Shown: positions 1 through 64,000 of the stretch, piece by piece
How positions within the stretch are numbered: the first letter of the stretch is position 1
Layout of the letters: every line of letters begins with the position of its first letter
Assembly: GCF_016839145.1 (NCBI RefSeq)
Contig: NZ_CP069302.1
Span: 62,001-126,000, forward strand
Reading direction: 5' to 3'
Length of the DNA stretch: 64,000 nucleotides
Source of the DNA: Shinella sp. PSBB067
Lineage (GTDB): Bacteria > Pseudomonadota > Alphaproteobacteria > Rhizobiales > Rhizobiaceae
Made by a program: the position numbers and the translations under genes
Notes under the pieces: model-generated
The model's database searches: none
What the model was told of the DNA's origin: nothing
The model's input: only the letters and a program-made list of their open reading frames with translations

Positions 1-1853
1 CCTGCGAGAAGGTCGTCAACTGCGCCGGACAGTGGGCAAGGCAGGTCGGCGCCATGGCGGGCTGCAACGTGCCGCTCCAGCCCGTCAAGCACCAGTACAT
101 CATCACGGAAAAGGTGCCCGGCCTTGCCGGCGATGCGCCGACGGTGCGCGATCCGGACCGCCGGACCTATTTCAAGGAGGAGGTCGGCGGGCTCGTCATG
201 GGCGGCTACGAGCCGAACCCGCAGCCCTGGACGACCGGCGACGTGCCCGACGACTGGGCCTACCGGCTGTTCGACGACGATTTCGACCATTTTGAGCAGC
301 ATATGGAGCAGGCCATCGCCCGGGTGCCTGCGCTTGAGAGGGTCGGCGTCAGGCAGATGATCAACGGGTCGGAAAGCTTCACGCCGGACGGCAACTTCAT
401 CCTTGGCGCCGCGCCGGAATGTAGCAACATGTTCGTGGGTGCCGGTTTCAACGCTTTCGGCATCGCCTCGGGGGGAGGGGCGGGCTGGGTGCTGGCGCAA
501 TGGGTGGTCGACGGCGAGGCGCCGCTCGATCTCTGGGCGGTCGACATCCGCCGGTTTTCCGGGATGCACCGCGACCGCCAATGGGTGCTCGACCGGACGC
601 TCGAAGCCTACGGCAAGCATTACGCCATCGCCTTCCCGCACGAGGAATACCAGAGCGGCCGGCCGCGCATCGTCTCGCCGCTCTACGAACGTCTCAAGGC
701 CCGTGGAGCGGTCTTCGGCTCGAAGCTCGGCTGGGAGCGGCCGAACTGGTTCGCGCCGGAGGGCGAGGCGCCGCGGGACATCTACTCCATGGGGCGGCAG
801 AACTGGTTTGCCGCGGTCGGCGAGGAGCACCGCCATGTGCGTGAGGCGGTCGGCCTCTTCGACCAGTCCTCCTTTGCCAAGTACGAGATGACCGGGCCGG
901 ACGCGTTGAAGGCGCTCGACTGGATCTGCGCCAACGATGTCGGAAAACCCGCCGGCCGGCTGACCTACACACAGCTTCTCAACAGCCGGGGCGGCATCGA
1001 GGCGGACCTGACGGTCGCGCGGCTTTCGGACACGACGTTCTATATCGTCACGGGCACGGGCTTTCGTACGCACGACCTCGGCTGGATCGCGGACCATCTT
1101 CCCGAGGGCCTCGACGTCACGCTGCGCGACGTGACCGAGGATTTCGGTACCCTCTCGCTGATGGGACCGAGGGCACGCGACGTGCTGGCCGCCGCGACTG
1201 ACGCCGATGTCGACAATGCGGCCTTCCCCTTTGCCCATGTGCGCGAGATCGTGATCGCCGGTCATGTCGTGCGCGCACTGCGCGTCACCTATGTGGGCGA
1301 GCTGGGCTGGGAGCTGCATATGCCGATCTCCGCCGTCGGGGACGTGTTCGACACGCTGATGACCGCCGGGGCGCCTTCCGGCATACGTCCGGTCGGCTAC
1401 CGCGCGCTGGAATCGCTGCGCCTCGAAAAGGGCTACCGTGCCTGGGGGGCGGACATCACGCCGAACGACACGCCCTTCGACGCCGGGCTCGGCTGGGCGG
1501 TGAAGCTGCGCAAGAACACGGATTTCCTCGGCCGTCGGGCGCTGGAGGCGGTGCGGGGCGAGCCGCGCAGGAAGGCTTTCGCCGGCTTTACGGTGGATGA
1601 TCCGGACATCGTTCTCGTCGGCCGCGAGACGATCCTCAGGAACGGCGAGCCTGTCGGCTACCTGACCAGCGGCGGTTACGGCTATACGCTCGGCAGGAAC
1701 ATCGGCTACGGCTATGTGCGCCGCGTCGACGGGCTCGACGGCGACTTCCTGAGAGGCGGCGACTATGAGCTCGTCGTCGCCATGGAGCGCACGCCCGCGA
1801 AGATCCATTTCGAACCGCTTTACGATCCCTCCGGCGCGCGGGTGAGGGGATGA
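1..1853 (+). CDS. Dimethylglycine/sarcosine dehydrogenase-like flavoprotein with GcvT domain (5' partial)
   Basis: The reading frame is open from base 3, so the N-terminus with the FAD-binding GxGxxG fold lies outside the window. The visible 616 residues begin in the DAO-type FAD domain (VVNCAGQWA; GGYEPNP; FNAFGIASGGGAGW near the FAD C-terminal contact). They continue through a middle linker domain into a folate-binding aminomethyltransferase (GcvT) domain from about residue 240 (EHRHVREAVGLFDQSSF) to the end. In dimethylglycine and sarcosine dehydrogenases this order oxidises an N-methyl group and passes the one-carbon unit to tetrahydrofolate. The exact substrate cannot be read. It ends 170 bp before a LacI gene on the same strand. 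The enzyme class is secure and the substrate is open. Confidence 0.85.
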   Translation, partial: CEKVVNCAGQWARQVGAMAGCNVPLQPVKHQYIITEKVPGLAGDAPTVRDPDRRTYFKEEVGGLVMGGYEPNPQPWTTGDVPDDWAYRLFDDDFDHFEQHMEQAIARVPALERVGVRQMINGSESFTPDGNFILGAAPECSNMFVGAGFNAFGIASGGGAGWVLAQWVVDGEAPLDLWAVDIRRFSGMHRDRQWVLDRTLEAYGKHYAIAFPHEEYQSGRPRIVSPLYERLKARGAVFGSKLGWERPNWFAPEGEAPRDIYSMGRQNWFAAVGEEHRHVREAVGLFDQSSFAKYEMTGPDALKALDWICANDVGKPAGRLTYTQLLNSRGGIEADLTVARLSDTTFYIVTGTGFRTHDLGWIADHLPEGLDVTLRDVTEDFGTLSLMGPRARDVLAAATDADVDNAAFPFAHVREIVIAGHVVRALRVTYVGELGWELHMPISAVGDVFDTLMTAGAPSGIRPVGYRALESLRLEKGYRAWGADITPNDTPFDAGLGWAVKLRKNTDFLGRRALEAVRGEPRRKAFAGFTVDDPDIVLVGRETILRNGEPVGYLTSGGYGYTLGRNIGYGYVRRVDGLDGDFLRGGDYELVVAMERTPAKIHFEPLYDPSGARVRG

Positions 1854-2023
1854 CCGCGATAGATAGTCCAGCGTCCGGCTTCGATTTCCTGCTTCAGAGG
1901 CACATGCAAGCGTCGGGCCGGGGGGAAGCATTTCCGCGCATCCGGACGCAAAACCGCTACGCACTTTCGCCGGAATTGCTCTAGGCTCGGATTCGCCCTG
2001 AAGCCATCGAAGGACGCCGCACC

Positions 2024-3025
2024 GTGAGCAAGCCGAACTACCGCGACATCGCCCGCCATGCCGGCGTGGGGACGGCGACGGTCGAGCGGGTGCTGAACGG
2101 GCGCGGCGGCGTGCGGCCGGACCTCGTCGCCAGGGTGGTGATCGCCGCGCGCGCTCTCAAATATCCGCGCACGCTGCCCGATACCCATCGCGGCCTGCTG
2201 CGCATCGAGGTGCTGATGGTGCGGCCGGAGACGACGTTCTACCGGCGGCTTTCCCGGGCCTTCGAGCGCATCGCCGCGACGCTCGATCCGCTGGTGGTCG
2301 TCCAGCGCAGCTTTACCGAGGAGATGAAGCCGGAGGCGATCGCAAGGCGCATCCTCTCCACCGAGACGCCGCGCGCGGGCCTCATCCTCGCCGTCCCCAA
2401 CAGCCCGCTGATCAGCGCGGCGGTGGAGGCGGTGGTCGCCCGGGGCATTCCGGTCGTCCATGTCGTCACGCGCGCCTCGGGCCATATGGGCGAGTTCGTC
2501 GGCATCGACAATCAAGCGGCGGGCCGCACGGCCGCCTTCTTCATCGCGCGCATGGCGCGGGCGCAAGGCCCGGTCGTCGCCCTCTGTCATCCCATCTACC
2601 AGGTGCATCGCGACCGCATCCGCGGCTTTTCCGACTATTTCCTCAAGCATCCCGGCCCCATCGCCTTCGAATGGCTCGGTTTCACCCGCGACGAGGAGCA
2701 TTTCAGCGCGGAGACGCTGGCGATGGTGCTCGAAAGGCACCCCGATCTCGTCGGCCTCTACAATGCGGGCGGGGCGAATGCGGCGCTGATCAGCGTGCTG
2801 CAGCGCCACCCGCGCGGGCGCGACATCCTCTTCGTTGGCCATGAGCTGACGGACTATACCCGCGCGGCGCTGAGCGAAGGCATCATGGACGTGGTGCTGG
2901 ACCAGGCGCCGGAGGCGCAGGCCCAGCGCGCCCTCGATCTCGTCCTGCGCCGGATCGGCCTGACCGACATCGAGCCGGACCGCAATCCCATCCGCTTCAT
3001 CACCATCACGGCCGAGGGGCTTTGA
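2024..3025 (+). CDS. LacI-family transcriptional regulator
   Basis: 333 residues, GTG start preceded by AGGA. The N-terminal helix-turn-helix is clear (YRDIARHAGVGTATVERVLNG, residues about 5-27) with the LacI hinge following. It is joined to a periplasmic-binding-protein-like effector domain (GLILAVPNS; FVGIDNQAAGRTAAF; ILFVGHELTD). Valine-glutamate replaces the usual serine-arginine of the recognition helix (TVERVL against TVSRVL), which suggests an altered operator. It lies just upstream of the hydroxylase operon and a sugar-type binding protein, so it probably controls that operon. I could not assign an operator with confidence. Confidence 0.9.
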   Translation: MSKPNYRDIARHAGVGTATVERVLNGRGGVRPDLVARVVIAARALKYPRTLPDTHRGLLRIEVLMVRPETTFYRRLSRAFERIAATLDPLVVVQRSFTEEMKPEAIARRILSTETPRAGLILAVPNSPLISAAVEAVVARGIPVVHVVTRASGHMGEFVGIDNQAAGRTAAFFIARMARAQGPVVALCHPIYQVHRDRIRGFSDYFLKHPGPIAFEWLGFTRDEEHFSAETLAMVLERHPDLVGLYNAGGANAALISVLQRHPRGRDILFVGHELTDYTRAALSEGIMDVVLDQAPEAQAQRALDLVLRRIGLTDIEPDRNPIRFITITAEGL

Positions 3026-3152
3026 TCTGATTTGATCAAGGAAGCCTTCGGCGCGCCGCCCTGTTCCTGATATTTTTCAAGTCAGGAGGAGGGCCGGCGG
3101 CGCTCTCCCGTCATCCGGCAATTGTGCGGGCGAAAGCCCGAAGGAGAGCGCA

Positions 3153-4187
3153 ATGGACGATCTGAAATACGGCAAGCGCAACAAGCGCGGCGACTGGGCG
3201 CCGAACGATCCGGTGGAGACGGCGCCGCTGTTCGCCTTCCCGCCGAAGCTCATGGCGATCCTCAAGTGGTTGCCGCACTATTTCTTCCCCTGGAACGCCA
3301 TCTTCGCGCTCTCGGCGGTGGCCTACTGGGCCTGGGTGATCCCCCCGGTCGAGACGATGAAGACGCTCGCCATCGGCTGGGCGCTCTGGCTCTATGCGGT
3401 GAACGCGGTCTGCGTCTTCCTGTTCTACGGTGCCTTCGAGCTTCACCTCTACGTGCTGAAGCGGCAGGAGAACCGCTTCAAGTACAATGGCAGGTTCCCC
3501 TCCGACCAGAAGAACAACGTTTTCTGGTTCGACCGCCAGAACGTCGACAACATGCTGCGCACCTTCCTGTCGGGCGTGACGATCTGGACCGCCATCGAGG
3601 TTGGCATGCTCTGGGCCTATGCCAACGGCTATGCGCCCTGGCTGACCTTCGCGGAGAACCCGTGGACGCTGGCGCTGGTCGCGCTCGTCGTGCCGATCAT
3701 CCACGAGTTCCACTTCTTCTGCATCCACCGGCTCATCCACGTGCCCTTCCTCTACAAGTGGGTGCATTCGGTCCACCACAATTCGGTGAACCCGTCGCCG
3801 TGGTCGTCGCTGTCCATGCATCCGGTCGAGCATTTCCTCTATCTCGGCACGGCCTTCTATCACCTGATCCTGCCGTCCAACCCGGTGCTGATGCTCTACC
3901 AGCTCCACTATGCCGGCTTCGGCGCCATTCCCGGCCATGTCGGTTTCGACAAGGTGGAGGTCGGCGAGGACAGGCTGGTCGATAGCCACGCCTATGCGCA
4001 TTACCTGCACCACAAGTATTTCGAGGTGAACTACGGCGACGCCCTGATCCCGCTCGATAAGTGGTTCGGCACCTGGCACGACGGCTCGCCGGAAGGCGAG
4101 GCCCGCATGCAGGAGCGCTACCGCAGGCGCAAGGAAAAGCTCGCCGCCCGCAAGGCCCGCACCGAAGTCCGGGGAGCCGCAGAATGA
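3153..4187 (+). CDS. Membrane di-iron hydroxylase, sterol desaturase/fatty acid hydroxylase superfamily
   Basis: 344 residues with several hydrophobic membrane segments (about 40-65, 78-100, 128-150, 160-182). The superfamily's histidine clusters are visible: HEFHFFCIHRLIH from about residue 184, HSVHHN soon after, and YLHHKYF near residue 290. In this family these bind a non-haem di-iron centre that uses oxygen and reductant to hydroxylate or desaturate a substrate at the membrane. Its stop codon overlaps the start of a Rieske ferredoxin (ATGA), and a ferredoxin-reductase-like flavoprotein lies two genes on, so the electron supply appears to be encoded with it. The substrate is unknown; sterols are unlikely in this host. 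Confidence 0.85.
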   Translation: MDDLKYGKRNKRGDWAPNDPVETAPLFAFPPKLMAILKWLPHYFFPWNAIFALSAVAYWAWVIPPVETMKTLAIGWALWLYAVNAVCVFLFYGAFELHLYVLKRQENRFKYNGRFPSDQKNNVFWFDRQNVDNMLRTFLSGVTIWTAIEVGMLWAYANGYAPWLTFAENPWTLALVALVVPIIHEFHFFCIHRLIHVPFLYKWVHSVHHNSVNPSPWSSLSMHPVEHFLYLGTAFYHLILPSNPVLMLYQLHYAGFGAIPGHVGFDKVEVGEDRLVDSHAYAHYLHHKYFEVNYGDALIPLDKWFGTWHDGSPEGEARMQERYRRRKEKLAARKARTEVRGAAE

Positions 4188-4495
4188 CCTGGATATCCGC
4201 TTGCAGGATCGACGATATCGAGCAGGAGGGCGCCGTGCGCTTCGACCATGGCGGCCGCACCTATGCGATCTACCGCGGCCCGGACGACAGCGTCTATTGC
4301 ACGGCGGGCCTGTGCACCCATGAGGCGATCCATCTCGCCGACGGGCTCGTCATGGATTTCGAGGTGGAATGTCCCAAGCATTCCGGCGCCTTCGACTATC
4401 GCACCGGCGAGGCCCTCCGCCTTCCCGCCTGCGAGAACCTGAAGACCTATCCCGCCGAGGTGATCGACGGCGAGGTGCGCGTGGCGCTCGCCTGA
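4184..4495 (+). CDS. Rieske-type [2Fe-2S] ferredoxin
   Basis: 103 residues. The start is taken at the ATG overlapping the stop of the hydroxylase gene (ATGA), not at an earlier in-frame start inside it. The Rieske cluster ligands are complete: Cys44-x-His46 and Cys63-x-x-His66 (CTH and CPKH). The small soluble size fits an electron-transfer ferredoxin rather than an oxygenase subunit. Translational coupling to the di-iron hydroxylase suggests that it carries electrons from the flavoprotein at 5586-7010 to the membrane enzyme. Confidence 0.88.
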   Translation: MTWISACRIDDIEQEGAVRFDHGGRTYAIYRGPDDSVYCTAGLCTHEAIHLADGLVMDFEVECPKHSGAFDYRTGEALRLPACENLKTYPAEVIDGEVRVALA

Positions 4496-4572
4496 CGCCA
4501 CGCATCATCGATCGGGCCCTTCGGGCCTCCGGTGTGCGAGCGGGTGAACCGGCACCCATTGGGAGGAATGAC

Positions 4573-5517
4573 ATGAAATCTCTATGCCTGGCGGCCGTTC
4601 TGGCCGCCTTGATGGGAAGCGCTGCTTCGGCCGAGACGATCGGCGTCTCGATGCAGAGCTTCGACAACAACTTCCAGACGCTGCTGCGGGAGGGCATCGG
4701 CGCCCGCGCCGCCGAGGTGAACGGCGTCAACGTGCAGGTCGAGGACGCGCAGACTGATATCTCCAAGCAGCTCAACCAGGTGAACAACTTCATCGCCGCC
4801 GGCGTCGATGCGATCATCATGACGCTGACGGACACCTCCGCCGCCCCCGGCGTCAGCGAGGCGGCATCCAAGGCCGGCATTCCGCTCGTGTTCCTCAATC
4901 TCGAGCCGGAAAACCTCGCCGGTCTTCCCGAAAAGCAGGCCTATGTCGGCTCGAAGGAGACGGATGCCGGGCGGCTTGCCGGGGAGGCGGCCTGTTCGCT
5001 GCTGAAGGAGAAGGGCAAGGCGTCGGATGCGCAGGTCTATATCCTCATGGGCGACCTTGCCCATCAGGCCTCGCGCGACCGCACCTCCTCCTTCAAGGAC
5101 GCCCTGGCGGGCGGCGACTGCAAGGCCGTGACGATCGCCGACGAGCAGTCCGCCGCCTGGACGCGCACCAACGCGATGGACCTGACGACGAACTGGATCA
5201 CCGCCGGCCAGCCCATCGACGTGGTCTTCGCCAACAACGACGAAATGGCCATCGGCGCCATCCAGGCGCTGAAGGCGGCGGGCGTCTCCATGGACGACGT
5301 GATCGTCATCGGCATCGACGCCACGCAGGACGGCCTTGCCGCCATGGCGGCCGGCGATCTCGACGCGACCGTGTTCCAGAACGCCAGGGGCCAGTCCGGC
5401 AGCGCGCTGGACGCCGCCGTGGCGCTCGCCCGCGGCGAGGCCGTCGACAGGCAGGTCTGGGTGCCCTTCGAGCTCGTTACGCCGAAGAACATGGCGGACT
5501 ATTCCTCGCGGAACTGA
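4573..5517 (+). CDS. Periplasmic sugar-type ABC solute-binding protein (RbsB-like)
   Basis: 314 residues. The ATG follows a strong GGGAGG Shine-Dalgarno. A signal peptide ends around residue 20 (AASA-ET). The mature part has type-1 periplasmic-binding-fold signatures: VDAIIMTLTDTSAA, DVVFANNDEMAIGAIQAL and VIVIGIDATQDGLAAM. Proteins of this family feed sugars or polyols to CUT2-type ABC importers. No ATPase or permease lies beside it, so the partner must be elsewhere or left of the window. Its position between the Rieske ferredoxin and the reductase suggests that it captures the pathway substrate or a chemically related one. Confidence 0.88.
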   Translation: MKSLCLAAVLAALMGSAASAETIGVSMQSFDNNFQTLLREGIGARAAEVNGVNVQVEDAQTDISKQLNQVNNFIAAGVDAIIMTLTDTSAAPGVSEAASKAGIPLVFLNLEPENLAGLPEKQAYVGSKETDAGRLAGEAACSLLKEKGKASDAQVYILMGDLAHQASRDRTSSFKDALAGGDCKAVTIADEQSAAWTRTNAMDLTTNWITAGQPIDVVFANNDEMAIGAIQALKAAGVSMDDVIVIGIDATQDGLAAMAAGDLDATVFQNARGQSGSALDAAVALARGEAVDRQVWVPFELVTPKNMADYSSRN

Positions 5518-5585
5518 TCCTCCCCGCCGGTGCGCCCGGAAGCAGGGTTTTGGGCGCGCCGGCAACATTTTCCATGGAGAGCCTC

Positions 5586-9185
<3,600 letters not shown>

Positions 9186-9848
9186 TCAGGCCTGCTCGGA
9201 GGCCCGTTCCAGCGCCTTCAGCATGGTGCGCTCGGCAAGGTTCAGATAGGTCTCCATCTGCGCCGCCGCCTCGTGCGGCCGGTTCTCCTCGAGAAGCGTC
9301 ACGATGGCGTCGTTCATGTCGACGAAGGGCGCGTGCAGGTGCTCGGGGTCCTTGAGCAGCCCGAAGCAGAGGCGCAGCTCCGCCGCGATGCGCTCGTAGA
9401 ACTCGTTGAGCCGCACGCTGTCGGAAAGGTCGATGACGGCCGCATGGAACCGCATGTTGGCGTTGGCGACGCCGATCCAGTCGCGCTTGTCGCGCTCGCG
9501 TTTCGCCGCGCCGACGGCTTCGCGCATCGCCTTGATCGCCGGATGCTGCTGCCAGGCCTGCCGGAGCGCGCCGCATTCCAGCATGCGCCGTACGCGATAG
9601 ATATCGATGATCGAGGCCATGCTGGGCACGGTGACGAAGACACCGCGATTGGCCTCGTGGTGGAGCAGCCCATCCTTGGTGAGCAGGCGGAAAGCCTCGC
9701 GCAGCGAGTTGCGGGATACGTCGAACCTGTCGCTGAAGGCGGCTTCCGAGAGGCGCTGGCCGGGCGAAAGCTCGCCCGAGATCAGCAGCGCGCGAATGCG
9801 CCGCGCCAGGCGGTCTGCAAGCGGCAGGCCCTCTCCATCCTCGGTCAT
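9186..9848 (-). CDS. GntR-family regulator, FadR/FCD subfamily
   Basis: 220 residues from the ATG at 9848, chosen over the ATG at 9881 because GAGGG lies about 6 bases upstream. A winged helix occupies about residues 8-75 (LSEAAFSDRFDVSRNSLREAF; LTKDGLLHHEANRGVFV). An all-helical FCD effector domain follows (RRMLECGALRQA; NMRFHAAVIDL; DMNDAIVTLL). It is divergent from the 5-oxoprolinase operon, and the gap holds a palindrome fitting the subfamily operator consensus, so it probably regulates both directions. Confidence 0.9.
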   Translation of the reverse strand: MTEDGEGLPLADRLARRIRALLISGELSPGQRLSEAAFSDRFDVSRNSLREAFRLLTKDGLLHHEANRGVFVTVPSMASIIDIYRVRRMLECGALRQAWQQHPAIKAMREAVGAAKRERDKRDWIGVANANMRFHAAVIDLSDSVRLNEFYERIAAELRLCFGLLKDPEHLHAPFVDMNDAIVTLLEENRPHEAAAQMETYLNLAERTMLKALERASEQA

Positions 9849-9996
9849 TGCGTTCCCTCGCTCCGGCTCATGGCCGGACATGCCCTGTTCTCTACGGGTG
9901 GCCTTAGCACGAATGGGGGAGGGCAGGGACGAAAATCGCCGCCAATCCTTTGCTATCAGATGGATAAAAAGGCCGATACACGGAACGATATGGAAT

Positions 9997-10011
9997 TATT
10001 GTTGAACAATA
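9997..10011. promoter_or_regulatory. GntR operator candidate between gntR and pxpA
   Basis: TATTGTTGAACAATA is a perfect 7-bp-arm palindrome around one base. Its core TTGTTGAACAA (9999-10009) matches the FadR-subfamily consensus TNGTNNNACNA exactly. A TTGACA-like -35 (10013-10018) follows immediately on the plus strand, so a bound regulator would block the pxpA promoter. The -10 is not clear. Confidence 0.7.
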
Positions 10012-10086
10012 TTGACATTCTTGTGCGACGGAGCATGCTCGTCCGGACGCAACCGCAGGGCGCGACCAGCGAAAGGAAACACGATC

Positions 10087-10854
10087 ATGGCTGCTATCGA
10101 TCTCAACAGCGATCTCGGCGAAAGCTACGGTGCCTGGCGCATGGGCGACGATGCGGCGATGCTCGCCGTCGTCTCCTCCGCCAACATCGCCTGCGGCTTC
10201 CACGCGGGCGACCCGGCGGGCATCTACAGGACGGTGCGGGCGGCGGCGAAGAACGGCGTTGTCGTCGGTGCCCATGTCTCCTACCCGGACCGCGTCGGCT
10301 TCGGCCGCCGCGATCTCGATGCCACGCCCGAAGAGTTGATCGCCGACGTGATCTACCAGATCGGCGCGATCAAGGGCGTCGCCGCCGCGGCCGGCACCAC
10401 CGTGCGCTACGTCAAGCCGCACGGCGCGCTCTACAACCGCATCGCCTATGATGCGAAGCAGGGGCAGGCGGTGATCGACGGCATCAAGGCCGTGGATTCC
10501 TCGCTCATCCTGATGGGCCTTGCCAATGCGCCGATCCTCGATCTCGCCCGTCGGTCCGGCCTTGCCGTCGTCGCGGAAGCCTTCGCCGACCGCGCCTATA
10601 CGCCGAAGGGCGAGCTGGTCTCGCGCCGAGAGGCCGGCGCCGTGCTGCACGACGAGAAGACGATCGCCGACCGCATGGTGCAGCTTGCCCGCGAGGGTAC
10701 GCTGGAGGCCATCGACGGCAGCACGATCCGCGTCGAGGCGCAGTCGATCTGCGTGCATGGCGACAGCCCGGGCGCCGTCGCCATCACGCAGGAAATCCGC
10801 CGCCGCTTTGAAGCGGAGGGCATTACCATCCGCTCCTTCGCCAGCACGGCGTGA
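10087..10854 (+). CDS. pxpA: 5-oxoprolinase subunit A (LamB/YcsF family)
   Basis: 255 residues, starting at the ATG behind GAAAGGAAAC. LamB/YcsF signatures are strong: [13 protein letters not shown] at the N-terminus, [12 protein letters not shown], and [11 protein letters not shown]. PxpA works with PxpB and PxpC to hydrolyse 5-oxoproline to glutamate at the expense of ATP. The fused PxpBC gene begins 7 bp downstream and a biotin carboxylase gene follows, so the four activities form one operon under the divergent GntR. Confidence 0.92.
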
Positions 10855-10861
10855 GGGCGCG

Positions 10862-12451
10862 ATGCGCTTCCTACCCGTCAGCCTGACCACCATCCTCGTC
10901 GAGCTTGCCGACCTCGACGAGACGCTTGCGCTCTTCGCCTCGCTGCAGGCCGATCCCGTCGGCGGCATCGAGGAGATGGTGCCGGCGGCGCGCACGCTGA
11001 TGATCCGTTTCCGCCCGGAAAAGGTGACGTCCGCCGAGCTTGCCGCGCGGATCGCCACCCGCGACCTCTCGGCGAAGATTGCGCCCTCCGAGCATCTGGT
11101 GGAGATTCCCGTGCGCTATGACGGCGAGGACCTCGCCGACGTTGCGGAACTGACGGGCCTCACAGTGGAAGAAGTCGTCCGCCGCCACACGGAGAGCGAA
11201 TTCACCGTCGCCTTCTGCGGCTTCGCGCCGGGCTTCGGCTATCTCGTCGGCGGCGATCCGGCGCTGCATGTGCCGCGCCGCAAGAGCCCGCGCACCCGTA
11301 TCCCGGCCGGCTCCGTGGCGCTTGCCGGCGCCTTCAGCGGCGTCTACCCGCAGGCAAGCCCCGGCGGCTGGCAGATCATCGGCACGACGCCGGTCAGGAT
11401 GTGGGACATCGACCGCGATCCCGGCGCGCTGTTCCAGCCGGGCTACCGCGTCCGCTTCTTCGACATGGAGCAGCCGGGCAGGACCGTCAGCATCCCGCAA
11501 GCCACGCCCCGCAAGGAACGCGACGTCGCGCCGCAGGCGCCGCAGTTCAAGGTGCTCGCCGCCCCCATGCCGGCCGTCTTCCAGGACCTCGGCCGCTTCG
11601 GCCAGACGGGGCAGGGCGTTTCCGCCTCCGGCGCGCTCGACCGCGCCGCCTTCAATGCCGCCAACCGCATCGTCGGCAACCCGGCCAACACGCCGGTCCT
11701 CGAACTCACCCTCGGCGGCTTCTCCTTAGCGTGCAATGCCCGCGCCGTGATCGGCCTTGCCGGCGCCGCCTCGGCGGTGACGGTCCGCGATGCCGTCGGC
11801 CGCAGCCGCGATCTTGCGACCTATGAGCCGGTCTCGCTGGAGCCCGGCGACGTCGTGACCATCGGCCAGCCGAAGAAGGGCATGCGCGCCTATCTCGCCG
11901 TGCGCGGCGGCTTCGACGTCGCGCCGGTTCTCGGCAGCGCGGCGACCGACACGCTCGCCGTCGTCGGCCCCGAGCCGGTGACGGCCGGGACCGTGCTCGC
12001 GCTCAGGGGCGGGGAGGGGCTTGCGAGCGTTTCCCTCGACGAGGCCCCGGCCTTCGACCTGCCGTCGGTGGGCGATGTCGTGACGCTCGATGTGGTGCTC
12101 GGGCCCCGCACGGACTGGTTCACGGAGAAGGGCATCGAGACGCTGACGAGCCAGCACTGGCAGGTCACGCCGCAATCGAGCCGCGTCGGCATCCGCCTTG
12201 CCGGCGAGGTGCCGCTGGAGCGCAGGGACAGCGCGGAATTGCCGAGCGAAGGCACGGTGACCGGCGCGATCCAGGTGCCGCACAGCGGCCAGCCGGTGTT
12301 CTTCCTCGCCGACCATCCGCTGACCGGCGGCTACCCCGTCATCGGCGCGGTCGCCGAATATCATCTGGACCTTGCCGGCCAGATTCCCATCAACGCCAAG
12401 ATCCGTTTCCGCCCGATCGGCCCCTTCGCCGAAATCGCCGCGACCCGATAG
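10862..12451 (+). CDS. pxpBC: 5-oxoprolinase PxpB-PxpC fusion (KipI/KipA, urea-carboxylase CT-like)
   Basis: 529 residues. Residues about 1-215 match the KipI/allophanate hydrolase subunit 1 family (FCGFAPGFGYLVG; RTRIPAGSVALAG). Residues about 230-525 match KipA/subunit 2 (VFQDLGRFGQTGQGVSASGA; AYLAVRGGFDV; PHSGQPVFFLADHP). The two are separate proteins in E. coli and B. subtilis; here a short linker joins them. The same pair also forms the carboxyltransferase-like part of urea carboxylase, relevant because a biotin carboxylase-BCCP gene lies 9 bp downstream. Confidence 0.9.
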   Translation: MRFLPVSLTTILVELADLDETLALFASLQADPVGGIEEMVPAARTLMIRFRPEKVTSAELAARIATRDLSAKIAPSEHLVEIPVRYDGEDLADVAELTGLTVEEVVRRHTESEFTVAFCGFAPGFGYLVGGDPALHVPRRKSPRTRIPAGSVALAGAFSGVYPQASPGGWQIIGTTPVRMWDIDRDPGALFQPGYRVRFFDMEQPGRTVSIPQATPRKERDVAPQAPQFKVLAAPMPAVFQDLGRFGQTGQGVSASGALDRAAFNAANRIVGNPANTPVLELTLGGFSLACNARAVIGLAGAASAVTVRDAVGRSRDLATYEPVSLEPGDVVTIGQPKKGMRAYLAVRGGFDVAPVLGSAATDTLAVVGPEPVTAGTVLALRGGEGLASVSLDEAPAFDLPSVGDVVTLDVVLGPRTDWFTEKGIETLTSQHWQVTPQSSRVGIRLAGEVPLERRDSAELPSEGTVTGAIQVPHSGQPVFFLADHPLTGGYPVIGAVAEYHLDLAGQIPINAKIRFRPIGPFAEIAATR

Positions 12452-12460
12452 GAGAGTGCC

Positions 12461-14191
12461 ATGAAGAAAGTGCTGATCGCCAATCGTGGCGAGATCGCCG
12501 TGCGCATCCTGCGCGCCTGCCGCGACCACGGCCTCCAGTCGGTCGCCGTCTATGCTGATCCGGATGCCGACGCGCTCTTCGTGCGCCTTGCCGACGAGGC
12601 CTACGGCCTCGATGGCGTGCGCCCGGCCGAGACCTATCTCGATATCGACAAGCTGATCGCCATCGCGAAACGTTCCGGCGTGGATGCCGTGCATCCCGGC
12701 TACGGCTTCCTCTCCGAGCGGGCGGAATTCGCGAAAGCCGTGCAGGATGCCGGCCTCATCTGGATCGGCCCCGATCCGCATGTCATCGAGGCGCTGGGCG
12801 ACAAGGTCGAGGCGCGGCGCATCGCCACCAGCGTCGGCGCGCCGCTCGTCGCCGGCAGCGACGGCCCCGTCTCGTCGGCGGCCGAGGTCATCGCCTTTGC
12901 CGAAAAGCACGGCCTGCCGGTCGCCATCAAGGCGGCGCATGGCGGCGGCGGGCGCGGCATCAAGGTGGCCTGGAAGATGGAAGAGGTCGCCGACCTCTAC
13001 GAATCCGCCGTGCGCGAGGCGACCGCCGCCTTCGGCCGCGGCGAATGCTTCCTCGAACGCTTCCTCGACCGGCCGCGCCATATCGAGGCGCAGGTGATCG
13101 CCGACAGGCACGGCAACGTGCTGGTGCTCGGCACCCGTGACTGCTCGGCGCAGCGCCGCAACCAGAAGCTCATCGAGGAGGCGCCCGCGCCCTTCCTGAC
13201 ACCGGAGCAGCGCGAGCGCATCCATGCCGCCGCCAGGGCGATCTGCGCCGCCGCCGGCTATTCCGGCGCCGGCACGGTGGAGTTCCTGCTCGGCGCCGAC
13301 GGCACCATCTCCTTCCTGGAAGTGAACACGCGCCTCCAGGTCGAGCACCCGGTCACCGAGGAGACGACGGGCATCGACCTCGTCATCGAGCAGTTCCGCA
13401 TCGCCGAAGGCAAGCCGCTCGTCGTCACCGAGACGCCGGAGCCGCGCGGCCATTCCATCGAGTTCCGCATCAATGCCGAGGATCCCGGCCGCGGTTTCCT
13501 GCCGACGCCGGGCGCGATCACCGCCTTCGATCCGCCGTCCGGTCCGGGCGTCCGCCTCGACAGCGGCGTCGTCACCGGCTCGACGATCCCGGGCGTCTTC
13601 GATTCGCTGATGGCCAAGCTCATCGTGACAGGTGCGACGCGCGAGGAAGCGCTGCGCCGCGCCCGCCGGGCGCTCCGTGAATTCCGCATCGAGGGCGTCG
13701 CGACCGTGCTGCCCTTCCACCGCGCGGCCATCGACACCGAGGACTTCATCGGGACGGACGGCTTCAAGGTCCATACCCGCTGGATCGAGACCGACTTCGC
13801 CGCCATGCCGGAGGCCGCGATGCGGCCGGAGCCCGTCGCCGATCCGTCGCTCGTGCGCACCCATCTCGAAATCGACGGCAAGCGCGTCTCGCTGGCGCTG
13901 CCGAGCCTGCTTCTGGCCGGCCTCGGCGCGGCGGGGAAGGGCGCTGCCGCCACCGGCGCGGCTGGCGGCAAGCCGGCGGAAGATGGCATCGCCGCCCCGG
14001 TCTCCGGCACGTTGCAGGCCTTCAAGGTCGCCGATGGCGCGATGGTCGCCGAAGGCGATCTGGTCGCGGTGATGGAGGCGATGAAGATGGAGACGCAGGT
14101 CCTTGCCCCCAAGGCCGGCCGCCTGCGCCTGCGCGCCAGGGACGGCGACTATCTCCAGGCCGGCGACGTGCTGGCGGCCTTCGAGGGCTGA
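12461..14191 (+). CDS. Biotin carboxylase with C-terminal biotin carrier domain (AccC-BCCP fusion)
   Basis: 576 residues. The biotin carboxylase ATP-grasp domain spans about 1-450 ([48 protein letters not shown]). A linker leads to a biotinyl domain whose EAMKMET motif places the biotinylated lysine at residue 542. It could supply carboxybiotin, but there is no acetyl- or acyl-CoA carboxyltransferase nearby; the only carboxyltransferase-like partner is PxpBC. Together they reproduce the parts of urea carboxylase as separate chains. A role in 5-oxoproline or another lactam/amide is an inference. Confidence 0.88.
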
Positions 14192-14205
14192 TCCCGGCCT
14201 TTCGT

Positions 14206-14240
14206 CTATCCCAAATGGGACCGCCTATCCCAAATGGGAC
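14206..14240. promoter_or_regulatory. Tandem operator candidate upstream of aguA
   Basis: TCCCAAATGGGA occurs twice, at 14209-14220 and 14228-14239, each inside the longer direct copy CTATCCCAAATGGGAC. Each is an inverted repeat TCCCA-NN-TGGGA, and the copies are 19 bp apart, near two helical turns, placing two dimers on the same face. The LuxR-type regulator of the agu cluster is the likely binder. Confidence 0.55.
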
Positions 14241-14299
14241 ATTGACCCGAAAGGGCCGCGTTTGCCTTAATCCCCCCGACATTTCGCGACGGGGGAACC

Positions 14300-15412
14300 A
14301 TGGTACGCACGCTTGCAAGCACGCCGAAGGCCGACGGCTTTCGCGCGCCGGGGGAATTCGAGCCGAAGGCCGGCTGCTGGTTGATCTGGCCGGAGCGGCC
14401 GGACACCTGGCGGCTCGGCGCAAAGCCCGCCCAGAAGCTCTTCGCCAGGGTGGCAGCGGCGATCGCAGAGAGCGAGCCGGTCACCATCGCCGTCTCCGCC
14501 CGCCAGTGGCTCAACGCCCGCGCCATGCTGCCGGAAAGCGTGCGGCTCATCGAAATGACGACGGACGATTCCTGGCTGCGCGACAGCGGCCCGAACTTCG
14601 TCGTCAACGACCATGGCGAGGTCCGCGGCGTCGACTGGACCTTCAACGCCTATGGCGGCAATGACGGCGGCCTCTATTCGCCCTGGAACCTCGACGATCT
14701 CGCCGCCCGCAAGGTGCTGGAGACCGAGGGCATGGCCCGCTACCGCTCGCCGCTGATCGCCGAGGGCGGCGGCCTGCAATGCGACGGCGAGGGCACGCTG
14801 ATCACCACGGAACAGTGCCTCCTCAACCGCAACCGCAACGGCCATCTCGGCAAGGCGGCGGTGGAGCAGCAGCTCTGCGACTATCTTGGGCTGGAGCACG
14901 TCATCTGGCTGCCGCGCGGCTTCTGCTTCGACGAGACGGACGGCCATATCGACGACGTCTGCTGCTTCGTGCGGCCCGGCGTGGTGGCGCTGAGCTGGAC
15001 CGAGGATCGCGACGATCCGCAATACGAAATCGTGCGCGAGGTGGAGGAGGCGCTGCGCTCGGCCCGCGATGCGCGCGGCCGTTCGCTCGAGCTGCACCGC
15101 ATCCACCATCCCCGCCCCATCGAGATGACGGCGGAGGAGGCGGCGGGCGTCGATCAGGTCGACAGCACCTGGGCGCGCCCGGCCGGCAACCGCATCGCCG
15201 CCACCTATATCAACTACTATCCCGGCAATTCCGTCGTCGTCGTGCCGCAGTTCGACGACGAGAAGCTGGACCGTGCCGCGAAAGCCAAGCTCGCCGAGCT
15301 CTTCCCCGATCACCGCATCGTCGGCATCGACAATTCCCGTGAAATCCTGCTCGGCGGCGGCAATGTCGCCTGCATCACCCTGCCGGTCTATGCCGGCCAG
15401 ACGAAAGCCTGA
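14300..15412 (+). CDS. aguA: Agmatine deiminase
   Basis: 370 residues, ATG after GGGGGAACC. Agmatine deiminase of the guanidino-group-modifying family converts agmatine to N-carbamoylputrescine and ammonia. Visible catalytic features are DSWLRDSGP, IAEGGG, the FDETDGHIDDVCCF block with its Asp/His, and the nucleophile Cys358 in GGGNVACIT near the C-terminus. The full family length is present. The partner enzyme, N-carbamoylputrescine amidase, is at 17429-18307, and a polyamine-type binding protein lies 12 bp downstream. Confidence 0.95.
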   Translation: MVRTLASTPKADGFRAPGEFEPKAGCWLIWPERPDTWRLGAKPAQKLFARVAAAIAESEPVTIAVSARQWLNARAMLPESVRLIEMTTDDSWLRDSGPNFVVNDHGEVRGVDWTFNAYGGNDGGLYSPWNLDDLAARKVLETEGMARYRSPLIAEGGGLQCDGEGTLITTEQCLLNRNRNGHLGKAAVEQQLCDYLGLEHVIWLPRGFCFDETDGHIDDVCCFVRPGVVALSWTEDRDDPQYEIVREVEEALRSARDARGRSLELHRIHHPRPIEMTAEEAAGVDQVDSTWARPAGNRIAATYINYYPGNSVVVVPQFDDEKLDRAAKAKLAELFPDHRIVGIDNSREILLGGGNVACITLPVYAGQTKA

Positions 15413-15424
15413 CGGAGAAAAGCC

Positions 15425-16516
15425 ATGCGCAGAACGCTCGTCTCGATCCTCGCCCTTCTCGCCGCTTCGGGCGGCGCGTGGGCGCAGGAGGAAAAGGTCG
15501 TCAACGTCTACAACTGGTCGGACTATATCGCGCCCGACACGGCGGAGAAATTCGAGAAGGAGACCGGCATCCGCGTCGTCTACGACGTCTATGACGGCAA
15601 CGAGGTGCTGGAAACCAAGATGCTGACGGGCGGCTCGGGCTACGACGTCGTCTATCCCTCCGCCTATCCCTTCCTCAAGAACCAGGTGAAGGCCGGCGCC
15701 TTCCAGCCGCTCGACAAGGCGAAGCTTTCCAATATCGGCAGGCTCGATCCGCAGGCGCTCTCGCTGATCAGGGGCGCGGACCCGGACAATGCCTATGCCG
15801 TGCCCTACATGGCCGTCACCGACGGCGTCGGCTATAATATCGAGGCGGTCAAGCAGCGCATTGGCGACGCGCCCGTCGATTCGCTTGCCATGGTCTTCGA
15901 TCCCACCGTCGCGGAGAAATTCGCCGATTGCGGCGTGGCGATGATCGACGCGCCGGCCGAGATCATCCCCATGGCGATGAACTATCTCGGCATCGACCCG
16001 CATTCGACCAGCCCGGACGACATCGCCAAGGTCGAGGACCTGCTGCTGAAGGTGCGCCCGCACATCCGCTATTTCCATTCCTCGCGCTATATCAACGATC
16101 TCGCCAATGGCGACATCTGCGTCGTGCTCGGCTGGTCGGGCGATATCCTGCAGGCCAAGGCCCGGGCGGCCGAAAGCGAGAAGAAGCTGGAGATCGCCTA
16201 TTCCATCCCCAAGGAGGGCACGCTGATCAACTTCGACACCATGGCCGTGCCGAAGGATGCGCCGCATCCGGAAAACGCGCTCGCCTGGATCGACTTCAAC
16301 ATGCGCCCGGACATCGCCGCGGCCAATTCCAGCTATGTCTCCTACGCCAACCCGATCCCGGAATCGCTGCCGCTGATGGACCAGGCGGTGGCGAAGGACC
16401 CCGGCGTCTTCCCGCCGGATGACGTGAAGGCCAAGCTCTTCGTGGTGGAATCGAGCGATGCGAAGCTGCTGCGCCTGCAGAACCGCATGTGGACGCGCAT
16501 CGTCTCCGGACAATAG
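15425..16516 (+). CDS. Polyamine-type periplasmic binding protein (PotF/PotD-like)
   Basis: 363 residues with a signal peptide of about 20 (GGAWA-QE). The family start VVNVYNWSDYIAPDTAEKFEKETG is partly present as VYNWSDYI and FEKETGI, followed by YDVVYPSAYPF and VLGWSGD. PotF-like proteins bind putrescine or related amines for an ABC importer, but no permease or ATPase accompanies it. Its position directly after aguA suggests that it binds agmatine or putrescine, sharing a distant transporter or acting as a sensor. Confidence 0.88.
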   Translation: MRRTLVSILALLAASGGAWAQEEKVVNVYNWSDYIAPDTAEKFEKETGIRVVYDVYDGNEVLETKMLTGGSGYDVVYPSAYPFLKNQVKAGAFQPLDKAKLSNIGRLDPQALSLIRGADPDNAYAVPYMAVTDGVGYNIEAVKQRIGDAPVDSLAMVFDPTVAEKFADCGVAMIDAPAEIIPMAMNYLGIDPHSTSPDDIAKVEDLLLKVRPHIRYFHSSRYINDLANGDICVVLGWSGDILQAKARAAESEKKLEIAYSIPKEGTLINFDTMAVPKDAPHPENALAWIDFNMRPDIAAANSSYVSYANPIPESLPLMDQAVAKDPGVFPPDDVKAKLFVVESSDAKLLRLQNRMWTRIVSGQ

Positions 16517-16564
16517 GCTTGGTGAGGGGTTCCCGCCGATTTGAGGAAAACGGCGCGGCGTTTC

Positions 16565-16615
16565 CCTTCTCCCCGTTTACGGGGAGAAGGTGGCGGCAGC
16601 CGGATGAGGGGCCGT
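16565..16615 (+). repeat. Half copy of the RIME-like mosaic repeat (copy D)
   Basis: A perfect hairpin CCTTCTCCCCG-TTTA-CGGGGAGAAGG (16565-16590) is followed by GGCGGCAGCCGGATGAGGGG, matching the left half of copies A and C. It sits between the convergent binding-protein and LuxR genes. It encodes the last dozen codons of the LuxR gene, whose TAA stop comes from the TTTA loop. It may also act as the bidirectional terminator. Confidence 0.8.
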
Positions 16616-17353
16616 CCCGTTCTCCCGCACGGCGGCCATCAGCTCGACCTGGGAGTGGAGGCCGAGCTTGCGGTAGACGGTCTTGATGTGGTTGCGCACG
16701 GTGCCCGGGGCGATGGCGAGGTCGCGCGAGATCGTCTTGGCGCAGCCGCCGTCGATGAGGAGGAGGGCGATCTGGCGCTCGCGCGGGCTGAGGCCGGCAA
16801 GCGACAGGCGGCTTTCGCCGGGCGGGCGCCATTGCCGCCAGAGCCGTTCGAGCACGAGGCGGGTGGCGTCGGCCGTCGCCTCGGCGACCGCGAGATCCTC
16901 GGTGCCGAAGGGGCGGGCGCCGCGGCGGCGCAGATACGTGACGAAGCCGGCGGCGTTGCGGTCGAAGTTGAAGACGCCGGTGATCTCGTCGAAGCTGCCG
17001 GAGGGCTCGTAGAAGTCGCGGTAATAGGCGCTGGTGTGGAAATCGCCCTTGTCGAGCGCGGAGAGCGGCAGCAGGAAATCCTGCCGCGTGCCGGCGAAGA
17101 GGCGGAAGAACGGGTCCTGCCGGTACTTGCGGGTATCGTAGTTGCGGTTCCAGTGGTCGGGATCGCGCTCGTAGATGGTGATCGAGGCGCTGTCGCGCAG
17201 GTAGAGACCGATATAGACTTGGTCGGAGGCGACGAGATGGCGCGCGCCGGCCGTGAAATGGGCCGAGATCTCCTCGGGCAAGGTGGCGCTGACCGCAGCG
17301 GTGATGCCGCTGCTCCAGTGCCGGAGCTGCTCGAAGGTGAGGTCGGGTCGCAT
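16577..17353 (-). CDS. LuxR-family transcriptional regulator
   Basis: 258 residues. An N-terminal GAF-like or unclassified sensor region (about 1-180) precedes a LuxR helix-turn-helix near residues 190-240 (LSPRERQIALLL; GGCAKTISRDLAIAPGTVRNHIKTVYRKLGL in part). No phosphoacceptor receiver domain is present. The extreme C-terminus (APHPAAATFSP) is encoded by repeat copy D, so the native tail was probably replaced. Lying between aguA and aguB, divergent from aguB with 75 bp between starts, it is the best candidate regulator of agmatine catabolism. Confidence 0.88.
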   Translation of the reverse strand: MRPDLTFEQLRHWSSGITAAVSATLPEEISAHFTAGARHLVASDQVYIGLYLRDSASITIYERDPDHWNRNYDTRKYRQDPFFRLFAGTRQDFLLPLSALDKGDFHTSAYYRDFYEPSGSFDEITGVFNFDRNAAGFVTYLRRRGARPFGTEDLAVAEATADATRLVLERLWRQWRPPGESRLSLAGLSPRERQIALLLIDGGCAKTISRDLAIAPGTVRNHIKTVYRKLGLHSQVELMAAVRENGTAPHPAAATFSP

Positions 17354-17428
17354 GGGGACAGGATAGACGGGGCGGCCGGGAATTCAAGCCGGACGGCCCG
17401 GAAGATTGGCAACAGGGAGCGTTAGAGA

Positions 17429-18307
17429 ATGCGCAATGTCACGGTGGCCGCCACGCAGATGGCCTGCATCTGGGACGAGAAGGCCAATATCGAGCGGGCC
17501 GAAGGGCTCGTCCGGCAGGCGAAGGAGAAGGGGGCGGACCTGGTGCTGATCCAGGAACTCTTCGCCGCGCCCTATTTCTGCCAGGACCAGATCCACGAAT
17601 TCTTCGCGCTTGCCCATCCCTTCGAGGGCAATCCGCTGATCGCGCATTTTGCAAGGCTCGCCGCCGAGCTCGGCGTCGTGCTGCCGCTCAGCTATTTCGA
17701 GCGCGCCGGCCAGTCCTATTTCAACAGCCTCGCGGTGATCGACGCGGACGGCCGGGTGCTCGGCAATTACCGCAAGAGCCACCTGCCGGACGGGCCGGGC
17801 TATATGGAGAAGTTCTATTTCTCGCCCGGCGACACCGGTTTCAAGGTGTGGGACACGCGGGCCGGCCGCATCGGCGTCGGCATCTGCTGGGACCAGTGGT
17901 TCCCGGAGGCGGCGCGCTCCATGGCGCTGCAGGGCGCTGAAATCCTGCTCTATCCGACCGCCATCGGCTCCGAGCCGCACGATGCGAGCCTCGATTCCAG
18001 CGCGCATTGGCAGCGGGTGATGCAGGGCCATGCCGGGGCGAATCTCATGCCGCTGGTTGCTTCCAACCGCATCGGCACGGAAGAGGGTCGCAACGGCACG
18101 AGCATCACCTTCTACGGCTCGTCCTTCATCGCCGATCCCACCGGCGCCAAGGTGGCCGAGGCCGACCGGACGACGGAGACGGTGCTGACCGCCACCTTCG
18201 ACCTCGACGCCATCGCCCACCAGCGCCGCTCCTGGGGCGTCTTCCGCGACCGTCGCCCGGACCTCTACGGCCGCCTTGCGACGCTCGACGGCAGCCTGCC
18301 GGCCTGA
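17429..18307 (+). CDS. aguB: N-carbamoylputrescine amidase
   Basis: 292 residues, ATG with GGGAG upstream. This nitrilase-superfamily enzyme completes the route from agmatine to putrescine, carbon dioxide and ammonia. The catalytic triad is visible: Glu43 (IQELF), Lys116 (YRKSHLPDGPGY) and Cys153 (GICWDQWFPEAAR). The SSAHWQRVMQGHAGAN stretch is characteristic of the AguB group. The gene ends only 3 bp from the end of the convergent giant repeat gene, with no room for a terminator between them. Confidence 0.95.
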   Translation: MRNVTVAATQMACIWDEKANIERAEGLVRQAKEKGADLVLIQELFAAPYFCQDQIHEFFALAHPFEGNPLIAHFARLAAELGVVLPLSYFERAGQSYFNSLAVIDADGRVLGNYRKSHLPDGPGYMEKFYFSPGDTGFKVWDTRAGRIGVGICWDQWFPEAARSMALQGAEILLYPTAIGSEPHDASLDSSAHWQRVMQGHAGANLMPLVASNRIGTEEGRNGTSITFYGSSFIADPTGAKVAEADRTTETVLTATFDLDAIAHQRRSWGVFRDRRPDLYGRLATLDGSLPA

Positions 18308-18310
18308 CCC

Positions 18311-21300
18311 TCAGATCTCGAGATAGGACGAGATGATCGCCGCGATCTCGTTCTGCGGATCGGAGGCGGACGGAGGCGTCTGCGCCGGGCTTTCCGTGCT
18401 TGAGGTCGACGTTGTCCCGGTTCCCGATGCGGAGAAGCTCGATGCGCCGGGACCGCGGGGCAGCGCGTCGACCTGCGCCTGTGTCATCGCGGCGAGCTGG
18501 CCGGGCGTGAAGGCGTTCGCCTGCTCGTTGGTCAGGCCGGCGAGTGCTGCCGTGCTCAGCCCGGCGATCGCGCTCGTGCTGAGGGCGAGGATGTGCTCGA
18601 CCGAGAAGGTGCCGAGGTCGTCGGCGCCGAGTCCTGCCGCCTGCGTCGCCGTCATCGCGCCGACCTGCGCGGTCGAAAGCGTTGCCACCTGCGACGTGCT
18701 CATGGCGTTCACCTGGCTGTAGGTAAGCGCGGCGATCTGGCCCGTCGCCAGGGCCGCGATGCTGTTCGACGAGAGCGCGCCGATGACGGCCGGCGAGAGA
18801 CCCTTGATCGCGCCGGAGCTCATGGCCGCAAGCTCCTCGGTCGAGATCGCCTGCATCTGGCCCGGTGTCAGGCCGGCGGTGCCGGGCGTGCCCAGCGCGG
18901 CGATCTGCGCCATCGAGAGAGCGTCGATCTGCCCGGTCGAGAGCGCCGCGACCTGGGCGCTGCCGAGGCCGGAAATGGCACCCGTGCTCAAGGCGGCGAT
19001 CTCGGCCTCCGACAGGCTGGCCAGATAGGCGGGCGACAGGCCCTTGATGGCGCCAGAGCTGATTGCCGCGAGCTTGGACGTCGAGAACGTGTCGAGCGCT
19101 TCGCTCGAAAGGCCGCCGAGCGCCGCGGAGGTCAGCGCCGCGATCTGGCTGGCCGACAGGGCCTCGGCCTGCTCGAAGGTGAGGCCGGCGGCCTGTGTGC
19201 CGGTGAGGCCGGCGATGCCGTCCGCGCTGAGGGCCGCGATCTGGCCGGGCGTCAGCGCGGCAATGTCCCCGACGGTGAGCGCGGCCACCTGCCTGGAGGC
19301 GAGTGCATGGATCTGGGCCGTGGAAAGCGCTGCCGTCTGGCTCGGGCTGAGCGCACCGATCTGGCCCGTCGTCATGCCGCCGATCCCGGCGGGGCTGAGG
19401 GCCTCGATCTGTTCCGGCGTGAAGCCGGCAAGGATGGAGGTGGAAAGGCCGGCGATGGCCGCCGAGCCGATCGCCGCGATCTCACCTGTGGTGAACAGGG
19501 CGATGTCGCTCGCGTCGAAGGCGGCGATCTGGCGCGAGGTGAGGGCACCGATCTGCGTGGCGGTGAGCGCCTCGACCTGCTCGGCATTCAGCGCGACGAT
19601 CTGGTCGCTCGTCAGGCCGGAGACACCGGCCATGCTGAGGGCGGCGATCTGCGCGGTCGTCAGCGACGCGATCATGCCCGTCGACAGGCCGAGGATGGCC
19701 CGCGAGCCGATGGCGGCGATGTCGGCGGCCGAGAACAGGGCAAGGTCGTCGGCGCCGAACGCGGCGATCTGCTGCGAGGTCAGCGCGCCGACCTGCGTGT
19801 TGGTCAGCGCTTCGGCCTGGGCGGTCGAGAGCGCGGCGATCTGCTGGGTGCTGAGTGCGGCGACGCCGGCGGTGCTGAGCGCGGCGATCTGGTCCGGCGA
19901 CAGCGCGGCGATGCCGGCGGTGCCGAGGGCAGGCACCTGCGCGGAGCCGAGCGCTGCCATCTGGAGGCTGGTGAGGGCTTCCAGCTGGCTGTTGCCGAAG
20001 GCGCCTATCTGCACGCCCGTCAGGCCGGCTGCATTGATGGCGGCGACCTGGGCCGGCGTGAGGGCGGCGATCGCCGCCGTCGGCAGGCCGGCGACGGCAC
20101 GGGAGGTGATCGCGGCGATCTCGCCGGGCGTGAAGGTTTCGAGGTTCGTTGCGCTGAAGGCGGCGATCTGCGTCGCGGTGAGGGCGGCGATCTGCGTGCT
20201 CGTCAGCGCCTCGGCCTGGGCCTGCGAAAGGGCTCCGATCTGTGCCGAGGTCAGCCCGGCCACGCCTGCGGAGCCAAGGGCGGCGATCTGCGTGGGCGAG
20301 AGCGTCGCAATGTCGTCCGTGCCGAGTGCGGCGACCTGCTTGGAGCCGAGGGCGGCGACCTGCGCTGTCGTCAGCGCCTCGACCTGGGCTGTCGAGAGCG
20401 CGGCGATCTGGTCGCCCGTCATGCCGGAAAGCCCGGCCGGGCCGAGGGCGGCGATCTGGCTCGTCGTCAGCGAGGCGAGCATGCCCGTCGAAAGCCCCGC
20501 CATGGCGCCCGAGCTGATCGCCGCCATGTCGGCGACGGAGAAGGTGTCGAGCTTGGCCATATCGAGCGCGGCGATCTGGCGCGAGCTGAGGGCGGCGACC
20601 TGCGCCGGGGTGAGCGCTTCGGCCTGTGCCGTGGTGAACGCGGCGATCTGCTCGGGCGTGAGGCCGGAGACGGCGGCGGTGGCGAGGGCCGCGATCTGCG
20701 CGGGCGAGAGCGTGGCGATATAGTCCGTTCCGAGATTGCCGATCTGGCGGGCGTTGAGCGCGCTGACCTGGGCCGTCGTCAGCGCGTCGAGCTGGGCGCT
20801 GGTGAGGGCGGCGATCTGGCGGCTGCCCATCCCGCCGATGGCCGCGGTGCCGAGGGCGGCGACCTGCGCCGTCGAGAGGCCTGCGATGGCCGCGGTCGAG
20901 AGGCCGGCAATGGCGTCCGAGCCGATGGCGGCGATTTCGCGCGTCGCGAAGGTGGCGATGCCGTCGGCCGGGAAGGCGGCGAGCTGCGTGGCGCTGAGCG
21001 CGCCGATCTGGCTGGTGGTGAGGGCTTCGGCCTGCGCGATGCTGAGGGCGGCGATCTGCTTCGTCGTGAGCCCGCCGATGCTGCCCGCGCTGAGACCGGC
21101 GACCTGCGCCGTCGAAAGGGCGGCAAGGGCATCGGTCGAAAGGCCGGGCAGCGCGCCCGCGGTGATGGCGGCCATTTCCTGCACGGAGAAGGTCGCGATG
21201 TCGTCCGGTCCGAACGCGGCAAGCTGCGTCGAGCTCAACGCGCCTATCTGTGTCCGGGTGAGGGCCTCGGCCTGGGCCGTGCTCAGCGCCTCGATCTGCT

Positions 21301-24300
21301 GCGTGGTCATCGCCGCGATGGCGGAGGCGCTGAGGGCGGCGACCTGCGCGGTCGACAGCGAGGCGATCGTCGCCGGCGACAGGCCGCGGATGGCGCTTGA
21401 GCTGATCATCGCGATGTCCTTCGTGGAGAAGGTGGCGATTTCAGCGGTGCCGAATTTCGCGATCTGCTCGGAGTTCAGCGCACCGACCTGCGCGCTCGTC
21501 AGGGCTTCCGCCTGGCTGGTGCTGAGCACGGAAAGCTGCTGCGAGGTGAAGCCGGAAATGCTGCCCGCGTTCAGCGCTGCGATCTGCGCCGTCGTCAGGG
21601 ATGCGATCTGGACGGTGCTGAAGGCGGGGATCTGCGAGGCGGTGAGCGCAGCCATCTGCTTTGTGCCGAGCGCTGCGATCTGGTCGGTGTCGAGGGCGGC
21701 GATCTGGCTCGATGTGAGGCCGGAAACCCCGGACGCGCTGAGCGCGGCGATCTGGGCGTTGGTGAGCGCGGCGACGTCGGCGGGGTTCAGGGCCGCGATC
21801 TGGCCGGAGGAAAGCACCCCGATCTGGGCCGTCGTCAGGGCGGCGAGCTGGCTGGGGGCGAGCGCGCCGATCTGGTCCGGGCGCAGCCCGCCGATCGCCG
21901 AGGAGCTGAGATAGCCCATCTGCTCGGTGGAAAGGGCCTTGATGTCGTGGTCGAGCGCGCCGGCCTGCGCCGCTGTCAGCGCCTTGAGATGGACGGCGGA
22001 AAGCTGGCTCACCTGAACCGAGCTCAACGCCTCGATCTGGCCGGTGGCGAGGCTGGCGAAGGCGCTCGTGCTGAGGGCCGCGATCTGGGTGGCGGAAAGC
22101 GAGGCGAAGATGTCCGGTGCGATGCCGGAAACCGCGCCCCTGGAGAGCGCCGCGATCTGCGCGGCCGAGAGCACGCGCACGTCCTGCGGCTCGAGCGCGG
22201 CGACCTGCGCGGAGGTGAGGGCGTTGATCTGCGTGGTGGAGAACGCGGCGATCTGGGCGGTCGAGAGCGCTTCGATCTGCACGGAGGTCATGCCGGACAG
22301 CGTCGCGCGGCCGAGGGCGCTTATCTGGGCGAGGGAGAGCCCGGCGATCGCCTCGGCGCTGAGGCCTGCGACGGCCTTGCCGGTGATCGCGGCGATGTCC
22401 TGCGTCGAGAAGGTCGCAAGGTCGGCCGCGCTGAGGGCGGCAAGCTGGGCCGAGGTCAGGGACTTGACCTGTGTCGGCGACAGCGCCTCGACCTGGGCGG
22501 TGGTCAGGGCCTCGATCTGGTCGGGCGTCAGGCTGCCGACCGCGCCCGAGGAGAGGGCGGAAATATGCGCGGTCGTCAGCGAGGCGAGGAAGGCCGGCGT
22601 CATGCCGGCGACCTGCGCTGCCGACAGACCCGCGATCTGCGTGGTCGACAAGGCGGCGACCTGGGCGGACGACAGTCCGGCGAAGACGGCGCTGCCGAGG
22701 CCGGGCATGGCCTTCGCGCTGATCGCCGCCATGTCCGCCGTGGAGAAGGTCGCAATGCCCTCGGCGCTGATCGCCGTGATCTGCCGCGCGCTCATCCCGC
22801 GGATCTGGTCCGGCGTCAGCGCTTCGACCTGCTCCGTGCTGAGCACGCCGACCTGGGTGTTGGAAAGGGCCGCGATGACGGCGGGGCTGAGGGCGGCGAT
22901 CTGTTCGGGCGAGAAGGCGGCGATGGCGGATGTGGGAAGGCCCGCGATGGCCCTGCTGTTGATCGCGGCCATGTGGGCAGGCGAGAGCTGCGCGAGCGCC
23001 TCGCTGTTCATCGCGGCGATCTGCGCGGCATTCAGCGAGGCGAGCTGCGCCGGCGACAGCGCCTCGACCTGGTGGGCGCTCAGCGCGCGAATCTGGGTGG
23101 TCGTGAAGCCGCCGAGCGCGGTGGCGCCAAGGGCGCCGATCTGCTCGTCCGAAAGCTCGGTGATGACCGCGCTGGCGAGACCGGGAACGGCCTTGGCGGT
23201 GAGCGCGGCGATGTCTGCCGTCGAGAAGGTCGCGAAGGCGTCCGCAGAAAGGACGGCAAGCTGCGCGGCGGTCATCGCCTTTACCTGCGCGGGCGTGAGG
23301 GCCTCGACCTGTTCCACGTCGAGCGCTGCGACCTGCGCGGGCTTGAGGGCGGTGATCTGGCCGGTTGTCAGGGCTGCGATCTGGCCGGTGGTGAGGGCGG
23401 CGAGCGCCTGTGTGGTCAGTCCCGGAAGCGCGCTGTTCTGGATCGCGGCGATGTCGGCGCTGGAAAAGGTCTTGAGGGTATCGGGCGCGAGCGCGCGGAG
23501 CTGCACGGCGGACAGGACCTTGACCTGGGCCGGTGTGAAGGCCTCGACCTGGGTATCGTCGAGGAGGGCGAGCTGTTCCGTCTTGAGACCTGCAATCGCG
23601 GCCGGGCCGAGCGCGGCGATCTGCGTCGGCGTGAGGCCTGAAATGGCGTCGGAGGTGAGGCCTGCAATGGCGCTTGCGGAGAGGGCCGCAATGTCTGACG
23701 GCGAGAAGGTCGCGATGGCCTCGCCGTCGAGGGCCGCGGCCTGCTGGGCGGTGAACACCCGCACCTGCGCCGGCGTGAAGGCCTCGATCTGCTCGAGGCT
23801 CATGCTCTTGATCTGGACGGGCGTAAGCCCCTTCACCCCGGCGCTGCTCAGCGCCGCGATCTGGCCGGCGGAGAGGGCTTCGATGCTCTCCACGGAAAGG
23901 GCGGCGACCTGCTTGGCGTCGAGGACGGCGATCTGGGCGGGCGTGAGCGCGGCGACCTGCTCGGGCGTAAGCGCGGCGATGACCCCGGCGCCCAGTCCCC
24001 TGACGGTGTTGGGAGACAGGGCGGCGACCTTGCCGGCGGGCAGTTCCGCGAGGTCGTCGGCACTGAAGGCCCCGATCTGTGCGGCGGTCATGGCGGCGAT
24101 CTGCGCCGTCGTCAGCGCGGCCGTCTGTTCCGGCGTGAACGCGGCGATCTGGGCGGGTGTCATGCCCTGGATGGTCTTCACGCTGAGCGCGGCGACCTGG
24201 TCCGTCGACAGCTCGGCGATGGCGGCGGTGCCGAGCCCGGGCAGCGCCTTGCCGGAAATCGCCGCGATGTCCCCGGTCGAGAAGGTGACGAGGCCCTCGG

Positions 24301-25081
24301 GGCTGATGGCCGCGAGCTGCTGGGCGGAGAGCACCCTGACATGCGCGGGCGACAGGGCCTCGATCTGCTCCGGTTCGAGCGCGGCGATCTGCGCTGGGGC
24401 AAGACCCGTGATGGCGCTCGTGCTGAGCGCGGCGATCTGTGCTTCGGAGAAGGCCTTGACGGCCTCGGTGCTGAGCGCGGCGATCTGTGCGGGCTTCAGC
24501 AGCGCGACCTGCGCCGTCGTCATCGCCTCGATCTGATCGGGCGTGAGGGCGCCGGACTGCGAGGCGGTGAGGCCGGCGAGGCTGAGCGGGGCCAGTGCAC
24601 CGATCTGTTCGGCCGACAGCACCGCGATGGCCGCGGTGCTCAATCCCTGCACCGCCTTGTAGCTGATCGCCGCCATGTCCTGGGTCGAGAAGGTTTCGAG
24701 GTCTTCCGGATCGAGCGCGGCGAGCTGGGCGGAGCTCAGCGCCTGCACCTGCGAGGCCGTCAGCGCCTCGGCCTGGTCGGACGAGAACGTGCCGATCTGG
24801 CCGGTGGTCAGGCTCTCGATCTGGCCGTCGGTATATTTGTTGAGGGCGCCGATCTGGTCCAGCGACAGGCCGACGATCGCGTTCTGCGCGATGGCGCCGA
24901 TCTGCCCGGAGCTGAGGATCTCGATATCCTCGACCTCCAGGGCGGCGATCTGCCTGGATGAAAAGGCGCCGATCTGGCCGGTGGAGAGGGAGGCGACGTC
25001 GTCCGTCGACCAGTCCCGGATCGTCGCATCGGAAAGCTGCCGGATCTGGCTGATGCTGAGCGAGGAAACGATCGACGTCAT
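18311..25081 (-). CDS. Giant octapeptide-repeat protein of unknown function
   Basis: 2,256 residues from the ATG at 25081, chosen over an upstream ATG because AGGAC precedes it by 8 bases. From about residue 8 to 2208 the protein is an uninterrupted run of roughly 275 octapeptides of pattern hydrophobic-Leu-[ST]-x-x-[QAD]-[IVL]-x, typified by ALSTAQIA or ALTPAQIA. A landmark pair (TFSTxDIA-AISxxAxx, then GLST) recurs 16 times at whole-octad spacings. Charged residues are few, Phe is largely confined to landmarks, and I see no cysteine. The tail is Ser/Thr/Pro-rich and ends NEIAAIISSYLEI. There is no signal peptide, RTX motif or recognisable enzyme domain. Function is unknown; a structural or surface role is only a guess. 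Confidence 0.85.
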   Translation of the reverse strand: MTSIVSSLSISQIRQLSDATIRDWSTDDVASLSTGQIGAFSSRQIAALEVEDIEILSSGQIGAIAQNAIVGLSLDQIGALNKYTDGQIESLTTGQIGTFSSDQAEALTASQVQALSSAQLAALDPEDLETFSTQDMAAISYKAVQGLSTAAIAVLSAEQIGALAPLSLAGLTASQSGALTPDQIEAMTTAQVALLKPAQIAALSTEAVKAFSEAQIAALSTSAITGLAPAQIAALEPEQIEALSPAHVRVLSAQQLAAISPEGLVTFSTGDIAAISGKALPGLGTAAIAELSTDQVAALSVKTIQGMTPAQIAAFTPEQTAALTTAQIAAMTAAQIGAFSADDLAELPAGKVAALSPNTVRGLGAGVIAALTPEQVAALTPAQIAVLDAKQVAALSVESIEALSAGQIAALSSAGVKGLTPVQIKSMSLEQIEAFTPAQVRVFTAQQAAALDGEAIATFSPSDIAALSASAIAGLTSDAISGLTPTQIAALGPAAIAGLKTEQLALLDDTQVEAFTPAQVKVLSAVQLRALAPDTLKTFSSADIAAIQNSALPGLTTQALAALTTGQIAALTTGQITALKPAQVAALDVEQVEALTPAQVKAMTAAQLAVLSADAFATFSTADIAALTAKAVPGLASAVITELSDEQIGALGATALGGFTTTQIRALSAHQVEALSPAQLASLNAAQIAAMNSEALAQLSPAHMAAINSRAIAGLPTSAIAAFSPEQIAALSPAVIAALSNTQVGVLSTEQVEALTPDQIRGMSARQITAISAEGIATFSTADMAAISAKAMPGLGSAVFAGLSSAQVAALSTTQIAGLSAAQVAGMTPAFLASLTTAHISALSSGAVGSLTPDQIEALTTAQVEALSPTQVKSLTSAQLAALSAADLATFSTQDIAAITGKAVAGLSAEAIAGLSLAQISALGRATLSGMTSVQIEALSTAQIAAFSTTQINALTSAQVAALEPQDVRVLSAAQIAALSRGAVSGIAPDIFASLSATQIAALSTSAFASLATGQIEALSSVQVSQLSAVHLKALTAAQAGALDHDIKALSTEQMGYLSSSAIGGLRPDQIGALAPSQLAALTTAQIGVLSSGQIAALNPADVAALTNAQIAALSASGVSGLTSSQIAALDTDQIAALGTKQMAALTASQIPAFSTVQIASLTTAQIAALNAGSISGFTSQQLSVLSTSQAEALTSAQVGALNSEQIAKFGTAEIATFSTKDIAMISSSAIRGLSPATIASLSTAQVAALSASAIAAMTTQQIEALSTAQAEALTRTQIGALSSTQLAAFGPDDIATFSVQEMAAITAGALPGLSTDALAALSTAQVAGLSAGSIGGLTTKQIAALSIAQAEALTTSQIGALSATQLAAFPADGIATFATREIAAIGSDAIAGLSTAAIAGLSTAQVAALGTAAIGGMGSRQIAALTSAQLDALTTAQVSALNARQIGNLGTDYIATLSPAQIAALATAAVSGLTPEQIAAFTTAQAEALTPAQVAALSSRQIAALDMAKLDTFSVADMAAISSGAMAGLSTGMLASLTTSQIAALGPAGLSGMTGDQIAALSTAQVEALTTAQVAALGSKQVAALGTDDIATLSPTQIAALGSAGVAGLTSAQIGALSQAQAEALTSTQIAALTATQIAAFSATNLETFTPGEIAAITSRAVAGLPTAAIAALTPAQVAAINAAGLTGVQIGAFGNSQLEALTSLQMAALGSAQVPALGTAGIAALSPDQIAALSTAGVAALSTQQIAALSTAQAEALTNTQVGALTSQQIAAFGADDLALFSAADIAAIGSRAILGLSTGMIASLTTAQIAALSMAGVSGLTSDQIVALNAEQVEALTATQIGALTSRQIAAFDASDIALFTTGEIAAIGSAAIAGLSTSILAGFTPEQIEALSPAGIGGMTTGQIGALSPSQTAALSTAQIHALASRQVAALTVGDIAALTPGQIAALSADGIAGLTGTQAAGLTFEQAEALSASQIAALTSAALGGLSSEALDTFSTSKLAAISSGAIKGLSPAYLASLSEAEIAALSTGAISGLGSAQVAALSTGQIDALSMAQIAALGTPGTAGLTPGQMQAISTEELAAMSSGAIKGLSPAVIGALSSNSIAALATGQIAALTYSQVNAMSTSQVATLSTAQVGAMTATQAAGLGADDLGTFSVEHILALSTSAIAGLSTAALAGLTNEQANAFTPGQLAAMTQAQVDALPRGPGASSFSASGTGTTSTSSTESPAQTPPSASDPQNEIAAIISSYLEI

Positions 25082-25310
25082 GAGCAAAGTCCTGGAAAAA
25101 GCAAGCGAACGAACACACAAATCATGATCTGGCAGCTTGCTCGATACAGGGATGAACTTGCCTGAACCTGTAGGTGTGTCGCCGTCCGTCGCGCCTTCTC
25201 CGGGAAATGCCGGAAGCGGCGGCGCCCGGTTGCGAGAACCGGATGCCGCGCCTTGCGGATCAATCCGCCCGCCCTTGCAGAAAATGGAAGATTTGTTCCC
25301 GCCTCGCCTC

Positions 25311-27266
25311 TCAGAGCGAAGCGGCCACCTTCAGTCCCTCATAGACGGCCTCCTCCGCGGTGCGCGGCGCCAGGCTGTCGCCGATGACATGCACCTCCGG
25401 CACGAGCCCGCGGATCATGTCGCTCAACGGATCCACCGGCTCATGCCCGAGACAGAGCACCAGCGTCTCAACATTTTCGAAGAGGATGGGCTGCTCGCTC
25501 GCCGTGTGCTGCATGTAGACCGTGCCGCCGTCGCCGCCGTAAAGGCGGGCATAGGGGGTGACCCGCACGCCGATGCGGTGCAGCTCGGCCGCGATGTTGT
25601 CGCGAACATAGAGCGGCAGCAGTTCGCCGGGATGCGTTCCGTTGACGGCGAGGTCGACGCTGCAGCCCTCGTTCGTCAGGAGTTCGGCGATGCCGGGGCC
25701 GATCCAGTCGCAGCGCCAGTCGGCGACGACGACCCGGCCGCCGGTCCTGACCTCCTTGCGCAGCACCTGCCAGGCATCGACCACCTGGATGCTGTCGTCG
25801 ATCGGGATCTCCGGCCGGTAGGGCCGCGCCCCGGTGGCAAGGATCACGGCGTCCGGCCGCTCCGCCTCGACGAGCGCGCGGTCGACGCGCACGCCGCGCT
25901 GCACGCGCACATTGGCGAGCTCGACCTCGCGGGAAAGGTTGGTGACGATGCCGCCGAACTCCGCGCGGCGGGGAAGCTGCTGCGCCAGCAGCGCCTGGCC
26001 GCCGAGCTGGCCGGCCGCCTCGTAGAGCGTCACCCTGTGGCCGCGCGCGGCGGCGACGGCCGCGGCCTTGAGGCCCGCCGGCCCGCCGCCGACGACCATG
26101 ACGGATTTCGGCCGGGCGGCCGGCGCCAGCGTGCCGAACCGCATCTCGCGGCCGGTTTCCGGATGCTGGATGCAGGAAATCGGCACGCCGCGGTGGAAAT
26201 GGCCGATGCAGGCCTGGTTGCAGGCGATGCACGCGCGGATGTCGTCCGTGCGGCCTTCGTGCGCCTTGCCCGGCATGTCCGGGTCGCAGATCATCGCCCG
26301 CGTCATGCCGCAGACATCCGCCGCCCCGCTCGCGATGACCGCCTCGGCCTCCTGCGGCTGGTTGATGCGCCCGGTGACGAAGACGGGGATGGAAAGGTCC
26401 TTGCGGAACCGCGCCGCATCACCCGCAAGATAGGCGGCGCGATAGGCCATGGGCGGCACGATATGCACGGCGCCGCCGAGCGAGGCGGAGGTGCCCGTGG
26501 TGATGCTGACATAGTCCAGCATCGGCTCCAGCCGGCGACAGATCTCCAGCGCCTCGTCATCGGCAAGGCCCTGCTCGTCGCGCTCGCCGCTGCTGATGCG
26601 CATGCCGATGACGAAATCCTCCGACGTCGCCGCCCGCATCGCCGCAAGCGCTTCCGTCGCGAAACGCAGCCGGTTTTCCAGCGCGCCGCCGTAGTCGTCC
26701 GTGCGGCGGTTGACGCGCGGGTTGAAGAACTGCGCCGGCAGGTAGCCATGGCTCGCCACGAATTCCGCGCCGTCGACGCCGGCCGCATGCATGCGCCGGG
26801 CCGCGGCCGCATAGCCGGCGACGATCTCGTCGATCATGTCCCTGTCGAGCGCCCGCGGCATGACGCGGAAGCGCTCGTTCGGCGAGACGGACGGCGCATA
26901 GGCGACCGTCAGCAGGCCGTCGCCGCCCTCCATGATCTCGCGGCCGGGATGGAAGAGCTGCGAGAAGAGCGCGCAGCCTCCGGCGTGGCAGAGGTCCGCG
27001 AGGCGCCGGTAGCCCTCGATACAGTCGTCGTCCGTCGCCATCAGCATGTGCGAGGTGTAGCGCGCCGTCTCGTGCACGCCCGCCACCTGGCTGACGATCA
27101 GCCCGACACCGCCTTTCACGCGGGCGGCGTGGTAGGCGAGGAGCGCCTCGTTGACGAGTCCGTCCGTCGGCAACGTCGTGTCGTGGCCGCTCGACATGAT
27201 CCGGTTCTTCAGCTCGACGCCGCGGATCTTCAAGGGCGTGAACAGGTTCGCAAAGGCGTCGGTCAT
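25311..27266 (-). CDS. NADH:flavin oxidoreductase, trimethylamine dehydrogenase/N-methylproline demethylase-like
   Basis: 651 residues from the ATG at 27266 (GGGAG upstream). The N-terminal half is an old-yellow-enzyme TIM barrel (FTPLKIRGVELKNRI; EFVASHGYLPAQFFNPR; RRTDDYGG). It is followed by the four-cysteine 4Fe-4S loop CxxCxxxC plus a later Cys (CIACNQAC; SCIQHP). The C-terminal half has FAD/NAD folds (VMVVGGGPAGLKAA; VILATGARPYRP). This layout is that of TMADH-type amine demethylases and the stachydrine-pathway N-methylproline demethylase. It is the last gene of a leftward operon with an amine-type ABC importer and an FAD amine oxidase, consistent with breakdown of an N-methylated compound. 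Confidence 0.85.
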   Translation of the reverse strand: MTDAFANLFTPLKIRGVELKNRIMSSGHDTTLPTDGLVNEALLAYHAARVKGGVGLIVSQVAGVHETARYTSHMLMATDDDCIEGYRRLADLCHAGGCALFSQLFHPGREIMEGGDGLLTVAYAPSVSPNERFRVMPRALDRDMIDEIVAGYAAAARRMHAAGVDGAEFVASHGYLPAQFFNPRVNRRTDDYGGALENRLRFATEALAAMRAATSEDFVIGMRISSGERDEQGLADDEALEICRRLEPMLDYVSITTGTSASLGGAVHIVPPMAYRAAYLAGDAARFRKDLSIPVFVTGRINQPQEAEAVIASGAADVCGMTRAMICDPDMPGKAHEGRTDDIRACIACNQACIGHFHRGVPISCIQHPETGREMRFGTLAPAARPKSVMVVGGGPAGLKAAAVAAARGHRVTLYEAAGQLGGQALLAQQLPRRAEFGGIVTNLSREVELANVRVQRGVRVDRALVEAERPDAVILATGARPYRPEIPIDDSIQVVDAWQVLRKEVRTGGRVVVADWRCDWIGPGIAELLTNEGCSVDLAVNGTHPGELLPLYVRDNIAAELHRIGVRVTPYARLYGGDGGTVYMQHTASEQPILFENVETLVLCLGHEPVDPLSDMIRGLVPEVHVIGDSLAPRTAEEAVYEGLKVAASL

Positions 27267-27286
27267 CGAGGCTCCCTTCGTTCCGG

Positions 27287-27646
27287 TCACACGCCGCCGG
27301 CAACCATTGTGTAGATCTTGCGGGTCTGCTCGTGGATCGTCCATTCGCCGCGCCAGCCGAGCGGCAGCACGAACATTTCGCCCGCGCCGATCTCCCGCGC
27401 GGACCCGTCGCCGTTGTGAAGGGTCACGCGGCCGGAAAGCAGGTGGCAGATCTCGGCATTGTCGCTGCGATCGGCGGTGAAGCGGCCGGGCGTGCACTCC
27501 CAGATGCCGGTCTCCATCCGGCCGTTCGGGCTCGACCAGAGCACGATCGCGGCCTCCCGCTGGTCGCCTTCGATGGAGGTCGGCTTCGGTGCGAAGGCGC
27601 CGATGTCGAGGCCGAGAAGGTCGCCGAAATTCTCGAAACTGATCAT
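27287..27646 (-). CDS. Small cupin-domain protein (DUF861/EutQ-like)
   Basis: 119 residues from the ATG at 27646 behind AAAGGA. It is a single cupin barrel: WECTPGRFTADRSDNAEICHLLSGRVTL in part, with GEMFVLPLGWRGEWTIHE forming the second motif. Proteins like this commonly sit beside DAO-type amine oxidases. It lies 20 bp from the genes on either side in one operon. A catalytic role such as hydrolysis or isomerisation of an oxidation product is possible but not shown. Confidence 0.8.
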   Translation of the reverse strand: MISFENFGDLLGLDIGAFAPKPTSIEGDQREAAIVLWSSPNGRMETGIWECTPGRFTADRSDNAEICHLLSGRVTLHNGDGSAREIGAGEMFVLPLGWRGEWTIHEQTRKIYTMVAGGV

Positions 27647-27666
27647 GGATATGTCCTTTGGGCGGC

Positions 27667-29052
27667 TCAGTGGCCGGTGATGGTGTCTGCGATGGCCGCG
27701 AGCTTCGAGGTCTGCGGCAGTCCGGCGGATTCGCGCTCGTCGGCAATGCGGTAGAGCTGGTACATGGAGTGCACGCCGAGCCAGCGGAAGGGCTCCGGCT
27801 CCCACTTGCGCACCGTGCGGTTGACCCAGGGAAGGCCGGTCAGCTCCGTCTGGCGGTCCAGCACGAGGTCCGCCAGCGTCCGGCCGGCAAGGTTCGAGCT
27901 GGAGACGCCGAGGCCGACATAGCCGCCGGCCCAGCCGATGCCGGTGGAGCGGTCGAACCCGGCCGTGGTGCACCAGTCGCGCGGCACGCCGAGCACGCCG
28001 CACCAGGCATGGTCGATCTTCAGCGGCTTCGTCTGCGGCAGGAGGCGGGTCAGGATGGCGTGAAGGGCATCGATGGTCGCCTGCTGCGTCCGGCCGTTGA
28101 CGTCGGTCTTCGAGGCGAACCGATAGGGCACGCCGCGCCCGCCCATGGTGATGCGACCCTCGCGGGTGCGCTGGGCGTAGCAATAGGCATGGGCCGCATC
28201 GCCCAGAAGCTCGTGCCCCTCCCAGCCGATCTCCTTCCAGAGCGCGTCCGGGACCGGTTCGGTGACGATCTGGGCGCTGTTGAGCGGCAGCCAGGTGCGC
28301 TCCTCGCCGGGAAAGCCGGCGGTGAAACCCTCTGTGGCGCGGATGACGACCGGCGCGCGCACGGTGCCGCGATCGGTCGTCACGCGGCCCTTCTCGAAGC
28401 GCGTGACCGACGTTCCCTCGAAGATCGGCACGCCGAGGCCCTCGACCACCCGGGCAAGCCCGCGCACCAGCTTGGCCGGCTGCACGCGGGCCATGTCGCG
28501 GATGACGAAGGCGCCTTGAATGTCGGCGATTCGGATGCGCCTTTCGGCCGCCTCCGCGGACAGCATCTCTATCCGGTCGGCCGGCATCTCCCAGTCGAGA
28601 TAGAACTGGTATTCCTCGCGGGCGCGCTCGAGCTGCGGCCGGTTGGTGGCGACGGTGATGTTGTCGGCGCGCAGGATGTCGGCGTCGATGCCCTCGGCCT
28701 CGGCGACGCGGATCACCTCGTCCACCGTGCCGGCCATGGCGCGCTGCATGTCGATGACCGCGCCGCGGGTGGAGGTCTTGAGGTATTTTTCGCGCGACCA
28801 GCCGAAGCCGCCCGAAAGCCAGCCGCCGTTGCGGCCGGAGGCGCCGAAGCCGGCGAATTCGCGCTCGACGACGACGACATTCAGCGAGGGATCGGCCTTT
28901 TTCAGGTAATAGGCGGTCCACAGGCCCGTGAAGCCCGCGCCGATGATGCAGACATCGGCCTCCCGGTCACCGGGAAGAGGGGCGCGCTGCTGCGGCAGGC
29001 CGCCGATGTCGGCGTACCAGAAGGAAATATTGCCGTTGGTCTTGACGTCCAT
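27667..29052 (-). CDS. FAD-dependent amine oxidase of the DAO family (gamma-glutamylputrescine oxidase-like)
   Basis: 461 residues. The N-terminal FAD motif is CIIGAGFTGLWTAYYL, followed by GFGASGRNGGWLSGGF, a segment typical of PuuB/OrdL-type oxidases. Late signatures GGYVGLGVSSSNLAGRTLADL close the FAD site. Such enzymes oxidise secondary amines to an aldehyde or imine, releasing hydrogen peroxide or passing electrons on. It lies 16 bp downstream of the ABC ATPase in the operon. The substrate is unknown; a polyamine or N-substituted amino acid is likely. Confidence 0.85.
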   Translation of the reverse strand: MDVKTNGNISFWYADIGGLPQQRAPLPGDREADVCIIGAGFTGLWTAYYLKKADPSLNVVVVEREFAGFGASGRNGGWLSGGFGWSREKYLKTSTRGAVIDMQRAMAGTVDEVIRVAEAEGIDADILRADNITVATNRPQLERAREEYQFYLDWEMPADRIEMLSAEAAERRIRIADIQGAFVIRDMARVQPAKLVRGLARVVEGLGVPIFEGTSVTRFEKGRVTTDRGTVRAPVVIRATEGFTAGFPGEERTWLPLNSAQIVTEPVPDALWKEIGWEGHELLGDAAHAYCYAQRTREGRITMGGRGVPYRFASKTDVNGRTQQATIDALHAILTRLLPQTKPLKIDHAWCGVLGVPRDWCTTAGFDRSTGIGWAGGYVGLGVSSSNLAGRTLADLVLDRQTELTGLPWVNRTVRKWEPEPFRWLGVHSMYQLYRIADERESAGLPQTSKLAAIADTITGH

Positions 29053-29068
29053 GGGAGGTGCTTTCGGA

Positions 29069-30190
29069 TCAGGTCAGCGTCACGTCGGCGCTGGCATCGT
29101 CGGGAAGAAGGATGAGATCGGCTTGCGTGAAGACGATGTCCACCGCATCGCCGATGGCGAAATCGGCGGCGCCGAGCGGGCTGCGCACCACGGCGACCGT
29201 GCCGTCCTTCAGCTTCACCTCGTATTTCGAGCCGGAGCCAAGATAGATGGCTTCCGTGACCGTGCCGGAAAGACGGTTCTCACCGGGAGCGGCGTCCGTG
29301 CCGGGTCGCTTCAGCGCCACGCGCTCGGGTCGCAGCAGGATGACGGGACGGGCGTCTCCCGCAAGGCGGCCATGGGCGACGACCCTCTCATCGCCGATCG
29401 TCATGACCGTGTCGTTGCCGGAGATTTCGGCCGCGCCGCGCAGGACCGTCGATTCGCCGATGAAGCGGCCGACGAAGAGCGTCGCAGGGTTGTCGTAGAG
29501 CTCGCGGCCCGTGCCGATCTGCTCGATGCGCCCGCCGTTGAAGACGGCGATACGGTCGGAAAGCACCAGCGCCTCCTCCTGATCGTGGGTGACGTAGACG
29601 AAGGTGGTGCCGAGTTCGCGGTGGATGCGCTTGATCTCGAGCTGGAGCCATTCGCGCAGCTTCTTGTCGAGCGCCCCCAGCGGCTCGTCCATCAGCAGCA
29701 GCGGCGGATCGAAGACGAGCGCGCGGGCGAGCGCCACGCGCTGCTGCTGGCCACCGGACAGTTCGCTCGGGTAGCGATGGGCGAAGTCGGCCATCTTCAC
29801 CATGTCGAGCGCCCGCTTCACCCGCTGTTCGCGGTCCTCGCCCCTGATGCCGCGCAGCGTCAGCGGATAGGCGACGTTCCGGCCCACCGTCATGTGCGGG
29901 AAGAGGGCATAGTGCTGGAAGACGACGCCGATATTGCGCTTGTGCGAGGGAAGGCCGGTGACGCTCTTTCCGCCTATCTCGAGCGTTCCGTCGCTGATGT
30001 CGGTGAAGCCGGCGATGAGGTTCAGCGTCGTGGTCTTGCCGGAGCCGGAGGGACCGAGCAGCGTCATGAACTCGCCGGGGCGGATGTGGAGGTCGATCTC
30101 CTTCAGCGCCGTGAAGGCACCGTAGCGCTTGGAGGCCTTGCGGATCTCGATGGCGGCGCCGGCGGATCGTTGGGGTGCGTGCATGGTCAT
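29069..30190 (-). CDS. ABC transporter ATPase (PotA-like)
   Basis: 373 residues. The start at 30190 overlaps the permease stop (ATGA). Walker A is GPSGSGKTT, the signature is [15 protein letters not shown], Walker B is LLLMDEPLGALD, and the switch histidine is in VYVTHDQEEAL. A C-terminal TOBE domain follows from about residue 270. It energises the import system of the two permeases and binding protein encoded just upstream. The family transports polyamines, opines or related cations. Confidence 0.92.
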   Translation of the reverse strand: MTMHAPQRSAGAAIEIRKASKRYGAFTALKEIDLHIRPGEFMTLLGPSGSGKTTTLNLIAGFTDISDGTLEIGGKSVTGLPSHKRNIGVVFQHYALFPHMTVGRNVAYPLTLRGIRGEDREQRVKRALDMVKMADFAHRYPSELSGGQQQRVALARALVFDPPLLLMDEPLGALDKKLREWLQLEIKRIHRELGTTFVYVTHDQEEALVLSDRIAVFNGGRIEQIGTGRELYDNPATLFVGRFIGESTVLRGAAEISGNDTVMTIGDERVVAHGRLAGDARPVILLRPERVALKRPGTDAAPGENRLSGTVTEAIYLGSGSKYEVKLKDGTVAVVRSPLGAADFAIGDAVDIVFTQADLILLPDDASADVTLT

Positions 30191-30972
30191 GTCCTTCCGC
30201 GGCGCATGCCGAAGAGCAGGCCGGCAATGATGATGAGCGACGTCACCATGAACAGGAGCGTGCCGACGGCGGCGACGGTCGGATCGGCGTCGCGCGTGAT
30301 CGACGTGTAGATCTGCACCGGCAGGGTCTTGAGGTAGGGGCTGGTGATGAACAGCGCGACGATGATCTCGTCGAACGAGGTGATGAAGGCGAAGAGCGCG
30401 CCGGAAAGAAGGCCCGGCAGGATCAGCGGCAGCGTCACCGTGCGGAACACCGTCAGCCGGCCGGCGCCGAGGCTGGACGCCGCGGTCTCCAGCCGGCGGT
30501 CGAAGACTTCGAGGCTTGCCTGCACGGCGATCAGCACGAAGGGGATGGCGAGCATCGTATGGGCCAGCACGAAGCCGGCGACGGTGCCGACGAGGTGCGT
30601 ATCGAGATAGACGGCATAGATGCCGATCGCCAGCACCACGCCCGGCACGACCATGGGCGTGATGAGGAGGGCACGCAGCAGCCCGCCGGTGCGCGCGGCG
30701 GCGCGGGTGACGCTGAAGGCGGCGAGCGTGCCGACCACCGTCGCCACGACCGCGACGATGAGCGCGATGATCAGCGAGTTGGCGAAGCTCGTCGTCCAGT
30801 CCGGGTTGGTGAAGAAGTTCTCGTACCATTGCCAGGAAAAGCCGGTGGGCGGGAAGGCCAGCGACTTGTTGCCGTTGAACGACATCGGGATGACGACCAG
30901 CGTCGGGGCGAGCAGGAGAATGGCGACGAGCAGGCAGAAGAGGCCGAGAAGAACGCGGGGGAAGGAGGGCAT
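30187..30972 (-). CDS. ABC transporter permease (PotC-like)
   Basis: 261 residues with six predicted membrane segments. The cytoplasmic EAA loop is recognisable (ETAASSLGAGRLTVFRTVTLPLILPGL). It is the second inner-membrane subunit of the importer. It lies 3 bp from the partner permease and overlaps the ATPase by four bases, so expression is tightly coupled. Confidence 0.9.
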   Translation of the reverse strand: MPSFPRVLLGLFCLLVAILLLAPTLVVIPMSFNGNKSLAFPPTGFSWQWYENFFTNPDWTTSFANSLIIALIVAVVATVVGTLAAFSVTRAAARTGGLLRALLITPMVVPGVVLAIGIYAVYLDTHLVGTVAGFVLAHTMLAIPFVLIAVQASLEVFDRRLETAASSLGAGRLTVFRTVTLPLILPGLLSGALFAFITSFDEIIVALFITSPYLKTLPVQIYTSITRDADPTVAAVGTLLFMVTSLIIIAGLLFGMRRGRT

Positions 30973-30975
30973 CGC

Positions 30976-31884
30976 TCAGGCCTCCCTGCGCGTCGACGTA
31001 TGCTTCTGGCGCATCAGCGGGGCGGCGATGGCCAGCAGCAGGAAGGTCGCGACGAGGAGCACCACGCCCATGGCGCCGCCGCGTCCCCAGTTGAGCAGGC
31101 TCAGCACCTGGTTCTGCACCAGCGAGGACAAGAGGATGCTGCGCGGGCCGCCGAGCAGGGCCGGCGTGATGTAGAAGCCGAGCGACAGGATGAAGACGAT
31201 GATCGCGCCGGCATAGACCCCCGGCAGCGACAGCGGCACATAAATCTGCAGGAAGGCGCGCCACGGCTTTGCGCCGAGGCTGCGCGCGGCCTGCAGGAGG
31301 CGCGTGTCGATGCCCCGCATGACGGAATAGATCGGCAGGATCATGAACGGCAGCAGCACCTGCGTCATGCCGATGACGACGCCGGGCAGCGTTCGGATGA
31401 GCTTGACGGGCGGCAGGCCGATGCCGCGCAGGAAGGAATTGATGACGCCGGAATCCTGCAGCAGGATGACCCAGGCGAGCGTGCGCACGACGCCGCTCAG
31501 CCAGAACGGCACGAGCACGCACAGGATGAGCGCGAGCCGGACGTTCCTGCCGACGATGGTCATGGCATAGGCATAGGGATAGGCGCAGACGAGGGACACG
31601 AGCGTCACCCAGGCCGCGACCACGAAGGTCCGTTGCAGCACCGTCCTGTTCACCGCCGACTGGAAGAACCAGACGTAGTTGTCGAGGCCGGGCGCCGGAT
31701 CGGTGACGCTGCGCCACACGACGATCGCGAGCGGATAGGCGAGCACGGCCAGCAGCACCAGCACGGCGGGCGCCGCAAGCCACGCCGCGCCGCGGGGACG
31801 AAGGCGTGAAAGAAGGGCGGGCTGTTCGGATCCGGCGACGGGACCGGTCCGCAGGCCCTGGTCGGGCGTGGCGGTCAAGGGCAT
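30976..31884 (-). CDS. ABC transporter permease (PotB-like)
   Basis: 302 residues. A charged N-terminal stretch of about 30 residues precedes the first of six membrane segments (WLAAPAVLVLLAVLAYPLAIVVW). The EAA loop LLQAARSLGAKPWRAFLQIYVPLSLPGV is present. It is the first inner-membrane subunit of the importer with PotC- and PotA-like partners. Confidence 0.9.
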   Translation of the reverse strand: MPLTATPDQGLRTGPVAGSEQPALLSRLRPRGAAWLAAPAVLVLLAVLAYPLAIVVWRSVTDPAPGLDNYVWFFQSAVNRTVLQRTFVVAAWVTLVSLVCAYPYAYAMTIVGRNVRLALILCVLVPFWLSGVVRTLAWVILLQDSGVINSFLRGIGLPPVKLIRTLPGVVIGMTQVLLPFMILPIYSVMRGIDTRLLQAARSLGAKPWRAFLQIYVPLSLPGVYAGAIIVFILSLGFYITPALLGGPRSILLSSLVQNQVLSLLNWGRGGAMGVVLLVATFLLLAIAAPLMRQKHTSTRREA

Positions 31885-31939
31885 CTCCCGTGGTTCAGGG
31901 CAGGCCCGGCCGAAGCCGGGCCCGCGGGCGATCGAAGGC

Positions 31940-33010
31940 TCAGTTGCCGGAGAGGAGGGCGTTCCACTTCTCGGCGGCGAGGTCGAAGTTCTTCACCCAG
32001 AACGGAATGTTCTGCTGGTAGCCCTGGGCGATGCGCTCGGGCGTCGAGGTGAGGAAGGCTGCGGTGTTGTCGTCCACGTCCGGCTTGGCGTCCATGTTGA
32101 TGGGCGTATAGGAGGTCTTCTCGGTCAGGATCTCCTGCGAGCGCTTGCCGAGATAGGCGTTGAGCAGCGCATAGGCGGCATCGGTGTCCTTGACGCCGAC
32201 CGGAATGGTCATCTGGTCCATGACGACCAGCCAGTCCTGCCAGACGGGCGTGTACTGGGCGCCGTTCTTCACGGCGGTCATCGCGCGGCCGGTCCACATC
32301 ATGATCATGTCGGCCTCGCCGGATTCGGCGAGCTGCTGGGATTCGGCGCCCGTCTTCCAGTAGATCGTGTCGGGGCCGAGATCGCGCAGCTTCTGGATGC
32401 CCTTCTCGATGTCGTCCGGCGTCATCGCCTTCGGATCGCCGCCGGTCGCCCTGAACGCCTGCTCGATCAGGCCGCCCGTCGGGTCGCCGCTGCCGTCGAT
32501 GGCGCGGGTGCCGGGGAACTTCTCGGTGTCGAAGAAGTCCACCCAGTTCTTCGGCGGATTGTCCTTGTAGGTCTCGTTCTTGTACATGAGGACGACGCCG
32601 TAGTTCATCGCCGGAACGGAGCATTCGCCGACCTGGCCGGGCGGGATCTTCGAGACGTCGAGCCTGGACAGGTCGAGCTTCTGGAACAGCGTGCCGCAAT
32701 GGACGTAGGGCGGCAGGTCGGCGGTGTCGACCACATCCCAGGTGACATTGCCGGCATCGACCTGCGCCTTCAGCTTGGCGATTTCCGTCGGGCCGTCATT
32801 GAGCAGGGTCACGCCGGATTTTTCGACGAATTCCTGGAGCGCGGCCACCTGGCCGTCCTGGTAGATGCCGCCGTAGGAGACGAAGGTCAGCGTCTTGCCC
32901 TTGAGCGAGCCTTCCTTCACCTCGCCGGCGACCGGCTTTTCCTGTGCGAGCGCCGGCAACGCCAGGGCGCACGTCATCGTCAGGGCAAAAGCCCTCGCAA
33001 TTTTCATCAT
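31940..33010 (-). CDS. Periplasmic binding protein of the spermidine/putrescine/opine type
   Basis: 356 residues with a signal peptide ending near residue 23 (LPALAQ). Family features include LTFVSYGGIYQDGQ, FVEKSGVTLLNDGPTEIAKLKAQVDAGNVTWDVVD in part, and GEADMIMMWTGRAM. The pattern is that of PotD-like proteins used by alphaproteobacteria for polyamines, opines and similar amines. It is encoded first among the transporter genes, 45 bp after the regulator. Confidence 0.88.
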   Translation of the reverse strand: MMKIARAFALTMTCALALPALAQEKPVAGEVKEGSLKGKTLTFVSYGGIYQDGQVAALQEFVEKSGVTLLNDGPTEIAKLKAQVDAGNVTWDVVDTADLPPYVHCGTLFQKLDLSRLDVSKIPPGQVGECSVPAMNYGVVLMYKNETYKDNPPKNWVDFFDTEKFPGTRAIDGSGDPTGGLIEQAFRATGGDPKAMTPDDIEKGIQKLRDLGPDTIYWKTGAESQQLAESGEADMIMMWTGRAMTAVKNGAQYTPVWQDWLVVMDQMTIPVGVKDTDAAYALLNAYLGKRSQEILTEKTSYTPINMDAKPDVDDNTAAFLTSTPERIAQGYQQNIPFWVKNFDLAAEKWNALLSGN

Positions 33011-33055
33011 CGTTGATACTCCCAGTAGCGCTCGCCTCAGTTGTTCCTGCCGCAG

Positions 33056-33673
33056 CTACGAGCCCGGCCGTGGCAGGTATTGGTCGAGATCGGCCGCCAT
33101 GCTTGTCGGCGGTGCGATCATCCAGACGACTTCGGCCGGTTCCGTGCCGATGTTTTCGGTCTTGTGCGGAACCGAGCTTGGATATTCGATGCTGTCGCCG
33201 GCCGACAGCACATGGCGTTCGTCGCCAAGGGTGAGTTCCACCTTGCCCCGGATGACGAAGAAGAGCTCGTGCGAATCCCCGTGGCTGTAGGGCTTCTCGC
33301 CCGTCGAGCCGCCCGGGTCGAACTCGCCGATATAGACTTCCATGTCCCGGATCGGGCGCCGTGACAGGAGCATTTTCCGGTAGCCTTCGGCCGGCGGAAG
33401 GGCAGGGCGCTCCGCCTTGCGCATGACGCGGCCGACAGGCGGCGGGGTGTCCTCGAAAAGGTCCGTGAGGCTGATGCCGAGTGCCTCGGCGATGCGCATC
33501 AACGTGCTGATATTGACGCCGCTGAGACCGCGCTCAAGCTGGCTCAGGAAACTTGCCGTGGTGCCGGTGGCGTCGCCGAGCGCCCGAAGCGACATGCGGC
33601 GCGCGGTGCGGAAGGACTTCACCTTCTCCCCGACGGCCCCCTGTTTGCCTGACACGGCGACGAAATCATCCAT
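33056..33673 (-). CDS. XRE-cupin transcriptional regulator (PuuR-like)
   Basis: 205 residues from the ATG at 33673 (GGAG upstream). Residues about 15-70 form an XRE helix-turn-helix (VKSFRTARRMSLRALGDATGTTASFLSQLERG in part). Residues about 115-195 form a cupin sensor (PYSHGDSHELFFVIRGKVEL; VLSAGDSIEYPSSVPH). The domain order matches PuuR, the repressor of putrescine use. It is the first gene of the leftward operon, with a strong palindrome 10 bp upstream, so autorepression and control of the whole operon is likely. Confidence 0.9.
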   Translation of the reverse strand: MDDFVAVSGKQGAVGEKVKSFRTARRMSLRALGDATGTTASFLSQLERGLSGVNISTLMRIAEALGISLTDLFEDTPPPVGRVMRKAERPALPPAEGYRKMLLSRRPIRDMEVYIGEFDPGGSTGEKPYSHGDSHELFFVIRGKVELTLGDERHVLSAGDSIEYPSSVPHKTENIGTEPAEVVWMIAPPTSMAADLDQYLPRPGS

Positions 33674-33683
33674 GGCGCGCTCC

Positions 33684-33706
33684 TCACTTAACAACATATT
33701 AAGTGA
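33684..33706. promoter_or_regulatory. Operator candidate for the XRE-cupin regulator
   Basis: TCACTTAA-CAACATA-TTAAGTGA is a perfect 8-bp inverted repeat with a 7-bp spacer in an AT-poor neighbourhood. On the minus strand it covers a TTAATA-like -10 just before the regulator's ribosome-binding site, the expected place for autorepression. Confidence 0.7.
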
Positions 33707-33815
33707 CGGGCGGATTAGCAACACCGAAATTGGCGGCGATGCGTTTTTGTTTCCGCCGCAAAAGATCGAACCGCGCCCGGGAGACGGACGCGGTTCGGCG
33801 GGAGGCGCCTCGGGC

Positions 33816-34862
33816 TCAGTTGAGCCTGATGCCCTCGGCGGAGAAGAGATGAATCTTCTCGTGCTTCGGCGCGAGATGGACCGCCTGGTCGGGTCTGAGG
33901 TCCACCCGGCGGTGCAGCACGACGACCGCGGTCTGCGTGCCGACGCGTACCGAAAGATGGGTTTCCGCACCGGTCGGCTCGACCGTCAGCACCGTTGCCG
34001 GAATGCCCGTCTCGGCAAGGTCGAGGTCTTCCGGGCGGATGCCGTAGGTGCGTGCCTCGCCCCGGCCGGTGTCTGCCGGAAGGGGAAGCGAGACGCCGCC
34101 CTCGATGCGAAACCCGCCGTCGGCGGCCGCACCTTCGAACAGGTTCATCGACGGGGAGCCGATGAAGGTGGCGACGAAGGTGTTGTCCGGGCGGTCGTAG
34201 AGGTCGAGCGGCTTGCCGATCTGCTCGATCCGGCCGGCGCGCATGACGACGATCTTGTCGGCCATGGTCATCGCCTCGATCTGGTCGTGCGTGACGTAGA
34301 CGATGGTGGTGCCGAGTCGCTGGTGCAGTTCCTTGATCTCGCTGCGCATGGTCACGCGCAGCTTGGCGTCGAGGTTGGAAAGCGGCTCGTCGAAGAGGAA
34401 CACCTTCGGATGGCGCACGATCGCCCGGCCCATGGCGACGCGCTGGCGCTGGCCGCCGGAGAGTTGCTTGGGGAGGCGGTCGAGCAGCGGTTCGAGGGCG
34501 AGGATGCCCGCCGCCTCATCGACCAGCCTGCCGATGGTGGCCTTGTCGCGGCCCTGGAGCTTGAGGGCGAAGCCCATGTTCTCCCTGACCGTCATGTGCG
34601 GGTAGAGCGCGTAGCTCTGGAACACCATGGCGATGTCGCGCTCCTTCGGCGCCACCTCGTTGACGGTGCGCCCGTCGATGCGGATTTCGCCGCCGCTGAT
34701 GTCCTCCAGCCCCGCCAGCATGCGCAGGAGCGTGGACTTGCCGCAGCCGGACGGCCCGACGAGCGTCACGAACTCGCCGTCCTCTATGTCCACGGAAACG
34801 TCGTGGATGACGGACGCCGCGCCGTATTGCTTGCGTACCTGATCGATCGCCACTGATGCCAT
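33816..34862 (-). CDS. Carbohydrate ABC transporter ATPase (MalK/UgpC-like)
   Basis: 348 residues. Walker A GPSGCGKST, signature LSGGQRQRVAMGRAI, Walker B VFLFDEPLSNLD and switch VYVTHDQIEAM are all present, with a C-terminal TOBE regulatory region. It is the last gene of the fructoside operon, 12 bp after the GH32 gene. CUT1-type importers for oligosaccharides use this ATPase. Confidence 0.92.
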   Translation of the reverse strand: MASVAIDQVRKQYGAASVIHDVSVDIEDGEFVTLVGPSGCGKSTLLRMLAGLEDISGGEIRIDGRTVNEVAPKERDIAMVFQSYALYPHMTVRENMGFALKLQGRDKATIGRLVDEAAGILALEPLLDRLPKQLSGGQRQRVAMGRAIVRHPKVFLFDEPLSNLDAKLRVTMRSEIKELHQRLGTTIVYVTHDQIEAMTMADKIVVMRAGRIEQIGKPLDLYDRPDNTFVATFIGSPSMNLFEGAAADGGFRIEGGVSLPLPADTGRGEARTYGIRPEDLDLAETGIPATVLTVEPTGAETHLSVRVGTQTAVVVLHRRVDLRPDQAVHLAPKHEKIHLFSAEGIRLN

Positions 34863-34874
34863 GTCATGTCCTCC

Positions 34875-36590
34875 TCAAAGCTTGAGCTGCCAGATGCAGG
34901 CGGCAGCGACGGCTCCGGCCGGTGCCGTCAGTGTCGCCGAGCGCGCGCTGGAAAAGCCCGGGATGCGCTTGGTGCCGGTCCAGCGGCCGTTGTCTGCGAA
35001 AACCTCGATGGAGCCGGCGTCGAGGAAGATGCGCAGGCTGGACGGACGCGCGCCGGATGCGAGATAGCGCGGCGGCGTCTTGCCGGTGCCGGCGTCGAAG
35101 ACGATGGCCAGCCCGTCGCCATCGACCCGCACGCCGAGCCTGACGTCCGGATGGTCGAAGGCAAGGTCGAAGGCGGCGCCCGCCTGGCAAAGGTCGAGCA
35201 CGATCTCGACGGCGCCGTCGCCGAGCGCCACGGTCTTGCCGGCGGCGAGCGCCGCGCTGTCGATGAGCGTGTGGCGCAGGCTTTCGGCGGCCGTGGCGGG
35301 CGGCGTCAGCACGGTGTCGCCTTCCAGCAGCACCCGGCGCGGCAGGGTCATGGCCGTCGGGAAATCGTCCTTGCGGGTGAAGTCCGTCCAGTTGGCGAGC
35401 CAGGCGATGCCGACCGGCTCTCCGTCGTCGAGGAAGGCCTGGAAGGCATAGGCGTCGGAGCCGAAGTCCAGCTCCTGCTCGAAATCCGCCGTGAACGTGC
35501 GGCCGTCGAAGCGGCCGACGGTGACGGAGGTGAGGTTGCGGCGGCCGGTCGCCGGGTCGCGGCTCGTCAGCAGGCCGAAGATCAGCGCCCAGCGGGTTTG
35601 CGGATCGCCCGCCCTGCCGCCGACCGGCACCATGCACGGGCATTCCGCCGCCGTCATGCCGAAGCCGTCCTCGCGGTGGATGATGCCGATGAAGGTCCAG
35701 CCATCCGCACCGTCGGCGGCGGTGGTTTCGTAGAGCAGCACCACGCCGCCCGTCCTGTCGCGGCTGCCGAGCAGCATCTTCCAGAGGCCGTCCGGCCCCT
35801 TGAAGACGTAGGGGTCGCGGAAGTCGGTGGTGAGATCAAGGCCTTCGGGGCGCAGCGGAAGCACGATTTCCGAAGGACCGGCGGCGATGCCGTCGCGGCT
35901 GACGGCGGAAAGCTGGATCTGCTCCTCCGGCTGCCGGTCGCGGACGTGCTCGGTATAGAAGACGCGGATCTCCTCGCCTTCCGGTCCGGCAACGGGAATG
36001 GCCGAGCCGGAGAAGGCGCCGCCGCGGCCGTCGTCGCTTGTCGAAAGGTGATCGGCCGGAAAGAGGAACATCGGCAGATGCGTCCAGCGGATGAAGTCCT
36101 TCGAGACGGCGTGGCCCCAGTGCATCGTGTTCCAGCGCGGGCTGTGCGGATAATGCTGGTAGAAAAGATGGACGCGCCCGGCGAAACGGCCGAAGCCGTT
36201 CGGATCGTTCATCCAGCCGAAGGGCGGGCGGAAGTGATAGCTCGACGGCACGTCGGGCGCCGCGGTGCGGGGATCGCTGTGCAGGACGCGGATGCCCTCT
36301 TCGAGAACGCTTGCCGGATGGAAGGCATAGGCGACGGAGAGCGTCGTCGTGGCGTCGTCGTAGGAAAGGGTGGTATGGCCGCCGGCCGCGAGCGTGACGG
36401 CGAGGAACTCGAACTCCTCCGTCCGGCTGCTGGCGGGTTCGCCGATCTCGCTGCCGTCGACGGCGATCAGCAGCCTTGCGGGCTCGCCCGCCGCCCGGGC
36501 CTTCAGCCAGAGATGCAGCACGGTGCCTGCCGGAAGATCGGCCTGGATGGTTTCGGGCACGGGCGCCACGGATTTTGCCTGTAGTGTCAT
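34875..36590 (-). CDS. Glycoside hydrolase family 32 (fructosidase: invertase/levanase/inulinase type)
   Basis: 571 residues from the ATG at 36590 (AAAGG upstream), preferred to an in-frame TTG two codons earlier. The catalytic five-blade propeller starts near residue 117: the nucleophile Asp129 is in FGWMNDPNG, followed by FRDPYVF and the acid/base motif AECPCM. A beta-sandwich follows (LRIFLDAGSIEVFADNG). No signal peptide is seen, so it acts on imported substrate in the cytoplasm. About 115 residues precede the catalytic domain, longer than in sucrose-6-phosphate hydrolases. It lies between the permease and ATPase genes, which points to import and hydrolysis of sucrose or fructo-oligosaccharide. 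Confidence 0.92.
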   Translation of the reverse strand: MTLQAKSVAPVPETIQADLPAGTVLHLWLKARAAGEPARLLIAVDGSEIGEPASSRTEEFEFLAVTLAAGGHTTLSYDDATTTLSVAYAFHPASVLEEGIRVLHSDPRTAAPDVPSSYHFRPPFGWMNDPNGFGRFAGRVHLFYQHYPHSPRWNTMHWGHAVSKDFIRWTHLPMFLFPADHLSTSDDGRGGAFSGSAIPVAGPEGEEIRVFYTEHVRDRQPEEQIQLSAVSRDGIAAGPSEIVLPLRPEGLDLTTDFRDPYVFKGPDGLWKMLLGSRDRTGGVVLLYETTAADGADGWTFIGIIHREDGFGMTAAECPCMVPVGGRAGDPQTRWALIFGLLTSRDPATGRRNLTSVTVGRFDGRTFTADFEQELDFGSDAYAFQAFLDDGEPVGIAWLANWTDFTRKDDFPTAMTLPRRVLLEGDTVLTPPATAAESLRHTLIDSAALAAGKTVALGDGAVEIVLDLCQAGAAFDLAFDHPDVRLGVRVDGDGLAIVFDAGTGKTPPRYLASGARPSSLRIFLDAGSIEVFADNGRWTGTKRIPGFSSARSATLTAPAGAVAAACIWQLKL

Positions 36591-36592
36591 AG

Positions 36593-37486
36593 TCAACCTT
36601 TCACGGCGGAGCCGACGAACGAACTTACGAACCAGCGCTGGAAGGCGAGGTAGAGGATGAGGACGGGGATCATCATCAGGACGGAGGCCGCCATGGCGCG
36701 GTCCCAGTAGATGCTGTCCTGCCCGAAGAACGTGGCGATGGCGACGGCGATCGGCCTTGCATAGTCGGTCTGGGTGACGAGCGTCGGCCAGAGATACTGG
36801 TTCCAGCTCTCGATGCCCATGAGGATCGAGACCGTGGCGAGTGCCGGCAGGCTGAGCGGCATGTAGATCGACCGGTAGATGCGGAAGGCCGAGGCCCCGT
36901 CCATTTCCGCCGCCTCGTAGAGTTCCTTCGGCAGTTGCGCGAAGAACTGGTAGAAGAGGAAGACATAGAGCGGGCTTGCCGCCCAGGGCAGGATCTGCAC
37001 GGCGAAGGTATCGGTCAGCCCCGCCCGCGACATCATCACGACGAGCGGCATAATGATGCTTTCCTGCGGGATGACGTAGAGCGCGACGACGAGGGCGAGC
37101 AGGATCGCCTTGCCGCGCAGCGACCCCCAGGCCAGGACGAAGCCTGCCATGGAGTTGACGATGAGGCCCGAAACGACGGTGGCGACGAGGATCACCAGCG
37201 AGTTGAAGAGATAGCGCCCATAGGCGAGCTCCCCGGAGAAATTGGCGATCTCCCGGTAGTTGGAGAGCGTCGGCTCGCTCACCCAGAAGGCCCGGAAGCT
37301 GCCCATGTCGGCAAGGATGCGGAAGCGGTCGTCCTTGAGGCTGGCGATCAGCAGCATGAAGAGCGGCGAGATCATCACCAGTGCGATGACGAAGATGCAG
37401 GCGGTCTGCACGATGCGCAGGCCCGTCTTGCCGTTGCCCCTCGATTTTGCCAGCGGGGCGGCCTGGGTCAGTACGAGATCAGACAT
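36593..37486 (-). CDS. Carbohydrate ABC transporter permease (MalG-like)
   Basis: 297 residues with six membrane segments. The EAA loop is LYEAAEMDGASAFRIYRSIYMPLSLPAL, typical of CUT1 permeases. It overlaps the upstream permease by 8 bases and abuts the GH32 gene. It is the second channel subunit. Confidence 0.92.
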   Translation of the reverse strand: MSDLVLTQAAPLAKSRGNGKTGLRIVQTACIFVIALVMISPLFMLLIASLKDDRFRILADMGSFRAFWVSEPTLSNYREIANFSGELAYGRYLFNSLVILVATVVSGLIVNSMAGFVLAWGSLRGKAILLALVVALYVIPQESIIMPLVVMMSRAGLTDTFAVQILPWAASPLYVFLFYQFFAQLPKELYEAAEMDGASAFRIYRSIYMPLSLPALATVSILMGIESWNQYLWPTLVTQTDYARPIAVAIATFFGQDSIYWDRAMAASVLMMIPVLILYLAFQRWFVSSFVGSAVKG

Positions 37487-38405
37487 CGAAGCGCCTCAGG
37501 AGTTTACGCTGGAGCAGCGCGATCAGAAGAACGATGACGAAGAGGATGACGGAGACGGCTGAAGCGTAGCCGAGCTTCTGCTCCTCGAAGCCGGCGCGCA
37601 CCATGTAATGCACCACGGTTTCCGTGCTTTCCCGCGGGCCGCCCTGGGTGAGGATCGCGACCTGCGTATAGAGCTTGAAGGCCTGGATCGTCGTGATGAC
37701 CAGAACGAAGACATGGGTGGGGCGCAGGCCCGGCATGGTGACATGCCAGAAGCGGCGCAGCGCGCTCGCACCGTCGATGCGGGCCGCATCGTAGAGCTCT
37801 TCCGGAATGCCCTGGAGCCCGGCGAGGTAGATGATCATCTGGAAGCCGTAGGCCTGCCAGGCGGAAAGCAGCACGATGGAGAACATCGCCCAGTCCGGAT
37901 CGCCGAGCCAGTCGATCGGCTGGATCGTGCCGCCGGAGAGGAAGCCGACGATCTGGTTGAGCGGGCCGCTCGGATACTGGAACAGCGTGCCCCAGATCAC
38001 GCAGACCACCACCATGGAGGTGATCGCCGGCAGGAAGAACATGCCGCGCAGAAGGTTGCGCATGGGCAGCTTCTGATGCAGCAGCAACGCGGTCAGGAAG
38101 GCGAGGCCGCACTGGACGGGCAGCACCCAGATGGTGAACCGCGTGACGTTCCACAGCGATGTCCAGAACAGCGGATCGCTGAAGACGCGCTGGAAATTCA
38201 GCAGGCCGACGAAGCGCACCGGCGTCGGGCGCGGCACGAGGGGCTGGTTGGTCATCGCCGTCCAGAAGGACAGGAGGAACGGCGTGATCAGGAAGGTCGC
38301 CAGCAGAAGCACGGCGGGCGCGATCATCGCGACCTCCTGCCAGAAGCGCTGCCGGTCGCGCCGGCCGGCGCGCGGGCGCGGCATGGTCGTCTGTTGCAAG
38401 GTCAT
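37479..38405 (-). CDS. Carbohydrate ABC transporter permease (MalF-like)
   Basis: 308 residues. The ATG at 38405 is chosen for its strong GAGGAGGAG ribosome-binding site. Six membrane segments start at IAPAVLLLATFLITPFL. The EAA loop is LYDAARIDGASALRRFWHVTMPGLRPT. It is the first channel subunit of the fructoside importer. Confidence 0.92.
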   Translation of the reverse strand: MTLQQTTMPRPRAGRRDRQRFWQEVAMIAPAVLLLATFLITPFLLSFWTAMTNQPLVPRPTPVRFVGLLNFQRVFSDPLFWTSLWNVTRFTIWVLPVQCGLAFLTALLLHQKLPMRNLLRGMFFLPAITSMVVVCVIWGTLFQYPSGPLNQIVGFLSGGTIQPIDWLGDPDWAMFSIVLLSAWQAYGFQMIIYLAGLQGIPEELYDAARIDGASALRRFWHVTMPGLRPTHVFVLVITTIQAFKLYTQVAILTQGGPRESTETVVHYMVRAGFEEQKLGYASAVSVILFVIVLLIALLQRKLLRRFDV

Positions 38406-38472
38406 GGTCTCCTCCTCATCGGTCATCCTCCCGGGGCGGGGCCGGCCGCAGGGCCGGCCCCGCGCAAGCGCC

Positions 38473-39777
38473 TTACTGCTGCGCGTCGAAGGGCGGGTAG
38501 CCGGCGTTGTCCTCGATGTCCTCGTCGATCTTCCTGGCCGCGGACGTGAGGGCTTCCTGCGGATCGCCGCCGTTGAAGATCTTGTCGACCGCCTGCATGA
38601 AGGCCGAGGTGATCGTCGGATAGGCCGGGTGCGGCGGACGGGCGACGGCCGTCTTGGAGGCCTGTTCGAAGGCAATGGCGAGCGGGCCGCCTTCCGCATA
38701 GAGCGGGGATTCGGCGGCGAAGCTCTTCAGGCCCGGATAGGCCGACTGGGACCTGGCGTAGTCGCGATAGTCCCTGTCCTTCAGCATGAAGCTCAGGAAC
38801 TTGCCGGCGGCCTCCGGATTTTCCGAAGTCGCGGAGATGCCCCAGATCCAGGTGCCGTTCGGGCTGACGCCCTTCTCGCCGATCTTCGGCAGCGGCATGA
38901 CGACGATATCGTCCTTCATCGCCGCGGCGGCTTCCGCATAGAACCAGTGGCCGCCCATGGCGAGCGCGGCCGGCTGGCCCTCGGCATAGAACTGGTTGGT
39001 GCCGGACGAGGTCGGCACGACCCAGCCGTTCTTCACCCAGGTCTGCATCATGGTCAGCGCCTTGACGCAGGCCTCGCCGTCGAGCGTGCCGCCGGCCGTC
39101 CAGGTCGTGCGGTCGATGAGATCGCAGCCGGCGCTTTCCAGAAGCGGGCCATAGGCATAGGTGATCCACTCCGTCTTGATGCCGTAGCCGCGGAACGTGT
39201 CGATCGGCCACTTCACGCCCTCGAGCTTGGAGAGCTTTTCGAGATAGCCTTCGAATTCCTCGCGGGTCCAGGCATCGTCGACGGACTTCGGAATGCGCGC
39301 CCCGATGGCCTCCAGATATTTCCTGTTGCCGTAGAGCACGACCGAGGAGTCGGTGAGGCCGATCGCGTAAAGCTCCTTGTCGATCGGGTAGGTGCCCTGG
39401 GAGATGTTCGAATCCGTCATGTCGTCGAGCAGGTCCTGGTCGAGCAGCGGCTTGACCGCCTGCAGGTAGCCGGACCAGACGTAGTTCGCCAGGAACGGCG
39501 CATCGAGCTCCATGACATCAGGCAGTTGCTTTGCCATGACGGCGGCGCTGAACTTCTCGTTATAGGCATCGTGCGGTGCGTAGATCAGCTCGATGTCGAT
39601 GTCGGGATTGGCCGCCTCGAAACGCTTGGCGACGTCGCCATAGGCCTTCACCCAGCCCGGATCGCCCTGATGCATGACGTGGATGACGGTCTTCGCCTCG
39701 GCGAGGCCGGCGGTCGCCGCGAGGGCGGCGGAGGCGAAAAGGATGGAAAGTAAACGATTACCCAAATGCGCAGTCAT
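38473..39777 (-). CDS. Periplasmic carbohydrate-binding protein (MalE-like, CUT1)
   Basis: 434 residues. The ATG at 39777 follows AGGAGGAG. A signal peptide of about 28 residues ends at GLAEA-KT. Family pattern includes FEAANPDIDIELIYAPHDAYNEKF, ALAMGGHWFYAEA and a long helical C-terminal lobe. It is the first structural gene of the fructoside operon and probably binds sucrose or a fructo-oligosaccharide. An operator-like palindrome lies inside codons 6-10. Confidence 0.9.
   Translation of the reverse strand: MTAHLGNRLLSILFASAALAATAGLAEAKTVIHVMHQGDPGWVKAYGDVAKRFEAANPDIDIELIYAPHDAYNEKFSAAVMAKQLPDVMELDAPFLANYVWSGYLQAVKPLLDQDLLDDMTDSNISQGTYPIDKELYAIGLTDSSVVLYGNRKYLEAIGARIPKSVDDAWTREEFEGYLEKLSKLEGVKWPIDTFRGYGIKTEWITYAYGPLLESAGCDLIDRTTWTAGGTLDGEACVKALTMMQTWVKNGWVVPTSSGTNQFYAEGQPAALAMGGHWFYAEAAAAMKDDIVVMPLPKIGEKGVSPNGTWIWGISATSENPEAAGKFLSFMLKDRDYRDYARSQSAYPGLKSFAAESPLYAEGGPLAIAFEQASKTAVARPPHPAYPTITSAFMQAVDKIFNGGDPQEALTSAARKIDEDIEDNAGYPPFDAQQ
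39750..39761. promoter_or_regulatory. LacI-type operator candidate within the binding-protein gene start
   Basis: GTAAACGATTAC matches its own reverse complement at 10 of 12 positions and has the central CG typical of LacI-family operators. It shares CGATTACCCAA with the site before the LacI gene (40844-40854). It falls in codons 6-10 of the first operon gene, so it would act as a roadblock or downstream operator. Confidence 0.45.
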
Positions 39778-39817
39778 GATGGTCTCCTCCTGTTGAATGC
39801 GATCGTAACCCGGAATT

Positions 39818-40816
39818 TCAGACGGATGCCCGTTCGACCAGATGGAACGGCAGTTTCCGCAGATGCGGCGGTTCAGGCTGCTCCGCCAGGAGGATCTCCA
39901 TGGCGAGGCGGCCCATGGCGCGGTGCGGCAGGGCCATGGTGGTCAATGGCGGGTCCAGCCGCGAGGCGAGCTCGACCTGGTTGTCGAAGCTCGCCACCGC
40001 GATGTCGTGCGGTATGCGAAGGCCGGCGCGGGCAAGCGCCGCATAGACTTCCATCGCCACGCGGTCGTTGCCGCACAGGATGGCGTCCGGCCGTTCGCCG
40101 GACTTGAGCAGCGCGTCCATGTGGACCGGCACCAGGCTGGGCGCCCGGTCGCTGTAGACGCTGCGGCGCACGGCGGGGAACACGCCGAGCGGTGCGACGC
40201 CGGCTTCGGCGAGCGCGGCGTGGAAGCCTTTCTCGCGAAGCGTGCCGGCGAGAATGCCGGGCAGGTTGATGAAGGCGATGCGGCGGCGCCCGGCCGCGAG
40301 CAGATGGCGCACGATCTCGCGCGCGCCGCCCTCTTCGTCCGGCACCAGCGAGGTCACGCGTCCCGTGGCTTCCCGGCAATTGATCATGACGCCGAGGGCG
40401 CCGGCGAGCTTGTCCGGCAGGGCGACGTTCTTGTGGAACATCGCCGCATAGGCGACGGCGCGCGGCCGGAACTGCTGCACTTCGCCGAGAACGGCGTCGA
40501 TCTCCCGCCCGCTGCCGTGGTTGATGGCGAAGACGGCCATGCCGGCGCTGCGCGCGGCCCCGTCCAGTCCGCGCACGATCTCGGTCGCGAAGGGCGAGGT
40601 GATGAGGCCGTCGGAGATGACGCCGACCAGCGGCAGCCAGCCCTGGCGCACGCCGCGCGCGGCAAGGTTGGTCACGTAGCCGAGTTCGTCGGCGATGGCC
40701 TTGATCTTCTGCCGCGTGTCGTCCGACATGCGGGCGGAGCCGCCATGCAACGCGCCGGAGACCGTCTTCACCGAGACGCCCGCACGTTCCGCTATGTCAG
40801 AGAGCGATACCGCCAC
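39818..40816 (-). CDS. LacI-family transcriptional regulator of the fructoside operon
   Basis: 332 residues, GTG start. The helix-turn-helix is canonical (LSDIAERAGVSVKTVSGALHG) with the hinge YVTNLAARGVRQG. The effector domain is of the periplasmic-binding-protein type (PLVGVISDGLITSPF; AILCGNDRVAMEVYAAL; IAVASFDNQVELAS). It is the first gene of the leftward fructoside operon, 40 bp before the binding-protein gene. The operator-like site upstream suggests autoregulation. Confidence 0.92.
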   Translation of the reverse strand: MAVSLSDIAERAGVSVKTVSGALHGGSARMSDDTRQKIKAIADELGYVTNLAARGVRQGWLPLVGVISDGLITSPFATEIVRGLDGAARSAGMAVFAINHGSGREIDAVLGEVQQFRPRAVAYAAMFHKNVALPDKLAGALGVMINCREATGRVTSLVPDEEGGAREIVRHLLAAGRRRIAFINLPGILAGTLREKGFHAALAEAGVAPLGVFPAVRRSVYSDRAPSLVPVHMDALLKSGERPDAILCGNDRVAMEVYAALARAGLRIPHDIAVASFDNQVELASRLDPPLTTMALPHRAMGRLAMEILLAEQPEPPHLRKLPFHLVERASV

Positions 40817-40838
40817 GATCTTGCCACCCCTCCCATGG

Positions 40839-40850
40839 GTTATCGATTAC
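40839..40850. promoter_or_regulatory. LacI-type operator candidate upstream of the LacI gene
   Basis: GTTATCGATTAC within GGGTTATCGATTACCC is a near-palindrome centred on CG, 23 bp upstream of the GTG start, followed by CCCAATAACCC. It resembles the site at 39750-39761. Confidence 0.5.
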
Positions 40851-40940
40851 CCAATAACCCCGGGACTTTTATCTGTCAAGGGCTTTCGGCGGAAGCGAAG
40901 GGGAGCCGGTCGCTGGTCGGCGACCGGCAGGGATGGGCGC

Positions 40941-42266
40941 CTAGTGCTGGTCGAGGACGCGGGTGAGGCTGAGGGCGGCGATGGTGCAGATCGCGCCGGA
41001 GATCAGGTAGCCGCCGATGAAGATGATGCCGAAGCTGGAGGCCAGGCCCAGCGCCACGAGCGGCGCGAAGGCGGCCCCGATCAGCCAGGCGAGGTCCGAG
41101 GTCAGCGCCGCGCCGGTATAGCGGTAGTACTGCGTGAAGCGCGAGGAGACGGCGCCGGAGGACTGGCCGAAGGAGAGGCCGAGGATGAAGAAGCCGATGA
41201 GGATGTAGGCATCCTGTCCCTTGCCGCCGGCATCGAGCAGGAACGGCGCGGAGAAGGAGAAGATGGCGATCAGGATCGCGGCGGCCATGAGCTGGTTGCG
41301 ACGGCCGATCCTGTCGGCGATCAGGCCGGAGAGCACGATGCCGATGGCGCCGACCGCGGCGCCGGCGACCTGGACCCACAGGAATTCCGCCGCCGACTGG
41401 CCGCCCGTGAGCGTGACCCAGCTCAAGGGGAAGATCGTCACGAGGTGGAACATCGCGAAGCTGGCGAGCGGCACGAAGGCACCGAGCACCACGTCGATGG
41501 CATGCTTGCTCAGCATCTCGAAGATCGGCCGGGCCTGCAGCTCCTGCGCCTCCATGGCCGCGCCGAACTCCTTGCTGGCGACGATGCGCAGGCGCGCGAA
41601 GAGCGCAACCACGTTGATCGCGAAGGCGACGAAGAAGGGATAGCGCCAGCCCCAGGCGAGGAAGTCCGCCTCCGAGAGATTGCTGACGAAGTAGCCGAAG
41701 AGGACGCTGGCCAGCGCAAAGCCGATGGGCGCGCCAAGCTGCGGGATCATCGCATACCAGCCGCGTTGGTTGGCGGGGGCGCTGAGGTTGAGCAGCGAGG
41801 CAAGGCCATCCCAGGCGCCGCCGAGCGCGAAGCCCTGCCCGAGCCGGAAGAGCGCGAGGAGGGCCACCGCCCAGTAGCCGAGCGTATCGTATCCCGGCAG
41901 GAAGGCGATGGAGGCCGTCGAGCCGCCGAGGATCACCAGGGCGATCGTGAGCTTCGTGCCGCGCCCGTAGTTGCGGTCGATCCACATGAAGACGAAGGAG
42001 CCGACCGGGCGGGCGAGGAAGGCCAGCGGAAACAGCGCGAAGGCCATCAGCGTCGCCGCCACCGCATTGGGCGCGAAGGGGAAGATGAGCTTCGGGAAGA
42101 CGAGGATCGAGCCGAGGCCGTAGACGAAGAAGTCGAAGAATTCCGACGTGCGGCCGATCACCACGCCGATGGCGACGCTGCCCGGCGAGAGCGGCTTGTC
42201 GTCCTGGTGCATGCGGCGGGCATCCCGCTCCAGGCCGGACGATGTGGGATTGATGGCCGAACTCAT
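40941..42266 (-). CDS. MFS transporter, metabolite:H+ symporter (MHS) family
   Basis: 441 residues from the ATG at 42266 (GGAGG upstream), preferred to an ATG nine codons earlier. Twelve hydrophobic segments are visible. MHS-family signatures are GVVIGRTSEFFDFFVYGLGS near the first segment, and ARPVGSFVFMWIDRNYGRG, the conserved loop 2-3 motif. Members import organic acids, osmolytes or shikimate with protons. It is a single gene between the LacI promoter and the divergent cyo operon, so context gives no substrate. Confidence 0.88.
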   Translation of the reverse strand: MSSAINPTSSGLERDARRMHQDDKPLSPGSVAIGVVIGRTSEFFDFFVYGLGSILVFPKLIFPFAPNAVAATLMAFALFPLAFLARPVGSFVFMWIDRNYGRGTKLTIALVILGGSTASIAFLPGYDTLGYWAVALLALFRLGQGFALGGAWDGLASLLNLSAPANQRGWYAMIPQLGAPIGFALASVLFGYFVSNLSEADFLAWGWRYPFFVAFAINVVALFARLRIVASKEFGAAMEAQELQARPIFEMLSKHAIDVVLGAFVPLASFAMFHLVTIFPLSWVTLTGGQSAAEFLWVQVAGAAVGAIGIVLSGLIADRIGRRNQLMAAAILIAIFSFSAPFLLDAGGKGQDAYILIGFFILGLSFGQSSGAVSSRFTQYYRYTGAALTSDLAWLIGAAFAPLVALGLASSFGIIFIGGYLISGAICTIAALSLTRVLDQH

Positions 42267-42364
42267 GAACGCCTCCGTGCGGATCAGGGTCATGTCACTA
42301 GAATGTTGATCAATCGGCGCCCAAGATCAAGGACCGGCGGGCAATGCGTCTTGCGGCGCGGAAA

Positions 42365-42394
42365 TTGACAACAGGCATTTCTATTGCGCTAGTA
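42365..42394 (+). promoter_or_regulatory. Possible promoter of the cyo operon
   Basis: TTGACA at 42365-42370 is followed after 17-18 bases by CTAGTA. The -35 is consensus and the -10 weak. The gap of about 260 bp between the MFS gene and cyoA shows nothing else I can name. Confidence 0.35.
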
Positions 42395-42530
42395 CAAACG
42401 CGCATCGACAGAAAGCCCCTGATTGACTACCGTGCTGCGACAGAATGCTGCGCTGCGACGATGGACCTCATTTCCAACCCCGACCGCGTCCGATTATTGC
42501 CGACTAGACAGAACGCAAGTTGAGGCCGAA

Positions 42531-43637
42531 ATGCCGAAGCAATTCAGTTTAGCCCGACACTCGATCATTCTAGCCCCCATGCTGGCCATCCTTTCGGGAT
42601 GCAATATGGTCGTGATGTCCCCCTCCGGCGATATCGCCACGCAGCAGCGGGACCTCATCGTCATCTCGACGATCCTGATGCTGCTGATCATCGTCCCGGT
42701 GATCTTTCTGACGCTGTTCTTCGCCTGGCGCTACCGCCAGTCCAACACGGCGGCAAAGTACGATCCCGAATGGCACCACTCCACCGGCCTCGAGGTCATC
42801 ATCTGGTCGGCCCCGCTCGCCATCATCATCGCGCTCGGGGCGATCACCTGGGTCAGCACCCACAAGCTCGATCCCTACCGCCCGCTCGACCGGATCGACG
42901 CCGCCCGGCCGGTTTCCGAGGAGACCAAGCCGATCACCGTCGAGGTGGTGGCGCTCGACTGGAAGTGGCTGTTCTTCTATCCGGACTACGGCATCGCCAC
43001 GGTCAACGAGATGGCCGCGCCCGTCGACGTGCCGATCAATTTCAAGCTCACCGCCTCCTCGGTCATGAACTCCTTCTACGTCCCCGCGCTCGCCGGCATG
43101 ATCTACACGATGCCGGGCATGGAGACCAAGCTGCACGCCGTCATCAACAAGGCCGGCGAATACGAGGGCCTTTCCTCGAACTACAGCGGTGACGGCTTCT
43201 CGCACATGCGCTTCAAGTTCCATGGGGTGGACCAGGCCGGCTTCGACGCCTGGGTCGCGCAGGTGAAGCAGAACGGCACGGCGCTCAACCGCGACGCCTA
43301 TCTCAAGCTGGAAAAGCCGAGCGTCAAGGAGCCGGTGCGCTACTACGCCTCCGTCGATAACGGTCTCTACGACGCCGTGCTCAACATGTGCGTGCGCGAG
43401 GGCCAGATGTGCATGAAGGACATGATGCACATCGACATGATGGGCGGCGCGGGCAAGGAGAGCCAGGAGAACAAGGCGAAGCTCCAGCACGACAACCGCC
43501 ACGCCGCGGACGAGGCCCCCGCCGCCACATTCCCGGAAACCGGCAATCCCGCGCGCAGCGAAGAACCGGCCGAGGGCGTGGAGGACCGGCAGGAGCAGCC
43601 GGCCGCGACGGACCACGACGCGCATCAGGCGCACTAA
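42531..43637 (+). CDS. cyoA: Cytochrome bo3-type ubiquinol oxidase subunit II
   Basis: 368 residues from the ATG at 42531 (GAGG upstream). A lipoprotein signal peptide with lipobox LSGC puts the acylated cysteine at residue 24. Two membrane helices follow ([44 protein letters not shown]). A periplasmic cupredoxin-like domain lacks the Cu-A cysteine pair ([20 protein letters not shown]), as expected for a quinol oxidase. The C-terminal tail of about 60 residues is acidic and low in complexity. Confidence 0.95.
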
Positions 43638-43720
43638 ATCCCATCGTGCCCGCCATCGGCGGCGGACACGCGAGGCCCCAAGATTTCCGGGCCGCATCTG
43701 AAACGCTATTGGACGATCCC

Positions 43721-45724
43721 ATGTTCGGTGACACCAGCCTCACGCATTTCCTCTTCGGGCGGCTTTCCTTCGAAGCGATCCCCTACCACGAGCCCATCCT
43801 CGTCGTGACCTTCGCGGTGGTGGCGCTGGGCGGCATCGCGCTCCTCGCGCTCATCACGAAGTTCAAGCTCTGGGGCTATCTCTGGAACGAGTGGTTCACC
43901 AGCGTCGATCACAAGAAGATCGGCATCATGTACATCATCCTCGCCATCGTCATGCTGCTGCGCGGCTTTGCCGATGCCATCATGATGCGCATCCAGCAGG
44001 CCATCGCCTTCAACGGCAGCGAGGGCTACCTCAACCCGCACCACTACGACCAGATCTTCACCGCCCATGGCGTGATCATGATCTTCTTCGTGGCGATGCC
44101 CTTCGTCACCGGCTTCATGAACTATGTCGTGCCGCTGCAGATCGGCGCGCGCGACGTCTCCTTCCCCTTCCTCAACAACTTCTCCTTCTGGATGACGACG
44201 GCGGGCGCGATCATCATCATGATGTCGCTCTTCGTCGGCGAGTTCGCGCGCACCGGCTGGCTCGCCTATCCACCGCTTTCCGGCGCGGACTACAGTCCCG
44301 GCGTCGGGGTTGATTACTACATCTGGGGCCTGCAGGTGGCCGGTGTGGGAACCACCCTGTCCGGCATCAACCTCATAGCGACCATCGTGAAGATGCGCGC
44401 GCCGGGCATGACCTTCATGAAGATGCCGGTCTTCACCTGGACCTCGCTCTGCACCAACATCCTGATCGTCGCGACCTTCCCGATCCTCACCGCCACGCTC
44501 GCGCTCTTGTCGCTCGACCGCTATGTCGGCACGAACTTCTTCACGAACGACCTCGGCGGCAACCCGATGATGTATATCAACCTCATCTGGATCTGGGGCC
44601 ACCCGGAGGTCTACATCCTCGTCCTGCCGGCCTTCGGCATCTTCTCCGAGGTGGTGGCGACCTTCTGCGGCAAGCGCCTCTTCGGCTATGCCTCGATGGT
44701 CTATGCGACCTGCGTGATCATGATCCTCTCCTACATCGTGTGGCTGCACCACTTCTTCACGATGGGTTCGGGCGCCTCGGTCAACGCCTTCTTCGGCATC
44801 ACGACCATGATCATCTCGATCCCGACCGGGGCGAAGATGTTCAACTGGCTCTTCACCATGTATCGCGGGCGCATCCGCTACGAGGTGCCGATGCTGTGGA
44901 CGGTCGGCTTCATGGTGACCTTCGTCATCGGCGGCATGACGGGCGTGATGCTCGCGATCCCACCGGCCGACTTCGTGCTGCACAATTCGCTGTTCCTCAT
45001 CGCCCATTTCCACAACGTCATCATCGGCGGCGTGCTGTTCGGGCTGATGGCGGGCGTCGTCTACTGGTTCCCCAAGGCCTTCGGCTACAAGCTCGATCCC
45101 TTCTGGGGCAAGATGAGCTTCTGGTTCTGGCAGATCGGCTTCTTCTTCGCCTTCATGCCGCTCTACGTGCTCGGCCTGATGGGCGTCACCCGCCGCGTCA
45201 GCCAGTTCGAGGACCCCTCGCTGCAGATCTGGTTCGTCATCGCCGCCTTCGGCGCCTTCCTGATCGCGCTCGGCATTGCCTCCTTCATCGTCCAGCTCGT
45301 CGTCAGCTACCTGAGGCGCGACCAGCTGCGCTGTGACAGCGGCGATCCGTGGGACGCCCGCACGCTGGAATGGTCGACCTCCTCGCCGCCGCCGGACTAC
45401 AACTTCGCCTTCACGCCCGTCGTGCACGACCACGACAGCTGGTACGACATGAAGAGCCGCGGCTATGTGCGCCCGCTGGAAGGCTTCAGGCCGATCCACA
45501 TGCCGAAGAACACCGGCACGGGCATCATCCTTGCCGGCATCAGCACGGTGCTCGCCTTCGCGCTGATCTGGTACATCTGGTGGCTGGCGGCGCTCTCCTT
45601 CATCGCGATCGTCGCGGTGTCGATCGCCCATACCTTCAACTACGACCGCGACTTCTTCATCCCCGCCGAGACGGTGACGGCGACCGAGGACGCGCGCACG
45701 AAACTGCTGCAAGAACGGACCTGA
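43721..45724 (+). CDS. cyoB: Cytochrome bo3-type ubiquinol oxidase subunit I
   Basis: 667 residues from the ATG at 43721. This is the haem-copper oxidase core, with many membrane helices. Key sites are visible: the low-spin haem ligand in [11 protein letters not shown], the Cu-B/Tyr cross-link region [15 protein letters not shown] with Glu in the proton path, the WLHHFFTMG Cu-B histidines, and the late haem ligands in [12 protein letters not shown]. It oxidises ubiquinol and reduces oxygen while pumping protons across the inner membrane. Confidence 0.97.
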
Positions 45725-45728
45725 GCCC

Positions 45729-46352
45729 ATGAGCGCGACCCAAGTCCACGACACCGGCGAAAAGCCGACCTTCTACCTGACGGAAGAGCACCACCCGGAA
45801 AACAGCACCATGCTGGGCTTCTGGCTCTACCTGATGAGCGACTGCCTGATCTTCGCCGTGCTGTTCGCAACGCATGGCGTGCTCGGGCGCAACTATGCCG
45901 CCGGCCCGTCGCCGGCCGACCTCTTCGACCTGACGCTCGTCGCGATCAACACGGCGATGCTGCTCTTCTCCTCCATCACCTACGGTTTCGCCATGCTCCA
46001 GATGGAGCGCAACGCCAAGATGGAGACCCTGGTCTGGCTCGGCATCACCGGCGTCTTCGGCGCGGCCTTCCTCGGGCTGGAGCTCTACGAGTTCTACCAC
46101 CTGATCCTCGAAGGGGCGGGGCCGACGCGCTCGGCCTTCCTGTCCTCCTTCTTCACGCTGGTCGGCACGCACGGCCTGCACGTCACCTTCGGCATGATCT
46201 GGCTGATCACGCTGATGGTGCAGGTCAAGAAGCGCGGCCTCACCCATGAAAACCGCCGCCGGCTGATGTGCCTCTCCATGTTCTGGCACTTCCTGGACGT
46301 CATCTGGATCGGCGTCTTCTCCTTCGTCTATCTTCTCGGAGTCCTCGGATGA
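45729..46352 (+). CDS. cyoC: Cytochrome bo3-type ubiquinol oxidase subunit III
   Basis: 207 residues with five membrane segments. The family start region MLGFWLYLMSDCLIFAVLFATH and the GTHGLHVTFGMIW helix with its conserved His residues identify COX3/CyoC. It starts 4 bp after cyoB and overlaps cyoD by four bases (ATGA). Confidence 0.95.
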   Translation: MSATQVHDTGEKPTFYLTEEHHPENSTMLGFWLYLMSDCLIFAVLFATHGVLGRNYAAGPSPADLFDLTLVAINTAMLLFSSITYGFAMLQMERNAKMETLVWLGITGVFGAAFLGLELYEFYHLILEGAGPTRSAFLSSFFTLVGTHGLHVTFGMIWLITLMVQVKKRGLTHENRRRLMCLSMFWHFLDVIWIGVFSFVYLLGVLG

Positions 46353-46747
46353 GCGCGCACCCCACCCACGAAAGCGCGGCCGAAGCCCATCACGCGCACA
46401 GCCACGGGCACGAGGCCGGCCACGGCTCCTTCAAGGGCTACATGATCGGCTTCCTCCTGTCGGTCGTCCTGACGGCCATTCCCTTCTGGCTGGTCATGGC
46501 GGGCGTCCTGGAAAGCAAGCTGCTGACGGCCGTCCTCGTCATGGGTATCGGCGTCGTGCAGATCTTCGTGCACATGGTATACTTCCTGCACATGAACCCG
46601 CGCTCGGAAGGCGGCTGGACGCTGATGGCGCTGATCTTCACGCTCATCATCGTCGGCATCGCGCTGGCCGGTTCGCTCTGGGTCATGCACCACCTCAACG
46701 CCAACATGATGCCGATGACCCACGACATGATGAAGAACATGCCGTGA
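46349..46747 (+). CDS. cyoD: Cytochrome bo3-type ubiquinol oxidase subunit IV
   Basis: 132 residues, start overlapping the cyoC stop. The N-terminal 30 residues are His-rich (HESAAEAHHAHSHGHEAGHG), followed by three membrane helices (GYMIGFLLSVVLTAIPFWLV; VVQIFVHMVYFLHM; LIFTLIIVGIALAGSLWVM). It assists assembly of the oxidase. The Met/His-rich C-terminus (NANMMPMTHDMMKNMP) could contact copper, though that is inference. Confidence 0.95.
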   Translation: MSAHPTHESAAEAHHAHSHGHEAGHGSFKGYMIGFLLSVVLTAIPFWLVMAGVLESKLLTAVLVMGIGVVQIFVHMVYFLHMNPRSEGGWTLMALIFTLIIVGIALAGSLWVMHHLNANMMPMTHDMMKNMP

Positions 46748-46771
46748 GGGTGGCGGTGGGTGTGGGCGTTG

Positions 46772-46945
46772 CCCCATCCCTTCTCCCCCACGGGGAGAAG
46801 GTGCCGGCAGGCGGATGAGGGGGATACCGGAGGCAGAAAAAATCAACGGTTTCATTCGGAGTACCCCCTCATCCGACCCTTCGGGCCACCTTCTCCCCGT
46901 GGGGGAGAAGGGAAGAACGGCAACGCCCAGTCCCATGGGCCATGG
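46772..46945 (+). repeat. RIME-like palindromic mosaic repeat, copy C (intergenic)
   Basis: CCCCATCCCTTCTCCCCC..GGGGAGAAGG, then GCCGGCAGGCGGATGAGGGGG, a core, CCCCCTCATCCGACCCTTC and a second hairpin CCACCTTCTCCCC..GGGGGAGAAGG. It is nearly colinear with copy A and lies between cyoD and the SURF1 gene, whose upstream reading frame stays open through it. Confidence 0.85.
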
Positions 46946-46999
46946 CTCCTCCCTGTGGCGGAGACGCCCGCCAGGGCAGAGGGGGGTGCGATAGCACCG

Positions 47000-47719
47000 A
47001 TGTCCGAACCATCTTCCCGCGCCCGCTTCGTCCTTGCCGCCTTCCTGATCCTGCTCGTCGCCGTGTTCCTCGCGCTCGGCACCTGGCAGGTGCAGCGGCT
47101 CTTCTGGAAGCTCGATCTCATCGCCCGCGTCGAAAGCCGCGTCCATGCCGATCCGGTTCCCGCGCCGGGGCGGGCGGAATGGCCCTCGGTCGATAGGGAG
47201 AAGGACGAATACCGCCGCGTCACCGCCACCGGCCTCTTCCGGCACGACAGGACGGTGCTGGTGCAGGCCGTGACGGAGCGGGGCGCCGGCTTCTGGGTGG
47301 TGACGCCGCTCGTCCTTGCCAACGGCGCGACGATTCTGATCAACCGCGGCTTCGTGCCGGCGGAGAGGAGCACGCCCGAGGCGCGGCTGGCGGGCGAGAT
47401 CGCCGCCGGGCCGGTCGCGGTCACCGGGCTTTTGCGCATGACGGAGCCGAGCGGGGCGTTCCTGCGCTCCAACGATCCGGCGGCGGACCGCTGGTTCTCC
47501 CGCGACGTCGCCGCCATCGCGGCGGCAAAGGACCTTGCCGATGTCGCGCCCTATTTCATCGATGCGGATGCGACGCCCAATCCGGGCGGGCTGCCCATCG
47601 GCGGCCTCACCGTCGTCGCCTTCCGCAACAGCCATCTCTTTTATGCATTGACCTGGTACGCGCTCGCCGTCATGAGCGCGGCGGCGGCCTGGCGGGTCTT
47701 GCGGCGGCCTGCGCCGTAA
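47000..47719 (+). CDS. SURF1-family oxidase assembly protein
   Basis: 239 residues from the ATG at 47000, chosen because upstream in-frame codons lie in the mosaic repeat. An N-terminal membrane helix (VLAAFLILLVAVFLALGTWQVQRL in part) and a C-terminal one (LTWYALAVMSAAAAWRVL) flank a periplasmic domain with ILINRGFVPAERSTPEARL and GLPIGGLTVVAFRNSHLFYALTWY in part, diagnostic of SURF1. SURF1 proteins help insert haem into haem-copper oxidases; here it follows the cyo operon, so it probably serves the bo3 enzyme. Confidence 0.92.
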   Translation: MSEPSSRARFVLAAFLILLVAVFLALGTWQVQRLFWKLDLIARVESRVHADPVPAPGRAEWPSVDREKDEYRRVTATGLFRHDRTVLVQAVTERGAGFWVVTPLVLANGATILINRGFVPAERSTPEARLAGEIAAGPVAVTGLLRMTEPSGAFLRSNDPAADRWFSRDVAAIAAAKDLADVAPYFIDADATPNPGGLPIGGLTVVAFRNSHLFYALTWYALAVMSAAAAWRVLRRPAP

Positions 47720-47730
47720 AATCCGGGCTT

Positions 47731-47760
47731 GAAAAAAAGAAGCCCCGCACGAAGCGGGGC
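47731..47760 (-). terminator. Intrinsic terminator of the kdp operon
   Basis: On the minus strand GCCCCGC-TTCGT-GCGGGGC forms a perfect 7-bp stem with a 5-base loop followed by TTCTTTTTTTC. The U-tract exists only in this direction, so it ends leftward transcription from kdpE, about 160 bp after the kdpE stop. Confidence 0.9.
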
Positions 47761-47920
47761 AGCAAGCGTCACGGTTTGGCTCCCAATGACGCGGGGAAGC
47801 TCGCGGGTTGCGCGAGTGATCTCCCACTAGGGGTTTGCCGCCGCAGAGGGAAGGTCTGATTCCGCGAATCCGGTACGGTTGCGCAAAAAAATGCGCAGGC
47901 GGCCACCCTTTCTTCGCCCG

Positions 47921-48616
47921 TCACGTTTCCGGGTCGACCACCAGCCGGTAGCCGACGCCGGGCTCGGTGCGCACGATGGACGGTCGCGTCGGGTCCCGCT
48001 CGATCTTCTGGCGAAGCTGGCCGATGAAGACGCGCAGATAATGAAGGTCCTCGCCGTGGGCCGGCCCCCAGACGGAGGTGAGCAGCGTCTTGTGGGTGAC
48101 GACGCGACCCGCATGGCGGGCGAGCAGGGTGAGGAGATCGTATTCCTTCGGCGTCAGCCGGATCGGCTCCTCCTCGCGCAGGACCAGCCGGCGCACGGTG
48201 TCGATGACGAGGCCGTCGGTGGCAAGCGTTGCCGGCGGCGCGGCGGCGCGCGCGCGGTGGCGCAGCGCGGTGCGGATGCGGGCGGTCAGCTCGCCGATGC
48301 CGAAGGGCTTTTCGATATAATCGTCCGCGCCGAGGTCGAGGGCGGCGATCTTCTCGCTTTCGCGCTCGCGGGCCGAGAGGATGATGATTGGGATGGTCGT
48401 CCAGCCGCGCAGGCTGGTGACCACCTCCTTGCCGTCCATGTCCGGCAGGCCGAGGTCGAGGATGACGAGGTCGGGGGCGGTCGTCGCCACGGCCTTCAGC
48501 GCTTCCCCGCCCGTGGCCGCCTCGACCACGTCATAGCCCGCCGCCTTGAGGGCGGGCTTGAGGAACCGCTGGATCTGCGGCTCGTCGTCGACAACAAGGA
48601 TGCGCTCGTTTGTCAT
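47921..48616 (-). CDS. kdpE: KdpE response regulator
   Basis: 231 residues. The receiver domain has the acidic pair ILVVDDEP and the phosphoacceptor Asp54 (VILDLGLPDMDG). An OmpR-type winged helix follows (LTPKEYDLLTLLARHAGRVVTHKTLL in part). The start overlaps the kdpD stop (ATGA). With KdpD it switches on kdpFABC when potassium is scarce. Confidence 0.95.
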   Translation of the reverse strand: MTNERILVVDDEPQIQRFLKPALKAAGYDVVEAATGGEALKAVATTAPDLVILDLGLPDMDGKEVVTSLRGWTTIPIIILSARERESEKIAALDLGADDYIEKPFGIGELTARIRTALRHRARAAAPPATLATDGLVIDTVRRLVLREEEPIRLTPKEYDLLTLLARHAGRVVTHKTLLTSVWGPAHGEDLHYLRVFIGQLRQKIERDPTRPSIVRTEPGVGYRLVVDPET

Positions 48617-51303
48617 TTCGCCCTGTCAGCCTTCTTCTCGCCCGCCGGGAAACGGATGACGATGCGCGTGCCCCGTTTCTTCACCGCCGGGCTCTCCGCA
48701 TGGATCCTGCCGCCCATCGCCTCCACGAAGCCGCGGGCGATGGAAAGGCCGAGGCCGGTTCCGGGCGCCCGGCCGTCCGGCTTGCCGCGGCGGTAGAACT
48801 TCTCGAAGACCCGGTCGAGCTCCGCGGGCGCGATGCCCTTGCCGAGGTCGGTGACGGAAATCAGCACATCCCCGCCATCGCGCCGGGCGTAGACGTTGAC
48901 CGGTTCCTCGCCGCCATACTTCACCGCATTGTCGAGCAGGTTGAAGAGCACCTGCCCGAGCAGCACGCTGTCACCCTCGATGAGCGGCAGGTCGGGCGCA
49001 ATTCCGGTTTCGATGACCTTGCCGGGGAAATATTTTCGGGCGCGCTCGACGGCGGCCTGCACCACGTCGGAGACGTCGAGCCAATCGCCCTTCGGCTTCA
49101 GCGTGCCGGATTCGATGCGTGTCATGTCGAGGAGGTTGGAGACGAACCGGCTCATGCGGCTGCCTTCCTCCTCGATGGACTGGAGCAGGTCGTCGCGGCT
49201 TTCGGGCGTCATCCGGTCGCCGAGCTGGCGCAGGCTGGTGACGGCGCCCATGATCGTGGCGAGCGGGGTGCGCAGGTCGTGCGAGATGGAGGAAAGCAGC
49301 GCCTCGCGATAGCGCTCGCCCTCCAGCCGTGCGGCCTGCTCGACGCTTTCCTCCGAGAGCCGGGCGCGGTCGAGGGCGATGGCGGTCTGGTCGAGGATGG
49401 CCGAGAGCGCGCGCTCGGCGTTGAGGTCGAGCCGCTCCTCGGTCTGCTCGATGCCGCACACGCCGACCAACCCGTGCGGCCCCATCAGCGGGCGGAACTC
49501 GAAGCGGCTGTTCGGCAGGGTGCCGGTGCCGGAGCCGGCGGTCTCCTGCTTGTCGCGCGTCCAGCGCGCCGCGGTGAAGTCGGTGACGTCGAGGTCGGTA
49601 TCCGGTGGCCAGACGGCGGCGATCCTGAGGTCGCCCTTGTCCGGCAGCAGCAGCACGATGTTGCGCCTCAGGCTGGCCTGGAGGTGCGAGACCGCCACCC
49701 AGATCGCATCGTCGGCCTTGGCGGTCGTCGAGAGCTTGCGCGAGAAATCGTAGAGCGACTGCAGGGCCGTGGCGCGCACGCGGGCGACCTCCGCCTGCTC
49801 CTTGATGCGCGAGGCGAAGCCCCCGGCGATGATGGCGACGGACAGGAAGACGATGAGCGCGAAGACCTCGTGCGGCGCCGTGATGGTGAAGGTGTGCAGC
49901 GGGTCGATGAAGAGGAAGTTGTAGGCGAGCGCCGACAGGATCGCCGCGATGAAGGCCGAGACATAGCCGCCGAGCACCGCCGAGCCGAGAACGGCGAGCA
50001 GGAAGAGCAGCGAGATGTTGGGCAGCTCGGCAAAGACATAGACGAGCTTGCCCGCGGCCGCGATGGCGGCGGTGAGGCCGGCGGCGATGAGGGCCGACTG
50101 GCGATAGGAGGCGAGTGCCGGCAGGGGAAAGCGTGTCGCGGCCTCCGGCTTTTCCGCCTTGTCGGGCGTCACGAAATGCACGCCGATGCCGGCCGCCTCG
50201 CGCGACAGCGTATCGGGAAGGGAACGGGAGAGGAACCGCCTCCAGCCGCGGTGGCGCCCGGCGCCGATGACGATCTGCGTCGCGTGCTCGCGGCGGGCGA
50301 GCTTGAGGATCTCCTCGACGAAATCGTTGCCGACCACCCGCCGGGTTTCCGCGCCAAGCTGCTCGGCGAGCCGGAACAGCGTCTCCATACGCTGCAGCCG
50401 CTCCGTCGTCTCGACCTCGCGGTCCGCCCGCTCGATGGAGACGACCAGCCACGGCGCGTTGAGGCCGGTGGCGAGCCGGCTTGCCACGCGCACGACCTTT
50501 TCCGAAAGCGCGTCCGGCCCGACGCAGACGAGCAGCCGCTCGCCCGTCGCCCAGGGGCCTTCGATGGCGTTCTGCCTGAGGTAGTCGACCATCTGGTCGT
50601 CCACCCGGTCTGCCGTGCGCCGGAGGGCGAGCTCGCGCAGCGCCGTGAGGTTGCCGAGGCGGAAGAAGCGGTCGACGGCGCGGCTCGCGCTTTCCGGCAG
50701 GTAGACCTTGCCCTCCTTGAGGCGCTCGATCAGTTCCGTCGGCGGCAGGTCGACCAGCACGACCTCGTCGGCCTTCTTCAGCACGACATCGGGCACGCGC
50801 TCGCGCACGGTGACGCCGGTGATCTGCGCCACGAGATCGGCGAGGCTTTCCAGATGCTGGATGTTGAGCGCCGTCCACACGTCGATGCCGGCGGCGATCA
50901 GTTCCTCGACGTCCTGGTAGCGCTTGGGATGCCGGCTGCCCTCGGGATTGGAGTGGGCAAGCTCGTCGACGAGCACGATGCGCGGGCGGCGGGCGAGTGC
51001 GCCGTCGAGGTCGAATTCCTCCAGCGCCCTGCCGCGGTGGCTGGCCGCAAGGCGCGGCAGCACCTCCAGCCCGCCGAGGAGAGCGGCCGTCTCGCTGCGG
51101 CCGTGGGTCTCCACGAGGCCGGCGACGATGTCGACGCCTTCCGCCTTCAGGCGCGCGGCGCGGGTCAGCATGGCGTAGGTCTTGCCGACGCCGGGGGCCG
51201 CGCCCAGGAAAACGGTCAACTTGCCCCGGCGGTCTTTCTCCGCAAGGGCAAGCAATGCATCGGGGTCCGGTCTGCGACTGTCGTCGCGGTCGATGTCGGC
51301 CAT
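48613..51303 (-). CDS. kdpD: KdpD sensor histidine kinase
   Basis: 896 residues from the ATG at 51303 (GAGAGGG upstream) rather than an ATG four codons earlier. Order: an N-terminal KdpD domain with Walker A GAAPGVGKT at about 34-42, a universal-stress-protein-like domain, four close membrane helices near 395-490, a GAF-like region, then the kinase core with the phosphorylated His675 (SISHDLRTP) and ATP-binding GTGLGLSIARGFVEAMGG in part. It is full-length and intact. Confidence 0.96.
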   Translation of the reverse strand: MADIDRDDSRRPDPDALLALAEKDRRGKLTVFLGAAPGVGKTYAMLTRAARLKAEGVDIVAGLVETHGRSETAALLGGLEVLPRLAASHRGRALEEFDLDGALARRPRIVLVDELAHSNPEGSRHPKRYQDVEELIAAGIDVWTALNIQHLESLADLVAQITGVTVRERVPDVVLKKADEVVLVDLPPTELIERLKEGKVYLPESASRAVDRFFRLGNLTALRELALRRTADRVDDQMVDYLRQNAIEGPWATGERLLVCVGPDALSEKVVRVASRLATGLNAPWLVVSIERADREVETTERLQRMETLFRLAEQLGAETRRVVGNDFVEEILKLARREHATQIVIGAGRHRGWRRFLSRSLPDTLSREAAGIGVHFVTPDKAEKPEAATRFPLPALASYRQSALIAAGLTAAIAAAGKLVYVFAELPNISLLFLLAVLGSAVLGGYVSAFIAAILSALAYNFLFIDPLHTFTITAPHEVFALIVFLSVAIIAGGFASRIKEQAEVARVRATALQSLYDFSRKLSTTAKADDAIWVAVSHLQASLRRNIVLLLPDKGDLRIAAVWPPDTDLDVTDFTAARWTRDKQETAGSGTGTLPNSRFEFRPLMGPHGLVGVCGIEQTEERLDLNAERALSAILDQTAIALDRARLSEESVEQAARLEGERYREALLSSISHDLRTPLATIMGAVTSLRQLGDRMTPESRDDLLQSIEEEGSRMSRFVSNLLDMTRIESGTLKPKGDWLDVSDVVQAAVERARKYFPGKVIETGIAPDLPLIEGDSVLLGQVLFNLLDNAVKYGGEEPVNVYARRDGGDVLISVTDLGKGIAPAELDRVFEKFYRRGKPDGRAPGTGLGLSIARGFVEAMGGRIHAESPAVKKRGTRIVIRFPAGEKKADRAK

Positions 51304-51311
51304 TCTCCCTC

Positions 51312-51881
51312 TCATGTGCCGCGCGCATCGAGCGCAAGGTTGAGCTGTAGCACGTTCACCCGGGGCTCGCCGATGAATCCGAAAAGCCGGCCTTCTATAC
51401 GGTTTTCGACGAGGGTCGCCACATCCGTCTCGGACAGTCCCCGGGCCTTTGCCACCCGCGCGACCTGCGCGCGCGCGAAGGCCGGGGAGATGTGCGGGTC
51501 GAGGCCGGAGCCCGACGTCGTCACCGCGTCGGCGGGTACGGGCGTGGCGATGCCCGCCGCCTTCAGCCGCTCGACATCGGCCGCGACGCGCGCCTTGAGC
51601 TTCGCGGAGGTCGTGCCGAGGTTGGAACCGGACGAGGCGGCGGCGTTGTAGGCGTCCGGCCCGGTCGCCGAAGGGCGCGGCCAGAAATATCCGTCCGTCG
51701 CGAAGGACTGGCCGATCAGGGCGGAGCCGACGACGGTTCCGTTCCTCTCGATCAGCGAGCCATCGGCGGCTTGCGGCATGAGCGCCTGCGCGACACCCGT
51801 CACGGCAAGCGGATAGGCAAGCCCGAGAAGCGCGGTCAGGGCGAGGACGAGGGTGATGGCCGGGCGAAGTTGGTTCAGCAT
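51312..51881 (-). CDS. kdpC: Potassium-transporting ATPase subunit C
   Basis: 189 residues. One N-terminal membrane helix ([25 protein letters not shown] in part) is followed by a periplasmic domain with the KdpC signatures [27 protein letters not shown] and [13 protein letters not shown]. It stabilises the KdpFABC complex. It lies 2 bp after kdpB. Confidence 0.96.
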
Positions 51882-51883
51882 GA

Positions 51884-53920
<2,037 letters not shown>

Positions 53921-53930
53921 GGCGTTCTCC

Positions 53931-55640
53931 TTAGAAGGTCTGGCCGGCGAGCATCGCGAAGTGCTCGACGATGGGGCCGAGGGCGAGCGCAGGGAAGAAC
54001 TGCAGGCCGCCGAGGATGAGGATGATGCCGATCAGCAGGCCGACGAAGAGCGGTCCGTCCGTGGGGAAGGTGCCGGCCGACGGTGGCGCCTTGACCTTGG
54101 CGGCCAGCGCGCCGGCGATCGCCATGACCGGAACGACATAGGCGAAGCGGCCGAGCAGCATGGCGATGCCGAGGGTCGTGTTGTACCAGACCGTATTGCC
54201 CGAAAGCCCGCCGAAGGCCGAGCCGTTGTTGCCGGCCGTCGAGGTGAAGGCATAGAGGATTTCCGACAGGCCGTGCGGCCCCGGCGTGCCGATGCTCGCG
54301 ACGGCGAAGGGCAGCATGGCGGAAACGGCGGTGAAGCCGAGGATGGCGAGCGGCAGGACGAGCACCGCGAGCATGGCATATTTCATCTCGCGGCCCTCGA
54401 TCTTCTTGCCGAGGAATTCCGGCGTGCGGCCGACCATCAGGCCGGACACGAAGACGGCGAGCAGCGCGAAGACGAGCATGCCGTAGAGGCCGGACCCCAC
54501 CCCGCCCGGCAGCACCTCGCCGAGCTGCATCAGGAACATCGGCACGAGGCCGCCGAGCCCGGTGAAGGAGCCGTGCATGGCGTTGACGCCGCCATCGGAA
54601 AGGCCGGTGGTGACGGCGGCATAGAGCGCCGTCATGGCCTGGCCGAAACGCACGTCCTTGCCCTCCATGTTGCCGCCCGCGCCATCGACGCCGAGCGCGG
54701 TGAGGATCGGGTTGCCGGCGGCTTCCGCCCAGTAGACGGTCGCGACGCCCGCGATCAGCAGGATCGCCATGGCGCTGACGAGCGCCCAGCCCTGCCGGCG
54801 ATTGCCGACGAGTTCGCCGAACGTGTAGACCAGCGCGGCCGAGATCGACAGCATGGCGAAGATGTTGAGATGGTTCGAGAAGGCCGACGGGTTCTCGAAC
54901 GGGTGGGCGGCATTGGCGTTGAAGAAGCCGCCGCCATTGGTGCCGAGCTGCTTGATCGCCTCCTGGCTGGCGACCGGGCCGAGCGCGATGGCCTGGCTGG
55001 CACCTTCCAGCGTCGTCGCCGTCACGGAGGCGTCCAGCGTCTGCGGCAGGCCCATGGCGACGAAGACGAGCGCGACCACGAGGGCCAGCGGCAGAAGCAC
55101 GTAGAGCGTCGCCCGCGTCATATCCACCCAGAAATTGCCCAGCGTCGCGGCCCTGGAGCGCGCGAGCGCCCGCGTCAGCGCCACGGCCAGCGCCATGCCC
55201 GTTGCGGCGGAGAGGAAGTTCTGCACCGTCAGGCCCGCCATCTGGCTGAAATGGCTGAGCGTGGTTTCGCCGCCGTAGTTCTGCCAGTTGGTGTTGGTGA
55301 CGAAGGAGACCGCCGTGTTGAAGGCAAGGTCCGGTGCCATGCCGGCAAAGCCCTGCGGGTTGAGCGGCAGATAGGCCTGGAGCCGGAGGATCGCGTAGAG
55401 CGCGACAAAGCCGGCGAGCGAAAAGACCAGCATGGAGAGCGTATAGGCGAGCCAGCCCTGTTCCCTGTCCGGCGAAATGCCGGACAGGCGGTAGAGGTCC
55501 GTTTCGAGGCGCCCGAAAACCGGCGACAGCGTGGTGCGCTCGCCCGAGAAGACGCGGGCCATGTAGAGGCCGAGCGGCTTGATGGTGATCAGCACCGCAA
55601 GGAAGAAGAGGGCGATCTGTAGCCACCCGATCATGGTCAT
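53931..55640 (-). CDS. kdpA: Potassium-transporting ATPase subunit A
   Basis: 569 residues, about ten membrane helices, ATG behind CCAGGAGAAT. It is related to potassium channels; selectivity-loop regions are visible ([48 protein letters not shown]). It binds and translocates potassium. Confidence 0.97.
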
Positions 55641-55657
55641 GGGATTCTCCTGGAGGC

Positions 55658-55744
55658 TCAGAAGCGTTCGGGCCGCAGCAGCGTGACGACGAGATAGACG
55701 CCGAGGGCGACGGCGACGAGAAGGCCGAAGAGGGGTTCGATCAT
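55658..55744 (-). CDS. kdpF: Potassium-transporting ATPase small subunit F
   Basis: 28 residues, [19 protein letters not shown] followed by VTLLRPERF: one membrane helix ending in the KdpF-typical LLRPE(R/K)F. It lies 17 bp before kdpA in the same direction, the standard place. It stabilises the complex. Confidence 0.92.
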
Positions 55745-55751
55745 CGCCGCC

Positions 55752-55835
55752 TCACAGCCGGTCGAGCGCGCGGGCATAGGCGGCAAGGACGATGAACGCG
55801 CCGCAGCCAAGCGCAAGAAAGATGACATCGGACAT
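55752..55835 (-). CDS. Leader microprotein of the kdp operon (27 residues, single helix)
   Basis: The ATG at 55835 has a strong CAGGAGAAC ribosome-binding site. The product starts MSDVIFLALGCGAFIVLAA, then YARALDRL: one hydrophobic helix with a basic C-terminus. It ends 7 bp before kdpF. Similar tiny helical ORFs precede kdpF in other proteobacteria, in my recollection, without an established function. It is a plausible extra small subunit or regulator. Confidence 0.7.
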   Translation of the reverse strand: MSDVIFLALGCGAFIVLAAYARALDRL

Positions 55836-55973
55836 GTCCGTTCTCCTGTTTTGCTGGCAGAAGACTAGGCCTGGCGGGGGTCAGGTTTCGATTGGGAAGG
55901 CGCGCGGGCGGCATAAGGAAAAGATAAGGGCCGGCGCTGCGACAGAATGGGCGGCTTCCCTTGCCGGGGAAAC

Positions 55974-56084
55974 ATGAGTAAGGACGTAATGTTTTTGACG
56001 GGCGCTTCGGTGCCACCCGGATGCGAGGGGAAAGCCATGCCTGACACAGCAGACCGCCGGACCTGCCCGGCCCAGGCCGCCTGA
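55974..56084 (+). CDS. Possible 36-residue ORF upstream of the siderophore permease
   Basis: An ORF of 36 codons (MSKDVMFLTGASVPPG at the start) ends 10 bp before the permease gene. An internal ATG at 56037 with GAGGGGAAAG upstream would give a 15-residue peptide in the same frame. I recognise nothing in it. It may be a leader peptide or chance. Confidence 0.3.
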   Translation: MSKDVMFLTGASVPPGCEGKAMPDTADRRTCPAQAA

Positions 56085-56094
56085 ACCCTCCCCC

Positions 56095-57072
56095 ATGACT
56101 GCCGCCGTTTCGCAACCTTCTCTCCGGATGACCGTGCTTGCGGGCCTCGCGCTCGCGGCGCTCTTCATGCTCAGCCTTGCCGTCGGCGTCAGCCCGCTGC
56201 CGCTCGGCAGGGTGCTTTCCGACCCGGATGCGCTGCAGCTCCTCGTCGTCAGCCGCCTGCCGCGCACGCTCGCCGCCATCCTGTGCGGCGCGGGCCTCGC
56301 CATTGCCGGCCTCATCATGCAGACGCTTTCGCGCAACCGCTTCGTCGAGCCGGCGACGGCCGGCACGGCGCAGAGCGCGGAGCTCGGCATCCTGCTCGTC
56401 ACGCTGTTCTTTCCCGCCGCGGCCCTGCCGCTGAAGACGCTGGTCGCGGGCGGCGCGGCCCTTCTCGGCACCTCCGTCTTCCTTGCGACGGCGCAGCGCC
56501 TGCCGCCGGCCCAGCCTTTTCTCGTGCCGCTCTTCGGCATCGTCTATGGCGGTGTCGTGGGCGCGGCGGCGACCTATGCCGCCTGGCAGGCCGATCTCCT
56601 GCAATATCTCTCCGTCTGGACGAACGGCGACTTCTCCGGCGTGTTGCGCGGGCGCTACGAACTGCTGTGGATCTCGGCACTGATGGTGGCCGTCGCCTGG
56701 TTCGTCGCCGATCGGCTCACCATCATGGCGCTCGGGCGCGAGGCGAGCGTCGGGCTCGGCATCGACTATGCGCGGATGATGCAGATCGGCCTCGTCATCG
56801 TCTCGGTCATCACCGCCCTTTCGGTGGTCGTCGTCGGCATGATCCCCTTCGTCGGCCTTGCGGTGCCGAACATCGTCTCGCGGCTGATGGGCGACAATGT
56901 GCGCGGCACGCTCGGCTGGGTGGCGGCCGGCGGAGCGGGGCTGGTGCTCGCCTGCGACATCGCCGGGCGCCTCATCCGCTACCCCTACGAGATCCCGGTT
57001 GGGACCGTCATGGGCGTGGTCGGCGGCGCGATCTTCCTCTGGCTTCTCTTCCGGCGCGGCACCCATGGCTGA
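56095..57072 (+). CDS. Siderophore ABC transporter permease (FecCD family), first subunit
   Basis: 325 residues with about nine membrane helices. FecCD signatures: SRLPRTLAAILCGAGLAIAGLIMQTL in part near residue 50, and GMIPFVGLAVPNIVSRLMG in the C-terminal half. It forms a heterodimer with the next gene product, which it overlaps by 8 bases. It probably imports a ferric siderophore. No binding protein is encoded beside it. Confidence 0.9.
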   Translation: MTAAVSQPSLRMTVLAGLALAALFMLSLAVGVSPLPLGRVLSDPDALQLLVVSRLPRTLAAILCGAGLAIAGLIMQTLSRNRFVEPATAGTAQSAELGILLVTLFFPAAALPLKTLVAGGAALLGTSVFLATAQRLPPAQPFLVPLFGIVYGGVVGAAATYAAWQADLLQYLSVWTNGDFSGVLRGRYELLWISALMVAVAWFVADRLTIMALGREASVGLGIDYARMMQIGLVIVSVITALSVVVVGMIPFVGLAVPNIVSRLMGDNVRGTLGWVAAGGAGLVLACDIAGRLIRYPYEIPVGTVMGVVGGAIFLWLLFRRGTHG

Positions 57073-58006
57073 GCGCCGCCTTCTCGTCCTTGCCGCCGCA
57101 GCGCTGCTCTGCATCGCCGCGTTCCTGGCGATCGGGCTCAGGGGCAACATCGCCTTCGTGCTGGAACTGCGCCTCCTCAAGCTCGCGGCGCTCGTCCAGG
57201 TCGGCGTCGCCATCGCCCTTTCCACGGTGATCTTCCAGACCGTCACCGGCAACCGTATCCTGACGCCCTCGGTCATGGGCCTCGATGCGCTCTATCTCTT
57301 CGGCCAGATGCTGATGATCTTCCTGCTCGGGGGCATCGGCTATGTCGCCCTGGATCCGCAGTTGAAGTTCGGCATCGAGGTTCTGTTGCTCATGGCGCTC
57401 GCCTCCGCGCTGCTTCTGCCCATGCTGAGAAGCCGGCTCGACATGGGGCTGATGCTGCTTGCCGGCGTCGTCTTCGGCGTCCTGTTCCGCAGCCTCTACG
57501 CCCTGCTCGCCCGCCTTATCGATCCCAACGAGTTCGCCGTGGCGCAGACGGCGAGCTTTGCCAATTTCAACGCCGTGCGCACCGATCTCCTCGTCTTCGC
57601 CGCCATCGTGACGGCCGTTGCCGCCGTCGTTGCCTGGCGGTCGCGCCATGTGCTCGACGTCGTCTCGCTCGGGCCCGATACGGCGACGGGGCTCGGCATC
57701 GGCTGGGCGGGGACGGTCACGGGCCTGCTCCTCCTCGTCTCGGCGCTCGTCGCCGTCTCCACCGCGCTCGTCGGCCCCGTCGCCTTCTTCGGCCTGCTCG
57801 TGGCGGCGCTGGCCGAGCGCATCGTCGGGACCCGCCGGCACGGCGTGCTGCTGCCGGCGGCCGGGCTTGCCGGCATCGTCGTGCTCGTCGGCGGGCAGAC
57901 GCTCTTCCAGCACGCGCTCGGCAACGCGACGGCGCTCGGCGTCGTCATCGAATTCGTCGGCGGGCTCGTCTTCCTCCTCCTGTTGTTCCTCGGGAGCCGC
58001 AAATGA
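57065..58006 (+). CDS. Siderophore ABC transporter permease (FecCD family), second subunit
   Basis: 313 residues from the ATG at 57065 inside the end of the first permease gene. The stretch QTVTGNRILTPSVMGLDALYLFGQ in part, and LVGPVAFFGLLVAALAERI, match the FatC/YclO type of iron-chelate permease. It overlaps the ATPase gene by four bases. Confidence 0.9.
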   Translation: MAERRLLVLAAAALLCIAAFLAIGLRGNIAFVLELRLLKLAALVQVGVAIALSTVIFQTVTGNRILTPSVMGLDALYLFGQMLMIFLLGGIGYVALDPQLKFGIEVLLLMALASALLLPMLRSRLDMGLMLLAGVVFGVLFRSLYALLARLIDPNEFAVAQTASFANFNAVRTDLLVFAAIVTAVAAVVAWRSRHVLDVVSLGPDTATGLGIGWAGTVTGLLLLVSALVAVSTALVGPVAFFGLLVAALAERIVGTRRHGVLLPAAGLAGIVVLVGGQTLFQHALGNATALGVVIEFVGGLVFLLLLFLGSRK

Positions 58007-58761
58007 TCCGGATAGAAAACGTCTCCTTCAGGCACCGGACGGCGCCGATCCTCTCCGATGTCAGCCTGACCATCCCGAAGGGTGGCGTCGTGGCGCTGAT
58101 CGGCCCGAACGGCGCGGGGAAATCCTCGCTGTTGTCCCTCGTCGCCCGCCTCCAGCCGCTGCAGGCCGGCGAAATCGAGATCGACGGGCTGCCGGTGCAC
58201 ACGACACCCGGCCGCCAGCTTGCGAAGGTCGTCGCCATCCTCCGGCAGGACACGACGGTGGCAAGCCGCCTCCGGGTGCGCGAACTGGTCGGCTTCGGCC
58301 GCTTCCCGCATGGCCGTGGCCGCCTGACCGATGCCGACCACGCCGTCATCGATGCGGCGCTCGCGAGGTTCGACCTCACCGATCTTGCCGACCGCTTCAT
58401 CGAGACGCTTTCGGGTGGCCAGCGCCAGCGCGCCCTCGTCGCCATGGCCTTCGCGCAGGGCACGGATTACCTGCTGCTCGACGAGCCGCTGAACAATCTC
58501 GACATGTACTATGCCCGCGAGCTGATGCGCTCGCTGCGCGCCGCCGCCGATGCGAACGGCAAGACGGTCGTCATCGTGCTGCACGACATCAACCAGGCGA
58601 GCGCCCATGCCGACCGGATCGTCGCGATGAGGGGAGGGCGCATCGTTGCCGACGGTGCGCCCGCCGACATCCTGACGCCGGACACGCTGGAGGCCGTCTT
58701 CGGCTTCCGCATGCGGGTCGAGGCGATCGAGGGCAAGCCCTTCGTGCTGCATCAGCTCTGA
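58003..58761 (+). CDS. Siderophore ABC transporter ATPase (FecE/FatE-like)
   Basis: 252 residues. Walker A GPNGAGKSSLL, signature LSGGQRQRALVAMA, Walker B YLLLDEPLNNLD and switch His in IVLHDINQASAHADRI. The start overlaps the permease stop (ATGA). It energises the two FecCD permeases. Confidence 0.93.
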   Translation: MIRIENVSFRHRTAPILSDVSLTIPKGGVVALIGPNGAGKSSLLSLVARLQPLQAGEIEIDGLPVHTTPGRQLAKVVAILRQDTTVASRLRVRELVGFGRFPHGRGRLTDADHAVIDAALARFDLTDLADRFIETLSGGQRQRALVAMAFAQGTDYLLLDEPLNNLDMYYARELMRSLRAAADANGKTVVIVLHDINQASAHADRIVAMRGGRIVADGAPADILTPDTLEAVFGFRMRVEAIEGKPFVLHQL

Positions 58762-58778
58762 AGTAATCGTGCGGTGAT

Positions 58779-58794
58779 CGCATGGGGCCATGCG
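58779..58794. promoter_or_regulatory. Palindrome between the ABC ATPase and SDR genes
   Basis: CGCATGG-GG-CCATGCG has perfect 7-bp arms around two bases, starting 18 bp after the ATPase stop. The loop is too short for a good terminator hairpin, and no T-run follows, so an operator for the SDR pair is more likely. Confidence 0.35.
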
Positions 58795-58865
58795 AACTCT
58801 GCTGTTGACTATGGCCGCGGCGGTCCGTCTTCTTGCCCGCAAGTCGAAGTCAGCGAGGGGCAGAC

Positions 58866-59639
58866 ATGGAAGACAACAAACGCGTAGCGCTGATCGCCGG
58901 CGGAGCCGGCGGCATGGGGGCGGCAATCGCCGCGCGGCTTTCCGCCGATGGTTTTGCGGTCGCCGTCGCGGACCTTGAATCCGGGCGCCTGACGGCAGCC
59001 GTGGAACAGATCGAAGCCGGCGACGGCGAGGCGCTCGCCGTGCCGCTCGACATCCGCAAGGTCGCCGCCTGTGCGGCCGCGGTCGAGGCTGTCATGGCCT
59101 GGCGCGGGCGGCTCGACGTGGTGGTCAATTCCGCAGGCGTCTGGCGCGAGGGCGAGGCCGTGTCGATGACCGAGGCGGACTGGGACGTCGTCATGGACGT
59201 CAACCTGAAGGGGGCGTTCTTCCTCATCCAGGCGGCGATCCCGCACCTCGGAGCCGGTGCCTCCATCGTCAACATCGCGTCCGATGCCGGCCTTGTCGGC
59301 AATAACGGCGCGTCCATCTACTGCGCCTCCAAGGGCGGCCTCGTGCTGCTGACCAAGGCGCTGGCCCTTGAACTGGCCCCGCGCCAGATCCGCGTCAACG
59401 CCGTCTGCCCCGGCGATGTCGCGACGCCGATGATCGAGTTCCAGGCCGAGCGCTACGGCGGCGGCGATCCGGACGGCTACAAGGCGAAGCTCCTGTCGAA
59501 CTATCCACAGCAGGCCGCCTCCCGCTTCATCCGGCCGGAAGAGATCGCGCGCATGGTCGCCTTCCTCTGCGAGAAGGATGCGGCGCCCATCACGGGTGCG
59601 GCGCTCTCCATCGATTTCGGCGTGACCGCCGGCTACTGA
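58866..59639 (+). CDS. Short-chain dehydrogenase/reductase (SDR)
   Basis: 257 residues, ATG after GAGGGG. Classical SDR with cofactor loop GGAGGMGAAIA, NSAG motif (VVNSAGVW), catalytic Ser and YxxxK (IYCASKGG), and the PGDVATPM stretch. An acidic residue after the second strand (VADLES) suggests NAD(H). The substrate is unknown. It is followed 10 bp later by another SDR gene. Confidence 0.88.
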   Translation: MEDNKRVALIAGGAGGMGAAIAARLSADGFAVAVADLESGRLTAAVEQIEAGDGEALAVPLDIRKVAACAAAVEAVMAWRGRLDVVVNSAGVWREGEAVSMTEADWDVVMDVNLKGAFFLIQAAIPHLGAGASIVNIASDAGLVGNNGASIYCASKGGLVLLTKALALELAPRQIRVNAVCPGDVATPMIEFQAERYGGGDPDGYKAKLLSNYPQQAASRFIRPEEIARMVAFLCEKDAAPITGAALSIDFGVTAGY

Positions 59640-59649
59640 GGAGACCGAC

Positions 59650-60399
59650 ATGCAGCGCAAGACGGCAATCATCACCGGCGCGGGCGCCGAAGACGGCATC
59701 GGCTTCGCCTGCGCGCGCAGCCTCGCGGAGGAGGGCTTCCACGTCCATCTCGTGGCGACAAGCGCGCGTATCCTTGCCCGCGCCGAGGAACTGCGGGCCG
59801 CGGGTCTTTCCGCCACCGGCCATCTCTGCGACCTGACCTCCAGGGCGGCGGTCGCGGCGTTGCGGCAGGAAACGGGGCCGGCGGCGGTGCTCGTCAACAA
59901 TGCGGGCATGGGCAGCCTCGCCCAGCCGGCGCTCCAGCGGGAATTCGTCGAGCTGGAGGAGGAGGACTGGGACCGCGGCATCTCCGTCAGCCTCAAGACG
60001 GCCTTCCTCGCGACCCGCATCTACCTGCCGGACATGCTGGCGGACGGCTATGGCCGCGTGGTCAACGTCGCCTCGGTGACCGGCCCCTATGTCGCCAATC
60101 GCGGCGAGGCGGCCTATTCCGCCGCCAAGGCCGGCATGGTCGGCATGACCCATGCGCTGGCGCTCGAAGCCGGCCCGAGCGGCGTGACGGTCAACGCCGT
60201 TGCTCCCGGCTGGATCGACACCGGCGCCTCCACGGAGGAGGAGCGCCGTGCGGCGAAAGCAACGCCGTGCGGGCGGGCCGGTCGGCCGGGCGAAGTCGCG
60301 GCCGCGGTCGCCTTCCTCGCTTCCCCTAAGGCGAGCTACATCAACGGCGCGGTTCTCGTCGTGGACGGGGGCAATATCCTTCAGGAGGCCAAGCACTAG
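59650..60399 (+). CDS. Short-chain dehydrogenase/reductase (SDR)
   Basis: 249 residues. Cofactor loop TGAGAEDGIGFACA, NNAG (LVNNAGMG), catalytic SVTG and YxxxK (AYSAAKAG), and PGWIDTGA. The two SDR genes form a two-gene unit and probably catalyse successive steps of one polyol or hydroxy-acid pathway. The substrate is not readable. Confidence 0.88.
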   Translation: MQRKTAIITGAGAEDGIGFACARSLAEEGFHVHLVATSARILARAEELRAAGLSATGHLCDLTSRAAVAALRQETGPAAVLVNNAGMGSLAQPALQREFVELEEEDWDRGISVSLKTAFLATRIYLPDMLADGYGRVVNVASVTGPYVANRGEAAYSAAKAGMVGMTHALALEAGPSGVTVNAVAPGWIDTGASTEEERRAAKATPCGRAGRPGEVAAAVAFLASPKASYINGAVLVVDGGNILQEAKH

Positions 60400-60531
60400 G
60401 TGGGCCTTCACCCGTCAGCGCTGAAGGACGCCGAATCCCGCCGGAAAGGCCGGGGCCGGCAGAAGGCACCAGGCGGCTGCCAAACCGTGATGTGAGCGGG
60501 ATGATGCGGATTGCGGGCAGACGGCTGGCGG

Positions 60532-61566
60532 CTAGGCGAAGACATGCGCCTTGCCGGTGACGTCGAGGCGCACGAGATTGCCGGCCGCCGGCAGGGCGAC
60601 GCTGGAGGTCTTCAGCGTGATCGGCGGAAGCGCCGCGTCGGCGAGCGCGACGGATATGGTGCAGACGGCGCCGCCGAACTGCACATCCACCACGCGCCCG
60701 CCGTTCAGCGGCGTCACGTCCTCGACGGCGACGCGGATCTGCTCCGGCCGCAGCATGATCTCCGCCTTGCCCGTGTGGTTGCCGTCGACGGCCACGCGGC
60801 CGAGCGCGCAATCGGCGAAACCGTCGCGGACGATGGCCGGCAGCAGCACGGCGTCGCCGAGGAACAGGGCCGTCTCGCGGTCGCGCGGCTGGCGATAGAG
60901 TGTCTGCGGCGCGCCCGCCTGGACGAGCCGGCCGGCGCGCAGCACCGCCACCTGGTCGGCGAAGGAGAGGGCTTCGGACTGGTCGTGGGTCACCAGGATC
61001 GCCGTTATGCCGGCCGCATGGAGCACGCGCGCCACCGCCTTGCGCATGTTCTCGCGCAGGCTCGTGTCGAGGGCGGAGAAAGGCTCGTCGAGCAGCATCA
61101 GGCGCGGCCGGCGGCCCAGCGCGCGGGCGAGCGCCACGCGCTGCTGCTGGCCGCCGGAGAGCTGGTGCGGCCGGCGTGTCGCCATCGCGGCATCGAGCTC
61201 CACCATTTCGAGGAGCTCGGCGATGCGCCGCGTCCGGTCCGTCGCGCCGCGCTCGAAACCGAAGGCGATGTTGTCGGCGACGCTCAGATGCGGGAAGAGG
61301 GCGCCGTCCTGCGAGACGATCCCGATGCCGCGCTTGTGCGCGGGAATGCCGGCCGGACCGTCGGCAAGCAGCTTGCCGTCGAAGCGCACGCGGCCGGTAT
61401 CGGGGAATTCGAAGCCGGCGATGATGCGCAGGAGCGTCGTCTTGCCCGATCCCGAAGGGCCGACCACCGCCGTGCGGCCGCCGGCCATGACCGACAGGTT
61501 GACCCGGTCCAGCGCCTGCACCGTCCCGTAGCGCCGGCTGATGTCTTCCAGATCGAGCAGCGTCAT
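60532..61566 (-). CDS. Ferric iron ABC transporter ATPase (FbpC-like)
   Basis: 344 residues, start overlapping the permease stop (ATGA). Walker [12 protein letters not shown], signature [15 protein letters not shown], Walker [13 protein letters not shown] and switch VTHDQSEAL, then a TOBE-like C-terminal domain. The fused two-domain permease and a FbpA-like binding protein next to it identify an iron(III) or similar importer. Confidence 0.9.
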
Positions 61567-63161
61567 TGGCCGGTCGTCCTCTTCGATTGAGCGTGAAGCA
61601 GCAGTGTGAGCGGCAGGGAAAGCGCCACCATCATGACCGCGTAGGGCGCGGCGGCGACATAGTCGATCTCGCTTGTCAGCGACCAGAAACGCGTGGCGAG
61701 GGTCTCCACGCCGATCGGCGCCAGCATGAGCGTTGCCGTCAGCTCGTTGATGATGCCGAGCGCGACGAGGGCGATGCCGGCGGCGGCGCCCGGCGCGGCG
61801 AGCCGGAGGGTGACCTGCCGCACCGCCTGCCCGGGGGTGCGCCCGAGCGCCATCGCCGCCCGCTCCAGCTCGACGGGCGCCTGCGCGATGCTGGCCCTCA
61901 GCCCGACCATCGCGCGCGGCAGGAAGAGGAGGATGTAGCCGGCCAGCAGCATGGCGAAGGTCTGGTAGAGCGGCAGCAGGAAGCGAACCGTGATCGATGC
62001 CAGTGCCAGCGCCACCACCACGCCGGGCAGCGAGCCGATATAATAGTGGCAGGCTTCGAGGAGCCTCTGGAGCCGGCCGGGTGCGCGCACCGAAAGCCAG
62101 GCCATGGGAATGGCGGCGAGGGTCGCCAGGATGCCGCCGGCCAGCGCGAGGACGACGGTCTGCAGGACCGCACGCGCCACGCCGCCCGTCCAGATGTCGA
62201 GCCCGCCGAGCCAGAGCCAGCGGCAGAGCGTGGTGAGCGGCACGCCGAGCGTCAGGGCGGCAAGGCCGGCCGGCAGCAGCATGACGGGCAGCCTGAGCCG
62301 GCCGAGCCTGCGCCGGTCTGTCGGCCTTGCCGCGCCGGAGCCGACGCGGGCATAGCGCTCGTTGCCGCGCAGGAGCACCTCGAGGCCGAGCAGCAGCAGG
62401 CAGCCCGTCACCAGCACGCCGCCGATCATGTTGGCGGCCGGGCTGTTGTAGGAGGACTGGAACTGGTCGACGATGGCGGTGGCCAGCGTGTCGAAGCGGA
62501 TCATGGCGAAGAGGCCGTATTCCGACAGGAGATGCAGGGCGATCAGCAGCGAGCCGCCGCAGATGGCGATGCGAAGCTGCGGAAGGACCACGCGGAAGAA
62601 GACCGCGGCGGGGGCATGGCCGAGCGAGGCGGCGGCGTCCTCCACGGCCGGGTCCAGCCGGCGCAGGGCCGCGGCGACCGGCAGATAGAGAAACGGATAA
62701 TAGGCGAGGACGGCGACGAAGACGCCGCTTGCCAGCCCCCGCATGCTCGGCACGAGGCTGATCCACGCATAGCTGTGGACGAAGGCCGGCACGGCCAGCG
62801 GCGTTATCGCAAGCCAGGCCCAGAGGCGGGGAAAGGGGATGTCGGTGCGTTCCGTCAGCCAGGCGAGCCCGACGGCGACGGCGATCGACAGCGGGATGGT
62901 GAAGATCTCCAGATAGATCGTGCTGAGGACCAGTTCCCCGACGCGGGGGCGGAAGACGAGTGCCCTGACCGTTTCCCAGCCGACGTCGTAGGTCACGAGG
63001 GCGATGAAGCCGAGCGGAACGAGGCTGAACAGCGCCACCAGCATGGCCAGCGCCACGACGGGCGCATAGGGGATGCGGGCGGTGCGCCGCCTGCGCGCCG
63101 CCGGCCAGGCCCCGTTGAGGGTTTGCGCTGTATTTTCCTGCAACAAGGCTCGTGCCTTCAT
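61563..63161 (-). CDS. Ferric iron ABC transporter permease, fused double domain (FbpB-like)
   Basis: 532 residues, about twelve membrane helices and two EAA loops ([24 protein letters not shown] and [21 protein letters not shown]), so both permease halves are in one chain, as in FbpB. The ATG at 63161 is the first that keeps the N-terminus conserved in length, but no good ribosome-binding site precedes it, so the start is less certain. It is divergent from the binding-protein gene. Confidence 0.88.
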
Positions 63162-63417
63162 GCCATGACAAGGAGGCGGCCCCCATCGTCCCGGTGACGA
63201 CAGGCGGCCTGACCCTGCCCTAAGGATTTCTTGAGTAAAACGCAATGGTTTGTGATGCCGCACGCGTTTTCGGTGACTTGCGGCGGCGAAATCGCGCGCC
63301 GCGCAGGGGACTCGTCCGGACCGGCGTGCTATAAGTGGAGTATGAATGGATAGTTTTTCGGCCCCGCCGATTCTGGTAGCGACGGGCGATACGGCACATC
63401 TCGTGAAGGAGAAGAAC

Positions 63418-64000
63418 ATGACCAAGTCGATCCCGATGGTGTTGGCGGCGCTCTCGCTCGCGGCGTCCATGTCCCTTGCGCCCGTCGCCCGCGCGCAGGG
63501 GGCGGAGGAGCTGGTGGTCTACAACGCCCAGCACGAAGCGCTCGGCAATGCCTGGATCGAGGCTTTCACGAAGGAGACGGGCATAAAGGTCGTTGTGCGC
63601 AAGGGCAGCGACATGCAGCTCGCCAACCTGATCCTGGAAGAGGGCGACCTCTCTCCCGCCGATGTCTTCCTGACGGAGAATTCCCCGGCGATGGTGCTGC
63701 TCGACGAGGCCGGCCATTTCGCCCCCGTCGAGAAGGAGACGCTCGACCAGGTGCCGGCGGAGTACCGTCCGGCGGACGGCATGTGGACCGGCATCGCCGC
63801 CCGCTCCACGGTCTTCGCCTATGACAGGACGAAGCTCACCGAGGACAAGCTGCCGAAGTCGCTGCTCGACCTCGCCGATCCCGCCTGGAAGGGCCGCTGG
63901 GGCGCCTCGCCGGCCGGCGCGGACTTCCAGGCCATCATGGGCGCGCTGCTGCAGTTGAAGGGCGAGGAGACGACGGCGAACTGGCTCGGCGCGATGAAGG
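63418..64000 (+). CDS. Ferric iron-binding periplasmic protein (FbpA-like), 3' partial
   Basis: The ATG at 63418 follows GAAGGAGAAGAAC, and the frame is open to the window end (194 residues seen; family length about 340). A signal peptide ends near residue 27 (VARAQ-GA). The mature start [16 protein letters not shown] and later [11 protein letters not shown] are typical of FbpA/FutA iron-binding proteins. It is divergent from its permease and ATPase genes; the 255-bp gap has an AT-rich stretch (63331-63358) likely to hold promoter elements, but I see no clear iron-regulator box. Confidence 0.9.

Follow-up and report, generated by a model that had tools for sequence, protein, structure and literature searches.

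Solenoid proteins of the ARM/HEAT type, such as importin alpha and beta-catenin, are built on a repeat of about 30-40 residues (PMC10035497), whereas the protein described in this study, encoded in a 64-kb window of Shinella DNA (i.e., the whole stretch of 64,000 nucleotides that was analysed), repeats an octad. The same paper presents mesothelin as a right-handed solenoid made up of 24 short helices, found at the cell surface and carrying glycans (PMC10035497). This protein (7ued, 8cx3) is the best PDB match to the predicted fold, with a Foldseek E-value of 3.2e-5 and a probability of 1.00, but with a query-normalised TM-score of just 0.24, and it is an irregular, disulphide-bonded animal protein of fewer than 300 residues, the likeness being one of fold.

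A likeness in sequence is provided by HeliScrew4 (PDB 9zem, 120 aa), which was matched with E-values of 1.1e-16 against the single sequence and 9.4e-32 against a profile, and whose octads align in register with those of the window protein over 109 residues. Its name, the only basis of this reading, suggests a designed protein. It is far shorter, and its position 4 is mostly Pro and its position 5 mostly Glu/Asp, whereas Ser/Thr predominates at position 4 of the natural proteins. It was not among the fold-search matches listed, from a library that ends at 2026-04-08, but this absence does not point to a different fold.

The same octad is found in the Pfam family PF20080 (ALTTAQ_rpt), which matches the window protein with 1,095.3 bits over 80 stretches, against a curated cut-off of 26.4 bits, although the Pfam model describes a stretch of 38 residues, and the unit here is of eight residues, with a screw turn of 27 residues. 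The window protein is a member of this catalogued family, for which no functional study was found; a search of the open-licence literature for ALTTAQ, PF20080, and HeliScrew4 returned neither a recorded function nor a paper. The initial annotation had proposed a protein of no known family and an undescribed fold, and this part of it was overturned, given that the PF20080 match (1,095 bits) and PDB 9zem, with the same octad, rule out an undescribed family. A strong match to a repeat family does exist, then, and it is to a catalogued family with no functional characterisation found. What is new here is the screw order of the octads and the link with GT41.

The OGT/SPINDLY and FlmG systems resemble this one in that a TPR-bearing GT41 gene adjoins many of the ALTTAQ relatives. 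FlmG is reported to modify flagellins in Caulobacter (PMC7591256), and an O-GlcNAc system has been described in Thermobaculum (PMC4683255). The substrates of FlmG are flagellins, whereas the ALTTAQ proteins are putative substrates, on the basis of gene neighbourhood. Overall, we give an even chance to the reading of the window protein as a giant exported, O-glycosylated surface screw rod, in which the fold is strongly predicted by the models, and both the export and the sugar are proposed from the genomic context of the relatives.

The octad repeat and its predicted fold

The ALTTAQ-repeat gene occupies positions 18311..25081 of the minus strand, as an open reading frame with its ATG at 25081 and its stop codon at 18311-18313, which encodes 2,256 residues. 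The assignment is based on the reading frame, the Pfam match over 80 stretches, and the Shinella orthologues, and the start codon coincides with the annotated starts of the Shinella and Rhizobium orthologues (MTS...). A scan for promoters and terminators 5' of the gene found none.

In a phase-tracking parse of the whole chain, 277 stretches were exactly eight residues long, including a few in the tail, and the parse scored 1,837, compared with at most 35 for 20 shuffles that preserved the composition. Before residue 2207, the register is interrupted just three times, at residues 82, 1047, and 1685, with tail breaks at 2208 and 2235. The run of octads is thus confirmed as real and well placed, and the extent given in the initial annotation, about 275 octads from residue 8 to 2208, is accurate to within a few residues in this parse. 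The octad solenoid was accordingly assigned to residues 7-2207 (18461..25063, minus strand; about 275 octads), using the parse, the AF2 models, and the phase-locked super-period described below. The make-up of the octad is A/G - L/F - S/T - T/P/S/A - x - Q - I/V/L - A, the commonest residues in the window protein being ALSTAQIA, and ALTTAQ forms the first six residues in 50 of the 78 proteins tabulated, the window protein included. Self-identity is at its maximum at lags of 8, 16, and 24 residues, and also at 80, 56, and 136 residues.

The AF2 models of residues 1-416 (mean pLDDT 92, pTM 0.82) and 1857-2256 (mean pLDDT 89, pTM 0.79) both present one short helix in nearly every octad and no strands, which strongly predicts that each octad is a short helix within one continuous solenoid. 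This agrees with the short-helix, fine-solenoid fold suggested initially, and disorder over the entire repeat region was not found. The exclusion of RTX, pentapeptide, TPR, and TAL repeats also holds, as none of these families appears among the 11 Pfam matches down to an E-value of 10, and ARM and HEAT are equally absent from those 11. In sum, the earlier interpretation stands for the short-helix solenoid and the excluded families, and falls for the unknown family and fold.

Other candidate relationships were rejected by judgement. The Pfam matches to CAAP1 (57.6 bits, none of its stretches being significant by itself) and Sigma70_r4_2 (39.6 bits, in one stretch) are above their cut-offs, and were taken as artefacts of repeats or composition. 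A relationship with LRR proteins was suggested by weak PDB matches with a matching spacing, which were considered to be matches of periodicity, both AF2 models being devoid of strands. In NCBIfam, no match over a cut-off was found for the window protein, and PHROG 15773, which does match it, has no function assigned.

The solenoid is followed by a variable linker, predicted to be disordered (residues 2208-2243; 18353..18460, minus strand), in which the pLDDT is below 50 over residues 2218-2244 (362-388 of the C-terminal model). Among the four Shinella sequences, including that of the window, the pairwise identity of this linker is 0.36, in comparison with 0.74 for the last 13 residues. These form a conserved C-terminal stretch (residues 2244-2256; 18314..18352, minus strand), defined by AF2, conservation, and the similar ends of relatives, in which a helix is predicted with low confidence (at about residues 2243-2253, pLDDT of about 43-55), and which is a candidate export signal or end cap. 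The chain ends of the Rhizobium, Pseudorhizobium, and Thioclava copies are similar to it, and those of Cereibacter, Rhodovastum, Niveispirillum, and Asaia have another short motif.

Screw order and evolution of the octads

Taken over all residues, the spectrum of the window protein has its maximum at 3.356 octads (26.8 residues), a height that was reached by none of 200 shuffles of the octad order. Gly at position 1 has its peak at 3.359 octads, with a power of 25.8, against 12.8 in the best of 1,000 shuffles, and the charged position 5 peaks at 3.353 octads. The phase of Gly remains within -58 to -87 degrees across five overlapping segments along the chain, and that of position 5 drifts more, from -121 to -73 degrees. 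Given this phase-locked super-period of about 3.36 octads, the whole chain probably forms a single screw with about 82 turns, at some 3.36-3.4 octads (27 residues) per turn, a number of turns that comes from the order of the sequence, with the AF2 models covering residues 1-416 and 1857-2256. With a rise of about 1 nm per turn, the full-length protein would be a rigid rod some 80 nm long. The 80-residue module would then arise because ten octads make three turns. If so, helical pitch may be readable from the sequence alone, which would be helpful for the design of very long helical rods.

The super-period was also surveyed in 77 proteins with at least 80 octads, including the window protein, with a peak being accepted when it exceeded 1.2 times the best of 20 shuffles. 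Such a peak was found in 74 of the 77, in 47 of them at 3.33-3.44 octads. By arithmetic, 18 further peaks at 2.41-2.455 octads and five at 5.44-5.68 octads are aliased harmonics of 3.39, which leaves four peaks with no explanation (3.523, 4.652, 4.66, and 4.733 octads), and three proteins (L019, L061, and L071) with no clear peak. The strongest octad repeat lags, averaged over 72 proteins, are 17, 34, 27, 44, 51, 10, 24, and 7 octads, which at 3.39 octads per turn correspond to 5.01, 10.03, 7.96, 12.98, 15.04, 2.95, 7.08, and 2.06 turns. When a period was fitted on half of these 72 proteins (3.400), the best lags of the other half were 0.052 turns off a whole number, against a chance expectation of 0.252 turns and with none of 20,000 null draws as good, although this held-out figure is not a clean probability, given that the proteins are related, and both relatedness and block duplication inflate such figures.

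Plain block duplication was considered as the sole cause of the super-period, and was rejected, as the block lengths (7, 10, 17, 24, 27, 34, and 44 octads) are themselves near whole turns and the split-half period held. The duplication of 17-octad blocks, which would also give lines at 17/5, 17/7, and 17/3, is nevertheless part of the cause. The proximity of the lags to whole turns is likely due to the survival of those duplications that keep the faces of one screw aligned.

The four Shinella sequences, that of the window and three others, are collinear (2,256-2,268 aa), with the window protein being 64-74% identical to the others and with dN/dS values of 0.31-0.39 for the three orthologues of 2,261-2,268 aa. 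The orthologues of Rhizobium ACO-34A and R. daejeonense (2,303 aa) have approximately 50% identity to the window protein, and the gaps in the alignment of six sequences are of 1-8, 17, and 24 residues. When each stretch was compared with all those of an orthologue, the positional partner ranked first for 228 of 270 stretches against one strain of S. zoogloeoides, for 159/270 and 134/270 against two further Shinella sequences, and for 17 of 267 against Rhizobium ACO-34A. Judging from these alignments, octad-by-octad orthology is clear for near relatives only.

These data bear on the reading of the gene as a repeat expansion of little function, kept by slippage or recombination, which would account for the simple repetitive composition, the similarity of the octads within the protein, and the low positional scores in the two further Shinella sequences and Rhizobium ACO-34A. 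Such an expansion is highly improbable, given the collinearity and dN/dS values of the Shinella copies, the 228 positional best matches with the S. zoogloeoides strain, and a screw phase that is maintained along the entire chain.

Distribution, surroundings, and putative export

Homologues were found in 55 of 72,556 plasmid records, 39 of the 55 being from Rhizobium, Shinella, or Cereibacter, and they are annotated as "hypothetical protein" or, in Cereibacter, as "heme utilization protein". The closest of these plasmid records are from Shinella, and the window is thus probably part of a secondary replicon of Shinella type. ALTTAQ proteins were detected in 6 of 289 sampled Alphaproteobacteria (E 1e-6) and in 15 of the 121 Rhizobiaceae genomes sampled (E 1e-10), the genome of the window being counted in both. 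Many contigs of Pseudomonas and the Burkholderiales also carry them, with at least 265 relatives among the candidates, of which 65 distinct loci were kept, a sample that was ranked by likeness to a Pseudomonas query and leans to the Pseudomonas type. The longest reading frame reaches at least 6,254 aa (L062, cut at one end). A phage origin was discarded, as relatives were present in one of 50,697 phage records and, among viral contigs, numbered three with one query and none with another. The comparison of viral model structures with the fold of the window protein gave weak, mixed matches only.

The neighbours of the window gene are a carbon-nitrogen hydrolase, a peptidyl-arginine/agmatine-deiminase-type enzyme, solute-binding proteins, a LuxR-type regulator, and flavin oxidoreductases. 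The adjacent hydrolase is named N-carbamoylputrescine amidase in the annotation of a relative. A polyamine-type group, made up of the agmatine-deiminase-like gene, a solute-binding protein, the LuxR-type regulator, and the carbon-nitrogen hydrolase, lies at 14300-18304 of the window. In Shinella zoogloeoides UPHL-collab-1 (L014:10478-11811), an RNA polymerase sigma factor and an anti-sigma factor, possibly a regulator, are found directly upstream of the orthologue.

The octads start at residue 7 and would therefore leave no room for a Sec signal. Genes of a type I ABC transporter and HlyD accompany the ALTTAQ gene at 12 of 74 loci, including both sources of the queries, and the pair was absent at the other 62, in a scan from which seven plasmid loci (L121-L127) were excluded and in which many loci are cut by contig ends. 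The Cereibacter and Pseudomonas plasmid copies adjoin type I secretion genes, a TPR protein, and sugar-related genes. On the other hand, no ABC and HlyD pair over the thresholds was found in the 64-kb window, nor was a type I secretion pair adjacent to the three other Shinella copies. Scans of the C-termini of four relatives recovered no known type I signal domain, and searches with the Pseudomonas C-terminus as the query recovered no known secretion domain. In the host genome, three PrtD-type genes scored above the cut-off, and are candidates for the type I ABC transporter. In Massilia (L101:16760-18892), the gene next after ALTTAQ encodes an ABC transporter that carries a C39-peptidase-like domain, whereas the transporter on the Pseudomonas plasmid belongs to the PrtD type.

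Other copies lie in a flagellar context. The paralogue in the host genome and the Pseudorhizobium and Rhodovastum copies are found among flagellin or flagellar export genes, where the GT41 could serve flagellin. This arrangement is what would be expected if the protein were an accessory of the flagellum (a sheath, cap, or filament coat), exported together with the flagellins and glycosylated by the same GT41. Such an accessory is very unlikely, as flagellar matches were confined to 4 of the 74 loci, including the two from which the flagellar queries were taken, and the window gene itself is surrounded by polyamine-type and flavin-oxidoreductase genes. The likeness of the N-terminal "MTSI" to flagellin was not used as evidence, since a Pseudomonas copy linked to type I secretion starts similarly.

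GT41 neighbours and putative glycosylation

The neighbourhood of the ALTTAQ genes was surveyed with an HMM built from five GT41 neighbours, including their TPR part, with matches of more than 100 bits being counted, and the weakest match counted as near reached 231 bits (L086). The survey comprised 81 loci, 78 of them with an ORF that passes the octad criterion (L082, L099, and L109 have no such ORF), and the counts exclude 3-kb pieces (L001-L010 and L021-L045) and loci L128-L131. A GT41 (SPINDLY/OGT-type) gene was found within 6 kb in 21 of the 31 loci with both flanks of at least 3 kb, with none near in the remaining ten, and in 36 of the 69 loci with at least one such flank. In 25 of all 37 loci with a GT41 gene near, it lies downstream, on the same strand, within approximately 0.4 kb. 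Pfam PF13844 was above its cut-off in all seven neighbours scanned (L011, L018, L046, L060, L083, L122, and L124), which are relatives of the TPR proteins of the Cereibacter and Pseudomonas plasmids, the L046 neighbour being 76% identical to the Pseudomonas plasmid TPR protein. One neighbour was compared with the N-glycosyltransferase kind, to which it does not belong, scoring 23.5 bits against an NCBIfam cut-off of 1,000.

At the genome level, GT41 was found in 12 of the 15 ALTTAQ-positive genomes of the Rhizobiaceae sample, against 2 of 16 negative genomes tested (p 2.4e-4), these 16 being drawn from the 20 listed among 106 negatives (G289, G293, G294, and G308 were left out). In nine of the 15 positives, it is on the ALTTAQ contig, within about 7 kb, and in three no GT41 was detected anywhere in the genome. 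Five of the six ALTTAQ-positive genomes in the alphaproteobacterial sample have a GT41, within about 5 kb in four of them, as do 5 of the 20 negatives tested (of 283). Among 14 well-known control genomes, GT41 is present in two, and one of these, Caulobacter vibrioides, has ALTTAQ. The coupling with GT41 is thus strong at the level of the family, and the presence of GT41 beside the relatives suggests a sugar-coated surface rod.

This coupling also bears on a cytoplasmic alternative, in which the solenoid would be a scaffold that binds partners along its groove in the manner of ARM/HEAT proteins, with the nearby GT41 modifying other targets. This scaffold is unlikely, given the type I secretion genes at 12 of the 74 loci, the proximity of GT41 at 21 of the 31 well-flanked loci, and the reading frames of at least 6,254 aa (L062), which would fit exported fibres better.

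Under the preferred reading of an exported and glycosylated rod, the octads, as short helices, would wind into a continuous solenoid of about 82 turns, a step that is strongly predicted, and the Ser/Thr at octad positions 3 and 4 would form ladders along it. A cytoplasmic GT41 would add O-linked sugars to some of these residues while the chain is unfolded, and export of the chain would not involve a Sec signal and would most likely proceed through type I secretion that reads the conserved C-terminal stretch. Once outside, it would refold into a sugar-coated rod, stalk, or sheath, which may contribute to adhesion, biofilm, or shielding, and whose glycan, and hence surface chemistry, may vary by species.

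Glycosylation would be the weakest step for the window copy. No GT41 gene was found in the window, nor in the flanking sequence read of the three other Shinella copies, and the host genome (5.77 Mb) has a single GT41 gene, 0.3-0.4 kb from a second ALTTAQ gene, so that GT41 would have to act in trans. This second gene (716 aa; L011:8125-10275, contig C2) is part of a flagellar cluster, where it is flanked by flagellin genes, a Glf-like gene, and the sole GT41 gene, and its octads contain much Lys/Asp, and little Ser/Thr at position 4.

Position 4 was compared using one protein per locus, the longest by the octad criterion, except for L011 and L121-L127, which were set by hand. The median Ser/Thr fraction was 0.82 in the loci with GT41 near (n=37) and 0.71 in those without (n=10, both flanks), with p 0.77, and the fraction is 0.14 in the paralogue that adjoins the sole GT41 gene of the host. 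Given both the lack of a difference and this low value, position 4 is unlikely to be the general GT41 acceptor, and was rejected as such. The fraction is 0.47-0.50 in the four Shinella copies, with 18-19% Pro (0.47 and 0.19, respectively, in the window protein), and 0.78-0.80 in the two Rhizobium orthologues (ACO-34A and R. daejeonense), which have a GT41 250 bp upstream, on the same strand, confirmed by Pfam for one of them.

The low Ser/Thr content of the window protein at position 4 hints at lost glycosylation, i.e., at a rod that is exported but unglycosylated in Shinella, the link with GT41 having been lost for this copy. This agrees with the lack of GT41 beside all four Shinella copies read and with their position-4 composition in comparison with that of the Rhizobium orthologues. 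It is still distinctly unlikely, as the genome retains one GT41 gene, beside the paralogue, and GT41 proximity has no general relation to position 4.

For the family as a whole, a more tentative proposal, on the doubtful side of even, is that ALTTAQ proteins are dedicated substrates of the bacterial SPINDLY/OGT-type GT41, as giant rods, each one continuous screw (about 3.4 octads to the turn, with the phase locked for tens to hundreds of turns), that present ladders of sugared Ser/Thr at the surface of the cell. To our knowledge, the natural targets of bacterial GT41 enzymes are mostly unknown. If true, the proposal would provide a concrete substrate for these enzymes in the Rhizobiaceae, Rhodobacterales, Burkholderiales, Pseudomonas, and others, and a class of bacterial surface glycoproteins whose alpha-solenoid unit has just eight residues.

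Sugar genes are also present near some of the loci, including glf, gmd, glycosyltransferases, methyltransferases, and a sulfotransferase. In two Rhizobiaceae plasmids (L018:14750-19286 and L124:6489-11036), a block formed by GT41, an uncharacterised protein, and glf adjoins the ALTTAQ gene, and the middle protein of the L018 block has a Pfam match to Methyltransf_FA. This combination of GT41 and glf (UDP-galactopyranose mutase) hints at a glycan that contains galactofuranose. Finally, in Sphaerotilus and Leptothrix (L083, L095, and L102), which are sheath formers, a GT41-type gene comes immediately after the ALTTAQ gene.
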